The notes under the pieces are model-generated. The model did not search any database. It saw nothing but the letters and a program-made list of their open reading frames with translations, and was not told the origin of the DNA. A stretch of DNA of 64,000 nucleotides from the NCBI GenBank assembly GCA_003281795.1, contig QCAW01000002.1, forward strand, positions 1 through 64,000. Direction: 5' to 3'. Source of the stretch: Pelagibacteraceae bacterium AG-345-F21. Its GTDB lineage: Bacteria; Pseudomonadota; Alphaproteobacteria; Pelagibacterales; Pelagibacteraceae. The translations under genes were made by a program, and so were the position numbers. The stretch's first letter is position 1. Each line of letters begins with the position of its first letter. Shown here piece after piece: positions 1 to 64,000 of this stretch.

Positions 1-2
1 TT

Positions 3-398
3 TTAAAAAAATTTACTTACGTTTCTAATAGTGCGTTTTTGCATATTGATGAAAACCTAATGCCATTTAAAAAAAAGGCTTGGTCCAGCTGGAACTCCAT
101 CTCAAAAGGCAACAGCACTTGTGTTACATACTGGCTAAATAAATTACAAAATTTAAGATCTAATAAAAATTATTTTTTAACTTTAAACCCTGTTCAAGAT
201 ATAGATAAAAATAAAATTATAAAAAAGGTGAATTTTACACACCCTTATTTTAATAATGCAAATGTAAAACTTCAAAAAGAGTTGCATTTACTTCAGGGAA
301 AAAAAAGAACTTGGTTTTGTGGGAGTTATTTTGGTTACGGTTTTCATGAAGATGGTTTAAAATCTTCCATTCAACTTATAAAAAATTTTAATATTTAA
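3..398 (+). CDS. NAD/FAD-dependent oxidoreductase (COG2907 type), C-terminal fragment
   Basis: The frame is open to the left edge, so only the last ~131 residues are seen. The stretch SNSAFLH..DENLMP followed by K.AWSSWN is characteristic of the C-terminal substrate-domain region of COG2907 flavin amine-oxidase-like proteins. The TTG at 39 is an internal codon, not the start, because sequence continuing the family match lies upstream of it. The stop overlaps the next gene as TAATG, so it heads an operon with DUF1365 and a cyclopropane-synthase-like gene, the usual partners of COG2907. The exact reaction is unknown; a role in modifying membrane lipids is inferred from the neighbours. Confidence 0.75.
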   Translation, partial: LKKFTYVSNSAFLHIDENLMPFKKKAWSSWNSISKGNSTCVTYWLNKLQNLRSNKNYFLTLNPVQDIDKNKIIKKVNFTHPYFNNANVKLQKELHLLQGKKRTWFCGSYFGYGFHEDGLKSSIQLIKNFNI

Positions 399-1156
399 TG
401 AATTCTTGTATTTATAATGGCATAGTTACTCACCGCAGATTTAAGCCTGTAAAACACGCTCTAAAATATAAAACTTTTTCATTATTACTTGACTTAGATG
501 AAATTGAAAGTTTAACAAAAAAAATAAGCATTTTTTCCTTAAATAAATTTAATATTTTTAGTTTCTACAACAAAGATCATGGTGCTAGGGACGGTAGCTG
601 TCTTAAAAATTGGGTTTTAGGAAATATAAGAAAATTTAAAATTTGTGAAAATATTACTACGATTAAATTACTTTGTTATCCAAGAATTTTTGGTTATGTT
701 TTTAATCCACTAAGTATTTTTTATTGTTATGAAAAAGATAATCTCAGAGCAATTTTTTATGAGGTAAAAAATACTTTTAACGAACAACACACTTATATAT
801 TTAAGATTAAAAATAATGAAAAGCTGGAACAAAAATGTAAAAAAAAATTTTATGTGTCGCCATTTATGGATATGGATACTTATTATAATTTTAAACTTCT
901 TAATCCTGATAATAAACTATCAGTGTTTATTAAACAAACTGATGAAAAAGAGACTATATTAACCGCAACACAAACTGGAGATAAAAAAAAATTTACAATT
1001 AACCAATTATTGATTAATTTTTTCAAATACCCCCTGATGACAATAAAAATAATTGGCTCGATACACTATGAAGCATTACTTTTATGGAAAAAAGGAGCAA
1101 TATATAGAAAACGTGAAAATAGAATTTTAAACAATTTAAGTTACGAGGAGTTTTAA
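398..1156 (+). CDS. DUF1365 (COG3496) family protein
   Basis: This 252-residue protein matches the DUF1365 family: an N-terminal Y.G.V.H.R..P..H.F.Y, a central YPRIFGYVFNPLSIFYCYE block (about residues 95-115) and a late FKYPLMTIKIIGSIHYEALLLWKKG block. No catalytic function is established for the family. It almost always sits between a COG2907 oxidoreductase and a cyclopropane-fatty-acid-synthase homologue, exactly as here, with one-base TAATG overlaps on both sides indicating translational coupling. A role in unsaturated or modified fatty acyl chains is an inference from that context. Confidence 0.88.
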   Translation: MNSCIYNGIVTHRRFKPVKHALKYKTFSLLLDLDEIESLTKKISIFSLNKFNIFSFYNKDHGARDGSCLKNWVLGNIRKFKICENITTIKLLCYPRIFGYVFNPLSIFYCYEKDNLRAIFYEVKNTFNEQHTYIFKIKNNEKLEQKCKKKFYVSPFMDMDTYYNFKLLNPDNKLSVFIKQTDEKETILTATQTGDKKKFTINQLLINFFKYPLMTIKIIGSIHYEALLLWKKGAIYRKRENRILNNLSYEEF

Positions 1157-2337
1157 TGAACTTTTTAAAAATTTCTGAAAAAATAGTAATTAATAAACTA
1201 AAAAATATTTGTAATGGAAATCTTAAATTGATTAATTATGATGGAAAAGTATTTCATTTTGGGAATTTAGAAAATAGCTTATCTGCTGATATTAAGATCA
1301 ATAATCCTAATTTTTTTTTCAATATTATCTTAGGTGGAAGTTCCTCATTAGGCGAAGCTCATATGAGAAAAGATTTTTACACCTCAAATCTTACAAATTT
1401 AATTGAACTTTCTGCAAGAAATATAAGATTAATTTATTCATTTTCTGGAAGTTTAAAAGTTCAAAAATTTAAAAATCTTTTAAAAGGTATTTTTTTTTCA
1501 AATACCAAGTCTAAAAGTTTAAAATATATTTCAAAACATTATGATCTAGGTAATGATTTTTTTTCTAAATGGTTGGACAGGAGTCTTACTTATTCTAGCG
1601 CAATTTATGAAAATCATTCTAATAATTTAGAAGTAGCCCAAAAAAATAAATATAAAAAACTTACTAATCTTTTAGACATAAAAAATAATGATAAAGTTTT
1701 AGAGATAGGGTGTGGATGGGGAGGTTTTTCTGAGTATTTGGCTAAAGAATTCAATGTATCGATTGACTGTATTACAATATCCAAAAAACAATTTGAGTTT
1801 TCCAAAAATCGGATTTTCAAAGCAGGCTTAAACAATAAAGTAAACGTCAAGTTTTTAGATTATAGAGATTTACAAGATAAGTATGACAAAGTCGTATCAA
1901 TAGAAATGATCGAGGCCGTTGGCGAAAACTACTTGGATAAATATTTTAAAACAATTAAAGATTCTCTTAATGAGAATGGAGTAGCAGCAATTCAAGCAAT
2001 AACCATTAGAGACGATTTATTTGATAGATACAGAGGTAGTGAAGATTTTATACAAAAATATATTTTTCCAGGTGGTTTTTTACCTTCAATAGAATTTATG
2101 AAAAATTTAATTAATAAAAACAAACTTCATCTTACAAAGATGAATTCTTACCCTGATGATTATGCTAAAACCTTATCTGTTTGGAGAGAAAATTTTTTTA
2201 AAACCTGGAATAATATTGCTCCATTAGGTTTTGATGAAACATTTAAAAGAATGTGGGAATTTTATTTGTCCTACTGTGAAGCAGGTTTTAAGGCTAGAAA
2301 TATTAACTTGATACAGTGCTCTATGTCTAATAAATAG
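1156..2337 (+). CDS. Cyclopropane-fatty-acyl-phospholipid synthase family SAM methyltransferase
   Basis: The 393-residue protein has the CFA-synthase layout: an N-terminal lipid-binding region, the signature KHYDLGNDFFSKWLD..LTYS (about 125-150), and the SAM-binding motif VLEIGCGWGGFSEYLA (about 178-193). It also has SIEMIEAVGENYLDKYF and the conserved QAITIRDDLFDRYRGSEDFIQKYIFPGG block. Family members transfer a methylene or methyl group from SAM to unsaturated phospholipid acyl chains at the membrane. This subgroup, paired with COG2907 and DUF1365, may make branched or furan-type fatty acids rather than simple cyclopropanes, so I do not name it cfa. It is coupled to the preceding gene by TAATG. 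Confidence 0.88.
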   Translation: MNFLKISEKIVINKLKNICNGNLKLINYDGKVFHFGNLENSLSADIKINNPNFFFNIILGGSSSLGEAHMRKDFYTSNLTNLIELSARNIRLIYSFSGSLKVQKFKNLLKGIFFSNTKSKSLKYISKHYDLGNDFFSKWLDRSLTYSSAIYENHSNNLEVAQKNKYKKLTNLLDIKNNDKVLEIGCGWGGFSEYLAKEFNVSIDCITISKKQFEFSKNRIFKAGLNNKVNVKFLDYRDLQDKYDKVVSIEMIEAVGENYLDKYFKTIKDSLNENGVAAIQAITIRDDLFDRYRGSEDFIQKYIFPGGFLPSIEFMKNLINKNKLHLTKMNSYPDDYAKTLSVWRENFFKTWNNIAPLGFDETFKRMWEFYLSYCEAGFKARNINLIQCSMSNK

Positions 2338-2342
2338 CTATT

Positions 2343-2864
2343 ATGAAAAAGTTAGTATTTATTTTATTATTTATTTTAACAGGATGTGCAAATACTATGA
2401 AACCAATAGATTTTAAGGATCAAAAACCTAGACTTATAATAGAAAACTATCTTTCTGGAAATGTGAAAGCTTGGGGAGTTTTACAAAATAGATCAGGCAA
2501 AGTTACTAGACAATTTAAAGCAGATCTAAATGGGAAGTGGGATGGTTCACAATTAATTCTAGATGAAATTTTTAATTGGACAGATGGAGAAAGACAAACT
2601 CGTCAATGGACAATAAAAAAAATTGATGATCACAATTATGAAGGAACTGCTTCAGATGTGGCAGGTACAGCGAAAGGTTATTCTTACGGACCTGCTTTTA
2701 AATTTGAATATGTTTTACTTGTTCCAATTAAAGGCAAAAATATTAAGATAACTTTTGATGATTGGATTTTTATGCAAGACGAACGGGTTGCTATTAACAG
2801 AGCAACTATGAGTAAATTTGGCATAAAGGTTGCCGAGCTTACCGTAATGTTTGTAAAAGATTAA
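2343..2864 (+). CDS. DUF3833 family lipoprotein
   Basis: The product has 173 residues and an N-terminal lipobox (LTGC at residues 12-15), so it should be lipidated at Cys15 and membrane-anchored. The body (KAWGVLQNRSGKVTRQF, LDEIFNWTDGERQTR.W, GTAKGYSYGPAFKFEYVL) fits DUF3833, a family of unknown function that accompanies COG2907/DUF1365/CFA operons. It starts six bases after the methyltransferase stop and converges, with a four-base overlap, on the SDR gene to its right. Confidence 0.82.
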   Translation: MKKLVFILLFILTGCANTMKPIDFKDQKPRLIIENYLSGNVKAWGVLQNRSGKVTRQFKADLNGKWDGSQLILDEIFNWTDGERQTRQWTIKKIDDHNYEGTASDVAGTAKGYSYGPAFKFEYVLLVPIKGKNIKITFDDWIFMQDERVAINRATMSKFGIKVAELTVMFVKD

Positions 2865-3613
2865 CGTTTAACTCCTTTGTCTATTAAAAATAAATAAATC
2901 TTATAAGGTAAAATTCTAAAGAATTTCAACAACAGAGTAAGTTGTTTTGGAAAATGTATTTCGAAAGCATTAGATTTGATAAATCCCTTATAAATTTTTT
3001 CAGCTGCAAATTCTGGAGACCTTAAAAAAGGCATATTAAATTCATTTTTATCTGTTAATGGTGTTTTAATAAAACCAGGAGAAACAACAGACACTCTTAC
3101 ATTGAATTTTTTGAAATCAAAATAAATACTTTCAGCAAAGTTAGTTAAGGCTGCTTTTGAAGGACCGTAACCACTTGAATTAGGTAAACCTCTATATCCT
3201 GCAATTGAAGATACAATAGATATATGTCCCCCTTTTTTTTCTTTAAAGTATTTTTCTACAACTTTAACACAATTTAAAGTACCAAAATAATTTACATTCA
3301 TTACAAATTTATTTTGCTCTATGTTCATCTCTTTTTCTTTTTTTGGATCATAAGTTCCACTGCAAAAAAAACAAACATCTATATTCTTAAAATTTTGTAT
3401 AATTTTTTCAAAAACATTTTTGCAATCTTGCTCATTTGTAACATCTAAAGGAAAAGAGGATATATTTTGATTTTCAGCTATTTTATCGAGTATCTCTTTT
3501 CTTCTGGCAGATATTGCAACTTTCCATCCTTCTCTTGCAAATTTTTCTGCCACGGCTTTTCCTATTCCACTACTTGCTCCTGTTATCCAAATTTTTTTCT
3601 GATTTTCTGACAT
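2861..3613 (-). CDS. Short-chain dehydrogenase/reductase
   Basis: This is a classical SDR of 250 residues. The cofactor motif is TGASSGIGKAVAEKFA near residue 11; the Ser-Tyr-Lys catalytic set is seen as SIVSSIAGYRGLPNSSGYGPSKAA; PGFIKTPLT follows. The Arg after the first strand (ISARRKE) suggests NADP(H). The substrate cannot be read from sequence. SDRs of this type recur in the same COG2907/CFA/TspO neighbourhood in other bacteria. It is transcribed against the lipoprotein gene and divergently from tspO, with only 21 bases between the two start codons. Confidence 0.85.
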   Translation of the reverse strand: MSENQKKIWITGASSGIGKAVAEKFAREGWKVAISARRKEILDKIAENQNISSFPLDVTNEQDCKNVFEKIIQNFKNIDVCFFCSGTYDPKKEKEMNIEQNKFVMNVNYFGTLNCVKVVEKYFKEKKGGHISIVSSIAGYRGLPNSSGYGPSKAALTNFAESIYFDFKKFNVRVSVVSPGFIKTPLTDKNEFNMPFLRSPEFAAEKIYKGFIKSNAFEIHFPKQLTLLLKFFRILPYKIYLFLIDKGVKR

Positions 3614-3634
3614 AAATTAGTTATACCTTAATAC

Positions 3635-4102
3635 ATGACAAAGAAAAAATATTTATCCTTTGGAATAATAATACTTATCACTTTTTTACCCTCAGCGATC
3701 GGAGGATATGTCACTTCTTCATTCAAAGAGCCCTGGTATTCACAAATAATTCTGCCAGCCTTTAATCCACCTAGCTGGGTGTTCGGGCCTGTATGGACTA
3801 CCCTTTATATCTTGATGTCTGTAGCAGCTTGGAAAGTGTGGATAACGAACTTTAAAATCAATCCATTAAAAATCTATTTTATTCATATTTTTTTTAATTC
3901 TATATGGAGTATTATTTTCTTTGGATTTCACAGCCCCTTTATTGCACTACTTGATTTAATAATTATTTTGATCCTAATAATTTACTTGATGAAGTTATAT
4001 TACAAAATAAACTTTTTTAGTTTTTTTTTAATGATCCCTTATTTTATTTGGTCTTTTTACGCTTTAATTTTAAATACAAGCATTGTAATTTTAAATAATT
4101 AA
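3635..4102 (+). CDS. tspO: TspO/MBR family tryptophan-rich sensory protein
   Basis: The 155-residue protein has five predicted membrane helices and the TspO signatures: LPSAIGGYVTS near residue 20, PWYSQIILPAFNPPSWVFGPVWT..Y (about 33-58) and WSIIFFG. TspO proteins bind tetrapyrroles and help control photo-oxidative stress and tetrapyrrole efflux; in Rhodobacter the homologue modulates pigment gene expression with light and oxygen. The photolyase-type genes nearby fit that theme. The stop is immediately followed by the ATG of the next gene. Confidence 0.9.
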   Translation: MTKKKYLSFGIIILITFLPSAIGGYVTSSFKEPWYSQIILPAFNPPSWVFGPVWTTLYILMSVAAWKVWITNFKINPLKIYFIHIFFNSIWSIIFFGFHSPFIALLDLIIILILIIYLMKLYYKINFFSFFLMIPYFIWSFYALILNTSIVILNN

Positions 4103-4756
4103 ATGTCCATTAGAAGAACCAATAGATTAAATCAAAAAAAATGGCTTAAAGAAAATAGTCATTTAAAAATTTTAGATCTAGGATGCAGTGATGTTAATTA
4201 TTGGAAAGAAGCAAATAATTTTGCTGATATTAATGATCATTCACTTTTTTTTTCTCAAAAAAATTTACCCTACACAAAAATAGAACCAAATAAAAAACTG
4301 CCATTTAAAGATAAAGAATTTGATTATGTAATTCTTAGCCATGTAATGGAACACGTTCCGAATTTGTTAGAATTTAAAAATGAGATTCAAAGAATTGCAA
4401 AAGCTGGGTATATAGAATTACCCACGAAGTTAAATGACAACATTGTATTTGGATGCGATGAAGAAGTTCTAGGGCATAAATGGTGGTTTGAGTTTGATGA
4501 TGATAGGCAAATTTTGCTATATACACGTAAAGTAAACGCAATAGAAAAATTTCTATCAGTCGCTCAAGTCTGGAACTTTCAAAAGTATTACGAAGATAGT
4601 TTTTTATTACAATTTTATTGGAAAGATAATATAGATCTTGAGGAAAGGGAGCCTTTTCTAGTTGAAAAAAAAATAACTTTTTTTCAACTTATCAAAAAGT
4701 ATGTTAGTAAAAAAATTAGAATACTTTTTTCTAATTTAAAAAATAAATTTAAATAA
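4103..4756 (+). CDS. Class I SAM-dependent methyltransferase
   Basis: This 217-residue protein has a SAM-binding motif I (LKILDLGCSDVNYWK, about residues 21-35) and a motif IV-like DYVILSHVMEHVPNL (about 74-88), the usual Methyltransf_11 arrangement. The substrate is not recognisable. The C-terminal ~60 residues are Lys-rich and not typical of small-molecule methyltransferases. The start codon abuts the tspO stop, so the two are probably co-transcribed. It converges on the HPP-family gene with only two bases between stops. Confidence 0.75.
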   Translation: MSIRRTNRLNQKKWLKENSHLKILDLGCSDVNYWKEANNFADINDHSLFFSQKNLPYTKIEPNKKLPFKDKEFDYVILSHVMEHVPNLLEFKNEIQRIAKAGYIELPTKLNDNIVFGCDEEVLGHKWWFEFDDDRQILLYTRKVNAIEKFLSVAQVWNFQKYYEDSFLLQFYWKDNIDLEEREPFLVEKKITFFQLIKKYVSKKIRILFSNLKNKFK

Positions 4757-4758
4757 AT

Positions 4759-5229
4759 TTAAAACCATTTATTAGGATAATTTCTTTTTAAAATAAATTT
4801 ATTAATTATAATTGACATAATAATTATTACTATTGATCCCATTATAACTGGAAATAATATATAATTTATAGAAACATCAGCAAATAAAGCTATCAATGGG
4901 TTGGCAGCAGCTGGTGGATGAATAACTTTCAAGTATATCATTAAAGTGACAGTTAACCCGACTGATAATCCTAGTGAAACAAATGAGACCCCGAGTAATT
5001 CATTAAAGAATATTCCGACCACAATGCCCACTAAATGACCAAAAAAAATATTACCAGGTTGCGCAAATTCAGTTTTATAAAAAATTAAAACAATTAATGT
5101 TGTTGAACCAAACGAAAACATAATCCAGAACCCTGTGGATGTTTCAAAGCTTAAAAACCCAAGAACACCAATTATTATTGAAGCAGAAATACCTATTATT
5201 AAAGGTTCTAATTTTTTTGATATTTTCAT
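4759..5229 (-). CDS. HPP family membrane protein
   Basis: The 156-residue protein is almost entirely hydrophobic, with about five transmembrane helices, and contains the family-defining HPPAAANPLIAL segment around residue 105. Some HPP proteins have been implicated in nitrite transport into plastids and cyanobacteria; whether that applies here is not known. It is divergent from the inositol-monophosphatase-like gene. Confidence 0.85.
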   Translation of the reverse strand: MKISKKLEPLIIGISASIIIGVLGFLSFETSTGFWIMFSFGSTTLIVLIFYKTEFAQPGNIFFGHLVGIVVGIFFNELLGVSFVSLGLSVGLTVTLMIYLKVIHPPAAANPLIALFADVSINYILFPVIMGSIVIIIMSIIINKFILKRNYPNKWF

Positions 5230-5261
5230 ATATTTTTTTATTAGTTAAGTTATATACACTT

Positions 5262-6059
5262 ATGAATTATAATAAACCTTTTAACTTTCTTAAATACCTA
5301 CCTGCAAAACTAAATCTATTTTATAGACACAGATCTAAAAACAACATTCTAGTAAATAATAAATCAGGATTAAAAAGAGATTTTAATCCAGTGACGAATT
5401 TTGACAAAGCTTTTGAAAAATACATAAGATATTTAATTACAAAACAATTTTCGAAACATTCAATTGTAGGTGAAGAATTTAAAGATAAAAAAAAATCTAA
5501 AGATTATCGATGGTGTATAGATCCTATAGATGGAACAAAAGCTTTTGTAATAGGTGTTCCTACTTGGTCAAATTTAATAGGCTTAACTTATAAAAATGAA
5601 TCTGTTTTAGGTTTAGCTAATTTTCCGGAACTTAACAGATTTTATATAAATGATGACAAAAAATCTTTTTTGTTTAATAATAAAAAAAAACAAATTATAA
5701 GATCATCTAATAGATCAAATTTAAGAAAGATAAAGATAATCGGAAATTTTCACAACTCGATCAGTCTTATAAAACAAAGAAAATTAAATAAAAAATTAAG
5801 TTGGTCACTAAGGACAGCTAGTTTTGATGCCTTAAGCTACTGTCTGTTAGCAGAAGGTAAAGTTGACGCTGTTATTGAAGCTAATTTAAAACCTTATGAC
5901 ATTGTGCCTCTTATGCCAATAATTAAAAATTCAGGAGCTGTAATTACGAACTGGGAAAACAAATCAGCTGAAAATGGAGGAAATATATTAGCAACTTCTA
6001 ATAGAATACTTCATAATAAAATATTAAAGTTATTAAAGCAGTTAAATAAAAAAAAATGA
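5262..6059 (+). CDS. Inositol monophosphatase family phosphatase (possible histidinol-phosphatase)
   Basis: The protein has 265 residues from the ATG at 5262. The open frame extends to 5139, but that extension lies inside the divergent HPP gene and encodes an implausible leader. Metal-binding motifs of the IMPase superfamily are present: GEEF, WCIDPIDGTKAFVIG, and a late LAEGKVDAVIEANLKPYDIVPLMPII. The late Y-D-I-V-P-L variant resembles HisN-type histidinol-phosphatases, but the substrate cannot be settled. A second family member (cysQ-like) lies at 22882. Its stop overlaps the next gene as ATGA. Confidence 0.8.
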   Translation: MNYNKPFNFLKYLPAKLNLFYRHRSKNNILVNNKSGLKRDFNPVTNFDKAFEKYIRYLITKQFSKHSIVGEEFKDKKKSKDYRWCIDPIDGTKAFVIGVPTWSNLIGLTYKNESVLGLANFPELNRFYINDDKKSFLFNNKKKQIIRSSNRSNLRKIKIIGNFHNSISLIKQRKLNKKLSWSLRTASFDALSYCLLAEGKVDAVIEANLKPYDIVPLMPIIKNSGAVITNWENKSAENGGNILATSNRILHNKILKLLKQLNKKK

Positions 6060-6577
6060 TAAATATATTTATTAGCAGAGTTTTAAGAGCAATAAAAATC
6101 GATATAGATCTGTATGAAGAAGTTGAAAAAGATAAATCAGCAACTTTTCAAGCTGGGATAGTGGTTGTTTTATCTAGTCTAGCTGCCGGAGTAGGAGCAT
6201 TGCAGATGGGCTCATCTAATTTTATATTGGCTCCAGTTTTATCCTTATTAAGCTGGTACGTTTGGGCATACGTAATATATTTCGTTGGGGTTAAATTATT
6301 TGGAGGGCCTAAAACTAAAAGTAACCACGGAGAATTATTAAGAACTATTGGTTTTTCTAGTGCTCCAGGATTAATTAGAGTATTTGGAGTTACTCCTGAT
6401 TTAATGACAGTAACTTTTATTGGATCTGCCTTTTGGATGTTAGCCTGTATGGTTGTAGCAGTTAAATCAGCTTTAGATTATGAAAGTTTATGGAAAGCTT
6501 TTGGGATAGTAGTAATCGCATGGCTTTTTCAGGCATTTTTTTTATTTTTAGTGATAGTTCTTTTTAAAGGAATTTAA
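6056..6577 (+). CDS. YIP1 family membrane protein
   Basis: The 173-residue protein has about five hydrophobic helices spread over residues 30-172. The N-terminal R..RAI..D..LYEEVEKDKSATFQA and the LLRTIGFSSAPGLIRV segment are typical of the bacterial YIP1/YckC-like group. The function in bacteria is unknown. It is coupled to the upstream phosphatase by an ATGA overlap and converges by three bases on a tiny gene on the other strand. Confidence 0.75.
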   Translation: MINIFISRVLRAIKIDIDLYEEVEKDKSATFQAGIVVVLSSLAAGVGALQMGSSNFILAPVLSLLSWYVWAYVIYFVGVKLFGGPKTKSNHGELLRTIGFSSAPGLIRVFGVTPDLMTVTFIGSAFWMLACMVVAVKSALDYESLWKAFGIVVIAWLFQAFFLFLVIVLFKGI

Positions 6578-6705
6578 ACTGGAAAAATTGTTTTCGACAA
6601 CTTACAGCTATCACAAATTTTATAGCCTATTGTTATTAAATTAGATTTTACACTTTCGTCATCATTTTCGCACTCTTCACAAATATTATTAGGTATTTCT
6701 TCCAT
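6574..6705 (-). CDS. 43-residue double-CxxC zinc-ribbon-like protein
   Basis: A short frame runs leftward from an ATG at 6705 to a TAA at 6574. It encodes an acidic peptide with CEEC near the N-terminus and CDSC about 22 residues later, a spacing that suits a single zinc ribbon. It fills the otherwise empty gap between YIP1 and the DUF4864 gene. The coding call rests on the paired CxxC motifs and on the fit into the gap. No strong ribosome site is visible. Function unknown. Confidence 0.6.
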   Translation of the reverse strand: MEEIPNNICEECENDDESVKSNLITIGYKICDSCKLSKTIFPV

Positions 6706-6756
6706 ATAGGACAAGATACACCTTTTAATATTTTAAATCTATTCTAGAATCATTTT

Positions 6757-7209
6757 ATGAAAAAAAAGTTTATAATATCATTAATATTTGTTTTATTTTC
6801 AAGTCAACTCAACGCTGAACTTGTAAAACCAAATAAAAAGCTAAACCCTTATGATGTAGTAAAGATTCAGCTTGATGCTTTGAAAGTCAATGATGAAAAA
6901 GATCTAGGCATTAAACAAACTTGGTTATTTGCGCACCCAGACAATAGAAAAGTAACAGGTCCATTCGATAGATTTAGAAAAATGATATATGGACAACAAT
7001 ATAAATATCTTATTAATCACTCTTCACATAAGATTGAATTAATTACAAACAGTCCAAATACCTACGTTTACAAAATTGAAATAATTTCAGAAGATAAAAA
7101 GTTATTTTTTTATGAATGGCATGTTCAAAAAGGCAGTGATGATAATTGCAAAGAATGCTGGTTTACATCTGCAGTATCTCAACCATTTGATCAAGGAAAT
7201 ACAATTTGA
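6757..7209 (+). CDS. DUF4864-like secreted protein
   Basis: The 150-residue product has a signal peptide (MKKKFIISLIFVLFSSQLNA, probable cleavage after Ala20). The mature part has DVVKIQLDALK, an IKQTWLFAHPDNRKVTGPFDRF segment, and a paired Cys motif (CKECWFTSAVSQP) near the C-terminus. This agrees with DUF4864 as I remember it; the family has no known function. The two close cysteines suggest a disulfide or a redox role in the periplasm. It is coupled to the next small gene by a TTGA overlap. Confidence 0.65.
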   Translation: MKKKFIISLIFVLFSSQLNAELVKPNKKLNPYDVVKIQLDALKVNDEKDLGIKQTWLFAHPDNRKVTGPFDRFRKMIYGQQYKYLINHSSHKIELITNSPNTYVYKIEIISEDKKLFFYEWHVQKGSDDNCKECWFTSAVSQPFDQGNTI

Positions 7210-7406
7210 AAAGACCGCCTTTCATATATCGTTATATAATCGTAGGATGTATTTTGGTTTTTCCACCAATTCTTAGCGCTCATTATGGATCAATTTATTT
7301 AGGCAAAGAAAATGGAGTACTTCTAGGTTTTTCTGTTGGAATAATTTGTGTAACTTTTGCATGTTGGAAATTATATATAGATGATTGGAGGGATGACGAA
7401 GATTGA
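7206..7406 (+). CDS. Small membrane protein, 66 residues
   Basis: The only available start is the TTG at 7206, which overlaps the previous stop. The peptide has two hydrophobic helices (about residues 8-26 and 36-54) and an acidic tail, DDWRDDED. It is sandwiched with overlaps between the DUF4864 gene and a photolyase-like gene, so it is probably translated as part of that operon. I do not recognise the family. Confidence 0.6.
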   Translation: MKRPPFIYRYIIVGCILVFPPILSAHYGSIYLGKENGVLLGFSVGIICVTFACWKLYIDDWRDDED

Positions 7407-8545
7407 TGCAGTTTATAACCTCTAGATCAGAAGCTTTAGGCAAACTTAATAAATATATTGAAAGTGACATCTCAAATTATAATACTAAAAGAAATTTTGA
7501 CTTCGGCGTTACTAATAGAAGCAATGTTTCTTGCTTGTCTCCATATATAACCCATAGATTAATAACAGAGTATGAAATAGCAAAACTTGTTTTAAAAAAA
7601 TATCCTTTTCAAAAAGTAGATAAGTTTATTCAAGAAATTTTTTGGAGAATTTATTGGAAGGGTTGGCTTGAGCTAAGACCGAAAGTTTGGACGGATTTTA
7701 CTGAAGATCTAAAAATAATTAAAGAGGATGAAAATTATTTAAAAGCGGTAAATGGTGAGACTGAAATTGAATGTTTTAATGATTGGGTAAACGAACTAAA
7801 GAATTTTAACTATCTTCATAATCATACTAGAATGTTATTTGCGAGTATTTGGATATTTACATTGGGGTTACCTTGGCAAAAAGGAGCAGAATTTTTTATG
7901 AAACATTTGTATGATGGAGATGCTGCATCTAATACTTTAAGTTGGCGATGGGTTGCAGGAATACAAACTAAAGGTAAAAATTACTTAGCTCAGTCTTGGA
8001 ATATAAGTAAATTCACAAACAACAAATATAAAAATGTTAAATTAAATGAGACGGCATTACCAATTATAGATAAAAGAGAATATAAAATTACCCCTGTTCA
8101 AATAAACAAGAACACAGACTTAAATGATCAGCTAATTATTTTTGAAAATGAAATGCACAGTGATTTTCTTGAACATAAAAAATATAAAAAAATTCATTTT
8201 GTTTTATTAGGCAATGAAAATAGATTAGTTAAACTATCCTCAAAAGTACTGAACTATAAAAAGAATGTTATAAAATCGCGATTAAATGAAATTAAATTCG
8301 AAGCTGGGTTACTTGATGGAAATAGTTTAACAAATTTTACTAAATCATTTAATTCCTTTGATGTGATATACCCCTCTATCGGTGAAAATTTTTCATTTTT
8401 AAAAATGATAGTAAAAAAAAATGACCTTAATATAAACTTTGTCACAAGAAAAGAAGATGAATTTTGTTGGAAATTCTCAAATAAAGGGTATTTTAATTTT
8501 AAGTCAAATATACCAATAATATTATCAACTTTTAGATTGAATTAG
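7406..8545 (+). CDS. FAD-binding photolyase/cryptochrome-like protein lacking the usual N-terminal antenna domain
   Basis: The protein has 379 residues from the ATG at 7406, which overlaps the previous stop; a TTG at 7403 is also possible. The first ~210 residues match the FAD-binding helical domain of cryptochromes and photolyases: VSCLSPYITHRLITEYE, KFIQEIFWRIYWKGWLE, NHTRMLFASIWIFTLGLPW, a catalytic-pocket WRWVAGIQTKGK and YLAQSWNISKFT. Normal photolyases carry an N-terminal alpha/beta antenna domain before this; here the protein begins directly with the flavin domain. An additional ~170-residue alpha/beta-looking domain sits at the C-terminus instead. Cryptochrome or light-sensing functions are plausible; DNA repair is not assured. 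Confidence 0.8.
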   Translation: MQFITSRSEALGKLNKYIESDISNYNTKRNFDFGVTNRSNVSCLSPYITHRLITEYEIAKLVLKKYPFQKVDKFIQEIFWRIYWKGWLELRPKVWTDFTEDLKIIKEDENYLKAVNGETEIECFNDWVNELKNFNYLHNHTRMLFASIWIFTLGLPWQKGAEFFMKHLYDGDAASNTLSWRWVAGIQTKGKNYLAQSWNISKFTNNKYKNVKLNETALPIIDKREYKITPVQINKNTDLNDQLIIFENEMHSDFLEHKKYKKIHFVLLGNENRLVKLSSKVLNYKKNVIKSRLNEIKFEAGLLDGNSLTNFTKSFNSFDVIYPSIGENFSFLKMIVKKNDLNINFVTRKEDEFCWKFSNKGYFNFKSNIPIILSTFRLN

Positions 8546-8669
8546 ATCTAGAGCATTTCTTGGAACAATATTTTACCTTATCCCAATTAAGTCTCCATTT
8601 TTTTCTCCATGTGAAAGGTTTGTTGCAAACTAGACAATTCTTTTTAGGTAAATTATTTTTTTTCATCAT
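8532..8669 (-). CDS. DUF2256 zinc-finger peptide
   Basis: The peptide has 45 residues from the ATG at 8669; a second ATG follows directly. It matches DUF2256: LPKKNCLVCNKPFTWRKKW, then W..VKYCSKKCSR, giving a CxxC...CxxxC zinc-knuckle pattern. The family typically accompanies photolyase-related genes. The start overlaps the DUF393 stop and the 3' end overlaps the photolyase-like gene on the other strand by 14 bases. The role is unknown; nucleic-acid binding or a cofactor role for the photolyase is a guess from context. Confidence 0.85.
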   Translation of the reverse strand: MMKKNNLPKKNCLVCNKPFTWRKKWRLNWDKVKYCSKKCSRSNSI

Positions 8670-9012
8670 TCAGCAAATGTTTGTTTTTTATAAACAGAAA
8701 ATAAGCTGCAATCTCATAAAAAATATTTAACAAGAAAAATAAGGGTTTGATTTTAAATATTTTAAATAAAAAATTATATTTAGGTACATTTTTCCAAATT
8801 ATCAAAAAAGACTCTGCCCCATCTATTATTTTTCCATCTTGTATAACATGCATTCTACGTAAAAGTTCTTTATATGATTTTGATGTAATTTTTTGAGCTT
8901 CCTCGTTATTTGTAACATCTATCCATTCAACATTATCATCACAGTATTTTTTATAGTGGTTAATCTCTGTTCTACAAATATTACATGAATTATTAAAAAA
9001 AACTTTAACCAT
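8653..9012 (-). CDS. DUF393 (DCC) thioredoxin-like protein
   Basis: The 119-residue protein begins VFFNNSCNICRTEINHYKK, the DCC-family signature with a C-x-x-C pair at residues 10-13, followed by a W-I-D-V segment. A hydrophobic C-terminal stretch is also present. The family is predicted to be thiol-disulfide oxidoreductases. It overlaps the photolyase-related gene upstream by eight bases and the DUF2256 start downstream, so the three are translationally coupled. Its partner proteins are unknown. Confidence 0.85.
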   Translation of the reverse strand: MVKVFFNNSCNICRTEINHYKKYCDDNVEWIDVTNNEEAQKITSKSYKELLRRMHVIQDGKIIDGAESFLIIWKNVPKYNFLFKIFKIKPLFFLLNIFYEIAAYFLFIKNKHLLNDEKK

Positions 9013-10486
9013 TAGTATTTTCTTTTATAAAATTATTTGCTGCCTTAAATATTCGAGTTTTTCTTTCTTTACTCATTTTTTCTGATACTCTAACCATCAT
9101 TGCTAATCTAGGATTTTTCAAAAAAAATTTTTTATTTCTATCAATAAATTTCCAATAAAGCCCGTCCATAACATCACACCATGCACCTTTTTTAAAATGC
9201 ATCATTTTAAGAAAATAGCTAGAACCACATATATAAGGTTTCGTTGCAAAAATTCCACCATCACTGAACAAACCCATCCCATAAACATTGGGTGACATCA
9301 CCCAATCAGATGAGTCAACAAACATTTCCATGAACCATTTATAAACTTGCTTAGGATGAATTTCACAAAGATTCATTATATTTGACAGTATCATTAATCT
9401 TTCAATATGATGGGACCATCCAAAACGTTCAGCGTTTTTAATTGAAAAATCAAGTGGGTCTAAACCAGTAGTTCCATTGTACCAAGTTTTTTTCATTTTA
9501 CGTTTATGATTAAAAAAGTTTGACTTTTCCATTTGACTATCAAAATTTTGATAAATCCCTCTCATAAATTCTCTCCAACCAATAATTTGCCTTACATATC
9601 CTTCAAAAGAATTAATAGGAACTTTTTTTTCTATTTTTTTTAATTTAATTAAAATTTCTTCAGGAGTCAGAAGGCCTAAATTAATTAATGGGCTTAAAGC
9701 ACTGTGAAACATTGTATTTGATTTTTCACTTACAGCGTCTTCATAGTCACCAAATAACTTTATTCGATCATTTAAAAATTCATCTAATTGGTTTTGAGCA
9801 CCTATTCTAGTTGTATGAAACCAAAAATTTTTAGTATTTCCTGGATGATTTTTAAAATTTATTTCAATAAACTTTTTAAGATTTTCAGTATGTTTTGTAT
9901 TTTTTGTTTTGGACATACTTGGTATCTTGATATCTTTAGGAAGTTTTTTACGATTATCTTCATCAAAACTCCACTTGTTACCTTTTGGTTTTCCATCACT
10001 ATTCATTAGAATATTTAGTTTCGTTCTAATTATTTTATAAAAATTTGCCATAAAGGGTTTTTTGTATTTAGATAGATAATCTTTAAATTCTTTTCTTGTG
10101 GTAAGAAACATAGGGGTATTAATTTGATTTATCTTGACGTTCAATTTTTTTAGTGAAAAAAAAATCTTTTTTTCAAAAGACTTATCCTCAATTTCAAAAA
10201 AACTTACTTCCCTTATTTTCATATCTCTTATAACTTTTTCTAGTTTTTTTTCATAAGAAGTTTTAAATTTTGTGTTTAAATTGTCGTAAATTATTTTATA
10301 ATTTTTTGAAGCTAGTTCATCCTTGAATGATCTCATTGAAGATAGGAAGAGTAGTATCTTTAATTTATGATGTTTTTCATATGTGCAAAGCTCATAATCC
10401 TCAGCCATATAAAAAGTATGATCTTTATAGTTTTTAAAGTACTGTGGATTAAATAATTGATTTCCTAGAATAATAAAAAGCTTCAT
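9005..10486 (-). CDS. Cryptochrome/photolyase-related protein (FeS-BCP / COG3046 family)
   Basis: The protein has 493 residues using the ATG at 10486; a TTG at 10495 would add three. The N-terminal antenna-like domain begins LFIILGNQLFNPQYF. The flavin-binding helical domain contains EGYVRQIIGWREFMRGIY, SHHIERLMILSNIMNLC, and the highly conserved DWVMSPNVYGMG.FSDGG block. Relatives such as PhrB repair (6-4) photoproducts using FAD, a lumazine antenna and a 4Fe-4S cluster. Of the four cluster cysteines, the CxxC pair expected between KPYICG and the final C.....LYW appears to be absent, so the cluster is probably missing. It heads the operon with DUF393 and DUF2256 and is divergent from an SDR. 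Confidence 0.85.
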   Translation of the reverse strand: MKLFIILGNQLFNPQYFKNYKDHTFYMAEDYELCTYEKHHKLKILLFLSSMRSFKDELASKNYKIIYDNLNTKFKTSYEKKLEKVIRDMKIREVSFFEIEDKSFEKKIFFSLKKLNVKINQINTPMFLTTRKEFKDYLSKYKKPFMANFYKIIRTKLNILMNSDGKPKGNKWSFDEDNRKKLPKDIKIPSMSKTKNTKHTENLKKFIEINFKNHPGNTKNFWFHTTRIGAQNQLDEFLNDRIKLFGDYEDAVSEKSNTMFHSALSPLINLGLLTPEEILIKLKKIEKKVPINSFEGYVRQIIGWREFMRGIYQNFDSQMEKSNFFNHKRKMKKTWYNGTTGLDPLDFSIKNAERFGWSHHIERLMILSNIMNLCEIHPKQVYKWFMEMFVDSSDWVMSPNVYGMGLFSDGGIFATKPYICGSSYFLKMMHFKKGAWCDVMDGLYWKFIDRNKKFFLKNPRLAMMVRVSEKMSKERKTRIFKAANNFIKENTNG

Positions 10487-10571
10487 ATAAGCCAAATTAT
10501 ATAACTTTTAGAGGAAATAAACGCGTCATTATTTGCCTATTCATTTCAAGAAATAGTGTTAAATAAACATT

Positions 10572-11282
10572 ATGAAAAAATTAATTCTTGGTGCAACAGG
10601 GTCAATTGGGTCTTCATTAGCTAAAAAAATAGTAGCTGACGGGGGAGAAGTCCATCTTGCTGGCAGAGACGAGTCAAGTTTATCCGAACTAGCCTCAGAG
10701 TTAAACTCCACTTTTACAACTTGTGATGTATTAGAAGAAAACTATTCTGATAAAATTTTTAGTGATTTAGGAGAGACTCCAATAAATGGTTTAGCATATT
10801 GCGTTGGGTCGATAGATTTAAAACCTCTCAAATTAACAAAAAAAAGTGATTACTTGCAGTCATTTAGTTTAAATTTGATTTCAGCAACTGAAGTTATAAG
10901 AAGAGGTTCTGATAGTTTAAAACAAAACAAAGGTTCAATAGTTTTATTTTCCACAGTAGCTGTAAGAAGAGGATTTACAAATCATAGTATTGTTGCATCT
11001 GCTAAAGGAGCGTTGGAGGGACTTACAGTATCTTTAGCTGCGGAATTTGCGCCTAATATTAGAGTTAATTGTATAGCCCCAAGTATATCAAAATCTAAAA
11101 TTGCAAATTTTATTTTAAAAAATGAAAAAATGGCAGACAGCATAGCAAAAATGCACCCGCTTAAAAGAGTAGGTGAGGGAAACGACTCAGCGTCAGTAGC
11201 AAATTTTTTATTAAGTGATAACAGCTCATGGATAACAGGGCAAATCCTAGGTGTAGACGGAGGCCGATCATCTTTAACTTAG
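10572..11282 (+). CDS. Short-chain dehydrogenase/reductase
   Basis: This 236-residue SDR has the cofactor motif LGATGSIGSSLAKKI at the N-terminus, NGLAYCVGSI in place of the usual NNAG, and an end motif WITGQILGVDGGRSS. Where the catalytic Tyr-x-x-x-Lys is expected, the sequence reads SIVASAKGALEG, so the Lys is kept but Tyr is replaced by a non-aromatic residue. Catalytic competence is therefore uncertain; several bacterial SDRs near photolyases show the same change. It lies divergent from the photolyase-related operon. Confidence 0.75.
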   Translation: MKKLILGATGSIGSSLAKKIVADGGEVHLAGRDESSLSELASELNSTFTTCDVLEENYSDKIFSDLGETPINGLAYCVGSIDLKPLKLTKKSDYLQSFSLNLISATEVIRRGSDSLKQNKGSIVLFSTVAVRRGFTNHSIVASAKGALEGLTVSLAAEFAPNIRVNCIAPSISKSKIANFILKNEKMADSIAKMHPLKRVGEGNDSASVANFLLSDNSSWITGQILGVDGGRSSLT

Positions 11283-11284
11283 AT

Positions 11285-11767
11285 ATGAAAAAAATAATTT
11301 ACATAATTTTAATAACATTAATTCCACAATTTGTATATGCCGCAGGCAACGGGGGTTCAGATGAAAGTAAATCTGAATATTTTAAAGATGCAAAAAAATT
11401 AGTTAAGAGAGCTGGTAAATTAGAAAAAAAAGAAAAAATTGATAAAGCCAAACAACTTTATTCTCAAGCTTTCGAAAAATTAGAAAAAGCATATTCATCA
11501 GATAAAAACAATCCAGATATTTTAAATTATATGGGTTATACTTCTAGAAAAACTGGTAATTTTGAGTTAGCTGAAAAATTTTATTTAACAGGTCTAAGTA
11601 TTAAACCAGATCATAATGGTATTAATGAATATCTTGGTGAATTATATGTTCAAACTAATCGTATTGATAAAGCTAAAGAAAGACTAGATGTTTTAAAAAA
11701 TTGCAACTGTGATGAGTTTAGTGAACTTGAGTTAATTATAAAGACTAGAGGCACAAAAATTTATTAA
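11285..11767 (+). CDS. Periplasmic tetratricopeptide-repeat protein
   Basis: The start at 11285 gives 160 residues with a clean signal peptide (cleavage near FVYAAG). The open frame further upstream is inside the preceding SDR gene. The mature region is a set of TPR helices: KQLYSQAFEKLEKAYSSDKNNPDILNYMGY, then FELAEKFYLTGLSIKPDHNGINEYLGELYVQ. TPRs scaffold protein complexes; the partner is unknown. It converges on the DUF2237 gene with a four-base overlap. Confidence 0.8.
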   Translation: MKKIIYIILITLIPQFVYAAGNGGSDESKSEYFKDAKKLVKRAGKLEKKEKIDKAKQLYSQAFEKLEKAYSSDKNNPDILNYMGYTSRKTGNFELAEKFYLTGLSIKPDHNGINEYLGELYVQTNRIDKAKERLDVLKNCNCDEFSELELIIKTRGTKIY

Positions 11768-12141
11768 GAAACGTCTAAAGCAAATTTTTTTAACTTTTCA
11801 ATCGGGATAAGATCTAAAGTTTTTATGTTAGTCTTCTTCAAGTAAATAGAGCAAGCTACATTTTCCTCTAGAGCTCTAGCGTACCATGTAGCACAAAGAC
11901 ACCAACTATCTCCATCTTTAAGACCAGGGAATCCAAATTCTGGATGAGGTGTAATTAAGTCATTTCCAACTTTTTTTGACCAAGTTAAAAATTCATTAGT
12001 AACTTTTGCACATACCGTATGAACACCCCGATCTTTATTATCTGTATTACAACATCCATCTCTTAGCCATCCGGTTAGCGGATCATTAGAACAGGCTTCT
12101 AAAGGTTCTCCGAAAACATTCTTTTGTTTTTCTTTGTTCAT
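11764..12141 (-). CDS. DUF2237 (COG3651) family protein
   Basis: The 125-residue protein matches DUF2237: KNVFGEPLEACSNDPLTGWLRDG.CNT...GVHTVCA near the N-terminus and the DSWCLCATWYARAL segment (about 80-95). It carries several conserved cysteines but has no assigned function. It is commonly found next to photolyase genes in marine bacteria, in line with this neighbourhood. It lies 14 bases downstream of hisI on the same strand and probably shares its transcript. Confidence 0.85.
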   Translation of the reverse strand: MNKEKQKNVFGEPLEACSNDPLTGWLRDGCCNTDNKDRGVHTVCAKVTNEFLTWSKKVGNDLITPHPEFGFPGLKDGDSWCLCATWYARALEENVACSIYLKKTNIKTLDLIPIEKLKKFALDVS

Positions 12142-12155
12142 TTATTTGTACTATT

Positions 12156-12623
12156 TTACAATTTAGTTGGATTAGGTTGATCTTTATAAACTATTTCTGG
12201 ATCAAATTTTTTTTCCTTTTCTTTAAATTCCAATTTAATTTCTTCAGAATTATTTATTTTACCTAATGGAATAGATCTATAAAAGCATGATTTGTAACCA
12301 ACGTGGCAGCTAGCTCCATCTCCAATGTTTACTGTCATCCATAAAGCATCTTGATCGTCATCTATTCTGATATCTACTACTTTCTGAACGAAACCACTTG
12401 TTTTTCCTTTATGCCATAAAGCATTTCTTGATCTACTCCAATAACAAGCCTCTTTATTTTCAATAGTAATTTTTAAAGCTTCTTCATTCATGTAACCATG
12501 CATTAGAACTTCTCCTGATTTATGGTCAGTAGTAATTACAGGAATAAGACCTTTGTCATCAAATTTTGGGGAAAGAAATTTTCCTTCTTCTACCTCAAAA
12601 ACACTCTCTCTTTTTTTAAACAT
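12156..12623 (-). CDS. hisI: Phosphoribosyl-AMP cyclohydrolase
   Basis: HisI opens the purine ring of phosphoribosyl-AMP in the third step of histidine synthesis. The zinc and active-site motifs are clear: VLMHGYMNEEAL, CYWSRSRNALWHKGKTSG and GASCHVGYKSCFY. I chose the ATG at 12623 (155 residues) because a start at 12665 would leave only nine bases to the divergent folE start; the longer form cannot be excluded. There is no fused HisE domain, so phosphoribosyl-ATP pyrophosphatase must be elsewhere. It sits away from any other his genes. Confidence 0.9.
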   Translation of the reverse strand: MFKKRESVFEVEEGKFLSPKFDDKGLIPVITTDHKSGEVLMHGYMNEEALKITIENKEACYWSRSRNALWHKGKTSGFVQKVVDIRIDDDQDALWMTVNIGDGASCHVGYKSCFYRSIPLGKINNSEEIKLEFKEKEKKFDPEIVYKDQPNPTKL

Positions 12624-12674
12624 GGGCGTAAAATAGTGAAAAAAAGACAAAATAGCAATTTGCATTAATGAAAT

Positions 12675-13304
12675 ATGTCCTATAAAAATGAGCGCTATAT
12701 GAAATTAGTTAAAGACATTGGTAAATCAGGTCAAAAAAAACCAGAAGTTACTGATAAACAAGCTGAAGAGGCTTTTAGAACTATATTAACTTGGATAGGA
12801 GAAGATCCCAACCGAGAAGGATTATTGGAAACTCCAAAAAGAGTAGTAAAGGCTTTTAAAGAATATTTTAAAGGCTATCATCAAGATGCAAGTACGGATT
12901 TATTAAAAACGTTTGGAGATGTAGAAGGTTATGACGATATGGTTGTGGAGAAAAACATAACTTTAGAAAGTCATTGCGAACACCATATGGCTCCGATTAT
13001 AGGAGTTGCACATGTGGCTTATATCCCAAATAAAAAAGTTGTAGGCTTAAGCAAACTTGCAAGAACTGTGGAAGTTTTTTCAAAAAGATTACAAACCCAA
13101 GAAAGACTTACAATGCAGATTGCTAAAACTTTAATGGCTGCTCTTGATGCAAAAGGGGTTGCAGTAACTATTGATGCTGCGCACCAGTGTATGACGATGA
13201 GAGGCATAAAAAAAGAAAAAGCTACAACTGTTACAAATTATTATTTGGGTACTTTTAAAGAAGATCTTAGTTATCAGAATAGATATTTAAGATATATAGC
13301 TTAA
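12675..13304 (+). CDS. folE: GTP cyclohydrolase I
   Basis: FolE converts GTP to dihydroneopterin triphosphate, the entry to folate and pterin synthesis. The 209-residue protein has the zinc-binding ESHCEHHMAPIIG and AHQCMTMRGI motifs and the GLSKLARTVEVFSKRLQTQERLT signature. In several bacteria a folE copy belongs to light-induced photolyase clusters, where it may supply pterin or folate antenna cofactor; the setting here allows that but does not prove it. It is divergent from hisI and followed after three bases by an oxidoreductase. Confidence 0.95.
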   Translation: MSYKNERYMKLVKDIGKSGQKKPEVTDKQAEEAFRTILTWIGEDPNREGLLETPKRVVKAFKEYFKGYHQDASTDLLKTFGDVEGYDDMVVEKNITLESHCEHHMAPIIGVAHVAYIPNKKVVGLSKLARTVEVFSKRLQTQERLTMQIAKTLMAALDAKGVAVTIDAAHQCMTMRGIKKEKATTVTNYYLGTFKEDLSYQNRYLRYIA

Positions 13305-13307
13305 TAA

Positions 13308-14309
13308 ATGTCTGACAAATTCAAAGCAGTTGTAATTGATAATCAAAACGAAAAATTTACTAGAGAAATAAAAGAAATAAGTAAAAGTGATTTAAAAGAT
13401 GGAAGTGTTTTAATTAAAGTAGATTATTCAAGCTTAAATTATAAAGACGCACTTATTTTGAATAATGGTGGAAAAATTGTAAGAAAATTTCCTTTTGTTC
13501 CTGGAATAGATTTCTCTGGAAAAATTGTAGAGAGCGAAGACTCTAAATTTAAAAAAGACGAAAATATAATTTTAACAGGATTTAGAGTGGGTGAAGCGTA
13601 CTTTGGAGGTTTTTCACAATATGCAAAAGTTGATCCAAATTTTTTAATTAAAACTCCAAAAGAATTAGATAATAAAAAAACTATGATGCTAGGAACTGCA
13701 GGCTTCACAGCTTTGCAATGCGCTTTTGCAATAAAAGCAAGAGAAGAACTTTTATTAGGAGAAAAAGTAAAAGACGTTTTAGTAACAGGTTCCACAGGTG
13801 GTGTGGGAAGCATAGCAGTGATGGTGTTATCAAAAATGGGTTATAACGTGCATGCTGTTACGGGAAAAAAAGATAAAAATGATTATCTTAAAGATTTAGG
13901 TGCAAAAAACATAATTGATAGAAAAGAATTTGAAGGTGAAAGCAAATTGCTTGAAAAAGGAATGTGGGACGGAGTAGTTGATACCGTAGGAGGAGCTGCG
14001 TTAACTAAAATCTTTGCACAAGTAAAACCTAATGGAATAGTAGCAGCTTGCGGAAATGCAGGAGGAATTAAAATTAATACAACTGTAATGCCTTTCATTA
14101 TCAGAGGGGTTAAATTATGGGGAATCGATTCTTCTGGAGCATCAATTAAAAGAAGAGAATTTTTATGGAACGAAGCAGCAAAACTTGTAGATTTTGATAA
14201 AATTCAATCATTCACAAAAGAACTATCATTTAATGACCTTTTGGAAACTTTCCCCAAATTATTGAAGGGCGAGTTCTTTGGAAGAGCTATAGTAAATCCA
14301 AATAAATAA
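13308..14309 (+). CDS. acuI: YhdH/YhfP (AcuI) family NADPH-dependent acrylyl-CoA reductase-like protein
   Basis: This 333-residue medium-chain reductase has no structural-zinc cysteines. NYKDALILNNGGKI and FPFVPGIDFSGKI lie in the N-terminal domain, GTAGFTALQCAFAI in the middle, and the nucleotide motif VTGSTGGVGSIAVMVLSKMGYNV (about 163-185) after it. The MPFIIRG..LWGIDS segment is typical of YhdH/AcuI. AcuI reduces toxic acryloyl-CoA to propionyl-CoA, important when DMSP is cleaved, a common activity in SAR11. No DMSP lyase is in the window, so the physiological role is inferred from family only. Confidence 0.8.
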   Translation: MSDKFKAVVIDNQNEKFTREIKEISKSDLKDGSVLIKVDYSSLNYKDALILNNGGKIVRKFPFVPGIDFSGKIVESEDSKFKKDENIILTGFRVGEAYFGGFSQYAKVDPNFLIKTPKELDNKKTMMLGTAGFTALQCAFAIKAREELLLGEKVKDVLVTGSTGGVGSIAVMVLSKMGYNVHAVTGKKDKNDYLKDLGAKNIIDRKEFEGESKLLEKGMWDGVVDTVGGAALTKIFAQVKPNGIVAACGNAGGIKINTTVMPFIIRGVKLWGIDSSGASIKRREFLWNEAAKLVDFDKIQSFTKELSFNDLLETFPKLLKGEFFGRAIVNPNK

Positions 14310-14324
14310 ACTATAATTCACATT

Positions 14325-15215
14325 ATGGACTGGGATAAATTAAAGATTTTTCATACTGTTGCAGAAGCTTCAAGTTTTACAAAAGCCTCAACTATTTTGA
14401 ATTTGAGTCAATCTGCCATTAGTAGACAAATCCAGGCGTTAGAAAATGACCTAAAAGTCCAGCTTTTTGAAAGACATGCAAGAGGACTAGTTTTAACGGA
14501 AAATGGAGAATATTTATTCAAATCAGCCCATGAAGTTATTTCTAAATTAAAAGACGTCGAGTCAAATTTAAGTGGAGGTAAAGACAAGTTAGATGGCAAA
14601 CTAACAGTAACCACGGTTGTAAGTTTTGGAACTACATGGTTAACCCCTCGTATAAAAGAATTTATGGATTTAAATCCAGGAATAGAAGTTGAACTTATAT
14701 TTGATGACAAAGAATTAGATTTAAGCACGCGTCAAGCTGATGTAGGTATTTGGATGAGGAGACCAAAACAACTTAATTATATTCAAAAAAAATTTGTTGA
14801 TTTTAATTACCATATCTATGGCTCAAATGAATATTTACAAAAAAATGGATATTTAAAAACAGTTAAAGATTTAAATAATCATAAATTTATTACCTACGGA
14901 CGTGGTGCACCATCTCCAGTATATAATCCTGACTGGGTTTTAAAGCTTGGTATAAAAGATAACAAAAAAAGAAAATCAGTTATGAAAGTAAATAGCGTTT
15001 ATGGCTTATTGTTAGCAGTTCAAAGCGGTGTAGGCTTAGCTGCACTTCCCGATTATATAGTTCATAATATTCCAAACTTGACAAAAGTTTTACCAAATGA
15101 GGTAGGTAAACCAACGGAAACACATTTTGTTTACCCTTCATCTTTAAAAAATGTAGCTAGATTAACCGCTTTCAGGAATTTTATTTTTAGCAAGGTGAAT
15201 GAATGGAAATTTTAA
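14325..15215 (+). CDS. LysR family transcriptional regulator
   Basis: The 296-residue protein has a typical LysR N-terminal winged helix-turn-helix: FHTVAEASSFTKAST.LNLSQSAISRQIQALE, then LFERHARGLVLTENGE. A LysR substrate-binding domain follows from about residue 90. Its effector is unknown. It starts 15 bases after acuI and its 3' end overlaps rseP by 13 bases, so it is probably co-transcribed with both, which does not reveal a specific target. Confidence 0.9.
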   Translation: MDWDKLKIFHTVAEASSFTKASTILNLSQSAISRQIQALENDLKVQLFERHARGLVLTENGEYLFKSAHEVISKLKDVESNLSGGKDKLDGKLTVTTVVSFGTTWLTPRIKEFMDLNPGIEVELIFDDKELDLSTRQADVGIWMRRPKQLNYIQKKFVDFNYHIYGSNEYLQKNGYLKTVKDLNNHKFITYGRGAPSPVYNPDWVLKLGIKDNKKRKSVMKVNSVYGLLLAVQSGVGLAALPDYIVHNIPNLTKVLPNEVGKPTETHFVYPSSLKNVARLTAFRNFIFSKVNEWKF

Positions 15216-16318
15216 GTTTTATAGTTCCCTTTTTAATTCTGCTTACTGTTGTAGTATTTGTACATGAGTATGGACATTATTATTTTGCAAAAAAATATGG
15301 TGTAGGTGTAACAGATTTTTCTATTGGTTTTGGAAAAGAAATATTTGGTTTTTTTGATAAATCTGGGACTAGGTGGAAATTTTGTTTAATTCCTTTAGGT
15401 GGTTACGTTAAGTTTTTTGGTGATAGAAATGTTTTTAGTCAGGCAGAACAAGAAAGTTTATTAAAACAATATAGCGAGCAAGATCAAAAAAAACTTTTTG
15501 TTGTTAAGCCTCTTTACCAAAGATCTTTAATTGTTGCTGCAGGGCCCTTTGCGAATTTTATTTTAGCGATTTTTATTTTTACTTTTATTTATATGTTTGC
15601 CGGCAAAGATTTTACACCTGCCCAAATACAGGAAGTACAAGAAAATAGTCCTGCATTTAGCTCTGGTATAAAAAGTGGAGACATAATTCTATCAATTAAT
15701 GATAATAAAGTTAAAAGTATTTTAGAAGTTTCAACCTATATAAATACTTCTACAACAGATGATATTAAAATTAAAATTTTGCGAAATAACGAAGAAATTT
15801 CTAAAATAGTAAAAACAAAAATCATTAAAAGCACCGACTCCTTAGGAAATAAAATAAATAAAAAAGTAATCGGAATTAAGATTTCACCTCCTAATAATGA
15901 ATTTAATAGAGAAAAATTAGGTCCAGCTAAAGCTTTATTTTATGGGGTTAAAGAAACATGGTTTGTAATTCAATCATCATTTGATTTTGTTATTTCCTTG
16001 TTTAAAGGCAAAGGGGACACTACTCAGCTGGGCGGTCCTATTAAAATAGCCAAAATAACAGGTCAAGTATCTCAGTTAGGGTTTGTAGCTTTTTTAAGTA
16101 TAATGGCTTATATTTCAATCAGTCTCGGTTTTATAAATCTTTTTCCAATCCCAATGTTAGATGGTGGACATTTAATGTTTTACACTTTTGAAAAAATTTT
16201 GGGACGTCCTTTAACTCAAAAAACTCAAGAGGGATTTTTTCGAATCGGTCTTTTTCTGCTATTATCTCTAATGCTCTTCACAACAGTTAATGATTTAAAG
16301 GATTTAGGCTTATTTTAA
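15203..16318 (+). CDS. rseP: Site-2 membrane metalloprotease RseP
   Basis: This intramembrane protease cleaves anti-sigma factors and leftover signal peptides. The zinc motif HEYGH is at residues 21-25 within the first helix, FCLIPLGGYVKFFGD follows, one PDZ domain (about 140-200) precedes the last helices, and the second metal motif is PIPMLDGGHL. At 371 residues it carries a single PDZ domain, shorter than the two-PDZ E. coli protein. It lacks its usual dxr/bamA neighbours here, being linked to a LysR gene and HU. Confidence 0.92.
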   Translation: MEILSFIVPFLILLTVVVFVHEYGHYYFAKKYGVGVTDFSIGFGKEIFGFFDKSGTRWKFCLIPLGGYVKFFGDRNVFSQAEQESLLKQYSEQDQKKLFVVKPLYQRSLIVAAGPFANFILAIFIFTFIYMFAGKDFTPAQIQEVQENSPAFSSGIKSGDIILSINDNKVKSILEVSTYINTSTTDDIKIKILRNNEEISKIVKTKIIKSTDSLGNKINKKVIGIKISPPNNEFNREKLGPAKALFYGVKETWFVIQSSFDFVISLFKGKGDTTQLGGPIKIAKITGQVSQLGFVAFLSIMAYISISLGFINLFPIPMLDGGHLMFYTFEKILGRPLTQKTQEGFFRIGLFLLLSLMLFTTVNDLKDLGLF

Positions 16319-16334
16319 GCCATTTTTTTAGGCC

Positions 16335-16431
16335 AAAAAAACCAATAAATTCAACGTTTTTTGATCATACAATATATTGTGTATATATATACGTGAAACA
16401 CTAAAATAATGTTGATTTTATTGGATTTTTG
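16335..16431. repeat. Long imperfect inverted repeat with nested palindromes upstream of hup
   Basis: The arms at about 16335-16358 and 16408-16431 are near-complementary over some 24 bases; the core CCAATAAATTCAAC at 16342 pairs with GTTGATTTTATTGG at 16411. Between them lie two adjacent perfect 12-base palindromes, ACAATATATTGT (16369-16380) and GTATATATATAC (16381-16392). The block sits between rseP and hup. It could be a regulator-binding array for hup, a bidirectional terminator, or a cruciform-forming element. Confidence 0.6.
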
Positions 16432-16463
16432 TTGAGATTATAACTTAACCATAAGGGGCAAAA

Positions 16464-16739
16464 ATGAACAAAAAACAACTAGTAGCAAAAATATCGTCCA
16501 CACTGGGTCAAAGTAAGGCTGATGCCGAAAGAACTTTCGACTCAATAACGACTATAATTTTAGATGCTTTGAAAAATGACGATACTGTTAAAATAGCTGG
16601 ATTTGGTACTTATAAAGTAGCAAAAAGAAAGGCTAGAGTGGGCAGAAATCCAAGAACTGGAGAGTCAATTCAAATTGCAGCATCTCAAAAAGTTAAGTTT
16701 TTACCCGCTAAAAGCTTAAAAGAAATGTTTAATAGATAA
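16464..16739 (+). CDS. hup: HU family DNA-binding protein
   Basis: The 91-residue histone-like protein begins MNKKQLVAKISSTLGQSKADAE. It has the beta-arm signature FGTYKVAKRKARVGRNPRTGESI (about 46-68) and ends with the usual KFLPAKSLK.M. HU bends and compacts DNA as a dimer. An AAGGGG ribosome site precedes the ATG, a relatively strong one for this genome, in keeping with high expression. Its own promoter region holds the inverted repeat described upstream, and a hairpin follows the stop. Confidence 0.95.
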   Translation: MNKKQLVAKISSTLGQSKADAERTFDSITTIILDALKNDDTVKIAGFGTYKVAKRKARVGRNPRTGESIQIAASQKVKFLPAKSLKEMFNR

Positions 16740-16749
16740 ACGTCTTCTT

Positions 16750-16782
16750 AGCCCTTGGTCATAAATATAATGGTCAAGGGCT
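16750..16782 (+). terminator. Hairpin after hup
   Basis: A perfect 8-bp stem AGCCCTTG / CAAGGGCT with a 17-base loop begins 10 bases after the hup stop; flanking CTTC and GAAG can extend it. There is no uridine run after it, so it may stabilise the mRNA 3' end or act with Rho rather than terminate intrinsically. Confidence 0.5.
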
Positions 16783-16882
16783 GAAGTACTTGCAAAAAAT
16801 GCATAGCTAAATTTAGCATAAATCAATTCTTAAACATCACTAATTCTCTATAACAAACTCTTAAATTAACAAGGGAGTTTTT

Positions 16883-18175
16883 ATGAAAAAATACTTAGGA
16901 TACTTTCTCGCTGGAACAGCCATCTACTTTGGTTTTGCTGGTTTAGGTTATGCCGAAACTACAGTGTCAGCGGAAGTACAATACATATTTAATACCCTAT
17001 TATTTTTAATGTCAGGTTTCTTGGTCATGTGGATGGCTGCAGGTTTTGCGATGTTAGAGTCGGGTTTAGTAACATCTAAAAGCGTATCTGCAATCTGTGC
17101 AAAAAATATAGGTTTATACTCAATAGCCGGAGTAATGTTTTGGTTAGTGGGTTACAATTTAGCTTACGGTATACCAGAAGGTGGATACATTGGTACGTTT
17201 ACTCCATGGAGTGATGCATCATCTGTAGATACTGGTTATTCTGATGGATCAGATTGGTTTTTCCAAATGGTTTTCTGTGCAACTACAATGTCAATTGTAT
17301 CTGGAACTTTAGCTGAGAGAATTAAAATTTGGCCTTTCTTCTTATTTGCAGCAATTTTAACTGGAATAATTTACCCTATATCAATGGGATGGCAATGGGG
17401 TGGTGGTTGGTTGTCAACTGCTGGCTTCTCAGATTTTGCTGGCTCAACTTTAGTACACGGTGCAGGTGGCGCTGCCGCTTTAGCCGGTGCAATAGTGCTT
17501 GGAGCAAGAAGTGGAAGATTTAGTTCTAGTGGTGGAGTAAAATCAATGACACCTTTCGCAGCTTCATCAATTCCTTTAGCAACTCTTGGGGTATTTATAC
17601 TTTGGATGGGTTGGTTTGGATTTAATGGTGGTTCTCAGCTAGCAGCAGGAACATTAGAAGATGTTTCATCTGTAGCTACAATTTACATTAATACAAACTT
17701 AGCTGCCGGCGGTGGAGTTATTACTGCTGCAATAATATCAAGATTGATTGGTGGCAAAACTGATGTAATAATGATGCTTAACGGAGCAATTGCTGGTTTA
17801 GTTGCAATAACAGCTGAACCGTTAACTCCTAGTCCTTTAGCTGCAATATTTATTGGAGCAATAGGTGGATTGGTAATGTACTTCTCTACAAAACTTCTAT
17901 TTAAAATGAAAATAGATGATGTAGTTGGCGCGATACCTGCGCACTTAGTTGCAGGTGTTTGGGGAACATTAGCTGTTCCACTTACTAATAGCGATGTTTC
18001 ATTTGGAGCTCAGTTCCTTGGAACAATCTCAGTGGTAATATTTGTATTTATCGTTTCATACGTAGTCTTTAAAGCGATAAAAGCAACCGTTGGTCTAAGA
18101 ATCAGTAAAGAAGCTGAAAAATTAGGTACCGACAAAGCTGAGGTAGGCGTAATTGCTTACGGTATAAGAGACTAA
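16883..18175 (+). CDS. amt: Ammonium transporter (Amt), first tandem copy
   Basis: The 430-residue protein has a signal-like first helix and eleven further helices of the Amt/MEP/Rh family. MWMAAGFAMLESGLV, GWQWGGGWLSTAGFSDFAGSTLVHGAGGAAALAG and the twin-histidine region near GAIPAHLVAGVWG are all present. Amt channels take up ammonium across the inner membrane. No glnK gene is adjacent, unusual for amtB loci and in line with the reduced nitrogen regulation reported in SAR11. An AAGGGAG ribosome site precedes the start. The closely related second copy follows at 18336. Confidence 0.95.
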   Translation: MKKYLGYFLAGTAIYFGFAGLGYAETTVSAEVQYIFNTLLFLMSGFLVMWMAAGFAMLESGLVTSKSVSAICAKNIGLYSIAGVMFWLVGYNLAYGIPEGGYIGTFTPWSDASSVDTGYSDGSDWFFQMVFCATTMSIVSGTLAERIKIWPFFLFAAILTGIIYPISMGWQWGGGWLSTAGFSDFAGSTLVHGAGGAAALAGAIVLGARSGRFSSSGGVKSMTPFAASSIPLATLGVFILWMGWFGFNGGSQLAAGTLEDVSSVATIYINTNLAAGGGVITAAIISRLIGGKTDVIMMLNGAIAGLVAITAEPLTPSPLAAIFIGAIGGLVMYFSTKLLFKMKIDDVVGAIPAHLVAGVWGTLAVPLTNSDVSFGAQFLGTISVVIFVFIVSYVVFKAIKATVGLRISKEAEKLGTDKAEVGVIAYGIRD

Positions 18176-18207
18176 AAGTTTCTACAATCTCCTCCCTCGT
18201 TTGATAT

Positions 18208-18274
18208 ATAGGAGAAGATTAAGGCCCGGCCCCTCCATGGGTTAACCGGGCCTTAATACGTTCAAGTCTCCTAT
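18208..18274 (+). terminator. Nested hairpin after the first amt
   Basis: An 11-bp perfect GC-rich stem, TTAAGGCCCGG (18219-18229) with CCGGGCCTTAA (18246-18256), is enclosed by a second stem, ATAGGAGA (18208) with TCTCCTAT (18267). It lies between the two amt genes and has no uridine run, so it may reduce read-through or protect the upstream mRNA. Confidence 0.6.
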
Positions 18275-18335
18275 GCATTTAAAACATAATTGCTGATTAA
18301 AAAAAATGCTAACCTTCATTCAACATGGAGGGAAA

Positions 18336-19625
18336 ATGAAAAAGAATTTATTAATTCTATTAAGTTGTTTTTTTACTTTAATCATTACTGGAACTAGTAA
18401 TGCTGAAACAACTATGTCTCAAGAAGGTCAATATATCTTTAATTCACTAGGATTTTATCTTGGTGGCGTATTAGTTGCATTTATGGCTGCTGGATTTTGT
18501 ATGTTAGAAAGTGGTTTGGTCACAACTAAAAGCGTTTCAACTATAGCTGCAAAAAATATAGGAAAATTTGCTATATGTTCACTAATTTTTTTTTTAGTAG
18601 GTTACAATTTAGCTTATGGAGTTCCTGAGGGTGGCTATCTCGGATCTTTTACAATTTGGACTGATACTACAAATTCTGAAACTGGTTATTCCGGATATTC
18701 AGATTGGTTCTTTCAGACTATGTTCGTTTGCGCTACAGCATCTATAGTGTCTGGAGCGGTAGCAGAAAGAATTAAAATTTGGCCGTTCTTTTTATTTGCG
18801 GCGATAATGGCAGGTGTAATTTATCCAATATCAATGGGTTGGCAATGGGGTGGTGGATGGTTATCTACTGCTGGTTTTTCTGATTTTGCTGGATCAACTT
18901 TAGTACATGCATGTGGAGGAGCAGCTGCATTAGCAGGAGTAATAGTTTTGGGCCCTAGAACTGGAAGATTTTCATCTCAAGGAGGAAAAAGAGTGATGGT
19001 ACCGTTTGCGGCATCGAGCATTCCACTTGTAACACTTGGTACTTTCTTACTTTGGTTTGGATGGTTCGGATTTAATGGTTTTAGTCAATTAGCAATGGGA
19101 ACTTTTGATGACGTAAATGCGATTTCTAAAATAGCAGTAAATACGCATTTGGCAGGTGCCGCAGGAACTGTAACAGGAGCAGCTCTTACTAGACTACTCG
19201 GAGGAAAAACAGATATTGTAATGATGTTAAACGGTGCATTAGCTGGATTGGTGGCAATAACTGCAGAGCCGTTAACTCCTGGACCTATTACTGCTATGTT
19301 AATTGGATCTATAGGCGCTGTTATAATGTATTACGGAACAAAGATGCTTGAAAGTTTTGGTCTCGACGATGTTGTTGGGGCTATTCCAGTACATATGTTT
19401 GCTGGAATATTTGGAACTTTAGTGGTCCCTTTTACAAATGGAGACACAACTTTCGGAACTCAATTTGTTGGAATGTTTTCAGTTGTAGTATTTAGTTTTG
19501 TACTTTCTTATTTAACTTTTGTTGGCATGAAAATAACAGTAGGTTTAAGAATAAGCAAAGAAGCAGAGAAACTGGGAACTGACAAAGCAGAAGTTGGCGT
19601 AACCGCTTATTCTATAAGAGATTAA
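18336..19625 (+). CDS. amt: Ammonium transporter (Amt), second tandem copy
   Basis: The ATG at 18336 (429 residues) is preceded by a GGAGGG ribosome site; an ATG at 18306 in the same frame lacks one. The sequence is close to the first copy throughout, with an identical GLRISKEAEKLGTDKAEVGV near the C-terminus, so a tandem duplication is likely. Differences include VHACGGAAALAGVI and DVVGAIPVHMFAGIFG, which could tune affinity. The two copies may cover different ammonium ranges or substrates; that is an inference. Confidence 0.93.
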   Translation: MKKNLLILLSCFFTLIITGTSNAETTMSQEGQYIFNSLGFYLGGVLVAFMAAGFCMLESGLVTTKSVSTIAAKNIGKFAICSLIFFLVGYNLAYGVPEGGYLGSFTIWTDTTNSETGYSGYSDWFFQTMFVCATASIVSGAVAERIKIWPFFLFAAIMAGVIYPISMGWQWGGGWLSTAGFSDFAGSTLVHACGGAAALAGVIVLGPRTGRFSSQGGKRVMVPFAASSIPLVTLGTFLLWFGWFGFNGFSQLAMGTFDDVNAISKIAVNTHLAGAAGTVTGAALTRLLGGKTDIVMMLNGALAGLVAITAEPLTPGPITAMLIGSIGAVIMYYGTKMLESFGLDDVVGAIPVHMFAGIFGTLVVPFTNGDTTFGTQFVGMFSVVVFSFVLSYLTFVGMKITVGLRISKEAEKLGTDKAEVGVTAYSIRD

Positions 19626-19658
19626 TTACTTTCCCTTAGTTTGATAGTAGTTAATAAG

Positions 19659-19689
19659 TAAGGCTCGAGAAATCGGGCCTTATTTGTTT
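19659..19689 (+). terminator. Intrinsic terminator after the second amt
   Basis: The stem TAAGGCTCG (19659-19667) pairs with CGGGCCTTA (19674-19682), allowing one G-U pair, with a 6-base loop and a T-rich tail TTTGTTTT. Its sequence resembles the hairpin after the first copy. The right arm overlaps the stop codon of the leftward gene at 19680, so it may work for both strands. Confidence 0.75.
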
Positions 19690-20705
19690 TCATCCCAAAG
19701 TTTTTTCCAATCTTTGTTTGGTGAAAGACCAAAAGCTGAATTAATATTTGTAAAATGAATTGCCAAAGATGGAACTGGTGAAATACAAATTTCTTCTTTA
19801 TAAATCTCATGCAACGGTGTTTCAAAAGGATAATGTTCTTGTTGACACATGCTGATTAATTTATTCCAGTGTTTTTTCACAGTTTGTTTGCTCATTAAAA
19901 ACGTACATAAGCTTTCATTGATTTTACGCCAGTGATAATTTTCACCTAAAAAAAGTTTTGTATCTTCTGCTTTCATATATAAAAAAGGATAGTCAGTTGG
20001 ACAAATAACTATTTCATTTTTGGTTAAAGAAGCGATTCTTTCGTATGTAAATATTATTTCGGAAATACTCTCTTTTTCGTGAATATAGTCATCCTCTACA
20101 AAATAAATTAAATCTTGTGAAGTTTTTGACAGTTCTAAAGACTTATAAATATTACACATATTTGATAACTGATTATCACTGGTTTTCTCATTTTTTTTAT
20201 TTGTTTGATTAATTTTTTCAATAAATTCGCTAATCTTTAAATTATGTAACTTATATTCAAAATTGAATTTTTTAATCATATCTTCAATTTTAATTATATT
20301 TTCATTGCTTGAATTATGGTCTACTAAAATAATATTAAAACTAATATTTTGGTGAATATTTTTTGCAAATTGAACACTTTTTAATATTGAGTTTATTGAT
20401 CTTAAAGTGTACTCAATTTTATCTTTTTTAAAGATTCGATCTTTATTTTGCGTCAACATTTGCACGCTTGCGCAAGTTCTAATTATTATATCTAAAGACT
20501 TCACTCTTCTTGTTATCTTAACCTCACCCAAAGGAAGGTTAATTGATTTTTTACCTTGGATGCTAAGAATATCGTTAACTAGTTTATCAGCAGTAGGCGA
20601 ATAAAAATTGCTTTGATCAATTATCTCATATCCCATAATTCTACATAATTTAACAAAGATTTTTTTTATAAAATGAGTTTTTGAAGTGTTTTCAATTTTT
20701 TTCAT
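19680..20705 (-). CDS. Glycosyltransferase-like (GT-A type) protein
   Basis: The 341-residue protein has SLDIIIRTCASV near residue 70, SFNIILVDHNSSNEN about 50 residues later and YFVEDDYIHEKE around residue 210. That is a sequence of strands and an acidic D-D motif reminiscent of family-2-like nucleotide-sugar transferases. A C-terminal HWRKINESLCTFLMS and SPVPSLAIHFT follow. Donor and acceptor are unknown, and the assignment is to fold only. It converges on the second amt. Confidence 0.55.
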   Translation of the reverse strand: MKKIENTSKTHFIKKIFVKLCRIMGYEIIDQSNFYSPTADKLVNDILSIQGKKSINLPLGEVKITRRVKSLDIIIRTCASVQMLTQNKDRIFKKDKIEYTLRSINSILKSVQFAKNIHQNISFNIILVDHNSSNENIIKIEDMIKKFNFEYKLHNLKISEFIEKINQTNKKNEKTSDNQLSNMCNIYKSLELSKTSQDLIYFVEDDYIHEKESISEIIFTYERIASLTKNEIVICPTDYPFLYMKAEDTKLFLGENYHWRKINESLCTFLMSKQTVKKHWNKLISMCQQEHYPFETPLHEIYKEEICISPVPSLAIHFTNINSAFGLSPNKDWKKLWDENK

Positions 20706-20725
20706 AATGGTCTATAACTATTAAC

Positions 20726-21124
20726 ATGAATATAAAACCATCCCAAGTTCTAGTTGAAGAAGCCACTAAACAAATTAAAACTTTAAGCGTTGAAGAAGTT
20801 GAGAAACTATTAAAAGAAGAGGAAATTACCTTAATTGATATAAGAGATATAAGAGAGTTATGGAAAGAAGGAACTGCAAAGGGCGCAATTCATATACCCA
20901 GAGGAATGTTGGAATTTTGGCTAGACCCTAATAGCTCTTATTACAAAGAGAAAAAAATATCAGAGATTAAAAATATGGTTTTATATTGCGCACTAGGCAT
21001 GAGGTCAGCTTTGGCGACTAAATCTTTACAAGATATGGGTTTTAATAATGTAGCCCATATAGACGGAGGGTTTGCTGCTTTAAAAAAGTCTAATATAGAA
21101 ATAGTTAGTAAAGAAAAAAAATAA
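20726..21124 (+). CDS. Rhodanese-like domain protein
   Basis: The 132-residue single-domain protein has LIDIRDIRELWKEGTAKGAIHIPRG in the first half and the active-site loop VLYCALGMRSALAT (Cys about residue 91) in the second; AHIDGGFAALK closes it. Rhodaneses transfer sulfane sulfur through the loop cysteine to acceptors such as cyanide or thiols. The loop is intact so it should be active. The physiological acceptor is unknown. It is divergent from the glycosyltransferase-like gene. Confidence 0.88.
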   Translation: MNIKPSQVLVEEATKQIKTLSVEEVEKLLKEEEITLIDIRDIRELWKEGTAKGAIHIPRGMLEFWLDPNSSYYKEKKISEIKNMVLYCALGMRSALATKSLQDMGFNNVAHIDGGFAALKKSNIEIVSKEKK

Positions 21125-21125
21125 T

Positions 21126-21713
21126 TTATTTACTAGCTTCATTTAAAACAAATTCTATTCTATCTTGTCCCCAAAAAATTTTGTTATTTGAAACAAAAGT
21201 TGGAGCGCCAAAAATACTTTTTTCAAAAGCTTCATTAGTTTTTTTTCTTAAGGAGTCTTTTATAGATGATGAAGTCACTCTTAATAAAAACGTTTTAGGA
21301 TTGATATTTAAATTTTTAAGTATTCTGTGAATTATGTTTTCATCATTCATATTTAAACCATCTTGCCATATTGCGTTAAAAATATTATCTATATAATAAC
21401 TCTTGAAATTATCTTCTTCTGCCACCAAAACACCTCTCATTAAATTCAAACTTCTAATCGGAAAGTACGAATTAAATTTAAATTTTACACTATTTTTTTC
21501 AGCAATTAATTTACAATCTCTGACCATATGTTTTGCTTTAGCAGGTATAAAGGCAGGTGCTTTAATTCCGTGCAAATTATGTAATCCACCGAGCAATATT
21601 GGCTTGTATCTTATTTTTATTGAATTTTTTTTCTCAATTTTTCTTACTTCTTTATGCGCTAAAAAAGAATAAGGGCTAATAAAATCAAAATAAAAATCAA
21701 AAGATTTAATCAT
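21126..21713 (-). CDS. DsbA-family 2-hydroxychromene-2-carboxylate isomerase-like protein
   Basis: The 195-residue protein begins FDFYFDFISPYSFLAHKEV, the hallmark of the HCCA-isomerase/kappa-GST branch of the DsbA superfamily, with a Ser-Pro-Tyr in place of the CxxC. AIWQDGLNMNDE and FGAPTFVSNNKIFWGQDRIEFV close the domain. Such enzymes are glutathione-dependent, and named members act in naphthalene degradation. Here a general glutathione-dependent isomerase or reductase is more likely. It overlaps the ABA4-like gene by eight bases. Confidence 0.85.
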   Translation of the reverse strand: MIKSFDFYFDFISPYSFLAHKEVRKIEKKNSIKIRYKPILLGGLHNLHGIKAPAFIPAKAKHMVRDCKLIAEKNSVKFKFNSYFPIRSLNLMRGVLVAEEDNFKSYYIDNIFNAIWQDGLNMNDENIIHRILKNLNINPKTFLLRVTSSSIKDSLRKKTNEAFEKSIFGAPTFVSNNKIFWGQDRIEFVLNEASK

Positions 21714-22176
21714 TGAAATTAATTTTTTTTGAGAAAAAAATTCTAATTAACCAGTATATTGTCAAACCGAAAGGACCAGTAAAATAAGTCAAAGTTAAAG
21801 AAAAAATAACAAAAAATTTTGGTATAATATATTTTTGAGAATCTCGAGCAATCCAAGCCCCAACAAACAAACTAATTGCTAAAAAATGAAGCCAAAACAC
21901 TAAAAGAAAAGCTTCATCAGAAAACATTGAATACAATCCATCTATTCCCTTATAAAGTTCAAAACCATCGAAAATATTTCCCTCCATATAAATTGAATAA
22001 GCTACAAAGGTATAAGCGGCAGCCAGAAGCAAAGGAAGAATTATAGATTGCACAAAAAAATTAGTTAAAGTGTGGTTAGGTATAATTATTAACATCAACC
22101 AAAAAGGCACAACCCCCCAATTAGTTAACAAGTAAATATTTTCATAAGTTAATAATGGAAGAAGATTATTTATCAT
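21706..22176 (-). CDS. ABA4-like (DUF4281) membrane protein
   Basis: The 156-residue protein has four hydrophobic helices. The block GLYSMFSDEAFLLVFWLHFLAISLFVGAWIARDSQ (about 80-115) and the FFVIFSLTLTYFTGPFGLTIYWLIR end are typical of DUF4281/ABA4-like proteins. The plant homologue is needed for neoxanthin synthesis; bacterial members have no assigned role. A link to carotenoid chemistry is only suggestive. It is operonic with the isomerase-like gene downstream and divergent from recX. Confidence 0.8.
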   Translation of the reverse strand: MINNLLPLLTYENIYLLTNWGVVPFWLMLIIIPNHTLTNFFVQSIILPLLLAAAYTFVAYSIYMEGNIFDGFELYKGIDGLYSMFSDEAFLLVFWLHFLAISLFVGAWIARDSQKYIIPKFFVIFSLTLTYFTGPFGLTIYWLIRIFFSKKINFND

Positions 22177-22202
22177 TGAAAATAATATAGTATATTAAGT
22201 TA

Positions 22203-22763
22203 ATGAATCCCACATTAAATAAAAGTGATTTTGAAGACCTAACGACTAATTTAAAAGATATAGCTTACTCGTATTTAGAAAAATATAACCCTTCTAAACA
22301 ACAGCTTAAAGTTTATTTATTAAAAAAATATTTGACTAAAATAAAAGGAACTAATTCAAAAAAAGAAGTTTCTAAGATAATAGACGAGATAATTATTAAT
22401 CTTGAAAAAAATAAAATATTAAATGATGAACTTTATTCAGATTCTAAAGCTAGAATGTTTTTAAAACGAGGTTATTCACTAAATAAAATAAATCAATCTC
22501 TAAGAAATAAAGGCATAGATATAAATTTTATTCAAAAAAGTATAAACAAGATTAAAGAAAATGAGATTGAGCCTGATTTTGTTTCGGCTTTAAAACTTTG
22601 CAAAAGAAGAAGGATTGGTCCTTTAAGACCAGAGTCAAATAGAGAAATTTTTTATAAGAAAGACATGGGCATTTTAGCCCGAGGAGGATTTAGTTACGAT
22701 CTTTCAAAAAGAGTATTAGAGCTTGATGCTAAAGAATTTAATAAATTACTCAAGATCGCTTGA
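22203..22763 (+). CDS. recX: RecX family regulatory protein
   Basis: RecX binds RecA filaments and limits recombination. This 186-residue protein shows the three-helix tandem repeats of the family: SKQQLKVYLLKKY near residue 34, then FLKRGYSLNKINQSLRNKGI, then ARGGFSYDLSKRVLEL. It is not adjacent to recA here. The 3' end overlaps a small membrane-protein gene on the other strand by 18 bases. Confidence 0.85.
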   Translation: MNPTLNKSDFEDLTTNLKDIAYSYLEKYNPSKQQLKVYLLKKYLTKIKGTNSKKEVSKIIDEIIINLEKNKILNDELYSDSKARMFLKRGYSLNKINQSLRNKGIDINFIQKSINKIKENEIEPDFVSALKLCKRRRIGPLRPESNREIFYKKDMGILARGGFSYDLSKRVLELDAKEFNKLLKIA

Positions 22764-22889
22764 TTTTTTCTCTTTTTCATCTTTAACTAGTTGATCTAGT
22801 TTTCTTTTAAGGAGATTTCTTACAATAATAAAAAATAGCACTCCTACAAAAGTTACTGAAATAATTATTATTAATATAGTCTTAAACAT
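22746..22889 (-). CDS. 47-residue single-span membrane peptide
   Basis: The peptide runs leftward from an ATG at 22889 that lies in the last codons of the upstream cysQ gene (overlap AATGTTTAA). It has one hydrophobic helix (about residues 4-23) followed by a highly charged tail of alternating Lys, Glu and Asp. Translational coupling to cysQ and the clean amphipathic layout support coding. The function is not recognisable. Confidence 0.65.
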   Translation of the reverse strand: MFKTILIIIISVTFVGVLFFIIVRNLLKRKLDQLVKDEKEKKSSDLE

Positions 22890-23661
22890 TGAGATTGTCT
22901 GATCTTTTAATTAATAAACTTGGATTTTTATAGTCCTCTTTGCCATATAAAAAAGGTTTACCTTCTAAAGTTTTAATAATCGCACCAGCGTTTGCTGCCA
23001 CTGCATGACCTGCTGCATAATCCCATTCATTAGCTCTTTCTCTTGCAGCATAAATGTCATATTCGCCAGTTGCAATTACACAAAATTTATATGAGCTAGC
23101 CATTTTTACAATCGACGTTACATTAAACTCTTTTAATTTATTTAAGATTATATCTGATGGCTTTAACACACTAGATAAAGCAACAATTTTATTTTTAGGT
23201 TGTTTTTTTGTACAATTAATTTTTTTAACAATTTCGTTTTCAATCACAAAGCTTTCTCCAGGGCTATAGGAAAAAAAGAGTTTATTTTTTTTTGGTGCTC
23301 CCACTAAACCTATTACTGGGACTTTGTTTATTATCAATGCAGCATTTATCGTGTACTCATCCTTTCCTGCTATGTATTCTTTCGTTCCATCTATTGGATC
23401 TATCAACCAAAATATATCAAATTTATTTTTAATTTTTAAATCAACAGTTTCTTCAGAAATAATAGGAATGTTTGGTGTTAATTGTAAAATCTTATTTGTT
23501 ACCAATTCATTTACTTTTAAATCTCCATTACTTACAGGAGATTTATCAGATTTTATTTCAATTTTTAAACCTTGGTCATATAATTTAATAGACTCTTTTC
23601 CTGCAATTTTAAACGTATCAATTAAACCTTCAGTAATTGATTTTAATTCATTTTTATTCAT
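22882..23661 (-). CDS. cysQ: 3'(2'),5'-bisphosphate nucleotidase (CysQ)
   Basis: The 259-residue protein belongs to the IMPase superfamily: IISEETVD, FWLIDPIDGTKEYIAGKDEYTINAALI and EWDYAAGHAVAANAGA. The DGTKEY variant and spacing fit CysQ, which removes the 3'-phosphate of adenosine 3',5'-bisphosphate formed in sulfate assimilation. Inorganic-sulfate reduction is often missing in SAR11, so its substrate may come from other sulfo-nucleotide metabolism. It overlaps the DUF3553 gene upstream by eight bases and the membrane peptide downstream. Confidence 0.85.
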   Translation of the reverse strand: MNKNELKSITEGLIDTFKIAGKESIKLYDQGLKIEIKSDKSPVSNGDLKVNELVTNKILQLTPNIPIISEETVDLKIKNKFDIFWLIDPIDGTKEYIAGKDEYTINAALIINKVPVIGLVGAPKKNKLFFSYSPGESFVIENEIVKKINCTKKQPKNKIVALSSVLKPSDIILNKLKEFNVTSIVKMASSYKFCVIATGEYDIYAARERANEWDYAAGHAVAANAGAIIKTLEGKPFLYGKEDYKNPSLLIKRSDNLNV

Positions 23662-23827
23662 TTTTAAATTTTTCTAAAATAACAATTTCTGCATTAATTA
23701 CCTGCTTTCCAAAATTTTCAAAATTAACTGTAACTTTATTACCTATAATCGATTGAATTTGCCCCACCCCCCAGCTTTTATTAGCTGGATTAATAACATA
23801 ATCACCTGGTTCAAAATCAATTTGCAT
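23654..23827 (-). CDS. DUF3553 small protein
   Basis: The 57-residue peptide matches DUF3553: FEPGDYVINPANKSWGVGQIQSI, then KVTVNFENFGKQVIN. The Tudor/KOW-like beta barrel layout is like the CarD/UvrD-tail type modules that bind RNA polymerase or nucleic acids; the function of DUF3553 is unknown. Its stop overlaps the cysQ start (ATGAATAA), so the two are translationally coupled. Confidence 0.85.
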   Translation of the reverse strand: MQIDFEPGDYVINPANKSWGVGQIQSIIGNKVTVNFENFGKQVINAEIVILEKFKNE

Positions 23828-23866
23828 TATGGAAAATAGTTAATAATTATATTATACACTTTAGTA

Positions 23867-24994
23867 ATGAATTCTCTAGGAATTAATAAATCTAATAAAA
23901 ACACCAAAGTAGTCGTTGCAATGTCTGGGGGAGTGGACTCATCAGTAGTAGCGGCACTAATGAAAAATGATGGTTATGATGTAACCGGGATTACTTTGAA
24001 GCTTTACGATGATACCAATTCATCTAATAAAGGAAGGCAATGTTGTGCTGGTCAAGACATTTTAGACGCTAAAAGAGTTTCCGAAAAACTTGATATTAAT
24101 CACAAAATTTTATTTTATCAAAAAAAATTTAAAACTGAGGTAATTGACTCGTTTATAGATAGTTATACAGCTGGGGAAACACCTATTCCATGTGTGCAAT
24201 GCAATCAAACTGTTAAATTTAGAGATTTATTTAAATTTGCAAAAGATCTAAATGCAGACGCACTAGTCACAGGACACTATGTATCTAGATTTAATAATAA
24301 TGGTCAAGCAAGTATGTATAGAGCAAAAGACCAGAATAGAGACCAAAGCTACTTTTTGTTCAGCACTTCGCAAGAGCAATTAAATTATCTTAGATTTCCA
24401 CTAGGTGAAATCGATAAATCGGAGACTAGATCTATCGCAAAAAATCTTGATTTAAATGTTGCTAGCAAACCAGATAGTCAAGATATATGCTTTGTGCCTA
24501 ATGGAGATTATAGTTCAGTAATTAAAAAATTTAGACCAGAGTCTTTCAAACCAGGAAAAATTTTAGATTTAAAAGGAAAACAAATAGGAGACCATGAAGG
24601 AATTATTAATTATACAATTGGTCAAAGAAAAGGAATAAAAATATCTAATAATCAACCTCTTTACGTTATTAATATTAACGCAGATAATAATACAATAATT
24701 GTTGGCTCTAAAGAGTGTTTAGAAATTAAAAAAATTTCTTTAAGAGATATAAATCTTTTAGGAAACAAAGAAGATTTTAAAAATTTTATTAGTATTAAAG
24801 TTAGGTCAACAGGTAAGCTGTTAAAAGCAAAAGTTTCTATTATCGATAAAAAAGCAGACGTTGAAATTTTGGATAAAGAAACAGGAATTTCACCAGGCCA
24901 AGCATGTGTTTTTTATACTAAAGATAAAGTTGGGGATAAAGTTTTGGGAGGTGGTTGGATTGATAAGACTTTTAATAATAATTTATCCACTTAA
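23867..24994 (+). CDS. mnmA: tRNA-specific 2-thiouridylase
   Basis: MnmA thiolates U34 of the tRNAs for Glu, Gln and Lys. The 375-residue protein has the ATP-pyrophosphatase P-loop [15 protein letters not shown] (about 18-32), the catalytic-cysteine segment PCVQCN, the RDQSYFLF loop, the second cysteine in DSQDICFVP, and the C-terminal YTIGQRKGI barrel domain. It is divergent from the DUF3553/cysQ operon and is followed by the GC-rich RNA-like block. Confidence 0.95.
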
Positions 24995-25067
24995 TTAACA
25001 GCTTAAATCAAGGCACGTATAAAGTGATTACATATTTTTTCAGTATATGTTTTAATCAAAATAATTA

Positions 25068-25234
25068 AGGGGCAACTCTTAACTGGCCATTTGGGGAAAA
25101 ACCGAGAGGTTCAAGCTCAAAGGGCAGAAAGGTGAACCTAGTAGCGCTAGAATAGTTCATCGGGACGGCTTGGCGGTAGCGCCTAAAACGACGAGCCAAA
25201 CTACTAAATTTCTGGGCGAAAGCCTAGAAATTTA
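25068..25234 (+). ncRNA. Candidate structured noncoding RNA of unassigned class
   Basis: Between mnmA and a convergent gene lies a block with far more G and C than its surroundings and no open frame with coding character. It can fold into AGGUUCA (25107) / UGAACCU (25133), AGUAG (25140) / CUACU (25201), GGCU (25167) / AGCC (25194), a GGCG-GUAG-CGCC hairpin at 25172-25183, and a terminal hairpin with a GAAA loop. The GAAA tetraloop orientation argues for the plus strand. I found no matches to the conserved cores of tmRNA, RNase P RNA, 4.5S or 6S RNA. The start near 25068 is estimated. Confidence 0.6.
25206..25233 (+). terminator. GAAA-loop hairpin ending the candidate RNA
   Basis: Twelve pairs, AAATTTCTGGGC with GCCTAGAAATTT (one G-U), are closed by a GAAA tetraloop. 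No uridine run follows. It reaches the stop codon of the leftward membrane-protein gene, so it may also define the 3' end of that transcript. Confidence 0.65.
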
Positions 25235-25933
25235 TGTGGTCTTCCTCCAAAAAAATCTAGATAACAAATAAAATACAATTACACCAACAAAATAATTCCA
25301 TTCCAACATATGTTTAAAATGTGTATTTCCTTTAGTGACTAGAGTAGGCAAACTGAGGATAGCAACTAATACTAATATACTAACTAAAATTAATTTCATA
25401 ATTAGTACTTTTCTATTAATAAATCTTTGTAGTTTGTTTTTGAGTTTAAAAAAATGATATACTAAATATCCTTGAGCGATAAGTTCAAAAATAATGAACA
25501 AAAGCAAAACAACTCGTCTAAATAATTTATAAACTTGTATGTCAAATTTAATTCCTAAAAAAATAGAGTGGATAACTAAAAATATTGCCGACAAAATTCC
25601 AAATGTTTTAAACTTATAATTAATTTGTGTAGAATATAATTTATTTATTAAATCGTTATTATTTTTCCAATACAGGTATAGGAGAAATCCGGTTATAAAC
25701 ATCGAAGGTTTAAAAACCAAATATTGAGGAAAAGCACGAGAAGCTCTACTTATTGATAAGCTACCATCTAAATAAGGAATTGAAAAATCAGATCTACCAA
25801 TCTGATCCACAGCAAAAATAGTTTTTTCTAAAAATTCAGGGTTCTGGGAAATTATTAAGCACAAATTAATTGCACAAAATGGAATAAAAAAAATCCACAA
25901 ACTCAATTTCCGAATTTGAGTTATTTCATTCAT
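25232..25933 (-). CDS. Polytopic membrane protein of unknown function
   Basis: The 233-residue protein has about six or seven hydrophobic helices, with basic connecting loops. A periplasmic-looking segment, IPYLDGSLSISRASRAFPQY (about 46-65), is the most distinctive part. I do not recognise a family. It converges on mnmA across the RNA-like block and lies downstream of a 27-residue basic protein on the same strand. Confidence 0.6.
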   Translation of the reverse strand: MNEITQIRKLSLWIFFIPFCAINLCLIISQNPEFLEKTIFAVDQIGRSDFSIPYLDGSLSISRASRAFPQYLVFKPSMFITGFLLYLYWKNNNDLINKLYSTQINYKFKTFGILSAIFLVIHSIFLGIKFDIQVYKLFRRVVLLLFIIFELIAQGYLVYHFFKLKNKLQRFINRKVLIMKLILVSILVLVAILSLPTLVTKGNTHFKHMLEWNYFVGVIVFYLLSRFFWRKTT

Positions 25934-25947
25934 AAAATTTTAATTGA

Positions 25948-26031
25948 TTATTTCTTTTTATTTCTTTTTCTTGCTCTTCTTTTTTTTGAGCCTATTTTTC
26001 TTCTGCCTCGGTGTTTTTTTGGGTAACCCAT
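25948..26031 (-). CDS. 27-residue, extremely basic protein
   Basis: An ATG at 26031 is preceded by the strongest Shine-Dalgarno sequence in the region (AAGGAGG, eight bases upstream). It opens a frame of which 18 of 27 residues are Lys, Arg or His (for example HRGRRKIGSKKRRARKRNK). The size, charge and strong ribosome site recall ribosome-associated mini-proteins such as THX or the mS38/AURKAIP1-like group, but I see no firm match to either. It is divergent from metC. Confidence 0.65.
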   Translation of the reverse strand: MGYPKKHRGRRKIGSKKRRARKRNKKK

Positions 26032-26096
26032 ATTTTTGCCTCCTTTTTTCTATTTAATTATCTTAAAATTATATAGAGTCCAATTATACTTATTTT

Positions 26097-27287
26097 ATGA
26101 AAAAGTCTATAAGCACCTTTTTAAAGCATCCGAGTAAAGATAACACCAATAGATCAGCAAATCCCCCAGTTGCTAGAGCGTCCACAATACTTTTTGACTC
26201 TTTACAAGAAATTAAACGACATGAAAAAAAAGTTAACGCGCATAAAAAGGTAAGCCACTATAGCTATGGTAGATACGGAAGTTCTACCACAATAGAACTG
26301 GAGAACATACTTAAAGAGTTAGAGCAAGCTTATCATATTTTTTTAACCGGGACTGGATTTGGAGGAGTTGCACTTGCTTTAATGAGCGTATGTAGACCTG
26401 GAGACGAAATCTTAGTTTCCGACAATGTTTATGGCCCAACTAAAGAAATATCACAAAGGCTTTTGAAAGAATTTAACATTACTGCGAAGTTTTATAATCC
26501 AGTTAGGTTTGATGATCTAAAAAACAAAGTATCGAAGAAAACTAGACTTATAGTTGTTGAAAATCCTGGTAGTAATACTTTTGAATTCCAGGATCTTTCA
26601 AAAATTGTAAATTTAGCAAGAAGAAAAAAAATTTTAACTTTTCTAGACAACACTTGGGGCACGCCCTTATATTTAAAACCTTTGAAAATTGGATTTGATA
26701 TGTCATTTTCATCAGCGACGAAATATTTTTCAGGTCATTCAGATGCAATGGGAGGGTCACTTGCTGTAAATAAAAAAGTTTATAAAAGGGTTATGTTTTT
26801 TTATAAATTATCAGGTTACAGAATGGCAGCCGACGAAGCTTATCTGATAATAAGAGGTTTAAGAACATTAGATGTAAGATTAAAACAACATTATGAAAAT
26901 ACCAAAAAAGTTATAAATTTTTTAAAAAAACAGAAAAAAATTAAAGAAATACTTTATCCCTACAAACCAGGTTCTAAAGATTACAAACTCTGGAAAAAAT
27001 ATTATTCAGGCGGAACAGGGTTGTTATCGATTGTTATTAAAAGTAAAAAAAAATCATCAGTTATAAAGTTTGTAAATTCACTTGAATTATTTGGTATTGG
27101 CTATAGCTGGGGAGGCTATGAAAGTTTAGCAATCTTACAAGAATTAAGAAAAAGCGGAGAATTTTTAAAAGAAAGATACTTTTATAGATTTAACAAAGAT
27201 GAACACATAGTTAGATTGCATATTGGGCTAGAAGATCCAAAAGATTTGACTCAAGATTTAAAAAATTCACTTAAACATGTAAAATAA
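26097..27287 (+). CDS. metC: Cystathionine beta-lyase (PLP-dependent)
   Basis: The 396-residue Cys/Met-metabolism PLP enzyme has SYGRYGSSTTIELE, FLTGTGFGGVALALMSV, VVENPGSNTFEFQD, LDNTWGTPLYLKPL and the PLP-lysine motif SATKYFSGHSDAMGGSL. SYSWGG-type residues near the C-terminus (GIGYSWGGYESL) match MetC rather than gamma-synthases. It would split cystathionine to homocysteine, pyruvate and ammonia; related enzymes can also degrade cysteine. It abuts an MFS transporter with a one-base overlap. Confidence 0.88.
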   Translation: MKKSISTFLKHPSKDNTNRSANPPVARASTILFDSLQEIKRHEKKVNAHKKVSHYSYGRYGSSTTIELENILKELEQAYHIFLTGTGFGGVALALMSVCRPGDEILVSDNVYGPTKEISQRLLKEFNITAKFYNPVRFDDLKNKVSKKTRLIVVENPGSNTFEFQDLSKIVNLARRKKILTFLDNTWGTPLYLKPLKIGFDMSFSSATKYFSGHSDAMGGSLAVNKKVYKRVMFFYKLSGYRMAADEAYLIIRGLRTLDVRLKQHYENTKKVINFLKKQKKIKEILYPYKPGSKDYKLWKKYYSGGTGLLSIVIKSKKKSSVIKFVNSLELFGIGYSWGGYESLAILQELRKSGEFLKERYFYRFNKDEHIVRLHIGLEDPKDLTQDLKNSLKHVK

Positions 27288-28519
27288 TGAGAGAAAAATT
27301 TATTCCTAATAAACTAGCTTTAATAACTTTATTATCTGCGTGTTCAGTAATTTTAGTCTCAATGGGTTTAAGACAAACCTTTGGATTATTTTTTAGTGCT
27401 TTTGAAGAAGGACTAAATTGTACTAGAACAGAGTTCGGATTAGCCATTGGATTACAAATGATTTTTTGGGGAATATTTGCTCCAATATTTGGTTTTTTTG
27501 CAGATAAATTTGGTGGGAATAAAGCAGTCTTTATTGGTTTTATTATTTTTGGAGTTGGTATTTATATGCTTTACGCTGGACCCAATACAGGAATATATTT
27601 TCAAATAAGTTTAGGTTTATTAGTAGGTATAGCTTTAGGAGCTACAGCAATGAGTGTACCGGTTTCAGAAGTAGGCAAACATTTTCCTAATGAAAAAAGA
27701 ACTATTGCGACTGGAATAGTCACTGCTGCTGCATCAGTAGGATATTTTATAGCGCCCTTATTTACTCAATATTCTCTTGGTAATGTGGGTTGGGAACAAA
27801 CTCTAAAATATTTTATGTATTTTATTCTATTTGGTCTTATCGCTTCAACTTTTCTTTTACCAAAAAAAGAAGAGAAATTCTCTAATACAGAAGAAAAAAA
27901 ACAAAATTTCACAGAAGCTATTAAAGAAGCTTTTTCTCACAAAGGATATATTTTATTAGTAGCAGGATTTTTTGTATGTGGTTTCCAAATAACTTTAGTT
28001 GCAACACATGTACCAGGTTATATGCAAGATAGAGGTTTAGGTGGATGGACTGCTACAATAATTTTAGCTTTAATAGGCTTATTTAATATAGTTGGTACTC
28101 TTGGTATAGGGTATTTAGGAACGAAATATAGTAAAAAAATTCTATTAAGTATTTTATATTCTTTAAGAGCTGTCATCATTGCGATTTTTATATTTACTCC
28201 ACCTTCTATTTATATGTCTATATTTTTTGGAGTTACTTTTGGACTACTATGGCTTTCAACTGTTCCTCCAACTAACGGTATAGTCGCTCAGATATTTGGC
28301 ACTAAATACCTCAGCACACTTTTTGGAATAGTTTTTTTAAGCCATCAAGTAGGGTCATTTATAGGAGCTTATCTTGGTGGCTATTTTTACGATCAATATG
28401 GTTCTTATGATTACGCTTGGTACATTGCTATCGGTCTGTCTGTCTTCGCTACTCTAATTCATCTTCCAATTAATGAAAATCCTATCCTAAGAAAAATAAG
28501 TAACACAAAAGCTATATAA
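27287..28519 (+). CDS. Major facilitator superfamily transporter
   Basis: The 410-residue protein has twelve predicted helices, with MGLRQTFGLFFSAFEEGL in the first helix and the MFS loop motif GFFADKFGGNKAVFIG between helices 2 and 3. The pattern resembles the monocarboxylate/oxalate-formate antiporter branch. The substrate is unknown; a one-base overlap with metC hints at an amino or oxo acid, but this is speculative. Confidence 0.85.
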   Translation: MREKFIPNKLALITLLSACSVILVSMGLRQTFGLFFSAFEEGLNCTRTEFGLAIGLQMIFWGIFAPIFGFFADKFGGNKAVFIGFIIFGVGIYMLYAGPNTGIYFQISLGLLVGIALGATAMSVPVSEVGKHFPNEKRTIATGIVTAAASVGYFIAPLFTQYSLGNVGWEQTLKYFMYFILFGLIASTFLLPKKEEKFSNTEEKKQNFTEAIKEAFSHKGYILLVAGFFVCGFQITLVATHVPGYMQDRGLGGWTATIILALIGLFNIVGTLGIGYLGTKYSKKILLSILYSLRAVIIAIFIFTPPSIYMSIFFGVTFGLLWLSTVPPTNGIVAQIFGTKYLSTLFGIVFLSHQVGSFIGAYLGGYFYDQYGSYDYAWYIAIGLSVFATLIHLPINENPILRKISNTKAI

Positions 28520-28569
28520 TCGTGGGCTGTGAATAAGTCACCTCTAAGTTGTATTATGAGTCTAATTTG

Positions 28570-28589
28570 GAATCAAAAGTGAATCAAAA
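28570..28589. repeat. Short direct repeat in the leader of the CADD gene
   Basis: GAATCAAAA occurs at 28570-28578 and again at 28581-28589, an 11-base period close to one helical turn. It may be an operator half-site pair, or chance in AT-rich DNA. Nothing else stands out in the 188-base gap 28520-28707. Confidence 0.3.
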
Positions 28590-28707
28590 CGTGAACATTT
28601 TAATTAATATAAAAAAGGGTGTGGATAATTATTTTTGTTTTAATTGGAATTTCTATTTAGTAAAGTTTGTTAATAATTTAACAATATTTAATAACAAAGG
28701 AGAAAAA

Positions 28708-29379
28708 ATGTTTTCAAAAGAATTAGGAGAAAAATTAGATCAATATCACTTATTAAAGCACCCTTTTTATCAAATTTATTGGAATGAAGGTAAATTAAAT
28801 AGGGAAATCATAAAAGATTATGCTGAACAATATTATCAGCATGTAAAAGCATTTCCAAGATACATCAGTGCAACTCATTCGATTTGCGAAGACATTGAAA
28901 AAAGAAGAATACTTTTAGAAAATTTGCAAGATGAAGAAAATAAAGATGGCGACCATCCAAAGCTTTGGAAAAATTTTGCTAAAGCAATGGGTGCTGATGA
29001 AAAAGAAATTGAAAACGTAAAACAAGAATCTTTTACGAAAGAAATGATCAGCAATTTTTTTTCTCAAGCAAGAAAATCATATGCTGAGGGATTAGCGTCA
29101 TTATATACTTACGAAAGACAAATACCTGAAATAGCAGAAACAAAAATACAAGGCCTTAAAAAATTCTATGGAGTTAGCTCAAAAGAAGGTTTGGAATTTT
29201 TTGAAGCTCATAAATCTGCTGATGTAATCCATAGAGCTGAGTGTGAAAAATTGTTAGACGGTCTTTCTAAAGAAGAGCAAATAAAAGCAGAGAAAGCTTC
29301 TTTAACAACAGCTAAATTTCTTTGGAACTTTTTAAGTGGTATGACTGCTAAGCACAAATTAGAGCAAGTAGCAGCTTAA
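28708..29379 (+). CDS. CADD-family di-metal protein (putative para-aminobenzoate synthase)
   Basis: The ATG at 28708 follows AAAGGAG; a longer frame from 28549 lacks one. The 223-residue protein belongs to the TenA/PqqC-like CADD group. E76, H83, E135, H167, D171 and H174 have the spacing I recall for the di-metal ligands of Chlamydia CADD, and Y21 and K145 line up roughly with its self-sacrificed residues. CADD makes para-aminobenzoate from its own tyrosine, replacing pabABC. With folE in the same window, a role in folate synthesis is likely. Confidence 0.82.
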   Translation: MFSKELGEKLDQYHLLKHPFYQIYWNEGKLNREIIKDYAEQYYQHVKAFPRYISATHSICEDIEKRRILLENLQDEENKDGDHPKLWKNFAKAMGADEKEIENVKQESFTKEMISNFFSQARKSYAEGLASLYTYERQIPEIAETKIQGLKKFYGVSSKEGLEFFEAHKSADVIHRAECEKLLDGLSKEEQIKAEKASLTTAKFLWNFLSGMTAKHKLEQVAA

Positions 29380-29394
29380 AGTCATTTAGTAAAA

Positions 29395-29775
29395 ATGAAG
29401 AACGACAATCACGTTTGGGATAACAAACTCCCAACGGCACAGATGCTAGGTCGGTGGCAACCTTGGCATGCCGGACATCAAAAACTTTTTGAAGAAATAT
29501 TAAAAAAAACTGGGCAAGTAAATATAATGGTTAGAGACGTTAAAGGAGTTGACGATAACCCGTTTGATTTTGAGACAGTAAAGAAGAATATCTTTGAAGC
29601 TCTAAAAGATTATAAAAATAGAATTCAAGTTACTCTAGTCCCAAATATAACTAATATTTGTTATGGAAGAGGAGTTGGTTATAAAATAGAAGAGATAGTC
29701 CTAGATGAAAAAACTCAACAAATCTCTGCAACTAAGATAAGAGAACAGATGAGAAAAGATGGAAAACTGAAATAA
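29395..29775 (+). CDS. Small cytidylyl/adenylyltransferase-like protein
   Basis: The 126-residue protein is a compact HxGH nucleotidyltransferase: GRWQPWHAGHQKLFEEIL (about 19-36), a central D-N-P-F-D-F, and the second signature ISATKIREQM near the C-terminus. These enzymes move an NMP from NTP onto a phosphate or sulfate acceptor. It lies 15 bases after the CADD gene and directly before the apr promoter. ATP sulfurylase shares the fold, so a role in APS turnover is worth testing, but nothing in the sequence proves it. Confidence 0.75.
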   Translation: MKNDNHVWDNKLPTAQMLGRWQPWHAGHQKLFEEILKKTGQVNIMVRDVKGVDDNPFDFETVKKNIFEALKDYKNRIQVTLVPNITNICYGRGVGYKIEEIVLDEKTQQISATKIREQMRKDGKLK

Positions 29776-29792
29776 TTGCGAGCCATTCTCAC

Positions 29793-29821
29793 TTGACCTG
29801 CTATTAACTCAAATATATAAA
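29793..29821 (+). promoter_or_regulatory. Sigma-70-type promoter of the apr operon
   Basis: TTGACC (29793-29798) and TATAAA (29816-29821) are separated by exactly 17 bases. A CCTC-TATC-GAGG hairpin at 29825-29836 immediately follows and overlaps the only ribosome-site-like sequence (GAGGGA) before the ATG at 29850. Confidence 0.65.
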
Positions 29822-29849
29822 ATACCTCTATCGAGGGAATAATAACATT

Positions 29850-30644
29850 ATGTTTTACAACAATCCATTTTCTGGATTAGCAGGTTTAGTACCACCACTG
29901 GCTATACAAGGTTTCACTATTCTTATGGTCGGTCTAGTAATTATAGGTACTTTAATGGATATAATTCATAAAAAAAATGTAAAGTATTTTTTCAATAATG
30001 CAAAGAAGGCTAAAAAAAATGCTAAAATTCAATTATCAACTACCCAAAGAACTTCAGTAATTTTAAAAACAGTTGCGCACGATATTGCAACTACAGCTGA
30101 ATTAGGTAGAGGCAAAAGAAGAGTTGCTCATGTACTTGGGATGTACGGCACTATTGTTTTTTGGATTACCTCAGCCCTTTTAATATTTTCATTTCCAACA
30201 GCTGGGTCTTCAACACCATCAAGTATAACCATAATGTGGCATGTAGGAGCAATAGTTACATGTTTAGGAGGATACTGGTTTTGGTTTTTTCTAAGAGTTG
30301 ATGTGCTGGCCGAAGCTCATCCTTGGTATAGAATAATACAAGCAGATTTGTTCGTTCTAGCTCTTTTGGCTTGTGCTACGTTCGGTTTAGCTTGGTCATT
30401 TACTCAATATTCTGGAATGACAGGTTTAAGTTATCTATTTTTAATTTTATATATTGTTTCAAATCTAATATTGTTCGGAGGTGTTTATTGGTCTAAATTT
30501 GCGCACATGTTTTATAAACCTGGAGCAGCAATTCAAAAGAATTTAGCAGAAGCTGATGGGTCTAGAGACAATTTGCCTCCACCAGCTGAAGCTCCACAAC
30601 AGTTTGGGTTGGGTATAAAGAGAGAAGAACCAAAGCATTATTAG
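29850..30644 (+). CDS. aprM: Adenylylsulfate reductase-associated membrane subunit (AprM type)
   Basis: The 264-residue protein has about five transmembrane helices and a Pro-rich C-terminal tail. Conserved elements include GLAGLVPPLAIQGF near the N-terminus, ELGRGKRRVAHVLGMYGTI and HPWYRIIQADLF. It directly precedes aprB and aprA, the arrangement described for the AprM-containing lineage of sulfite-oxidising bacteria and SAR11. AprM is thought to anchor AprBA and pass electrons to the quinone pool; that is from context and literature on the family. Confidence 0.8.
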   Translation: MFYNNPFSGLAGLVPPLAIQGFTILMVGLVIIGTLMDIIHKKNVKYFFNNAKKAKKNAKIQLSTTQRTSVILKTVAHDIATTAELGRGKRRVAHVLGMYGTIVFWITSALLIFSFPTAGSSTPSSITIMWHVGAIVTCLGGYWFWFFLRVDVLAEAHPWYRIIQADLFVLALLACATFGLAWSFTQYSGMTGLSYLFLILYIVSNLILFGGVYWSKFAHMFYKPGAAIQKNLAEADGSRDNLPPPAEAPQQFGLGIKREEPKHY

Positions 30645-30684
30645 GATATTTATGTTAAAAAAAAATAAAGAGGAAATATAATTT

Positions 30685-31155
30685 ATGTCAACTTTTGTAT
30701 ACATGACACGTTGCGATGGATGCGGACACTGCGTAGATATTTGTCCATCAGATATTATGCACATAGACGAAACTATAAGACGAGCAAAAAATATTGAACC
30801 GAATTTTTGTTGGGAATGTTATTCTTGTGTAAAAGCTTGTCCAAATCATGCCATTGATGTTAGAGGCTATGCAGATTTCGCTCCTATGGGTCATAGCGTA
30901 AGAGTAAGACGAGAAGAAGAAAAAGGAACTATATCTTGGAGAATTAAATTTAGAAATGGGACTGAAAAAAACTTTGTGTCACCAATAACAACTAAACCTT
31001 GGGGAAAATTTATTCCTAAACTATCTGAAGAAGATAAACCCAATCAGGGAGAAATTACAACTCAAAGACTTTATACAGAGCCAAATGGTTTAAATATTGA
31101 TGGGGACCTTCCAACAATAAATAAGAATACATTTAAAAAAGGTGTTTACTATTAA
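30685..31155 (+). CDS. aprB: Adenylylsulfate reductase beta subunit
   Basis: The 156-residue ferredoxin-like subunit has two 4Fe-4S motifs: CDGCGHCVDICPSD (about 10-23) and CWECYSCVKACPNHAID (about 47-63). A C-terminal arm follows that wraps AprA in known structures. It passes electrons between the AprA flavin and its partner. The start lies behind a modest AGAGGAAA site. Its TAATG overlap couples it to aprA. Confidence 0.93.
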   Translation: MSTFVYMTRCDGCGHCVDICPSDIMHIDETIRRAKNIEPNFCWECYSCVKACPNHAIDVRGYADFAPMGHSVRVRREEEKGTISWRIKFRNGTEKNFVSPITTKPWGKFIPKLSEEDKPNQGEITTQRLYTEPNGLNIDGDLPTINKNTFKKGVYY

Positions 31156-33014
31156 TGCCTAAAATTAAAACACATGTTGATGAAAGTGATGTTTTAATTA
31201 TCGGTGGCGGTATGGCCGGTACTGGCGCAACCTTTGAAGCTAGACATTGGGGGAGAGACCTAAAAATAGTTTGTGTTGAAAAAGCAAATATTGATCGTAG
31301 TGGTGCTGTTGCCCAAGGCCTTTACGCAATTAATTGTTATATGGGAATGCAATGGAATGAAAACCAACCAGAAGACCATGTAAGATATGCTCGAAATGAT
31401 TTAATGGGGATGGTTAGAGAGGATTTAGGCTATGACATGGCTCGTCACGTAGATTCAACTGTACACATGTTTGATGAGTGGGGTTTACCTATGATGAAAA
31501 ATGAAAAGACTGGAAGATATTTAAGAGAAGGTAAATGGCAAATAATGATCCACGGAGAAAGTTATAAACCCATAGTTGCCGAAGCAGCAAAAAAATCTGC
31601 GGATAAAATTTATAATAGAATTATGGTTACACATCTTTTAATGGATGATGAAAAAGAAAATAGAATTGGTGGAGCAGTTGGATTTAATATGAGAACTGGT
31701 GATTACCATGTGTTTAAAGCTAAAACAGTTATTGTAGCTGCAGGTGGCGCATCTCATATATTTAAACCAAGAGCAGTTGGAGAAGGTATGGGGAGAACTT
31801 GGTACGCTCCATGGAGTAACGGCTCCGCTTATGCCTTACCTATAGCAGTAGGCGCCAAAATGACCCAAATGGAAAATAGAATTGTTTTATGTAGATTTAA
31901 AGATGGTTACGGTCCAGTTGGGGCATATTTTTTACATCTAAAAACTTACACACAAAATGCTAACGGAGAAAATTATGAAAAGAAATGGTATGATCACACT
32001 AAAAACTTAGTTGGTGAATATATTGATCACCATCCAACACCAACATGTTTAAGAAATCATGCTTTTATTCAAGAAGTTATGGCAGGTGGTGGACCAATTC
32101 AAATGGTAACCAAAGAAGCTTTTCAAGATCCGCATTTAGAAACTGTTGGTTGGGAAAATTTTTTAGGAATGACCGTAGGTCAAGCAGTTGTATGGGCTTC
32201 ACAAAACATTGATCCAAAATATACAAATCCAGAATTAACAACATCCGAACCTTATGTAATGGGATCCCACGCGACTTGCTCAGGTGCTTGGGTGAGCGGA
32301 CCAGAAGATCTTTCGCCACCAGAATATTTCTGGGGTTACAACAGAATGTTAACTGTTGAAGGTCTTTTTGGAGCAGGAGATACAGTTGGAGGCAGTGCGC
32401 ATAAGTTTTCTTCAGGCTCTTTTACTGAAGGTCGTCTAGCCGCTAAAGCAGCTTGTAAATACATAGAAGATAAAAAAGCAGAAGGAATTAAAGTTAGTGA
32501 AAAACAATATACTGGCCTCAAAGAAATAATTTATAAACCTTTAGAAAATTATACTGTTGGTAGAAATGAAATAACAGGTGGAACTGTATCACCTAGTTAT
32601 ATTTCACCAATTCAAGGACTTCAAAGACTTCAAAGAATAATGGATGAATACGTTGGAGGTATAGCGACTAACTACATGACTAATGAGAATATGCTTAATA
32701 GAGGCTTAGAACTACTAAAGTGGCTAGAAGAGGATTTAGAAAACATTGGAGCAGAGGATTATCACCAATTAATGAGAGCCTGGGAATTAAAACATAGAAC
32801 TATCACCTCTCAGTGCGTAACAGAACACACAAAATTTAGAAAAGAAACTCGTTGGCCAGGATATTACTATAGAGGCGATCATTTGAAACTCGATGATGAA
32901 AATTGGCATTGTTTAACAGTTTCAAGAAGAGATCCAAAAACCAAAGAATTTACTATGGAAAAGGTTCCCGTTTATCATATTGTAGACGACAAAAAGGAAA
33001 AGAAAGCTTCATAA
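31155..33014 (+). CDS. aprA: Adenylylsulfate reductase alpha subunit
   Basis: The 619-residue flavoprotein is of normal length. The FAD motif is VLIIGGGMAGTGATFEARHWG (about 12-32); RSGAVAQGLYAINCYMG, WQIMIHGESYKPIVAEAAK, VVAAGGASHIFKPR, EGLFGAGDTVGGSAHKFSSGSFTEGRL and ELKHRTITSQCVTEHTKFRKETRWPGYYYR all follow in order. It catalyses the reversible conversion of sulfite plus AMP to APS. With no dsr genes and with sulfite-releasing enzymes nearby, it should run in the oxidising direction. Confidence 0.95.
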   Translation: MPKIKTHVDESDVLIIGGGMAGTGATFEARHWGRDLKIVCVEKANIDRSGAVAQGLYAINCYMGMQWNENQPEDHVRYARNDLMGMVREDLGYDMARHVDSTVHMFDEWGLPMMKNEKTGRYLREGKWQIMIHGESYKPIVAEAAKKSADKIYNRIMVTHLLMDDEKENRIGGAVGFNMRTGDYHVFKAKTVIVAAGGASHIFKPRAVGEGMGRTWYAPWSNGSAYALPIAVGAKMTQMENRIVLCRFKDGYGPVGAYFLHLKTYTQNANGENYEKKWYDHTKNLVGEYIDHHPTPTCLRNHAFIQEVMAGGGPIQMVTKEAFQDPHLETVGWENFLGMTVGQAVVWASQNIDPKYTNPELTTSEPYVMGSHATCSGAWVSGPEDLSPPEYFWGYNRMLTVEGLFGAGDTVGGSAHKFSSGSFTEGRLAAKAACKYIEDKKAEGIKVSEKQYTGLKEIIYKPLENYTVGRNEITGGTVSPSYISPIQGLQRLQRIMDEYVGGIATNYMTNENMLNRGLELLKWLEEDLENIGAEDYHQLMRAWELKHRTITSQCVTEHTKFRKETRWPGYYYRGDHLKLDDENWHCLTVSRRDPKTKEFTMEKVPVYHIVDDKKEKKAS

Positions 33015-33020
33015 ATTTTA

Positions 33021-33371
33021 ATGAAGTTACTTGAAAAATCTGACAAAGAAATTCAAGAAATAGCTCAACCTATCTGGGATAATTTAGTAAAAACATCAAA
33101 TATTAAAGATTACGGAGGTTTCACCAAAGATTTTTCATCTCAAATGCTTTACGGAGCAAATGAAGTAGAGCTAGGAAAACAATGGGCTAATAACAAATTA
33201 TTAACCAGCTTATCGGAACAACAAGAATTTTTAGGCTGTATAAGACGAGCACAGTTTATTACCGTGCTTTATAAACAAACAAGCAATACTATGCCCGGTG
33301 AATTTCTTGGACGATTAGTTCTTGGTGTCGAAGATGATGTGATTAAAATTTTTGGGGCAACCATTTATTAG
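33021..33371 (+). CDS. Uncharacterised protein co-transcribed with aprA
   Basis: The 116-residue protein starts six bases after aprA, on the same strand. It looks like a small alpha/beta domain: an early helix with WDNLVKTSNIKDYGGFTKDF, a central LGKQWANNKLLTSLSEQQEFLGCIRRAQ, and a beta-rich tail GEFLGRLVLGVEDDVIKIFGATI. I do not recognise the family. Its position makes it a candidate accessory factor of AMP-dependent sulfite oxidation. Confidence 0.7.
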   Translation: MKLLEKSDKEIQEIAQPIWDNLVKTSNIKDYGGFTKDFSSQMLYGANEVELGKQWANNKLLTSLSEQQEFLGCIRRAQFITVLYKQTSNTMPGEFLGRLVLGVEDDVIKIFGATIY

Positions 33372-33434
33372 GTGCGTCAAGTTGTCAAAATATATTTTTT
33401 TGATAAACTTTAATCATGTGATAAATAAAAATTA

Positions 33435-33569
33435 ATGCTTTCAATTAATTTTAATCAAAAATTTAAAACTAAATTATCTAACTTATTTAATATCAAATTA
33501 TTTCTTCAAATAGGACTATCGGCTTTTTGGGCTGTGATTCTCACAGGCACCTTCATTAAGTTTTTTTAA
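33435..33569 (+). CDS. 44-residue single-span membrane peptide
   Basis: A frame from the ATG at 33435 encodes a basic N-terminal half and one hydrophobic helix (about residues 26-42, IGLSAFWAVILTGTFI), ending KFF-stop. It fills the gap between the apr operon and the TauE-type gene. No good ribosome site is visible. Coding is suggested by the clear amphipathic-to-hydrophobic layout only. Confidence 0.4.
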   Translation: MLSINFNQKFKTKLSNLFNIKLFLQIGLSAFWAVILTGTFIKFF

Positions 33570-33648
33570 GTAATATTAATCAATAAATATAGAAATTTAA
33601 GGCTTATCTATTCATTGACATAGTAATATTAGAGGCATACTTAGGAGT

Positions 33649-34782
33649 ATGCTTGAAATTTATCTGCCTATAGCACAAGTAAGTGTAGATATATTTTTAC
33701 TTCTTTTCTTAAGTTTTTCAGTAGGAGTCCTATCTGGACTTTTTGGAGTTGGAGGAGGTTTTTTAATGACACCTTTTCTTATATTTATGGGTATACCTCC
33801 AGTTTATGCGGTACCCAATGAGGTAAATAATATTTTAGCTACTTCAGTCTCAGGATCTCTTACACATTGGTTTAAAAATACATTAGATTATAAAATGGGA
33901 TTATTGATTGTTAGCGGTGGTGTTGTTGGAACACTAATAGGAATTACTACATTTACATATTTTTCAGAAATTGGAAAAATTAGTTTAATCATATCTCTTC
34001 TTTATATGTATTTATTAGCAATAGTGGGAACTCTGATGATTATTGAAGGCGTCAAAGAAGTAGATCAAGCTAGAAAAAAAATTATTATTAAAAAAAAACT
34101 CCATGAGCACAATTGGTTTCAAGGTCTTCCATTCAGAACAAGATTTCCAAAATCAAAATTATATGAAAGCGCTTTAACACCAATTTTATTGGGCTTAGTT
34201 GTAGGGTTTGTTGCAGCAATGATGGGGATAGGTGGAGCGTTTCTTATGGTACCTGCTATGATTTACATAGTAGGGATGCCTGTCAAATTAATACCAGGAA
34301 CATCTTTGTTTGTTACAATTTTTATAAGCGCAATGGTTACTATACTTCACGCTTTTAATTATGGTTCTATAGATTTAACTTTAGTAGTTCCATTAATACT
34401 TGGATCAATCTTGGGTGTTCAATTAGGACAAAAAATAGGTCAATATTTGGATAGCTCTCATTTAAAAACATTATTTGCATTGCTACTTTGCTCAGTTGCG
34501 GTTGCCATTGCTTATGACTCCTTTTTTAGAGATAAAAGTGGTGAAATTTTAAAAGATCAAGTCGTAAAAACTGATTTAAATATTTTTTCTGAATTTACTT
34601 TAAAATTCTCCAATGAGTCACCATTATTATATGGTGCATTTGCTATTCTTCTAGCAATAGTTTTAGGAGCCTTAGCTGCTTGGATGAGAAAATTTATGAG
34701 TCCAATAGTAAAGAAATTATTGAGTGATTTTAGAAATAAAAATCAACCAAAAAAAGAAGAAGTAAAATTTCCTGAAAAATAA
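33649..34782 (+). CDS. TauE/SafE (TSUP) family sulfite or sulfonate exporter
   Basis: The 377-residue membrane protein has the duplicated TSUP core: GVLSGLFGVGGGFLMTPFLIFMGI (about 26-49) and a matching GFVAAMMGIGGAFLMVPAMIYIVG (about 186-209), with a cytoplasmic Lys-rich linker and a C-terminal extra helix. Family members TauE, CuyZ and SafE export sulfite or sulfonates. Lying between the sulfite-consuming apr operon and the sulfite-releasing suyAB genes, it is well placed as the sulfite overflow valve. Confidence 0.85.
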   Translation: MLEIYLPIAQVSVDIFLLLFLSFSVGVLSGLFGVGGGFLMTPFLIFMGIPPVYAVPNEVNNILATSVSGSLTHWFKNTLDYKMGLLIVSGGVVGTLIGITTFTYFSEIGKISLIISLLYMYLLAIVGTLMIIEGVKEVDQARKKIIIKKKLHEHNWFQGLPFRTRFPKSKLYESALTPILLGLVVGFVAAMMGIGGAFLMVPAMIYIVGMPVKLIPGTSLFVTIFISAMVTILHAFNYGSIDLTLVVPLILGSILGVQLGQKIGQYLDSSHLKTLFALLLCSVAVAIAYDSFFRDKSGEILKDQVVKTDLNIFSEFTLKFSNESPLLYGAFAILLAIVLGALAAWMRKFMSPIVKKLLSDFRNKNQPKKEEVKFPEK

Positions 34783-34786
34783 TTCC

Positions 34787-35953
34787 TTAGGCGCTTCTGT
34801 AGAGTTTTGTCATCACGAACTCTTTATGACCCAAAGCTTCTGCACAAGTAAGTCTACCGTTTGCTACTCTTAACATTGTTTTTATTAGTTCATCACCAGC
34901 CTCTGACAAATTCATTTCTCTTGATAAAATTTTTGAAACATCACAATCCACATGTTCTTTCATCAATTTTGCAGTTAAAGGATTTGCTGTAAGTTTTACA
35001 ACTGGTTCAATTGGGTTTCCTATAATATTTCCTTGTCCAGTCGGAAATAAATGAATGTTAAACCCACCAGCTGCTTGTAAAGTAACACACTCTGCTGCAG
35101 CTGAAGAAGTATCCATAAAGTATAAACCTTTACCCTTTTTTGGTTCTTCAGCAGGCTCCAACACATCAATAAACTTTAGGTTTCCTATTTTTTGAAAGTT
35201 TCCAAAAGCTTTTTCTTCGATAGTAGTTAAGCCACCTGCAATATTTCCAGCTGTTGGTTGGCTTTCTGAAAGGTCATCTGTAGCTTCCTTTAAAATAAAA
35301 TCATTATATGCATTCCATGTCCTCATAAATTTATCTTTTGCTTCTGAAGTTGCTCCTCTAGAAGCACAAACTGTTTCTGCTCCAGTTAATTCAGATGTTT
35401 CACCAAAACACAAGTGAACACCATAAGGCTCCAGTTTTTCCATCAAATTTCCTACTGTAGGATTTGATGCTAATCCAGAAGTCGTGTCAGACTCTCCGCA
35501 TTTGACTGATATCCATAAATCACTTAAAGGACATTCTTCTCTTTGTTTTTCAGATGCCCACTGAGAAAATTCTTGAGCCTTTTTTGAGGCTTTCATAATT
35601 GTACCAATATCTCCTGTTCTTTCGATGTGAAATCCTTCAACAGGTTTACCTGTTTTAGCAATAGCGTCTACAATTTTTTTAGTCCATTTTGGCTCAATGC
35701 CTATTACGATTACAGCTGCAACATTTGGATTTTTTCCAGTTCCAATCATAGTTCTAAAATGTAATTCTAGGTCAGCTCCAAATTGAAGCCTTCCATATGA
35801 ATGAGGAAGAGCAATAGTACCTTTAATGTTATTTGCAACTGCTTCGGCACACGCGTTAGAAATATCATCAACTGGAAGAATAATTACATGGTTTCTTGTT
35901 CCTGATCTTCCATTCTCTCTTTTATAACCTAAAAAACTTTTTGGGATTTCCAT
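34787..35953 (-). CDS. suyB: (R)-sulfolactate sulfo-lyase subunit beta (UxaA-family large subunit)
   Basis: The 388-residue protein is of the altronate dehydratase/UxaA C-terminal family: [22 protein letters not shown] near the N-terminus, a [21 protein letters not shown] block (about 168-188) and [22 protein letters not shown] near the C-terminus. Separate small and large subunits of about 95 and 390 residues are as in SuyAB, which splits sulfolactate into pyruvate and sulfite. The sulfonate neighbours support suyB over altronate dehydratase, though the sequence alone cannot exclude another sugar-acid substrate. It ends four bases from the convergent TauE gene. Confidence 0.8.
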
Positions 35954-35957
35954 TAAA

Positions 35958-36245
35958 TTACCATTTTTTTGTTTTTACATTATGAACATGAACATGATCA
36001 CCTTTTTTAATTTCTTTGACAACTTTACCAATATCGTGACCATATTTTAAGATTGTATCTCCTACCTTTAAATCTTTTAGTGCAATTTTATGGCCTAATG
36101 GAACTTCACTTGCAGATGAGACTTTAGTTGATTTATCATTTTCCATGATCCAGGCATTACATTCTTGGCCTTTTTTAGTGGTTTCTATTACAACTACTCC
36201 AACGTTGTCTTTTTCGTCGTGAATAATAAGGTCTGGCTGTGACAT
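35958..36245 (-). CDS. suyA: (R)-sulfolactate sulfo-lyase subunit alpha (SAF-domain small subunit)
   Basis: The 95-residue SAF-domain protein resembles the small domain of UxaA-type lyases: [57 protein letters not shown]. The His-rich end and the GH-I-A-L motif bind the catalytic metal jointly with the large subunit. It directly precedes suyB with a four-base gap and is divergent from xsc, sharing a 73-base promoter region. Confidence 0.85.
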
Positions 36246-36318
36246 AAAATATTTAATGGATATAGACTAAATTTTGATATATTTAAAGTATGTTTTTAAG
36301 ATTATTTAAAGGAATTCT

Positions 36319-38100
36319 ATGGCAAAAATGACAACAGAAGAAGCTTTTGTAAAAGTTTTACAAATGCATGGTATAGAGCATGCGTTTGGAATAATAGGTT
36401 CTGCTTTTATGCCTATCTCGGATATTTTTCCAGACGCTGGTATTACATTTTGGGATGTAGCTCATGAAACTAATGGCGGATTAATTGCTGATGGATACAC
36501 AAGAGCGACAGGAAAAATGTCAATGGTTATTGCTCAGAACGGACCAGGCATAACAGGATTAGTCACGCCTATTAAAACCGCTTATTGGAATCATACGCCA
36601 TTACTTTTAGTAACCCCACAAGCAGCAAACAAAACAATGGGACAAGGAGGATTTCAAGAAGTAGAGCAAATGAATTTATTTAAAGACATGGTTTGCTACC
36701 AAGAAGAAGTAAGAGATCCATCAAGAATGGCAGAAGTTTTAAATCGAGTTATTGAAAAAGCAATTAGGGGATCAGCACCAGCTCAAATTAATGTACCAAG
36801 AGATTATTGGACACAAGTTATTGATATAGATCTACCACCGATTGTTAGATTAGAGAGACAAGCAGGAGGTACAGAAGCAATTGATAAAGCAGCAAAATTA
36901 TTATCTGAGTCAAAATTCCCAGTCATTTTATCTGGAGCTGGAGTCGTTATTGGTGGAGCAATAAATGACTGCGTAAAATTAGCAGAAAAATTAGACTCCC
37001 CAGTTTGTTCTGGTTACCAACATAATGATAGTTTTCCAGGTAGCCACCCTTTAGCTGTAGGACCTTTAGGATATAATGGGTCTAAAGCAGGAATGGAATT
37101 AATTTCTAAAGCAGATGTAGTTTTAGCTTTAGGTACAAGATTAAATCCTTTTTCTACACTACCGGGATATGGAATAGACTACTGGCCAAAAAATGCAAAA
37201 ATAATTCAAGTCGACATGAATTCTGACAGAATTGGGCTAACTAAAAAAGTAACCGTAGGAATTTGTGGAGATGCAAAACTAGTAGCACAACAGTTATTAA
37301 ATAAACTATCTCCAAAAGCAGGAGATACAGATAGAAAGAAAAGAAAAGATTTAATTCATCAGACCAAATCAGCATGGCTTCAAAAATTATCAAGTCTAGA
37401 TCATGAGGATGATGATCCAGGTACAGTTTGGAATAAGGAAGCAAGAGAAAGAGATAAAGACAGAATGTCTCCAAGACAAGCATGGAGAGCTATACAGGCT
37501 GGAATGCCAGAGAATGTAATCATATCAAGCGATATTGGAAATAATTGTGCTATAGGCAATGCTTACCCAACTTTTGAAAAAGGAAGAAAATATTTAGCAC
37601 CAGGGTTATTTGGTCCTTGCGGTTATGGATTTCCTGCAATTTTAGGAGCAAAAATTGGTTGCTCAGATACACCTGTAATTGGATTTGCTGGTGATGGAGC
37701 TTTTGGAATAAGTATGAATGAAATGAGTTCGTGTGCTCGAAAAGAATGGCCTGCTATTTCCATGGTTATTTTTAGAAACTATCAATGGGGTGCAGAAAAA
37801 AGAAATTCTATTTTATGGTTTGACGATAATTTTATTGGAACTGAATTAGACCCAGAACTAAGCTATGCAAAAGTTGCTAATGCTTGTGGTTTAAAAGGTG
37901 TAACAGCAAAGACCATGGAAGAGACCACTAAAGCAATAAAACAATCATGTGAAGATCAAAAAAAAGGAATTACAACTTTTATTGAGGTAATTTTAAATCA
38001 AGAACTAGGTGAACCATTTAGAAGAGATGCAATGAAAAAACCAGTAAAAGTTGCAGGTATAAACAAAACTGATATGAAGTCCCAAAAAGTATTAAACTAG
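36319..38100 (+). CDS. xsc: Sulfoacetaldehyde acetyltransferase
   Basis: Xsc is a thiamine-diphosphate enzyme converting sulfoacetaldehyde and phosphate to acetyl phosphate and sulfite. The 593-residue length is typical. HGIEHAFGIIGSAFMPISDIFPDAG..FWDVAHETNGGLIADGY (N-terminal pyrimidine-binding domain with its Glu) and MGQGGFQEVEQM are Xsc-like. The thiamine pyrophosphate motif is GDGAFGISMNEM with RNYQWGAEKRN downstream. It is the meeting point for taurine (tpa, 57208) and possibly isethionate. It is divergent from suyA and its stop overlaps the peptidase gene. Confidence 0.95.
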   Translation: MAKMTTEEAFVKVLQMHGIEHAFGIIGSAFMPISDIFPDAGITFWDVAHETNGGLIADGYTRATGKMSMVIAQNGPGITGLVTPIKTAYWNHTPLLLVTPQAANKTMGQGGFQEVEQMNLFKDMVCYQEEVRDPSRMAEVLNRVIEKAIRGSAPAQINVPRDYWTQVIDIDLPPIVRLERQAGGTEAIDKAAKLLSESKFPVILSGAGVVIGGAINDCVKLAEKLDSPVCSGYQHNDSFPGSHPLAVGPLGYNGSKAGMELISKADVVLALGTRLNPFSTLPGYGIDYWPKNAKIIQVDMNSDRIGLTKKVTVGICGDAKLVAQQLLNKLSPKAGDTDRKKRKDLIHQTKSAWLQKLSSLDHEDDDPGTVWNKEARERDKDRMSPRQAWRAIQAGMPENVIISSDIGNNCAIGNAYPTFEKGRKYLAPGLFGPCGYGFPAILGAKIGCSDTPVIGFAGDGAFGISMNEMSSCARKEWPAISMVIFRNYQWGAEKRNSILWFDDNFIGTELDPELSYAKVANACGLKGVTAKTMEETTKAIKQSCEDQKKGITTFIEVILNQELGEPFRRDAMKKPVKVAGINKTDMKSQKVLN

Positions 38101-38909
38101 TTTAAATCTAAAACAGTAGCTGGATCTAATCTAACTCCAAACCAATTAAGCCTAACATCTAAATGCGGTCCTGTTGATCTTCCAGTAGATCCTACCGTGC
38201 CAATTATTTCTCCTTGTTTTACTTTTTGTCCTTTTTTTACATAAATATCTTTTAGGTGCATGTATAAAGTAGAAATTCCATGTCCGTGATCAAATATCAA
38301 AGTGCCACCGGTATAAAATAAGTTGGGTTCTACCATGGTAGCTGTTCCATCTAACATAGCTTTAATTTTAGTCCCTTCCTTTGCAGCAAAATCCACTCCG
38401 TAATGCGGCCATTTCGGTTTTCCATTTAATATTCGTTGACTTCCATAAACTCCAGTAACTATTGCTTCATCTAGGGGATTAATAAATTTTTTTGTAAAAA
38501 AATTTAAATTGCTTTCTATTTCTCTGGCTTCTACAATTATCTTATTTTCTCTTTTTATTCTTTCATATACTTCTTTAGGAGGAGTGACTTTTTTTTCTGG
38601 AAGACCATCTATTCTTTGAATCTTGTATTTTCTCTTAAAGACTTTTTTTATAATTACATCTGATTTTTGATCTTTTATTATTTGAATAGTTACATCTTTT
38701 TTTCTATCTCTGCCTATACCAAAAGCAAAATAACCTTCTTCAGTGACCAGGATATCTTTTTTATCTATCTTAACTTTTGCTTCAGGACTTGTTTTCCCCA
38801 GAATAAAAGATCCTTGATTAAATTTTCCTTTGAATTCTACTGCAGATAAGTTTTGATTTGAAAAAACAATAATTGAAAATAAAAATATTTTTATTATCTT
38901 GCTGTCCAT
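38097..38909 (-). CDS. M23-family LytM-like peptidase domain protein, likely altered active site
   Basis: The 270-residue protein begins with a signal peptide (cleavage near SAVEF, about residue 24), has an N-terminal beta domain and a C-terminal LytM fold. The first metal ligands are present (PHYGVDFAAKEGT, H and D), and DHGHGISTLYMHLKD follows. The expected HxH pair reads GPHLDVRLNW, giving H-x-D. Loss of one zinc ligand suggests a degenerate, EnvC/NlpD-like regulatory role rather than hydrolysis. It overlaps xsc by four bases at the 3' end. Confidence 0.82.
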   Translation of the reverse strand: MDSKIIKIFLFSIIVFSNQNLSAVEFKGKFNQGSFILGKTSPEAKVKIDKKDILVTEEGYFAFGIGRDRKKDVTIQIIKDQKSDVIIKKVFKRKYKIQRIDGLPEKKVTPPKEVYERIKRENKIIVEAREIESNLNFFTKKFINPLDEAIVTGVYGSQRILNGKPKWPHYGVDFAAKEGTKIKAMLDGTATMVEPNLFYTGGTLIFDHGHGISTLYMHLKDIYVKKGQKVKQGEIIGTVGSTGRSTGPHLDVRLNWFGVRLDPATVLDLN

Positions 38910-39661
38910 CCGCCATCTACCAATAATGAAGTTCCAGTTATCATAGAAGCTGCATCTGAAGCCAAAAAAACTGCAGCAGATGATATTTCAGGTAGTTCAG
39001 CATATCTTCCTAAAGGAATATTACCTAAAACTTCCTTTCTAAAATTTTTATTTTTAAAAAACTTTTTTGTCATTGGAGTAACTACAAACGTAGGAGCAAT
39101 GCTATTAACTCTTACATTGTATTTAGCTAAATCTATTGCCATACCTTTTGTTAGTCCTTCGATACCAAATTTCGTCATATTATAAACACTTCTAATAGGG
39201 CCTCCAACATGACCCATTTGAGAGGACATATTAACTATTGCACCACCAATCTTTTTTCTATTCTTTGTTTGAACCATTTTTAAAGCTACTAAATTAGCAA
39301 CATTGAAAGCAGCAATAGTATTTATCTTAACTACTTTTTCCATGTCTTGCTTACGGATTTTTAAAAAATGTTCAGGGATATTTGTTCCAGCGTTATTAAT
39401 TAAAACATCAATCTTTTGCTGGCTATTTATGACTTGCTTTAGCTGAAGGTAGTTAGTTAAATCGCACACGTAAGTTTTGCATTTAACTTTATGTTTTTTT
39501 GCTATTTTAGCAACAGAGTCTAAATCTTTTTTTGTTCTACTTATTAGTATTAAATTCGATCCAGCTTCTGCTAAAGCTATTGCACAAGCTCGACCCAAAC
39601 CTTTACCTGCTCCGGTAACTAAAGAATACTTTCTTTTTAAATTATATTTTTTTAAATACAT
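38894..39661 (-). CDS. Short-chain dehydrogenase/reductase
   Basis: This classical SDR has 255 residues. VTGAGKGLGRACAIALAEAG near residue 16 binds the cofactor, NNAGTNIPEHF follows, the catalytic part is NMSSQMGHVGGPIRSVYNMTKFGIEGL with Tyr and Lys intact, and MITGTSLLVDGGWTAR ends it. A sulfonate function (such as an HpsO/HpsP-type DHPS 2-dehydrogenase) is possible from the surroundings but not shown by the sequence. It overlaps the M23 gene by 16 bases and follows terC. Confidence 0.82.
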   Translation of the reverse strand: MYLKKYNLKRKYSLVTGAGKGLGRACAIALAEAGSNLILISRTKKDLDSVAKIAKKHKVKCKTYVCDLTNYLQLKQVINSQQKIDVLINNAGTNIPEHFLKIRKQDMEKVVKINTIAAFNVANLVALKMVQTKNRKKIGGAIVNMSSQMGHVGGPIRSVYNMTKFGIEGLTKGMAIDLAKYNVRVNSIAPTFVVTPMTKKFFKNKNFRKEVLGNIPLGRYAELPEISSAAVFLASDAASMITGTSLLVDGGWTAR

Positions 39662-39663
39662 AA

Positions 39664-40239
39664 TTATAAAATCAACTTAAGATCAGTGTATATTAAATCT
39701 ATAGCAACTATTAGTATAGCTAATAAACCAATCCAAGCAATCCACTTATATTTCTTAATCCATTGTGAGATTAAATTAGCTGCTACCGCCATCAAAATAA
39801 TTGACAAAACTAATCCAAAAATTAATAAATGATAATGATGCCCAGCAGCTCCTGCTACTCCTAATACGTTGTCTAAGCTCATAGTAAAGTCAGCTAATAA
39901 AATAGTCCAGATAGCTTTTAGTAAGTTAGATTTATCTATTTTAATATCTTTATTGCTAACTTCTTCATCTTTTATTACGTCTGTATAAAGTTTATAAATT
40001 ACATAAAGTAGAAGAATTCCACCTATCAATCTTAGCCCAGTAATTTGCAAAAGATAAGCTGTAAGCAGAGTTAAAATTATTCTTAAAACCACAGCACCAC
40101 CTATGCCCCAAAAGATAACTCTTTTTCTTTGATTTGGAGGAAATTTTGATGCAACCATTCCGATTATGATTGCGTTATCTCCAGCTAAAATTAGATCTAT
40201 AAAAACTATCTGCGAAAATATAATTAATTGTTCAGACAT
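39664..40239 (-). CDS. TerC/YjbE family integral membrane protein
   Basis: The 191-residue protein has about six helices with IFIDLILAGDNAIIIGM (Asp-containing first helix) and the mirrored LADFTMSLDNVLGVAGAAGH in the second half, the paired Asp motifs of TerC-family proteins. Members have been linked to manganese export and metal protection of secreted proteins; the role here is not determined. It starts two bases from the GMC oxidoreductase gene upstream, on the same strand. Confidence 0.87.
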   Translation of the reverse strand: MSEQLIIFSQIVFIDLILAGDNAIIIGMVASKFPPNQRKRVIFWGIGGAVVLRIILTLLTAYLLQITGLRLIGGILLLYVIYKLYTDVIKDEEVSNKDIKIDKSNLLKAIWTILLADFTMSLDNVLGVAGAAGHHYHLLIFGLVLSIILMAVAANLISQWIKKYKWIAWIGLLAILIVAIDLIYTDLKLIL

Positions 40240-40241
40240 AG

Positions 40242-41849
40242 TTATGAATTCAATATCATGTCTGCTGCCTTTTCAGCAATCATTATAGTAGGTGCATTTG
40301 TATTGCCAGAAGTGATATTAGGCATTATTGATGCATCAATAACTCTCAAATTTTCTATACCTCTAACTTTAAGTTTTTCATCAACAACCGAGTCGTCTCC
40401 ATTTCCCATTTTACAAGTACCAACAGGATGAAAGATTGTTTGGGTATGTTCGCTAGCAGCCTGAACTAATTCTTCATTGTCTGTAATATGTACTCCCGGC
40501 CTATATTCTTCTGGCTCGTATTTTTTAAATGCATCAGTTTCTAACATTATCTTTCTTACAATTTTTAAACTTTTTGCAGCAACATCTCTATCGTCTTGGG
40601 TAGATAAATAGTTCATTTTGATCTTAGGATTTTCTCTACTATCATTACTTGTAATATTTATTTCACCTCTACTAGTAGGTCTTATATTTGCAATAGTGGG
40701 AGTGATACCATCAAAGTCATGCATCTTAGTAGCACCCAAAATATCTGTGCTGATTGGCTGCACATGGAACTGTAAATTAGGTGTAGCTCTTGATAGATCA
40801 CTTTTGAGAAAACCACAAACTTGGCTAGCACCCATTGTCATTGGTCCACTTTGATTAAATATATATTCTAATCCAATTAATAGATTTCCAAATAAACTAT
40901 TAATCTTCCCATTAAGAGATTTTAATCTTTTTACTTTATAAACTGGTCTAAACATTAAATGGTCTTGTAAATTTTTTCCAACCCCCGATAATTCATGTAC
41001 AATTGGTATCCCTAGAGGTTTTAATTTTTTTGAGTCTCCAACACCAGATACTTGTAAAATGTGAGGTGAGCCAATGGATCCAGCTGAAAGTAATATCTCT
41101 TTATTTGCTTTTATTGTTGTTAATTTTCCGTTGTTGTAAAAACTTACACTTATGGCTTTTTTACCCGTGAAATTAATTTTTTGAACATGGGCATTAACTA
41201 TTATCTTTAAATTTGTTCTTTTTTTTATAGGATTTAGATATCCTTTAGCAGCACTACATCGTAATTTTAGTAATTTTTGACGACTTGTAGTAAATTGAAA
41301 ATATCCAACTCCAAAATTATCTCCAGTGTTAAAATCATTAGTTCTAGGAATACCGTATTCTTCTGCTGCGTTTTGAAATTCCTCTAACATTTTTAAATTA
41401 ATCTTTTTATTAGTTACTGTTATTGGTCCATCATCATTATGAAATTCGCTTTTTCCTAACTCGTTATTTTCTGACTTTAAAAAATATGGAAGAACATCTT
41501 CCCAAGCCCATCCAGTATTTCCTTGCTGTCTCCAGTTATCATAATCATTACTTTGACCTCTAATCCAAAGGAGCCCATTTATAGATGAACTTCCACCAAG
41601 TGTTTTTCCCCTTGGATAACGGATTGATCTATTAGCCATTGTTGCATCTTTTTCTGTATGAAAGCACCAATCCACTTTAGGATTATGCATGGTTTTGTAA
41701 TAACCTACTGGAATGTGTATCCAGGGATAAATATCTTTTCCTCCAGCTTCTAATAATAAAACTTTATTTTTTGAATTGGCTGTAAGTCGGTTGGCTAAAA
41801 CACATCCTGCAGACCCAGCACCAATTATGATATAGTCAAATTCTTCCAT
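40242..41849 (-). CDS. GMC-family FAD oxidoreductase (choline dehydrogenase-like)
   Basis: The 535-residue flavoprotein begins [19 protein letters not shown], with [20 protein letters not shown] (about 80-100), [18 protein letters not shown] (the second GMC signature, about 252) and the C-terminal catalytic HPVGTCKMG and [12 protein letters not shown]. The family oxidises alcohols; known members include BetA and IseJ, which turns isethionate into sulfoacetaldehyde. Beside xsc and a TRAP transporter, an isethionate or related sulfonate alcohol is a reasonable guess, choline a safe alternative. It is divergent from dctP. Confidence 0.85.
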
Positions 41850-41925
41850 GAATAACTACCTTATAGGTCAGAAATTTATTAATTTCCAATACGTCTGTTG
41901 CAACCTATGGTTTTAACACTTTAGT

Positions 41926-41954
41926 TTGACTTCAAGGCTCTTATCAAGTTTAAT
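41926..41954 (+). promoter_or_regulatory. Probable dctP promoter
   Basis: TTGACT (41926-41931) and TTTAAT (41949-41954) are separated by 17 bases and lie about 30 bases before the dctP ATG. A GTTGCAAC palindrome just upstream in the divergent gap could be an operator. Confidence 0.45.
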
Positions 41955-41985
41955 TTTAGTAATTAACAAACAAAACGGGGGAATA

Positions 41986-43080
41986 ATGAAAAAATTATTA
42001 ACTGTAGTTTTAAGTTTAGCGGTATTTATTGGTTTTTCAATGAGCACTGCAAACGCTAAAACTTTAAAATGTCAGACCGTTCTTAACACAAAAGCTGATG
42101 AAGTGAAGATGTTAAAGGACTTTACTGACACTGTAACAGAATTAACTGATGGTTCATTGAAATTTGAAATTTTACCAGCAGGTGCTGTTGTAGGAGTAAA
42201 AGAAACATTAGATGCAGTTGACAAAGGATTAATCGACTGTGGATTTGCTTGGACGCATTATTGGTCTGGCGATCATCCTGCAGCTATGTTATTTGGTTCA
42301 CCAGTAGCAGGTGGTGGAGTAGGTATAGATAACTTAGCATTCTTATCTTGGTTCCAATATGGTGGTGGTAAAGAATTATACGACCAACTTTGGAAAGAAA
42401 TGGGAAGAGACATAAAAGGATTTATGCTTCAACCTGTAGGTCCAGAAGCTTTAGGCTGGTTTCCAAAGCCAATTAAAGATATGGCTGACTTTAGAAAATA
42501 TAAGTTCAGAACACCTCCAGGAATTCCTGGCCAAACATATAAAGACATTGGTATAGCATCTGTTGCAATGGGTGGTGGAGATATTCTTCCGGCACTACAA
42601 GCAGGTACTATTGATGCAGCAGAATGGTGTTGTCCAAAACCAGATTTAACATTTGGTTTTCAAAAGGTATTAAAACACTATTACCTACAAGGTTTACACC
42701 AAGTAGTAGTAAATGCTGATTTTTATATAACTGGAAAAACTTATAAAAAAATGACTGCTCACGAGAAAAAATCTCTTGAAGTTGCTGCAAACGCTTCGCT
42801 AGCTAAGTCTTTAAGCTACAGAATCTATGAAAATGGAAAAGCTTTAAGAGAACTTACTACTAAGCATGGTGTTATCTTAGAAGATACTCCTTCAGACTAC
42901 TTTAAAGAATATATGGCAGCAGCAAAGAAAACATTGAACAAAAACGCAGCGGATAATAAATTTTTCGCAAAAGTTTACGATTCAATGAAAGAATTTGCTG
43001 ATATTGCTGTACCTTTCTGGAGTGGTGCACAAATGTCTAACGCTAAGCTAGGAATGGCTCACGCAGCGACATTAAAATAG
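41986..43080 (+). CDS. dctP: TRAP transporter solute-binding protein (DctP)
   Basis: The ATG at 41986, behind a GGGGG site, gives 364 residues; an earlier in-frame start has no ribosome site. A signal peptide is present (cleavage after TANAK region). The body has the DctP signatures FKEILPAGAVVGVKETLDAVDKGLIDCGFAW and FPKPIKDMADFRKYKFRTPPGIPG, then ALQAGTIDAAEWCCPKPD, the specificity segment. The substrate is uncertain, DHPS (HpsK-like) or isethionate (IseK-like). It is followed by a strong terminator before dctQ, allowing it to be made in excess. Confidence 0.9.
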   Translation: MKKLLTVVLSLAVFIGFSMSTANAKTLKCQTVLNTKADEVKMLKDFTDTVTELTDGSLKFEILPAGAVVGVKETLDAVDKGLIDCGFAWTHYWSGDHPAAMLFGSPVAGGGVGIDNLAFLSWFQYGGGKELYDQLWKEMGRDIKGFMLQPVGPEALGWFPKPIKDMADFRKYKFRTPPGIPGQTYKDIGIASVAMGGGDILPALQAGTIDAAEWCCPKPDLTFGFQKVLKHYYLQGLHQVVVNADFYITGKTYKKMTAHEKKSLEVAANASLAKSLSYRIYENGKALRELTTKHGVILEDTPSDYFKEYMAAAKKTLNKNAADNKFFAKVYDSMKEFADIAVPFWSGAQMSNAKLGMAHAATLK

Positions 43081-43102
43081 TCACTAAGTAAAGATTATAA
43101 TG

Positions 43103-43137
43103 AAGCGGATCATTTAATTGATCCGCTTTATTTTTTT
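43103..43137 (+). terminator. Intrinsic terminator between dctP and dctQ
   Basis: A perfect 10-bp stem AAGCGGATCA (43103) with TGATCCGCTT (43119), a 6-base loop and the tail TATTTTTTT form a classical intrinsic terminator inside the operon. It lies 22 bases after the dctP stop. Confidence 0.9.
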
Positions 43138-43153
43138 AAAAAAAAAGGAGCCA

Positions 43154-43765
43154 ATGCCTTTAAGAACGAAATTAGATAAGTCAGATGAAATGATCGCTGA
43201 AAGGCGTGGAGGCTCAGGCAAGATGCCAGACGATATGCCATTATGGATGGCGAAAACTATTACATCAATAGATAAATTCAGTAAGAGAGTAGGCAGTGTA
43301 GTTTGTTGGATTTTAATGCCATTAATTTTTGCAATGACTTATGAAGTAATAATGAGAAAATTGTTTTTAGCACCTACAATTTGGGCTTATGACATTAGTA
43401 GATTTTTATACGGAGCTTTATTTATGTTAGGAGCAGGTTATGCTCTTTCCAAAGGAGTTCATATTAGAGCAGATTTTTTATACAGAAATTTTAAAACTAA
43501 AAATCAAGGACTTGTAGATTTTTGGTTATATATTCTATTCTATTTTCCAGGTTTAACAGTTTTTCTTTATATGACTATTGGTTATGTAGGAGAGTCTATA
43601 CAAAGAGGAGAGAGGGGAATGGACACGACATGGATGCCATATATGTGGCCAATTAAATCATGTCTACTTATAGGAATAGTTTTTCTTTTAATCCAAGGTA
43701 TTTCAGAATTATTAAAAAGTTATTGGGCTGCCAAAAAAGGTGAATGGCCTGGAGAAACTAAATGA
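43154..43765 (+). CDS. dctQ: TRAP transporter small membrane subunit (DctQ)
   Basis: The ATG at 43154 follows AAGGAG and gives 203 residues; a TTG at 43118 lies within the terminator stem. An N-terminal ~45-residue cytoplasmic extension precedes four helices. The EVIMRKLFLAPTIWAYDISRFLYGALFMLGAGYALSKGVHIRADF block is typical of DctQ. It forms the inner-membrane complex with DctM. The dctM start overlaps its stop. Confidence 0.9.
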   Translation: MPLRTKLDKSDEMIAERRGGSGKMPDDMPLWMAKTITSIDKFSKRVGSVVCWILMPLIFAMTYEVIMRKLFLAPTIWAYDISRFLYGALFMLGAGYALSKGVHIRADFLYRNFKTKNQGLVDFWLYILFYFPGLTVFLYMTIGYVGESIQRGERGMDTTWMPYMWPIKSCLLIGIVFLLIQGISELLKSYWAAKKGEWPGETK

Positions 43766-45096
43766 TTGCTGAATTAATTGATCCAGCAGTACTAGGTTTT
43801 ATTCTAGTTGGCGTAATGCTTTTTGCTATATTTGTCGGATTTCCTATTTCATTTACATTAATTTTTTTAGGATTTGTATTTGGTTATCTAGGATTTGGAA
43901 AACTAGTCTTTTATTTAATGACTTTACAATTTTCAATGGTGATGACCGAACAAACACTCGCCGCCGTTCCACTCTTTGTTTTTATGGGCATTATGATGGA
44001 GCAAGCTGGGTTAATGGAGAGGTTGTTTTCAGCATTTCAACTAATGTTAGCAAGAGTCAGAGGATCACTTTACTATGCAGTTTTATTTGTTTCTGTAATA
44101 TTTGCTGCAGCAACAGGAATAGTCGGAGCTTCAGTTACAATTTTAGGAATTATGGCTGCAAAATCAATGAATAGATCCGGATACAATGTTCGTTTAGCTG
44201 CTGGAACAATTACTGCAGGAGGAACTCTAGGTATTTTAATTCCTCCGAGCATCATGCTTGTTGTAATGGGACCAATAATGGAAATTCCTGTTATTGATTT
44301 ATTTGCTGCTGCAATTTTTCCTGGAATACTTTTAGCTACTTTATATGCCGCTTACACAACAATTAGATGCATGATGGACCCTACTTTAGGTCCTCCTTTA
44401 CCTGAGGACATGAGAGCTACAAGCATGACTAAGGTTTGGATTGAATTCTTTTTAGGTTTAGTACCTCCAGCCGCTTTAGTCTTTGCTGCGCTAGGAAGTA
44501 TTCTATTTGGATTTGCAACACCTACTGAAGCGGCAGGATGTGGAGCGATGGGCGCTCTTCTTCTATCTTTAGCTTACAAAAAATTAACATTACCAAAATT
44601 ACAAGAAGCTTTAGTAAAAACTTTAGAGATAACTGCTTTGATTATGGTTTTAGTGGCTGCTTCAAATTTTTTTGGTGCAGTATTTGCAAGATTAGGAACG
44701 CCGACTCTCTTAACTGAATTTTTACTAGGTCTTGAAATGAATAGGTACTTAATTTTAGCAATGATAATGGTGATGATATTCTTACTAGGTTGGCCTTTGG
44801 AATGGGTACCAATAGTAATGATTATTATTCCAATTATTTTACCATTAGTAGAAGCATTAGGTTTTAATTTGACTTGGTTTGCTATTTTGGTTGCCGTTAA
44901 TCTTCAAACCGCTTGGCTGTCTCCACCTGTCGCACTTTCAGCATATTTTTTAAAGGGTGTTGTGCCTGAATGGGATTTAAAAGATATTTATTATGGAATG
45001 ATGCAATTTATGGTCTTGCAAATTATTGGATTAGTATTAATAGTAGTATTTCCACAAATTGCTTTGTGGTTACCAACATTACTTTATGGCAGTTAA
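43762..45096 (+). CDS. dctM: TRAP transporter large membrane subunit (DctM)
   Basis: The 444-residue transport subunit has about twelve helices. AVPLFVFMGIMMEQAGLMERLF, GASVTILGIMAAKSMNRSGYNVRLAAGTITAGGTLGILIPPSIMLVVMG and GFATPTEAAGCGAMGALL are the conserved DctM/SiaM sodium-binding and gating segments. It overlaps dctQ by four bases and the HpsN-like gene by eleven, tying the transporter to that dehydrogenase. Confidence 0.93.
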   Translation: MIAELIDPAVLGFILVGVMLFAIFVGFPISFTLIFLGFVFGYLGFGKLVFYLMTLQFSMVMTEQTLAAVPLFVFMGIMMEQAGLMERLFSAFQLMLARVRGSLYYAVLFVSVIFAAATGIVGASVTILGIMAAKSMNRSGYNVRLAAGTITAGGTLGILIPPSIMLVVMGPIMEIPVIDLFAAAIFPGILLATLYAAYTTIRCMMDPTLGPPLPEDMRATSMTKVWIEFFLGLVPPAALVFAALGSILFGFATPTEAAGCGAMGALLLSLAYKKLTLPKLQEALVKTLEITALIMVLVAASNFFGAVFARLGTPTLLTEFLLGLEMNRYLILAMIMVMIFLLGWPLEWVPIVMIIIPIILPLVEALGFNLTWFAILVAVNLQTAWLSPPVALSAYFLKGVVPEWDLKDIYYGMMQFMVLQIIGLVLIVVFPQIALWLPTLLYGS

Positions 45097-46372
45097 ATAT
45101 ATTAAAAAAGCAGCGAAGACTCCAGAGACGGATGATCATAAAACACAAGCCGCGGTCCAAGATATTCTTAATGACATAGCAAAAAGGAAAGAAGAAGCAC
45201 TCAAAGAACTTAATAAAAAATTTGATAAGTATGAGGGAGAAGTAATTGTTTCTAAAGAAAAAATAGAAGAAGCAATTAAAAAAGTAGATCAAAAAACAAA
45301 AGATGATGTAAAATTTGCCCATGAAAGAATTAAAAAATTTGCTGAACACCAATTAAAAAGTATGAACAATGGATTTGAAGTTGAATTATCCAAAGGATTA
45401 TTTGCTGGACAAAGATTGATCCCAGTAGATACTGCTGGTTGTTACATTCCAGGAGGAAGATATGCGCATATCTCTTCAGCTGTAATGGCTATTACACCAG
45501 CGAAAGTAGCTGGTGTAAAAACTATTATTTGTGCCAGTCCTCCTAAAGATAAAGATGGAGCTAATCCTGGAATAATTTTTGCTGCAAATCATTGCGGTGC
45601 TGATGTAATAATGAATTTAGGTGGTGTAGCAGCAATAGGTTCAATGACACATGGATGTTTTAAAAATCCCCCAGTAGATTTTTTAGTAGGGGCAGGAAAT
45701 CAATATGTAGCTGAAGCTAAAAGAATTGTTTATGGTAAAGTAGGTATAGATCAATTTGCTGGACCAACTGAAATAGCTATCATTGCAGATAAGACAGCTG
45801 ATAAAGAAATTGTAGCTGTAGATCTTGTTGGTCAATTAGAGCATGGTTATAATTCTCCAGGTTGGTTATTTACCACTGATAAAGAATTAGCTGATTTTAC
45901 AATGAAAAGGGTACCAGAATTAATTAACGAATTACCAGAATTAGCTAAAGTAAACGCTACTGCTGCATGGAAAGATTATGGGGAAATAATTTTATGCGAT
46001 ACTAATGAGGAAATGGCAGAAGTTAGTGACAAGTATGCTTCAGAACATCTAGAAGTTCATGCTGAAAATTTAGACTGGTGGTTAAAAAGATTAAGAAATT
46101 ATGGATCATTATTCTTAGGAGAAGAAACTACAGTTGCTTACGGAGACAAATGTTCAGGAACAAATCACATTCTTCCAACAAAAGGTGGCGGAAGGTATAC
46201 AGGTGGTTTATTTGTAGGAAAATTTATAAAAACTCTTACTTTTCAAAGAATGACAAAAGAAGCTACAGAAGTAGTAGGGGCTACAGCTGCGAGACTAGGG
46301 AGAGCAGAAGGCATGGAAGCCCACGCTAGAACTGCAGACGTAAGATTAAGAAAATACGGCTTTTCAAATTAA
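45086..46372 (+). CDS. hpsN: HisD-family dehydrogenase, probable sulfopropanediol 3-dehydrogenase
   Basis: The start at 45086 (428 residues) lies in the dctM stop overlap; a start at 45059 is further inside dctM. It matches the histidinol-dehydrogenase fold: TAGCYIPGGRYAHISSAVMAITPAKVAGV, GGVAAIGSMTHGC, GPTEIAIIADKTAD, QLEHGYNSPG (with the metal ligands), SEHLEVHAEN and GKFIKTLTFQRM. HpsN, from the same fold, oxidises 2,3-dihydroxypropanesulfonate to sulfolactate. The TRAP genes before it, SuyAB in the window and its distance from his genes favour HpsN, but a biosynthetic hisD cannot be fully excluded. Confidence 0.8.
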   Translation: MAVKYIKKAAKTPETDDHKTQAAVQDILNDIAKRKEEALKELNKKFDKYEGEVIVSKEKIEEAIKKVDQKTKDDVKFAHERIKKFAEHQLKSMNNGFEVELSKGLFAGQRLIPVDTAGCYIPGGRYAHISSAVMAITPAKVAGVKTIICASPPKDKDGANPGIIFAANHCGADVIMNLGGVAAIGSMTHGCFKNPPVDFLVGAGNQYVAEAKRIVYGKVGIDQFAGPTEIAIIADKTADKEIVAVDLVGQLEHGYNSPGWLFTTDKELADFTMKRVPELINELPELAKVNATAAWKDYGEIILCDTNEEMAEVSDKYASEHLEVHAENLDWWLKRLRNYGSLFLGEETTVAYGDKCSGTNHILPTKGGGRYTGGLFVGKFIKTLTFQRMTKEATEVVGATAARLGRAEGMEAHARTADVRLRKYGFSN

Positions 46373-47376
46373 TGTATGCACTAGTTTATACTGGTACTAA
46401 TAAAATAGATTTCAGAGAAGAAAAAAATCCAAAAACTAAACCAGGTGAGTCTCTAATAAAAGTAAAAGCTTCAGGAATTTGTGGTTCAGATATGCACGCC
46501 TTCCACGGTAATGACGAAAGAAGAATACCTCCTTTAATATTAGGTCATGAAGTAAGTGGAACCAGTCTAGATGGTAAATTTAAAGATAAAGATGTTGTTA
46601 TAAATCCATTAATAAGTTGTGAAAATTGTGATTATTGTAAAAATGAGAGGGAACATCTATGTCCAGAAAGAACAATGATTGGGATGAGTACGCCAATTAA
46701 AAGAGAAGGGGGTTTGGCAGAATTCGTTTCAGTACCAGAAAAAAATATTTTTGAAGTACCAGAAAAATTAAGTATTAAAGAGGCAGCATTAGCTGAACCC
46801 ACAGCTGTAGCTTTACATGGAGTTTTATTAGCCGAACAAAATTTAAAAAAACCATTATCCGAATGCAAAATATTAATTCAAGGAGCAGGTGCGATAGGTT
46901 TGTTATGTGGTTTAGTACTAAATAAAGAGAAAAAAGCTACTAATATTATAATGTCAGATCCAAACAAAAAAAGATTAGATGTATGTGGTAAATATTTAAA
47001 AGCAAATTTTGTATCTCCAAACGATAAATCGATTAAAGAAAATAATTTTGATTTGATATTAGAGTCTGTCGGTCTCGAAGCTACACGACATCAAGCTATT
47101 AAATCAATAGCCCCTGGTGGCACTATTCTACATATAGGATTAACACAACCGTCTGGAACTTTTGATTTTAAGAAATTAACAATTCAAGAAGTGACATTAG
47201 TTGGTACATACTGTTATACAAATAAAGATTTTCAAAAAACTTTAGAAATTTTAAAAGAAAAAAAATTAGGGGATTTAGGTTGGATTGAGTATAGAGATCT
47301 TAAAAAAGGGTCCGAAGCATTTCAAGAAATACATAATGGTTCTTGTGTTGCTCCTAAAATCATACTTATTCCTTAG
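46372..47376 (+). CDS. Zinc-dependent medium-chain alcohol dehydrogenase
   Basis: The 334-residue protein has GICGSDMHAFHGND..IPPLILGHE for catalytic zinc binding, the four-cysteine structural zinc loop (CENCDYCKNEREHLCPER, about 84-101), and a nucleotide motif IQGAGAIGLLCGL. It belongs to the threonine/sorbitol dehydrogenase-like branch. The TAATG overlap with the HpsN-like gene suggests it oxidises an intermediate of the same pathway, perhaps the second alcohol of a sulfonated diol; this is inference. Confidence 0.85.
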   Translation: MYALVYTGTNKIDFREEKNPKTKPGESLIKVKASGICGSDMHAFHGNDERRIPPLILGHEVSGTSLDGKFKDKDVVINPLISCENCDYCKNEREHLCPERTMIGMSTPIKREGGLAEFVSVPEKNIFEVPEKLSIKEAALAEPTAVALHGVLLAEQNLKKPLSECKILIQGAGAIGLLCGLVLNKEKKATNIIMSDPNKKRLDVCGKYLKANFVSPNDKSIKENNFDLILESVGLEATRHQAIKSIAPGGTILHIGLTQPSGTFDFKKLTIQEVTLVGTYCYTNKDFQKTLEILKEKKLGDLGWIEYRDLKKGSEAFQEIHNGSCVAPKIILIP

Positions 47377-47463
47377 TTCTTCTTATAGTTGTAGACAAAT
47401 TGCATACCTGAAACGACTATTTAACATAGTTAAACTTAGTAAAAGTTAATTAGTATTAGAATT

Positions 47464-47841
47464 ATGAAAAAAATTATTACGATTATGTTTTTATTTTTCT
47501 TTTCCACATTACAAGCTGGTGGGCATTTAAGTGAAAAAGAAAAACAAGCTACATTAAAATGTACAGGGCTATATTACGCTAACAGTATGATACCTCAGGG
47601 CACTTTAGAACTAGACAAGATTGTTTATTCTATTTCAGCAAAAAAATTTTTAACATCATATTTAATTAAAGAGGGAGTAAAAGAAGATTTTATTAATACA
47701 GAACTTAATAAATCTATCGATGAACTTCATGGAAAACCATATGATGAAAAAAAAACAGGTGATTGTGATAAATATATTTACAAGTTAATACCAGAGGCAA
47801 AGGGAGAAATAGACAAATTAGTAAAATCTGGAATTTATTAA
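47464..47841 (+). CDS. Small secreted protein of unknown function
   Basis: The 125-residue protein has a signal peptide (cleavage near LQAGG). The mature part is Lys/Glu-rich and has two cysteines (LKCTGLYYANSM and TGDCDKYIYKL), which may form a disulfide. I do not recognise the family. It follows the dehydrogenase gene by 87 bases and is directly followed by the DUF1330 gene, one base away, so it may belong to that set. Confidence 0.65.
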   Translation: MKKIITIMFLFFFSTLQAGGHLSEKEKQATLKCTGLYYANSMIPQGTLELDKIVYSISAKKFLTSYLIKEGVKEDFINTELNKSIDELHGKPYDEKKTGDCDKYIYKLIPEAKGEIDKLVKSGIY

Positions 47842-47842
47842 A

Positions 47843-48130
47843 ATGAGTGGATACGTTATAGCCAACATTAATGTGAAAAATCCAGAGGCTTACAAAGAAT
47901 ATGTCGGCAAAGTAAAACCAACCGTTGAAAAATTTGGAGGAGAATATCTAGTAAGAAACGGAGAATTTGAAGTTATTGACGGCGAGTGGAAGCATCCAAG
48001 AACTGTTGTGATTAAATTTCCAACTTATGAAAAAGCTTTAGAGTGGTATAATTCTGAGGAATACAAACCTGTTAAACCTATTCGATTAGCAAACTCAGAA
48101 GCCAATGGAATAATAATTAAAGGAGTTTAA
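47843..48130 (+). CDS. DUF1330 family protein (ferredoxin-like fold)
   Basis: The 95-residue protein has the DUF1330 pattern GYVIANINVKNPEAYKEYVGKVKPTVEKFGGEYLVRNGEFEVIDGEW and RTVVIKFPTYEKALEWYNSEEYKPVKPIR. The family forms dimeric alpha/beta barrels similar to antibiotic-biosynthesis monooxygenases, with no known reaction in most cases. It is the first of four such small proteins in a 1.7-kb run. Confidence 0.88.
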   Translation: MSGYVIANINVKNPEAYKEYVGKVKPTVEKFGGEYLVRNGEFEVIDGEWKHPRTVVIKFPTYEKALEWYNSEEYKPVKPIRLANSEANGIIIKGV

Positions 48131-48160
48131 TGTCAAAATTAATTTTAAAAAAGGAGAAAC

Positions 48161-48451
48161 ATGATAGTTAAAATAGAGGGACCAATTGCAACTTTTGCAA
48201 AGTGGAAAGCGATGGTTCACAGCAATTCAGAAAAGATTAAAAAATACGGTATGACATTTCTTTATGCTGGAACAGAAAAAGATAATGACTCAAAAATCAC
48301 TACTATTATTAGATTTGATACAATGGATGGTCTTAAAGCTTTTAAGGCCGATGAGGAACTTCATAAAGAAAGAGCAGCAGCTGGAGTAGTTTTAGAAAAA
48401 TCCGTTACAACTCCAATGTGTGAAGATTTGTTAGAACAATATAAAGGATAA
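48161..48451 (+). CDS. Small dimeric alpha/beta-barrel-like protein
   Basis: The 96-residue protein shows the beta-alpha-beta-beta-alpha-beta layout of the ferredoxin-like superfamily: an MIVKIEGPIATF start, a helix with KAMVHSNSEKIKKYG, strands with MTFLYAGTEKD and KITTIIRFDTMDGLKAFKAD, and a C-terminal strand. I could not place the exact family. It has a good AAGGAG site seven bases before its ATG. It is probably co-transcribed with its neighbours. Confidence 0.7.
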   Translation: MIVKIEGPIATFAKWKAMVHSNSEKIKKYGMTFLYAGTEKDNDSKITTIIRFDTMDGLKAFKADEELHKERAAAGVVLEKSVTTPMCEDLLEQYKG

Positions 48452-48465
48452 CTAAAAGGATAAAT

Positions 48466-48882
48466 ATGATAGATAAATTTGGAAACGCTTTTTATTTAAT
48501 AATTTACTTAGCTCATTTTATAATAATTGGTAGTTATGCTTACCAATTAGTTTTTGATACTAAAAAATTTCTAAAAGGCAGAGGAGTAGATAAGACAGCG
48601 ACTTTAATAACTAGATTTGCTGGCTCATTCATGGTCGCAATAGTTTTAATGGCCATCTATGTAGCCTTTGTAAGGTCAGGTGGATTATTTGCTACTTGGG
48701 CGTTTTTTAACTTAGTTTTTATAATCAACGTTTCAATATTAGCTGCAAATTTTTATACATTAAAAATTGATAAGACGGGTTTAACTAAAAAAACAAGAAA
48801 CGATGGGATATATGTGCCACTTGTTCTTGTAATTATTAGCGCAGTTCTTTGCTACGGTTTAGCTGATAAGATTTACGTTTAA
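48466..48882 (+). CDS. Four-helix membrane protein of unknown function
   Basis: The 138-residue protein has four hydrophobic helices separated by short basic loops (KKFLKGRGVDKT, LKIDKTGLTKKTRNDG). Nothing in it is diagnostic. A ribosome site AAGGAT precedes the start. It sits in the middle of a set of small soluble ferredoxin-like-fold proteins, all with short spacing, so it may anchor them to the membrane. Confidence 0.7.
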   Translation: MIDKFGNAFYLIIYLAHFIIIGSYAYQLVFDTKKFLKGRGVDKTATLITRFAGSFMVAIVLMAIYVAFVRSGGLFATWAFFNLVFIINVSILAANFYTLKIDKTGLTKKTRNDGIYVPLVLVIISAVLCYGLADKIYV

Positions 48883-48898
48883 TTAAAAAGGGAAAATA

Positions 48899-49192
48899 AT
48901 GGCAAAATTTATGAATATAGTTAGGTGTAAAGTAAAACCATCTAGCAGAGATGATTATCTAAAAATAATTGATGAGATGCCAAAGTTCGATGGTCAAATT
49001 TCAGCAAAATACGTTGAAACAAAACCAAACGAATTTTTTATGATTGGTGAATGGAATTCTGAAGATAATATAGCTAAAGCAAGACCAAAAATGATTGAGT
49101 TTTTGGATAAAGCTAGACATACTTTGGAAGAACTGTCCTCAGAGCTAGGAGTTACAGATCCTCACTCTGGAACAGTTATTATTGAAAAATAA
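48899..49192 (+). CDS. Small ferredoxin-like-fold protein (antibiotic-monooxygenase-like)
   Basis: The 97-residue protein reads MNIVRCKVKPSSRDDYLKII, then GQISAKYVETKPNEFFMIGEWNSEDNIAKARPKMIEFLD, a pattern typical of ABM-like dimeric barrels. No catalytic residues can be named with confidence. It follows an AAGGGAAA site. It overlaps nothing but lies 16 bases from the membrane protein and 13 bases from the GYD-domain gene. Confidence 0.75.
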   Translation: MAKFMNIVRCKVKPSSRDDYLKIIDEMPKFDGQISAKYVETKPNEFFMIGEWNSEDNIAKARPKMIEFLDKARHTLEELSSELGVTDPHSGTVIIEK

Positions 49193-49205
49193 GAAAGGGG
49201 GAGAA

Positions 49206-49529
49206 ATGGCAAAATTTATAACTCTAGGAGTTTATACCGCTAAAGGACTTGGTGGCTTTGTCAGCAATCCATCTACAGACAGAAAAGCCGCAACATCTGC
49301 GCTTGCTGCTGCTGGTGGTGCAAAAGTAACTCGTTATGCTGGGTTGAGAGGGAAGTACGACTTTATGGCAGAAATCGAAGGTACTTTTGAACAAGCTGCT
49401 GCGGCTGCTATGGTAGCAGTATCAAGTGGAGCAGTATCAGATTTTACTATTTTAGAAGACGTAGATCTAAATGGAATAGCAGAAACTGCAAAAAAAATGG
49501 CAACTACATATAAAGAGCCAGGAAAATAA
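49206..49529 (+). CDS. GYD-domain protein
   Basis: The ATG at 49206 follows AAGGGGG; an earlier start in the same frame overlaps the previous gene. The 107-residue protein is a GYD-domain (dimeric alpha/beta barrel): ITLGVYTAKG, an Ala-rich helix, AGLRGKYDFMAEIEG with the defining G-x-Y-D, and an Ala-rich second helix. The function of GYD proteins is unknown. It closes the run of small barrel proteins. Confidence 0.85.
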   Translation: MAKFITLGVYTAKGLGGFVSNPSTDRKAATSALAAAGGAKVTRYAGLRGKYDFMAEIEGTFEQAAAAAMVAVSSGAVSDFTILEDVDLNGIAETAKKMATTYKEPGK

Positions 49530-50237
49530 TTATTTTCTAAAGCTAATACACTTTAAGGTATCGGTGAATTTTATTTGATTTTTGTATTTCAACTCAATTT
49601 CATTGATACCTTTAACCAATTGAACATTTGATATATTTAATAAACAAGAAATATATCTACTTTTAATCATCTTTATATATTTTTGTTTTGAAACTTTTAC
49701 TTTAAAATGAAAATTCGTTTCATTTATTTTCAGTAATTTTTTTTTTACTATTCTAAGTAAAGATTCATCTCTTTTTAAACTTTTATCTAGTTTTTGTTTC
49801 ATTTTTTTAAAGCAAGGTATTTTATTATTTTTTGTTTTAAGAGAAAAAATTAATAATTTACCACCTGAATTTAAATTATTTTTACTGTAGTTTAATAAAG
49901 AGACAAGTTTTTTTTTTGAAAAAAAGTGAATGGTTTGTTTTATAATAATTAAATCATATTTTTTATTTTTTTTGAGATAACTAATAGCATCAGATTTCAT
50001 AAATATTATATTTTTTTTGATATTTTTATTTCTTACAATATCTATTCCTATAGGTTTATTTCTAAATTTATATTTTTTTTGCAAAAAGCTGATTATATTT
50101 GCTCTACCACAACCAATATCGATAATCTTTGTATTCTTATTAAATTTAAATTTAGATTTTAAAAATTTATGAAAATTAAGGATATATTTTTCCGATGATA
50201 ACCAATTTTTATTATCCCAGTTTTTTAAAAGTATCAT
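49530..50237 (-). CDS. Class I SAM-dependent methyltransferase
   Basis: The 235-residue protein has SAM motif I IIDIGCGRANIISFLQKKY (about 41-59), an acidic motif II IGIDIV and motif IV YDLIIIKQTIHFF, with a strongly Lys/Asn-rich C-terminus. The substrate is unknown. It ends the long leftward operon that begins with tauA and overlaps the pta-like stop by one base. Its link to sulfonate metabolism, if any, is unclear. Confidence 0.75.
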   Translation of the reverse strand: MILLKNWDNKNWLSSEKYILNFHKFLKSKFKFNKNTKIIDIGCGRANIISFLQKKYKFRNKPIGIDIVRNKNIKKNIIFMKSDAISYLKKNKKYDLIIIKQTIHFFSKKKLVSLLNYSKNNLNSGGKLLIFSLKTKNNKIPCFKKMKQKLDKSLKRDESLLRIVKKKLLKINETNFHFKVKVSKQKYIKMIKSRYISCLLNISNVQLVKGINEIELKYKNQIKFTDTLKCISFRK

Positions 50238-51145
50238 TACATAGCTACTACAGCAGCAGCTATTGAGGCTAACCTAGCTTGAGTATCATCTGCTCTACTT
50301 GTTATAACAACTGGGACCTTCCCACCTACAACTACGCCAGCTGCACAAGCTCCCATAAAAAAAATCATCATTTTCACTAAAGCATTTCCAGTTTCTATAT
50401 TAGGTACTAACAATATATCTGTATTACCAGCAACAACATTTTTAATTCCTTTAATTTGTGCAGCTTTTTCAGAAACTGAATTATCGAATGCCATTGGTCC
50501 AAATACTTCTGCGTTCAAACCTTCTTTTTTTGCTCTTTTGGTAAGCTCGTTTGCTTCTAGAGAACTAGGCATGCTATCTAAAACCTCCTCAGTTGCTGAT
50601 AGCACTGATACCTTAGGTTTTCTAATTCCTATTCTACACGCAAAATCTATCGCATTTTTTAATATGTGCATTTTAGTTTCTAATTTTGGTAATACATTTA
50701 ATGCTCCATCAGTAATGATAAATGGTTTGTCATTTTTTTCTAAAGTCATATGCCAAATATGACTTAGTCTTTTTTTTCCTATTAAATTCAAATCTCTTTT
50801 TAAAACTGCTTTCATAAGTACGTCTGTATGAATATGTCCTTTAACAATTATTTTTACTTTATCTTCACTTGCAAGTTTTGCTGCGATTGGAGCAGTACTA
50901 TTTTCATCTGGCTCATTAATTATTTCATATTTAGAAATATTCCAGTTTAATTGTTTAGCATTGTTTTCAATAACTGACTTGTCTCCTATAAACACTGGTA
51001 TGATTAAATTTGAATCTACAGCTTGTCTAGCAGACTCTATTGAAACTGACTTTACTGCGTTAACTATTACTGCTTTTATCGGTCCTTTTGTTTTAGCTAA
51101 TTTAAGTAAATTTTCAGGACAAATAATTTTTTTTTTACTTAACAT
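50237..51145 (-). CDS. pta: Phosphate acetyltransferase (phosphate acetyl/butyryltransferase family)
   Basis: The 302-residue protein contains IIPVFIGDKSVIE, VKGHIHTDVLMKAVLKRD (about 98-115), TDGALNVLPKLE, and the closing NTDILLVPNIETGNALVKMMIFF and GAAAGVVVGGKVPVVITSRADD segments of the PTA/PTB superfamily. Short PTA forms serve taurine and sulfonate pathways, turning the acetyl phosphate made by Xsc into acetyl-CoA. The co-location with tau genes and xsc supports this. It overlaps the upstream comC-like gene by eleven bases. Confidence 0.88.
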   Translation of the reverse strand: MLSKKKIICPENLLKLAKTKGPIKAVIVNAVKSVSIESARQAVDSNLIIPVFIGDKSVIENNAKQLNWNISKYEIINEPDENSTAPIAAKLASEDKVKIIVKGHIHTDVLMKAVLKRDLNLIGKKRLSHIWHMTLEKNDKPFIITDGALNVLPKLETKMHILKNAIDFACRIGIRKPKVSVLSATEEVLDSMPSSLEANELTKRAKKEGLNAEVFGPMAFDNSVSEKAAQIKGIKNVVAGNTDILLVPNIETGNALVKMMIFFMGACAAGVVVGGKVPVVITSRADDTQARLASIAAAVVAM

Positions 51146-52142
51146 TTAATTTTTCCATTTCTCTTAAAATTTTTGTAGGAATAGATATATCTTTATTTAA
51201 ATTCTTTTTATACGTCTTATTTTTTCTTTCACCTGGATATAAAATATTTGAAAATCCTTTCGCTTTCGGAAGTTTTTTGACAAGCTTTATATTTTTCTGC
51301 ATTTCTTTAACGAATCTATTACCGATAAAAATTTTTGGATTAATAGTAATAAATAAATGGCCCATATTTTGGGGTCCTGAAAAATCATCAAAAGGATCTT
51401 TTGTTTTTCCTCCGTGGCTACTGCCTGTGAAAACCCCGCTTAAAATATCAACCATCCATGCTAAGCCAGAACCTTTAAAACCTGCAATTGGTAATTGAGT
51501 ACCCTTCAGAGCTTCTTTAGCGTTAGTAGTAATTCTTCCTTTTTTGTTAAGAGCAACACCGTAGGGAATTTTTAAACCTAACTTATCAGCTCTTCGTATC
51601 TTTCCTCTGTTTATCATTGACGTCGAAGCATCATAAATAAAAGGAACTTTTCCCGTAGGAACTCCAAAACAAATAGGGTTTGTTCCAAACAGAGATTTCT
51701 TTGCACCATGTGGAGCTAAAGCAGCAGGCGCATTAGTAAAACAAAAAACCATTAATTTATTATTTACTGCCTGTTCTGCATAAAAACTTGAAAGTCCGTA
51801 ATGTCCGCTTTTTTTTATAGCCACTAAACCTATTCCGGTTTTCTTTGCATTTTTGATTGCTTGTTTAATACCTATATCAGCACTCACAAAACCAATACTG
51901 TTATCTGCATTAATGTAAGAAACTGAAGAACTAATTTTCTTTATTTTAATTTTAGGTCTAGGATTAATTATTTTTGCTTTAAGTCTATCACAGTACATTT
52001 TTAGCCTTGCTAACCCATGACCTGTAGCTTCTAGAATTTCAGCTTTAACTATGTAGCTCGATGAAATTTCAGAATGTTTGTTTGAAAGTTTATGTTTAAG
52101 AAAAATTTGTTTTACTTTTGATTTTACAAGATTTTTTTTCAC
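51135..52142 (-). CDS. Ldh2-family malate/L-lactate dehydrogenase-like protein, possible sulfolactate dehydrogenase
   Basis: The 335-residue protein has the family's ATGHGLARLKMYCDRL near residue 40, GIGLVAIKKSGHYGLSSFYA (catalytic His, about 115), FGTNPICFGVP, MVDILSGVFTGSSHG and FITINPKIFIG. The fold includes lactate, malate, ureidoglycolate and (R)-sulfolactate (ComC) dehydrogenases. Within a sulfonate operon ComC-like use is attractive, producing or removing sulfolactate via sulfopyruvate; the sequence cannot fix stereochemistry. It overlaps both neighbours by a few bases. Confidence 0.8.
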   Translation of the reverse strand: MKKNLVKSKVKQIFLKHKLSNKHSEISSSYIVKAEILEATGHGLARLKMYCDRLKAKIINPRPKIKIKKISSSVSYINADNSIGFVSADIGIKQAIKNAKKTGIGLVAIKKSGHYGLSSFYAEQAVNNKLMVFCFTNAPAALAPHGAKKSLFGTNPICFGVPTGKVPFIYDASTSMINRGKIRRADKLGLKIPYGVALNKKGRITTNAKEALKGTQLPIAGFKGSGLAWMVDILSGVFTGSSHGGKTKDPFDDFSGPQNMGHLFITINPKIFIGNRFVKEMQKNIKLVKKLPKAKGFSNILYPGERKNKTYKKNLNKDISIPTKILREMEKLNVK

Positions 52143-52573
52143 TTAAATTTTTTATTTCCTTTTATTTCCCAAAAATTCGTTCTTTGTTCTGGATTCTCAA
52201 CCAGATTTTTGCACATCATGCCATAATCTTTAGCAAGTAAGGAAAAATCTTTTTTTGCCAATTCAACAAATTTGTTTACATTATCTTTAGTCATTTGAGA
52301 CATAACCTCAGGATTTAATCCCATAATTTCTCCTAGATCATAATTATATTTTAAAGATACATCTGCACTATTTTCCAAACTAGTAATTATGCTTTTATCT
52401 TTTCCAGCATTTTTAAAACTTTGAGCTGCAACTTTGTAAAAACTATAACAATTTACATAATCTTTTTGAATATTTTCCATAACATATTTAGCAATTTTTT
52501 TTTCTTTAGCATTTTCATTTGCATTTAAAGGGAAAGGAGCAATAATTAAGATTAACAATAATATTTTTTTCAT
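52139..52573 (-). CDS. Small secreted helical protein of unknown function
   Basis: The 144-residue protein has a signal peptide (cleavage near PLNANENAK), then an all-helical, charged mature part with two cysteines (NCYSFYKVAAQSF and MMCKNLVENPEQ). The NFWEIKGNKKFK end is not family-diagnostic. It is coupled to the genes on both sides by four-base overlaps, so it is translated with the racemase and dehydrogenase. Function unknown. Confidence 0.65.
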   Translation of the reverse strand: MKKILLLILIIAPFPLNANENAKEKKIAKYVMENIQKDYVNCYSFYKVAAQSFKNAGKDKSIITSLENSADVSLKYNYDLGEIMGLNPEVMSQMTKDNVNKFVELAKKDFSLLAKDYGMMCKNLVENPEQRTNFWEIKGNKKFK

Positions 52574-53262
52574 TTATATTTCCTCATAGAAGCTTCAGCT
52601 AAAAGTAAATTAGGGTCCATAAATATTTTTGATAGCTTAGCTTTCTTAAAAGACTTATAGGCAAAAATTGCAATTGGCAACTCAGTACAGCCCAAAATGA
52701 TTTTTTTACAGTTCATTTTTATTAAATAATTAACAGCAGGTTTAATAGCTCTCTCAGCTTCTTTAGTTTTACCCATTTTAACCAGTTTTATAGATTTATT
52801 TACACTTCTTGTTTGCAGGTTTTTATTAGGTGATATTAATTTGTAATTTTTCTTGAAATAATAACTGTAAATCCCTGTTTTAATTGTAGCATCTGTAGCC
52901 AAAAGACCAATTTTAGAATTTTTTTTACAATTTTTCTTCGCATTTAAATACACAATTTCTGGCATATTTAAAATTGGAATTTTTATTTTTTTTTCTAGAT
53001 CTTTATACCAGTAATGTGCAGTGTTACATGGAATTGAAATAAACTTACATTTATTTTTTTGTAAAAACTTACACCCTTGCACAAGACTTTTAAAAACTTT
53101 ATTGTATTTTTTTAGATTTTGTTTTCTATCAGGAATGTTAGCTTTATTGTATAAAATAAATAATGGATAGTTTTGATCTGCTTTTCCTCTATTTAGTTTT
53201 GCAAGTTTTGAACAAAAATCTAAACCTGCTTGAGTGCCCATGCCACCAAGAATACCTATCAT
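52570..53262 (-). CDS. Aspartate/glutamate (possible cysteate) racemase family protein
   Basis: The 230-residue protein starts IGILGGMGTQAGLDFCSKLAKL, with the first catalytic cysteine in FISIPCNTAHYWY (about 79-91) and the second in IILGCTELPIAIF (about 189-201). This is a complete cofactor-independent two-cysteine racemase. Relatives include aspartate racemase and cysteate racemase (CuyB). In a sulfonate operon cysteate is a tempting substrate, but no D-cysteate lyase lies in the window. Confidence 0.82.
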   Translation of the reverse strand: MIGILGGMGTQAGLDFCSKLAKLNRGKADQNYPLFILYNKANIPDRKQNLKKYNKVFKSLVQGCKFLQKNKCKFISIPCNTAHYWYKDLEKKIKIPILNMPEIVYLNAKKNCKKNSKIGLLATDATIKTGIYSYYFKKNYKLISPNKNLQTRSVNKSIKLVKMGKTKEAERAIKPAVNYLIKMNCKKIILGCTELPIAIFAYKSFKKAKLSKIFMDPNLLLAEASMRKYK

Positions 53263-53277
53263 AAATTATTAAATCGA

Positions 53278-55188
53278 TTAACCTTTTCCTCGCCAAGGAA
53301 TAGTTTTGTCTATTATTTTTCTAATTGTGATGTCAAAAACTAATCCTAGCATTCCCATAATAAATATAGTGATCCATATTACTTCATATTGGAAATATTT
53401 TTTCGCGACATTTTCTACGAAACCAACTCCTGTAGTTCCAGCTAAAAATTCTGCAGCCACTAACGTCCCCCAGCACATTCCTGTTGCAACTCTTATCCCT
53501 GTAAGTATTTCTGGCAAGGAATTTGGAAAAATAACATGTCTTAGTATTTGCCACTTAGATGCCCCAAGAGAATGTGCTGCGTGAATTTTTGATAATTGAG
53601 TTCCAGATGCACCAGCTCTAGCCGAAATTATCATAATTGATAACGATACCATAAATAATAAAAATACTTTTCCAAGATTGTCTATTCCTAGGACTGAAAT
53701 AACTAATGGTGCCCATGCTAAAGGAGGAACAGGTCTATAAAGTTCTATTAATGGATCGAAAAATCCTTTTGCAAATCTATTTAAACCCATAAATAATCCT
53801 AATGGAACCCCAATTATAATCCCAGCTACTAATCCTAGAAATACTCTCAAAAATGAATCCCAAATATGGCCAGTAGGAATCGGTATTTTAAATAATTCAA
53901 AGTCCCCTGTTACAAAACTTAAAACTTTACTTTTAAAGTTTGGTTTGATTTCTCCTTTTTCGTTATGAACTGGATATTTTCCAGGCAATATATCTGCAAT
54001 CCAATCAGGCATAAGAAAACCAACTATTTTACTTACATCCATCATTTCGTACCAAATTAATGGAATTTGTTTAAATCCCACATTAGGATTTAGCATTAAA
54101 GCAAATTTGTTTACAGTGTCGGAAGGTTTAGGAAGCCATCTACCTGATCCTTGCTCTGAACAGCTAGGCCCACTTGAAATAATTGTTCCTGATGGAAACA
54201 AAAGAATATCAACCCATCTTAAACCTCCTTGCTCTTTTTTTTGAACTTTATCAAAATTAACAATAGAAGCTTGCATATCAATCAAAGTGTTTGGAGGGAA
54301 TATACTTGCATATTCAATTCTTCTTGCAATTTTAAGAATATCTTTTGCAAAAGATGAAGAAACTTCATCTGAAGAGCTCGAATTTGTTCTGAAATCTTTT
54401 ATTTCCTTTTTAAGACTTTCTAAAACAGATGAGTACTGCTCATTATGATTTCGAAGCTCAAAAAATTCATCACTAATTAAGTTTAGTTCAACAGCTACAG
54501 CTTGAAATTTTAAACCTCTTTTTGTTTTTGGTATAGATGGAATTTCTATGGTGTTTTCTACCGAAGTACTTGAAGCACTCCAAGTACCTTCTTCTTTTGA
54601 GGCTTTAATTCTTTCAATTTCATCTTCAGCGCTTTCACTAGGATAGTCACTTCTTGAAAAATCTTTTGATAAATTATTAATGTTCTCAGTTATTATTTTA
54701 ATTTTTTCTTTTGTTTCATTATTTAAAAGTTTTTCATTGGTAAGTAGTGGAATTGTATTTTTTGTTTTAGTTATGAAATAGATTAATTTATCTTTGTCTT
54801 CGTTACTTACTTTTATTGATTTTTCTATTTCTAAAACTGTTTTATTTAAATTTTCAGTCTCAGTTTCGATAACCGAAGTACTTTTAAGTTGACGTTCATG
54901 AATTGGAAAAAGGTATTTAAGTGAAAGCAGAGACTCATTTACTTTTCCAACTTGACATAGCTCGTTAGCTGATCTTGGAAAGAAAGATTTAGCTATATCC
55001 CATGAGTAATAAAGCCAAATTAATAACAAAAAACTGCTACCTACTATCACCCAATGAACACCACCTTTTGATCTCTCTGGATTTCCAAAAACAGCGTCTA
55101 CTTTTTCTGTTTTAATTAACTTTCTTCCATATAAAATAGATCCAATGATAGCAAAGAAAAATAAAAATGTGAGAAATGCAGTAAACAT
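53278..55188 (-). CDS. tauC: Taurine-type ABC transporter permease with a large extra domain
   Basis: The 636-residue protein ends with a normal ABC permease domain (about residues 435-636), including the ATPase-contacting EAA loop AAHSLGASKWQILRHVIFP. Ahead of it are two N-terminal helices (about 2-22 and 46-66) and a ~350-residue region that is soluble, partly coiled-coil-forming and probably periplasmic. TauC is usually about 270 residues, so the extension is remarkable. It directly follows tauB, with no gap. Confidence 0.85.
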   Translation of the reverse strand: MFTAFLTFLFFFAIIGSILYGRKLIKTEKVDAVFGNPERSKGGVHWVIVGSSFLLLIWLYYSWDIAKSFFPRSANELCQVGKVNESLLSLKYLFPIHERQLKSTSVIETETENLNKTVLEIEKSIKVSNEDKDKLIYFITKTKNTIPLLTNEKLLNNETKEKIKIITENINNLSKDFSRSDYPSESAEDEIERIKASKEEGTWSASSTSVENTIEIPSIPKTKRGLKFQAVAVELNLISDEFFELRNHNEQYSSVLESLKKEIKDFRTNSSSSDEVSSSFAKDILKIARRIEYASIFPPNTLIDMQASIVNFDKVQKKEQGGLRWVDILLFPSGTIISSGPSCSEQGSGRWLPKPSDTVNKFALMLNPNVGFKQIPLIWYEMMDVSKIVGFLMPDWIADILPGKYPVHNEKGEIKPNFKSKVLSFVTGDFELFKIPIPTGHIWDSFLRVFLGLVAGIIIGVPLGLFMGLNRFAKGFFDPLIELYRPVPPLAWAPLVISVLGIDNLGKVFLLFMVSLSIMIISARAGASGTQLSKIHAAHSLGASKWQILRHVIFPNSLPEILTGIRVATGMCWGTLVAAEFLAGTTGVGFVENVAKKYFQYEVIWITIFIMGMLGLVFDITIRKIIDKTIPWRGKG

Positions 55189-55986
55189 TTAAACTTCTTT
55201 ACCCATAATTTCTTCCTCCATATCCCAAATCATTGAAAGTATTTCCTCTCTTTTTGACACAAATTCACTATCATTTTTGATTTCTCTTAAATCTTTTTTA
55301 AGCCCCATTGTGGCGAAAGGTAATTTATATTCTTTATGAATTCTTCCTGGTCTAGGTGCCATCACATAAACCTTTTCTCCCAACAGCAGCGCTTCTTCGA
55401 CAGAATGGGTTATTAATATTATTGTTTTTCCTGTTTCTTTCCATATTTTAAGAACTAAAGATTGCATCTTTTCTCTAGTTAGCGCATCTAAAGCACCCAA
55501 AGGTTCATCCATTAAAATTAAATCTGGGTCATTAATTAAACATCTAGCCAAAGCTACTCTTTGCTGCATACCTCCAGATAACTGATAAGTAGGAGTATTA
55601 CCAAAACCTTGTAATCCAACTATATCCAACCATTCATCCACTCTTTTTTTTGTTTCATTTGGATTATTGTCTTTCATTCTTAATCCAAAATTGACATTCT
55701 CAGCAACTGTTAACCATTCAAATAGAGCGCCTTGTTGAAACACCATTCCTCTATCTACACCTGGACCATTGATTTCTTTATCACCTAGAATAATTGTTCC
55801 TGAAGTGGGACGAATAAATCCAGCGGTAATATTTAATAAAGTTGTTTTTCCACAACCAGAAGGCCCAAGTACAGTAAGTAGCTCTCCTTTTTTAATTGTA
55901 AAATTTAAATCTTTTAGAGCATGAACCTTTTCTCCTTTTGGTGTCTTAAAAATCATATTTAGATTTTTTGAAATAAGATCGCTCAT
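55189..55986 (-). CDS. tauB: Taurine-type ABC transporter ATPase
   Basis: The 265-residue ATPase has the Walker A GPSGCGKTT (about 40-48), Q-loop GMVFQQGALFEWLTV, the ABC signature QLSGGMQQRVALARCLINDPDLILMDEPLGALDALTREKMQ and the H-loop ILITHSVEEALLLG. It belongs to the nitrate/sulfonate/taurine group. It lies 80 bases after tauA, with a terminator in between, and is contiguous with tauC. Confidence 0.92.
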   Translation of the reverse strand: MSDLISKNLNMIFKTPKGEKVHALKDLNFTIKKGELLTVLGPSGCGKTTLLNITAGFIRPTSGTIILGDKEINGPGVDRGMVFQQGALFEWLTVAENVNFGLRMKDNNPNETKKRVDEWLDIVGLQGFGNTPTYQLSGGMQQRVALARCLINDPDLILMDEPLGALDALTREKMQSLVLKIWKETGKTIILITHSVEEALLLGEKVYVMAPRPGRIHKEYKLPFATMGLKKDLREIKNDSEFVSKREEILSMIWDMEEEIMGKEV

Positions 55987-56012
55987 AAAATAATTATATT
56001 AGATATTTTTTT

Positions 56013-56048
56013 AAAAAAATAGGCACCAATTGGATTAATTGGCGCCTA
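56013..56048 (-). terminator. Intrinsic terminator between tauA and tauB
   Basis: Read on the minus strand, a 12-bp stem (56037-56048 with 56020-56031; one mismatch tolerated as G-U) is followed by seven Ts (56013-56019). It lies 18 bases after the tauA stop. Confidence 0.88.
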
Positions 56049-56066
56049 TAATTTTATTATCAAGAA

Positions 56067-57005
56067 CTACGGTAAAAACTTAGTAGTTACTGTACCTCTT
56101 GGAGTGTCAAATCCTTTCAAAAATTTTGAAAGATTACCACTCTTCATAGATTTTTTAGTTTCTTTTGGAGTTAAGAATTTAAAGCCACCTAAAGTATCTT
56201 TCATGTCAGCAACTTTCATTTCTGACTCTTTAGCCATTGCTTTCAAATCACTGTTTCCATTTCTGTATCTTTCGTTAGCTTCGTGAGATAATTCCACAAA
56301 AGATTTAACCATTCCAGGATTTTCTTTCATGAATTTATTTGTTACAGAAACGATATCAATACCCATAATACCGCCAGCTCGCGCTTCATCGACTGTTAAA
56401 AGCCTAGTTCCTACTGTTGTAGCAGATTTAATAGAGTTACCTCCAAACAAACATGCCATTACAACGTCGCCACTGACTAAAGCAGCAGCTCCTTCTTCAG
56501 GATCCATTGCAATAATTTCCATTTTTTTTCTATCTGCACCAACTATCTTCATACTTTCTGTAAAAACGTATTCAGCCATAGTTCCTAAAGGAACGGCTAC
56601 TTTTTTACCCTCAAGTTCAGAAGCATTAGCTTTTGTGATTCCAGATTTTTTAGAGGTAACGCAAGTTGTTCCTCCCATACCGTATTCCATAGCTACATCT
56701 ACTAAACTTATAGGCGCTTTAGCCTTAACAGCATTGATGTACGGCATTAAACCTTGTGAGTAAGAGATATCAATATCTCCTGCTAGCATTGCATCAGTCA
56801 TTGCTACACCGTTAGTGAAATTAGTCCACTTAACTGGCACTCCAAGAGCTTTAGCATATGCTTTTTTATTCATGTCCTCAAGATTTGGAGAAGGCCACTC
56901 CAAAAAGTACGCTATTCTAACTTCTTTAGCAGCTGCATTAGCTACTGAAGCGTTTAGAGTAAACGCAAATAAAATCCCAAGAACTGTGCTTATTATTTTT
57001 CTCAT
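56067..57005 (-). CDS. tauA: Taurine ABC transporter substrate-binding protein
   Basis: The 312-residue protein has a signal peptide (cleavage after SVANAA). EVRIAYFLEWPSPNLEDMNK, WTNFTNGVAMTDAMLAGDIDISYSQGLMPYINAV and GKKVAVPLGTMAEYVFTE follow, in the NMT1/TauA pattern. It should bind taurine or a related sulfonate in the periplasm. It is first in its operon, separated from tauB by a terminator, and divergent from tpa; a shared 200-base region probably holds both promoters. Confidence 0.9.
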   Translation of the reverse strand: MRKIISTVLGILFAFTLNASVANAAAKEVRIAYFLEWPSPNLEDMNKKAYAKALGVPVKWTNFTNGVAMTDAMLAGDIDISYSQGLMPYINAVKAKAPISLVDVAMEYGMGGTTCVTSKKSGITKANASELEGKKVAVPLGTMAEYVFTESMKIVGADRKKMEIIAMDPEEGAAALVSGDVVMACLFGGNSIKSATTVGTRLLTVDEARAGGIMGIDIVSVTNKFMKENPGMVKSFVELSHEANERYRNGNSDLKAMAKESEMKVADMKDTLGGFKFLTPKETKKSMKSGNLSKFLKGFDTPRGTVTTKFLP

Positions 57006-57207
57006 ATTTTCCCCTATATAGTTTGTTAATTAAGTAGATTTAAAATTAAATTTGACGTTAAGTAAATAGACAAGAAGATGTTTTTTATGCATGACTATTA
57101 TTACACCCCTATTAACTACTAAGCATAAAGCGTTCTTTTTAGGTTCAATTCAAGGTTGTATACGATAATTCTTGATTTAATTTAGTAAATGTCTACTACT
57201 TTGAAAA

Positions 57208-58554
57208 ATGAGTTCATCAAATAGAACTAATATTCCTAATTCGTTAAACGAGCATTGGATGCCGTTTACAGATAATAAAAATTTTAAAAAAAACCCTAGA
57301 TTAATTACTGATGCCAAAGGAGTTTATTTAACTAATCATGAAGGAAAAAAGATGATTGATGCAAGTTCTGGTTTGTTTTGCAATCCATTAGGTCATGGAA
57401 GAAAAGAAATTACAGAAGCAGTATCAAAACAATTGGAAAAATTAGATTATTGCCAACCATTCAACCAAGGTTTTGGCGGATCATTTGAATTAGCTACTAG
57501 AATAGCTAAAAAAACACCTGAGGGATTAAATCGAATTTTTTATACTATTTGTGGATCAACAGCTGTAGAAACTGCTATTAAAATTTCAATTGCATACCAT
57601 AGAGCCAAAGGGGACTCAAAAAGATTTAGATTTGTGGGTAGAGAACGAGGTTATCATGGAATGAATATAGGTGCGACTACTGTTGGTGGAATGATTAATA
57701 ATGTTAAAACTTTTGCAAGTGTATTAATGCCAGGTGTTCAACATATGAGACATACTCATTTACCAGAACACAAATTTGTAAAAGGGCAACCCGAAACTGG
57801 AGTTGAGATGGCAGAAGATTTAGAGAGGATAGCAATGAATTTTGGGGGAGAAAATATAGCAGCTTGTATTGTTGAACCGATAGCTGGTTCTACAGGGACA
57901 TTAATACCACCAAAAGGTTATTTAAACCGTTTAAGAGAAATTTGTGATAAACACGGGATATTACTAATTTTCGATGAAGTAATTACTGGATGGGGGAGAA
58001 CTGGCTCAGCCTTTGCATCACAAGAATTCGGAGTAAAACCAGATTTAATCACAATGGCCAAAGCTACAACAAATGGAGTAGTTCCTATGGGAGTAGTTGC
58101 GGTTAAAGAAGAAATTTATGATGCAGTTTTAGACTCTTCATCTGGCGCTCCAGACGGAACACCGGAATTATTTCATGGATATACTTATTCTGGAATACCT
58201 GTTGCAGTTGCTGCAGCGCTAGCTGTGCAAGATATTTTTGACAAGGAAGATATATTTAATAGAGCTAAAAAATTGTCACCGTATTTACAAGAAGGCCTTC
58301 ATTCATTAAAAGATTTAAAAGAAATAGTAAGTATTCGAGGGTATGGAATGATGGGTGGCATTGAAATGAAAATGAAAGATAAACCAGGCAAAGCTGGTTT
58401 TCAGACTTTTAAACATTGTTATGACGCAGGAGTAAATTTTAAAAATACTGGAGATACTTTAATTATTGCCCCTCAATTTATATGCGAGAAGAAGCATATT
58501 GATGAAATAATAGATAAATTAAGAACAGGCATTTCAAATTACTCAAAATCATAA
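57208..58554 (+). CDS. tpa: Taurine-pyruvate aminotransferase
   Basis: The 448-residue class III aminotransferase begins NEHWMPFTDNKNFKKNPRLI, and has GHGRKEITEAV, FYTICGSTAVETAIK, ERGYHGMNIGATTVGG, LLIFDEVITGWGRTGSAFASQEFGVKPDLITMAKATTNG (with the PLP lysine) and HGYTYSGIPVAVAAALA. Adjacent to ald and divergent from tauA, it is a convincing Tpa: taurine plus pyruvate gives sulfoacetaldehyde and alanine. The next gene begins at its stop. Confidence 0.93.
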   Translation: MSSSNRTNIPNSLNEHWMPFTDNKNFKKNPRLITDAKGVYLTNHEGKKMIDASSGLFCNPLGHGRKEITEAVSKQLEKLDYCQPFNQGFGGSFELATRIAKKTPEGLNRIFYTICGSTAVETAIKISIAYHRAKGDSKRFRFVGRERGYHGMNIGATTVGGMINNVKTFASVLMPGVQHMRHTHLPEHKFVKGQPETGVEMAEDLERIAMNFGGENIAACIVEPIAGSTGTLIPPKGYLNRLREICDKHGILLIFDEVITGWGRTGSAFASQEFGVKPDLITMAKATTNGVVPMGVVAVKEEIYDAVLDSSSGAPDGTPELFHGYTYSGIPVAVAAALAVQDIFDKEDIFNRAKKLSPYLQEGLHSLKDLKEIVSIRGYGMMGGIEMKMKDKPGKAGFQTFKHCYDAGVNFKNTGDTLIIAPQFICEKKHIDEIIDKLRTGISNYSKS

Positions 58555-59676
58555 ATGATCATTGGAGTTCCAAAAGAAATTAAACTTCAAGAGCATAGAA
58601 TAGGGCTGACGCCTGAAAGCACTAAAAAATTAACAAGTGAAGGCCATGAAGTTTTAATAGAGAGCAACGGGGGTTTTGAAGCAGGATTTACTAATTTAGA
58701 TTATAAAGCTGCTGGAGGAAAAATAATTGAAAAAGCTGAGGAGATTTTTAAATCAGCAGAATTGATTGTTAAAGTAAAAGAGCCTCAAATGAACGAAGTT
58801 GAGATGATTAGAGAGAATCAAATAATTTATACATATCTGCACTTAGCAGCTGCAAAAAATCTTACTAAAGGTTTAATAAAAACAAAGTCAATTTGTATTG
58901 CTTATGAAACAGTAACAGATGACAATGGACGATTACCTTTATTAGCACCTATGAGCGCAGTAGCTGGTCGAATGTCTATTCAAGCTGGAGCACATTCTTT
59001 GGAAAAAAATCAAAAAGGAAGAGGTCTATTGCTAGGTGGTGCGCCAGGCGTTGAGCCAGCTAATGTTGTAATTTTGGGAGGAGGAGTTGTTGGGGAAAAT
59101 GCTGCAATAATAGCTACAGGCATGAAAGGAAAAGTTTATGTAGTGGATAAATCCAAAGAAAGATTAAAGGAATTGCATGAAAAATTTGGAGATAAAATTA
59201 TACCAACTGAAAGCGACAAAATAGATTTAGGGAAATTGGTTTCTGATTGTGACCTTTTAGTAGGCGGAGTTTTAATTCCTGGAGCTGAAGCTCCAAAAAT
59301 TATCACAAGAGAAATGGTTAAAAATATGAAAAGAGGCTCAGTGGTTGTAGATGTTGCAATTGATCAAGGAGGATGTGTTGAAACAAGTAAACCTACCACC
59401 CATGAAAATCCAACTTTTTTAGTAGATAATGTTGTTCATTATTGTGTGGCGAACATGCCTGGTGGAGTACCTAGAACATCTACCATGGCTTTAAATAAAG
59501 CAACTTTGCCTTTATTAGTTCAATTAGCAAATGAAGGTTATAAAAAAACATTGATTGAAAATAAAAATTACCTTGCGGGTTTAAATATTTACAAAGGAAA
59601 AGTTACCTGCAAGGGTGTATCTGATGCTTTCAATTTAAGCTACTTTCCTCCCGAAAAAGCTATATTAGATCATTAA
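58555..59676 (+). CDS. ald: Alanine dehydrogenase
   Basis: Ald regenerates pyruvate from the alanine made by Tpa and releases ammonium. The 373-residue protein has the signatures GVPKEIKLQEHRIGLTPES and VKVKEPQMNEVEMIREN, the NAD motif VVILGGGVVGENAAIIATGM, and SVVVDVAIDQGGCVETSKPTTHENP. It abuts tpa and is the last gene of that unit. Confidence 0.95.
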   Translation: MIIGVPKEIKLQEHRIGLTPESTKKLTSEGHEVLIESNGGFEAGFTNLDYKAAGGKIIEKAEEIFKSAELIVKVKEPQMNEVEMIRENQIIYTYLHLAAAKNLTKGLIKTKSICIAYETVTDDNGRLPLLAPMSAVAGRMSIQAGAHSLEKNQKGRGLLLGGAPGVEPANVVILGGGVVGENAAIIATGMKGKVYVVDKSKERLKELHEKFGDKIIPTESDKIDLGKLVSDCDLLVGGVLIPGAEAPKIITREMVKNMKRGSVVVDVAIDQGGCVETSKPTTHENPTFLVDNVVHYCVANMPGGVPRTSTMALNKATLPLLVQLANEGYKKTLIENKNYLAGLNIYKGKVTCKGVSDAFNLSYFPPEKAILDH

Positions 59677-59697
59677 TTCTTATCTTTAAACTCATTT

Positions 59698-59724
59698 TGG
59701 GTTGAATATCTTCAAATAAACCCA
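59698..59724 (+). terminator. Weak hairpin after ald
   Basis: A 6-bp stem TGGGTT (59698) with AACCCA (59719) occurs 22 bases after the ald stop. There is no clean uridine run. It may be a weak 3' end. Confidence 0.3.
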
Positions 59725-59781
59725 TTCTGCCCCTTTGAAATGTTTTAATATCAAACCAAATGTGATGAAATTTAAATACTT

Positions 59782-59967
59782 ATGAGTTCGCAGATCAAAT
59801 TTGAAAATCATCATAACGCTGAAGTAGAGCATCAAAGAAAAGTTAAGTTGACAGATTTATTAAATAGATTGAATGCTGAAAAAAAAAGAGAACGAAATAG
59901 TAATATTGCTCTCTCAGTAGCTGCAGTATCCGCCGTAACTGTATTCGGCATAATTTTATCCCTTTAA
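59782..59967 (+). CDS. 61-residue C-terminally anchored protein
   Basis: The peptide has a charged, helix-forming N-terminal part (residues 1-41: HHNAEVEHQRKVKLTDLLNR...EKKRERN) and one hydrophobic C-terminal helix (about 43-61), suggesting a tail-anchored inner-membrane protein. I do not recognise a family. It stands alone between ald and the DUF4956 gene. Confidence 0.55.
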   Translation: MSSQIKFENHHNAEVEHQRKVKLTDLLNRLNAEKKRERNSNIALSVAAVSAVTVFGIILSL

Positions 59968-60042
59968 AATTCAATAAAAAAACAACAATTTCCGTAAAAA
60001 TTTGAAATAGTATTTATTATTAATATCCTATATAGATCGATA

Positions 60043-60729
60043 ATGCTTGAAAACTTGAATTTAGCAGAAGCTCCTCCATTATCAATAGTCTCAATAGTTG
60101 TAAATTTATTAGTAGGGGCGGTTATAGCAATAATTTTAAAATTTCATTACAAAAAATTTGGATCTACTTTAACTAACAGAGATGAGTTTAGTAATATTTT
60201 TTCATATATTCTATTAACGACAGTTTTAGTTATATCCATTGTTAAGTCTTCTCTTGCTCTATCTCTTGGTTTAGTTGGAGCTCTGTCAATTGTAAGATTT
60301 AGAACTCCAATCAAGGAACCCGAGGAGTTAGCATATTTGTTTATTTCAATTGCCGCAGGACTCGGTTTAGGCGCAAACCAAACTATTCCTACAATAGTAT
60401 CAATAATAATTATCTTAATTGTTATCAGCCTATTAAAATTTAATAAAATAAAAAATAAAAATAAAAATATTTTTATAAACTTGGAGCATGAGATTAAAGA
60501 CACTAAAACTAAAAAAAATCTTATTACACAATTTAATAAAATTATATCGATTAATTCTAAGGTTTGTGATTTGCGAAGATTTGATGTTAGAAACAATATG
60601 ATTGAAGCAACATATTTAGTAAATTTTGAAGAGTCTGAACAACTAGAAAATATTATAAACAATTTGCAAAAAGAGTTTAAAGGGATATCAGTAACCTACA
60701 TTGATCAAAATCAGATCCCTAGCATCTAG
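60043..60729 (+). CDS. DUF4956 membrane protein
   Basis: The 228-residue protein has four transmembrane helices in its first ~135 residues and a soluble tail. The SLALSLGLVGALSIVRFRTPIKEPEELAYLFISIAAGLGLGA block (about 67-108) is the DUF4956 signature. The family regularly pairs with VTC-domain and CotH-like proteins, which follow here directly. It is probably part of a membrane-associated polyphosphate or phosphotransfer assembly. Confidence 0.85.
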   Translation: MLENLNLAEAPPLSIVSIVVNLLVGAVIAIILKFHYKKFGSTLTNRDEFSNIFSYILLTTVLVISIVKSSLALSLGLVGALSIVRFRTPIKEPEELAYLFISIAAGLGLGANQTIPTIVSIIIILIVISLLKFNKIKNKNKNIFINLEHEIKDTKTKKNLITQFNKIISINSKVCDLRRFDVRNNMIEATYLVNFEESEQLENIINNLQKEFKGISVTYIDQNQIPSI

Positions 60730-60734
60730 ATTTT

Positions 60735-61427
60735 ATGAGTTTTAAAATACCAGAAAATTCAAGAATTGAACTTAAATTTATTACTCAAGACACTTATTAT
60801 CATTCGATCAAAAATTGGATACGTTTAAACAATAATTGTTTTATGCCAATTTATAAACCAAGATACATTAATAATATCTATTTTGATGATAATAATCTTG
60901 AAACTTTTAGTGATAATTTGTTTGGAAATACTTTTAGGGCAAAGTTCCGATATAGATGGTATGACGATCTAGAAAAATGCAATAATGGCAACTTCGAAAT
61001 TAAGTTTAAAAGAAACATTTATGGTTGGAAGGAAAAATTCAAAATTTCTGGTCTAGAAGATATAAACAAACTAAATTGGAAGAAACTTGCAAAAAGAATT
61101 AAACTTTCGCTTACTCCAAATAATAAAATTTATTTTAATAAGTATAATACCCCATCAATTTTAAACCGTTATTATAGAGAATATTATTTAAGCCATGATA
61201 AAAATTTTAGGATCACATTGGATAGAAAATTAAACGTTTATGATCAGAGAGCAAAACCTAAACCAAATATAAAGTCGAAAGTCTTAAATAATAATCATTT
61301 AATAATTGAAGTTAAATTTAATAGAAATATGAGATATGAAATTAATGATTTATTAGATTATATGCCAATCAGAAATAGTAGAAACTCTAAATATATAAAT
61401 TCAATTAGACAGGTATCAGGTATTTAA
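60735..61427 (+). CDS. VTC-domain polyphosphate polymerase-like protein
   Basis: The 230-residue protein matches the VTC tunnel domain: RIELKFITQ at the start, IYFDDNNLETFSDN, FRAKFRYRWYDD, FEIKFKRNIYGWKEKF, ITLDRKLNVYD and LIIEVKFN. Basic residues on alternate positions of each strand line the tunnel in yeast Vtc4, which makes polyphosphate from ATP. All expected strands appear present, so activity is plausible. Six bases separate it from DUF4956 and two bases from the CotH-like gene. Confidence 0.85.
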   Translation: MSFKIPENSRIELKFITQDTYYHSIKNWIRLNNNCFMPIYKPRYINNIYFDDNNLETFSDNLFGNTFRAKFRYRWYDDLEKCNNGNFEIKFKRNIYGWKEKFKISGLEDINKLNWKKLAKRIKLSLTPNNKIYFNKYNTPSILNRYYREYYLSHDKNFRITLDRKLNVYDQRAKPKPNIKSKVLNNNHLIIEVKFNRNMRYEINDLLDYMPIRNSRNSKYINSIRQVSGI

Positions 61428-61428
61428 A

Positions 61429-62796
61429 TTGATTATAATAAATAAAAATAAGAAAAAAATTTCAAAAAAAAATAAAAAATTAATTTCTATAAAATATTTA
61501 TTTAGAATTTTTGCAAGTCTTATTATTATTCTGTTTTTCTTTATTTTAGGAATTTGGACAGAAAGATATGAGTGGGATAGAAAAATATCCATGATATTTA
61601 ATGATTCTATCAGTAAAATAACAAGTAATTTTTATTCTACATTTTTACCCTCTGATAAAATAATAATAGATATAAATTTTCAAAATTATTTAAAACTAAT
61701 TAAAAGTAGAAAAACTTATATTGAAAATTGGAAAGCCTCAAAAGAGCTGAGAGTCAAAGTACCTGCTAGAATTTCACTAACACCCCAAGAAAAATTATCA
61801 GCTTATGTCAGCATTAAAGGCACACACAAAGATCATTGGGAGCATCCTGAGAAATGGTCTTTAAAGATAAATTTAAGAGGAGGTAAAAAGATATTCGGCA
61901 ACACTGAATTTGCTATTCAACACCCACAAACCAGGGGATATTTATATGAATGGCTTTTTATGAGGTTTTTAAAAAATGAAAATTTAATTTATCATAAAGT
62001 CAAATTTATTGAAGTAATTTTAAACGGAAATAGTTTGGGGCTTTACAATTATACTGAGGCACATTCAGAAGATTTATTAAGGAATAATAATAAAAAAAAT
62101 GGGCCCATAGTTTTTTATGACAAAAATCAGTGGGTTAAAGAAACTTCTAATATGTTCAATCTGCCACCTGAGGAGTATAAAGATTCATTTTTTAAAGCTG
62201 AATTAAATTTGGTTAATAAATCAAAATTAATAAATAATCCTGAGTTAGAAAAATTGACTAATTTTGCATTCGACCAATTAAAATTATTCAGAAATAAAGA
62301 ACTTAGTGTAAGTGAAACTTTTGATATAAATCAGATGGCAAGAGTTTTTGCTATTAAGGCGCTTTTTGGAGCTGTAGAATTTGATTGGAAAGATATTAAA
62401 TTTTATCTAAATCCATCTACGCTTAAGTTAGAACCTATAGGAAGAGAAGTCCACGTTGATTACAATAACCAAAATTACGAAACTAAAACTTGGTGGATGA
62501 GTTTAAGTGAAGATAATTTTGTTCATTCAGTAGACCAAAAGTTCTTTTTAGAATTATTTTTTGAAGATAAAGAATTTATGAAATTATACCTAAGTGAATT
62601 AAAAAGAATTGCAAACTTACAGTATCTAGAGAAAGTTCTACAAATTAACAAATCAGAGCTTGAAAAGAAAAAAAAGCTTTTACAAAGATATCATCCAAAT
62701 ATAAACGTATATTCAGAGCAAAAAATGATAAAACAAATTGAATTTATTAAAAAAACTATAAAATCATTGAAAAAAAATAATATTTATTTTTCTTAA
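61429..62796 (+). CDS. CotH-like kinase family protein
   Basis: The 455-residue protein uses a TTG start at 61429, two bases after the VTC stop. A basic N-terminus and a membrane helix (about 24-44) put the rest outside the cytoplasm. YVSIKGTHKDHWEHPEKWSLKINLRGG, EVILNGNSLGLYNYTEAHSEDLLR and EFDWKDIKFYLNPSTLKLEPIGREVH resemble the CotH spore-coat kinase family. CotH proteins phosphorylate secreted proteins; the partnership with VTC and DUF4956 is known but its product is not. Confidence 0.75.
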   Translation: MIIINKNKKKISKKNKKLISIKYLFRIFASLIIILFFFILGIWTERYEWDRKISMIFNDSISKITSNFYSTFLPSDKIIIDINFQNYLKLIKSRKTYIENWKASKELRVKVPARISLTPQEKLSAYVSIKGTHKDHWEHPEKWSLKINLRGGKKIFGNTEFAIQHPQTRGYLYEWLFMRFLKNENLIYHKVKFIEVILNGNSLGLYNYTEAHSEDLLRNNNKKNGPIVFYDKNQWVKETSNMFNLPPEEYKDSFFKAELNLVNKSKLINNPELEKLTNFAFDQLKLFRNKELSVSETFDINQMARVFAIKALFGAVEFDWKDIKFYLNPSTLKLEPIGREVHVDYNNQNYETKTWWMSLSEDNFVHSVDQKFFLELFFEDKEFMKLYLSELKRIANLQYLEKVLQINKSELEKKKKLLQRYHPNINVYSEQKMIKQIEFIKKTIKSLKKNNIYFS

Positions 62797-62835
62797 CAAA
62801 ATACTAAATTGTTATTATTTAAAAATTATTATATT

Positions 62836-62841
62836 TATAAT
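62836..62841 (+). promoter_or_regulatory. -10 element of the tRNA gene
   Basis: TATAAT lies 13 bases before the tRNA 5' end, a distance fitting a direct start. No -35 with good spacing is seen. Confidence 0.45.
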
Positions 62842-62854
62842 GTTGTTTTATTAG

Positions 62855-62931
62855 GGCGAGGTAGCTCAGTTGGTTAGAGCACAGGACTCATAAGCCTGGG
62901 GTCGGCGGTTCGAATCCGCCCCTCGCTACCA
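62855..62931 (+). tRNA. tRNA-Met (CAT anticodon), elongator type
   Basis: All parts fold: acceptor GGCGAGG with CCTCGCT, D-arm GCTC..GAGC, anticodon arm with CAT at 62889-62891, T-arm GGCGG-TTCGAAT-CCGCC, and an encoded CCA. The first pair is G-U at 1-72, as in alphaproteobacterial elongator tRNA-Met, rather than the mismatch that marks the initiator. An Ile2 (lysidine) role for CAT cannot be fully excluded by eye. Confidence 0.92.
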
Positions 62932-62937
62932 AATCAA

Positions 62938-63654
62938 TTATGAATTTAAAAATTTTTTAAGTTTTTGTAAATTCATAGAAGAATTTTTTGGCATTTTTGG
63001 TCTGGATAATTTTCTTAGGTAAATTTTTTTTATTTTTGGATTATATTTTTTTGCAAATTTGTAAACAGATTTACTAGGGCCACCAATATTTAGAATGCCT
63101 TTTTTATTAATTATTTTTTTAAATATTTTTATAAAATCTTCATGAAATATAAAATTAGTTATCATGTCGACATAAGCAGCTTTATGTACAAAAGGTTTTT
63201 CAGTCATACTTACTCTTAAAATAAGAGAATTTTTATACATTTGAACAGCGCTTTCAGCACCTAACTTTGACCAGGCGTAGTTATTCATTGGCAGCAAAGG
63301 GTCAGTTTCTTTATAATTTCCTTTAATACCCGGGTATAAATAACTAGTAGAAAAATAAATTATTTTTATATTTAGTTTTGAGCAAATTATAACAATGTTA
63401 GATGTTCCAATTATATTTAATTCTATACTTTTTTTGATATTTTTTTCATGCATAGAAATGGGACGAGATAAACCAGCTAAGTGAATTAAATACTTGGGTT
63501 TAGTTCTTTTAAGATATTTTTCAATTGATTTCAGACTAAGAATATTTAATTTTTTTTTACTTGGAAATAAAAAATTTTGATCAGTTAAGGAGAACAAGGT
63601 TTTACCAAATCTACCGTTACCACCTGTTACAACTACTTTTTTAGACTTTAACAT
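62938..63654 (-). CDS. NAD-dependent epimerase/dehydratase (extended SDR)
   Basis: The ATG at 63654 gives 238 residues; a GTG at 63672 is also in frame. The nucleotide motif TGGNGRFGKTLF near the N-terminus, LIHLAGLSRPISMHEKN and the catalytic NNYAWSKLGAES (Tyr and Lys) are those of extended SDRs such as dTDP-4-dehydrorhamnose reductase. It probably makes a nucleotide sugar for surface polysaccharide. It overlaps the upstream partial methyltransferase by 14 bases. Confidence 0.85.
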   Translation of the reverse strand: MLKSKKVVVTGGNGRFGKTLFSLTDQNFLFPSKKKLNILSLKSIEKYLKRTKPKYLIHLAGLSRPISMHEKNIKKSIELNIIGTSNIVIICSKLNIKIIYFSTSYLYPGIKGNYKETDPLLPMNNYAWSKLGAESAVQMYKNSLILRVSMTEKPFVHKAAYVDMITNFIFHEDFIKIFKKIINKKGILNIGGPSKSVYKFAKKYNPKIKKIYLRKLSRPKMPKNSSMNLQKLKKFLNS

Positions 63655-64000
63655 GTGAGATCCATTTTCCACCTTTTTTTAAATATAGCTTTTCCTTCTT
63701 AAAAATTTCGCGCCTGTGATTCCAAGAACAAAGTATTGTGTAATCTGGCTTACTTTCTCTAAAATGTTTTATTGAGACAACTGGAATATGTGTGCCTGGA
63801 GTAAATTTGCCAATTTTTTCTTTAGTCGAGTCAGCTATAAAATCTATCTGTTTGTTGTTTATTTTACAAAAATTTAAAACTGTAGAACTTTTTGCAGAGG
63901 CAGCGTAACCAACTATTTTTTTATCGTCTCTTTTTAAATTTAAAATCTTTTTTCTAAAGTTATTTCTAGATTTATAGCAAGCTTTTTTAAAATTAATACA
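63641..64000 (-). CDS. Sugar C-methyltransferase, C-terminal fragment
   Basis: The frame is open to the window edge; 119 residues of the C-terminus are seen and no start codon is present. GYAASAKSSTVLNFC, DFIADSTKEKIGKFTPGTHIPV and DYTILCSWNHRREIF match the C-terminal domain of C-methyltransferases (Methyltransf_14), which act on deoxysugars bound to a nucleotide. It overlaps the epimerase start, in keeping with one operon for an unusual deoxysugar. Confidence 0.85.
   Translation of the reverse strand, partial: CINFKKACYKSRNNFRKKILNLKRDDKKIVGYAASAKSSTVLNFCKINNKQIDFIADSTKEKIGKFTPGTHIPVVSIKHFRESKPDYTILCSWNHRREIFKKEKLYLKKGGKWISHVKV

Follow-up and report, generated by a model that had tools for sequence, protein, structure and literature searches.

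Known systems

The known relatives of the ABM, SnoaL and cupin families are mostly small enzymes that work without organic cofactors and act on hydrophobic or reactive compounds. In the formicamycin cluster, ABM and cupin barrel proteins have been proposed to form a multienzyme complex that includes one non-catalytic ABM member (PMC6689052). The HpsN protein of SAR11 bacteria is an active DHPS dehydrogenase (PMC11131964). The first-pass annotation of the locus described here knew of no reported system with its layout, and none was found in the open-access papers searched. None of these papers links SAR11 with GYD, DUF1330 or dimeric-barrel proteins, and the two that combine SAR11 with ABM do not, from their titles and abstracts, deal with SAR11 ABM genes.

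Organization of the gene run

The window analyzed is a stretch of 64,000 nucleotides from Pelagibacteraceae bacterium AG-345-F21. It contains a modular operon-like unit composed of a conserved 5' element, a secreted-type protein, barrel proteins, a membrane protein, an ABM-like protein and a GYD-domain protein. The ORF listing of the window places six genes, not five, on the plus strand at 47464-49529. The first gene, sec125 (47464-47841), encodes a protein of 125 aa with a signal-like N-terminal stretch and cysteines at positions 33 and 101, and is separated by a single base from the gene encoding the DUF1330 protein (47843-48130). The genes bar2 (48161-48451), mem (48466-48882), abm (48899-49192) and gyd (49206-49529) encode a DUF3764/DUF1330-like dimeric-barrel protein that occupies a variable slot, a 138-aa membrane protein predicted to form four helices, an ABM-like protein and the GYD-domain protein that closes the run, respectively. 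The conserved start of gyd is the ATG at 49206, and a TTG at 49182 opens a longer ORF. The first-pass annotation had reported five ORFs in one direction with gaps of 13 to 30 bases. All five are present on the plus strand, and the gaps from the DUF1330 gene through bar2, mem and abm to gyd are 30, 14, 16 and 13 bases; the set was incomplete, however, in that the sec125 gene and the 5' element ahead of it (47388-47437, plus strand) had been overlooked.

Of the 72 long ORFs in the window, 10 are preceded by a purine-rich core, and four of the 10 belong to the run (hypergeometric P = 9e-4 for at least four of five genes). The strong ribosome sites noted earlier ahead of four of the five genes are enriched in the run, and their rarity, which had been stated for the genome, was counted across the window.

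The median pN/pS values of the five reported genes are 0.08-0.11 (0.10 for the DUF1330 gene), and that of sec125 is 0.18, whereas a methyltransferase gene convergent with gyd (49530-50237, its end being 49530) has a value of 0.33 and evolves much faster than the run. The low values relative to this neighbour indicate that the run consists of real genes under strong purifying selection. The methyltransferase gene is displaced by inserted genes in some genomes. A further small secreted-type protein of 144 aa is encoded at 52139-52573; it is kept in many loci with 62-93% identity and is possibly similar in kind to sec125.

Protein families and folds

Profile search assigned sec125 to no Pfam or NCBIfam family. 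The DUF1330 protein is a full-length member of PF07045 (residues 2-95, 112.9 bits, E = 9e-33, above the cut-off) with a dimeric ferredoxin-like fold, and its solved relatives are PDB 2fiu (E = 2e-17) and 3lo3. The bar2 protein scores just under the DUF3764 cut-off (23.5 bits against 24) and matches DUF1330 in profile-profile comparison (E = 1.2e-5). The sister family and a separate order both have relatives of bar2, at 30-38% identity.

The abm protein scores 17.3 bits against the Pfam ABM profile (PF03992), below the cut-off of 23.1, and its relative in the sister family scores 14.8 bits. Its AlphaFold model has a b-a-b-b-a-b arrangement (pLDDT 79). The best Foldseek matches of this model are ABM structures (4dn9 with E = 6e-5; 4zos with a TM score of 0.74-0.76), and it resembles SnoaB, RslO4, FasU, LsrG and IsdI. 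The modelled abm monomer has the ferredoxin-like fold of the dimeric-barrel type. Heme oxygenases of the IsdG type carry a catalytic Asn-Trp-His triad. In abm, N6 and W52 are invariant, W52 ends strand 3, and His 74 is replaced by Asp in two of eight relatives; the motif LGVTDP.SG near the C-terminus is also invariant.

The gyd protein lies above the PF08734 cut-off (34.5 bits against 31.4), has no informative PDB sequence relative and gives only weak profile comparisons. No significant profile links were found between the GYD, c14 or SCO4226-like families and the other barrels. The proposal that all four soluble members share the dimeric-barrel fold is supported for the DUF1330 protein by 2fiu and 3lo3, for bar2 by its profile match and for abm by the model and Foldseek, whereas for gyd it rests on the Pfam grouping, by which the GYD domain would be a dimeric alpha/beta barrel.

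The mem protein is modelled with low confidence (pLDDT 66) as four long helices. It has no Pfam family above cut-off, no PDB structure match at E<=0.001 and no PDB sequence relative. Its two larger loops (31-44 and 98-116) are basic and, judging by this charge, probably cytoplasmic.

Conserved 5' element

The element has the pattern GTTGTAGACAAATTGCATACCTG...TTTAACATAGTTAA in the window. Column conservation across loci extends over about 45 bp, GTTGTAGACAA.TTGCATACCTG.AAT...TTTTAACATAGTTAA, and the start of the first ORF usually lies about 52 nt beyond TGCATACCTG. The block holds TTGT-AG-ACAA, an inverted repeat of the kind bound by GntR-type regulators, and probably contains the putative promoter/operator of the run. 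An Rfam search for a known RNA or riboswitch gave no match. The element is present in 75 of the 80 species loci compared and also heads arrays that have no mem gene (L146, L147 and L152). A search of 61 genomes gave one match each in 24, and 22 of the 24, in the window's own genome and 21 same-genus genomes, lie at or near the head of the cassette as far as coordinates could be compared. The other two (in G014 and G001) are off-site with three mismatches each, and a reversed-pattern control was nearly empty. The idea that the element is one site of a larger regulon was rejected on the single match per genome and on there being only these two off-site matches.

Composition across species loci

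Relatives of the same genus and of the same order carry the run. Its composition was compared in 80 loci, one genome per species, and the counts are therefore of species and not of independent events; genes were called with a simple ORF caller and labelled by their best BLAST match, and many of the genomes are incomplete. The abm gene directly follows mem in 72 of the 80 loci; 74 loci contain a GYD gene and 76 contain sec125, and in 73 at least one barrel gene lies ahead of mem. The variable slots are filled by DUF1330, DUF3764-like and SCO4226-like proteins, by a family without Pfam match, by a second DUF1330 or GYD protein and, in a few loci, by SnoaL. The commonest line-ups include sec125-DUF1330-c14-c22-mem-abm-(gyd2)-gyd, in which c14 has no Pfam match and c22 is SCO4226-like by a weak match. 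The line-ups sec125-bar2-mem-abm-gyd (nine loci) and sec125-DUF1330-mem-abm-gyd (eight loci) are also common. In five loci a SnoaL protein takes the place of abm and gyd. The unit reaches up to eight genes, and its members in the genomes examined vary within a pool of about ten small folds for ligand binding (DUF1330, DUF3764-like, SCO4226-like, ABM-like, GYD, SnoaL, cupin and unnamed families).

Members also occur as solo copies, such as a DUF1330 gene on contig 17 of the window's own genome, gyd alone in G005 and mem alone. The solo second DUF1330 gene (L153, 5390-5677) lies beside a permease gene and a phosphoribosyltransferase-like gene, as does its counterpart in L156, which hints at a purine-linked role of this paralogue. 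In some Pelagibacter genomes (L115, L116 and L117), a single mem gene directly follows rho, with ferrochelatase and HemJ-like genes close by and no barrel gene beside it.

A modular composition at a variable locus would also suit an anti-phage or other conflict system, but such a role is extremely improbable. None of the six proteins matched PADLOC, the sole PHROGs match was marginal (abm, E = 0.086), mem has no relative in viral contigs, and the run encodes no nuclease, protease or NTPase and has low pN/pS. A defence role was rejected on the PADLOC result and the lack of a viral relative of mem.

Distribution in other lineages

A second family of the order also has mem, abm and GYD, with identities of about 30%, about 47% and about 40%, at sites apart from one another. 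Nineteen arrays were found in the sister family, each on one strand, with a median gap of 15 nt and 30-50% identity. These arrays follow the order GYD-(ABM)-SnoaL-(cupin)-(others)-DUF3764-like and are headed by GYD where complete. The commonest is GYD-ABM-SnoaL-SCO4226-like-DUF3764-like, and others include a cupin or a 125-aa protein. The mem gene is not found within these arrays and occurs alone in this family.

In a separate alphaproteobacterial order (represented by G304), some genomes contain a smaller set, with DUF3764-like, DUF1330 and SnoaL-like genes divergent from GYD. In this order, c14, cupin and SnoaL-like genes adjoin mem at L231, a cupin gene and a small protein gene are convergent with mem at L239, and tandem mem genes lie about 10 kb from a barrel set at L211. 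ABM-like, cupin and GYD-like genes lie close together in a fourth lineage (G252). The mem gene was detected in 85 of 150 relatives, in 47 of the 60 G304-order genomes, in only two further genomes of 190 across the class and in none of 298 other genomes across the phylum. Tandem mem-type pairs beside a peroxiredoxin-like gene and another four-helix membrane gene were observed in the G304 order (L211, L227, L230, L249 and L250). In another alphaproteobacterium, three tandem GYD-type genes lie beside a peroxiredoxin-type gene (L213, 5212-6106), and a GYD-like gene adjoins a similar peroxiredoxin in L214.

The related arrays in the sister family and the separate order show that the set is conserved past close strains, as the earlier proposal of a functional system required. 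The probability that four such genes cluster by chance is about 1.5e-6 to 2e-3, according to the number present and assuming random gene order. These results bear on the view that the run is a loose accessory operon, in which small stress or housekeeping proteins with no relation to one another and no common function are encoded behind a shared promoter at a shared insertion hotspot. This view is rather unlikely. It accommodates the variation of neighbours and members, the solo copies of DUF1330, gyd and mem, and a region in which sulfonate genes are present in only some genomes, but it does not sit well with the reassembly of the same fold families in the sister family, the separate order and the fourth lineage, with the low chance of clustering or with the strong selection.

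Because the sister-family arrays have no mem and mem stands alone there, a joint function of the barrels with mem is lineage-specific at best. For the same reason the membrane-bound complex suggested earlier cannot be general; such a complex may exist in Pelagibacter. The same observation weighs on a second alternative, in which the barrels serve as structural or regulatory subunits, assemble into hetero-oligomers and attach to the basic loops of mem, so that membership would set ligand specificity and not catalysis, for example in sensing or transport. Several different dimer-forming barrels are encoded in one operon, mem comes directly after a barrel gene and is separated from abm by a very short gap, its two larger loops are basic, and the non-catalytic ABM protein of the formicamycin cluster (PMC6689052) provides a precedent. 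This mixed assembly is nevertheless unlikely: besides the arrays without mem, SnoaL and cupin proteins have other folds, and the invariant charged residues retained in gyd, abm and bar2 fit catalysis equally well.

Neighbouring sulfonate genes

A DHPS-type locus lies directly upstream of the run in the window (41926-47376) and comprises dctPQM (TRAP transporter), an HpsN-like dehydrogenase and a zinc alcohol dehydrogenase. UxaA-like proteins (34787-36245) and a thiamine-enzyme gene (36319-38100) resemble sulfonate-cleaving enzymes. Downstream of the run, on the other strand, a phosphate acetyl/butyryltransferase-type gene and a sulfolactate-dehydrogenase-like gene (NF040650, 236 bits, below the cut-off) are found at 50237-52142.

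The first-pass annotation had suggested that the run deals with a sulfonate by-product, which would make it an accessory of dihydroxypropanesulfonate breakdown. The upstream genes of the window, the activity of SAR11 HpsN on DHPS (PMC11131964) and the presence of hpsN and dctM beside the cassette in 44 of the 74 loci with enough upstream sequence agree with this suggestion. Both genes are absent, within about 8 kb, in 28 of the 74 loci, however, 28 of the 31 loci that lack hpsN still have the 5' element, and the sister-family arrays adjoin an SDR gene and not sulfonate genes. The suggestion did not hold up against these counts and is now improbable. An intrinsic sulfonate function was rejected on the 28 loci and the retained 5' element, and the sulfonate link of the run is positional.

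Proposed function

The products of the run are tentatively interpreted, with confidence well short of even, as small cofactor-free proteins that catalyse reactions of, or bind, small molecules of lipophilic or reactive character. The barrel proteins would handle such molecules one after another or in mixed complexes, and in lineages that link mem to the array its four-helix product may hold or feed these substrates at the inner membrane. Each lineage would exchange members according to the compounds that it meets. In this respect the kit would resemble the barrel set of aromatic polyketide pathways (cupin, ABM and SnoaL proteins), and it would modify or clear compounds made elsewhere. No ketosynthase or chain-length factor was seen on inspection of the window ORFs at 30-53 kb or of the flanking ORFs of related loci, and the kit would therefore act on compounds that are not made nearby.

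The mem-abm-gyd core, the short gaps, the confined 5' element, the purifying selection, the breadth of distribution, the fold of abm and the precedent of the formicamycin barrel proteins point to this metabolite-handling kit, as does the finding that mem has small barrel or cupin genes in its vicinity in the G304 order too (L231 and L239). Against it, no substrate-supplying pathway is visible beside the arrays, and the neighbours differ between lineages. A broader proposal, which is doubtful, is that streamlined marine alphaproteobacteria possess an undescribed kit of interchangeable barrels under one dedicated promoter, assembled by each lineage and tied in Pelagibacter to mem and a secreted partner, that takes up, modifies or neutralises dissolved lipophilic or reactive metabolites.

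Few unused genes persist in genomes of about 1 Mb, yet a large share of SAR11 species retain this unit, on which selection is strong, and the same folds are reassembled in other marine lineages. If the metabolite-handling kit is real, seawater would pose a chemical challenge, or offer a resource, that present models of SAR11 leave out. The unit can be tested directly through its single-copy 5' element and its interchangeable slots.

Comparison with described systems

The SAR11 DHPS catabolic locus (hpsN, dctPQM) is directly upstream of the run in the window and in many genomes, but the run is a separate unit with its own 5' element, and the DHPS genes are absent beside the cassette in the 28 of 74 loci noted above. 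The DUF1330 protein is a full-length member of a family with solved structures (PF07045; 2fiu and 3lo3) but is embedded in a multi-barrel operon. GYD genes (PF08734) are isolated or form GYD-only tandems in the other members of the class that were viewed, whereas the gyd gene of the run is part of mixed arrays. The abm protein is like the ABM superfamily (PF03992) in its predicted b-a-b-b-a-b monomer and differs from it in its sub-cut-off score and invariant LGVTDP.SG tail. The barrel and cyclase sets of type II polyketide pathways (the cupin ForR and the ABM proteins ForS and ForU of formicamycin, SnoaB and SnoaL) resemble the run in their small single-domain ABM, cupin and SnoaL folds, whereas the run has no ketosynthase or other synthase genes close to it and adds GYD, DUF1330, DUF3764-like and SCO4226-like proteins together with membrane and secreted-type proteins, and its hosts are streamlined marine bacteria.
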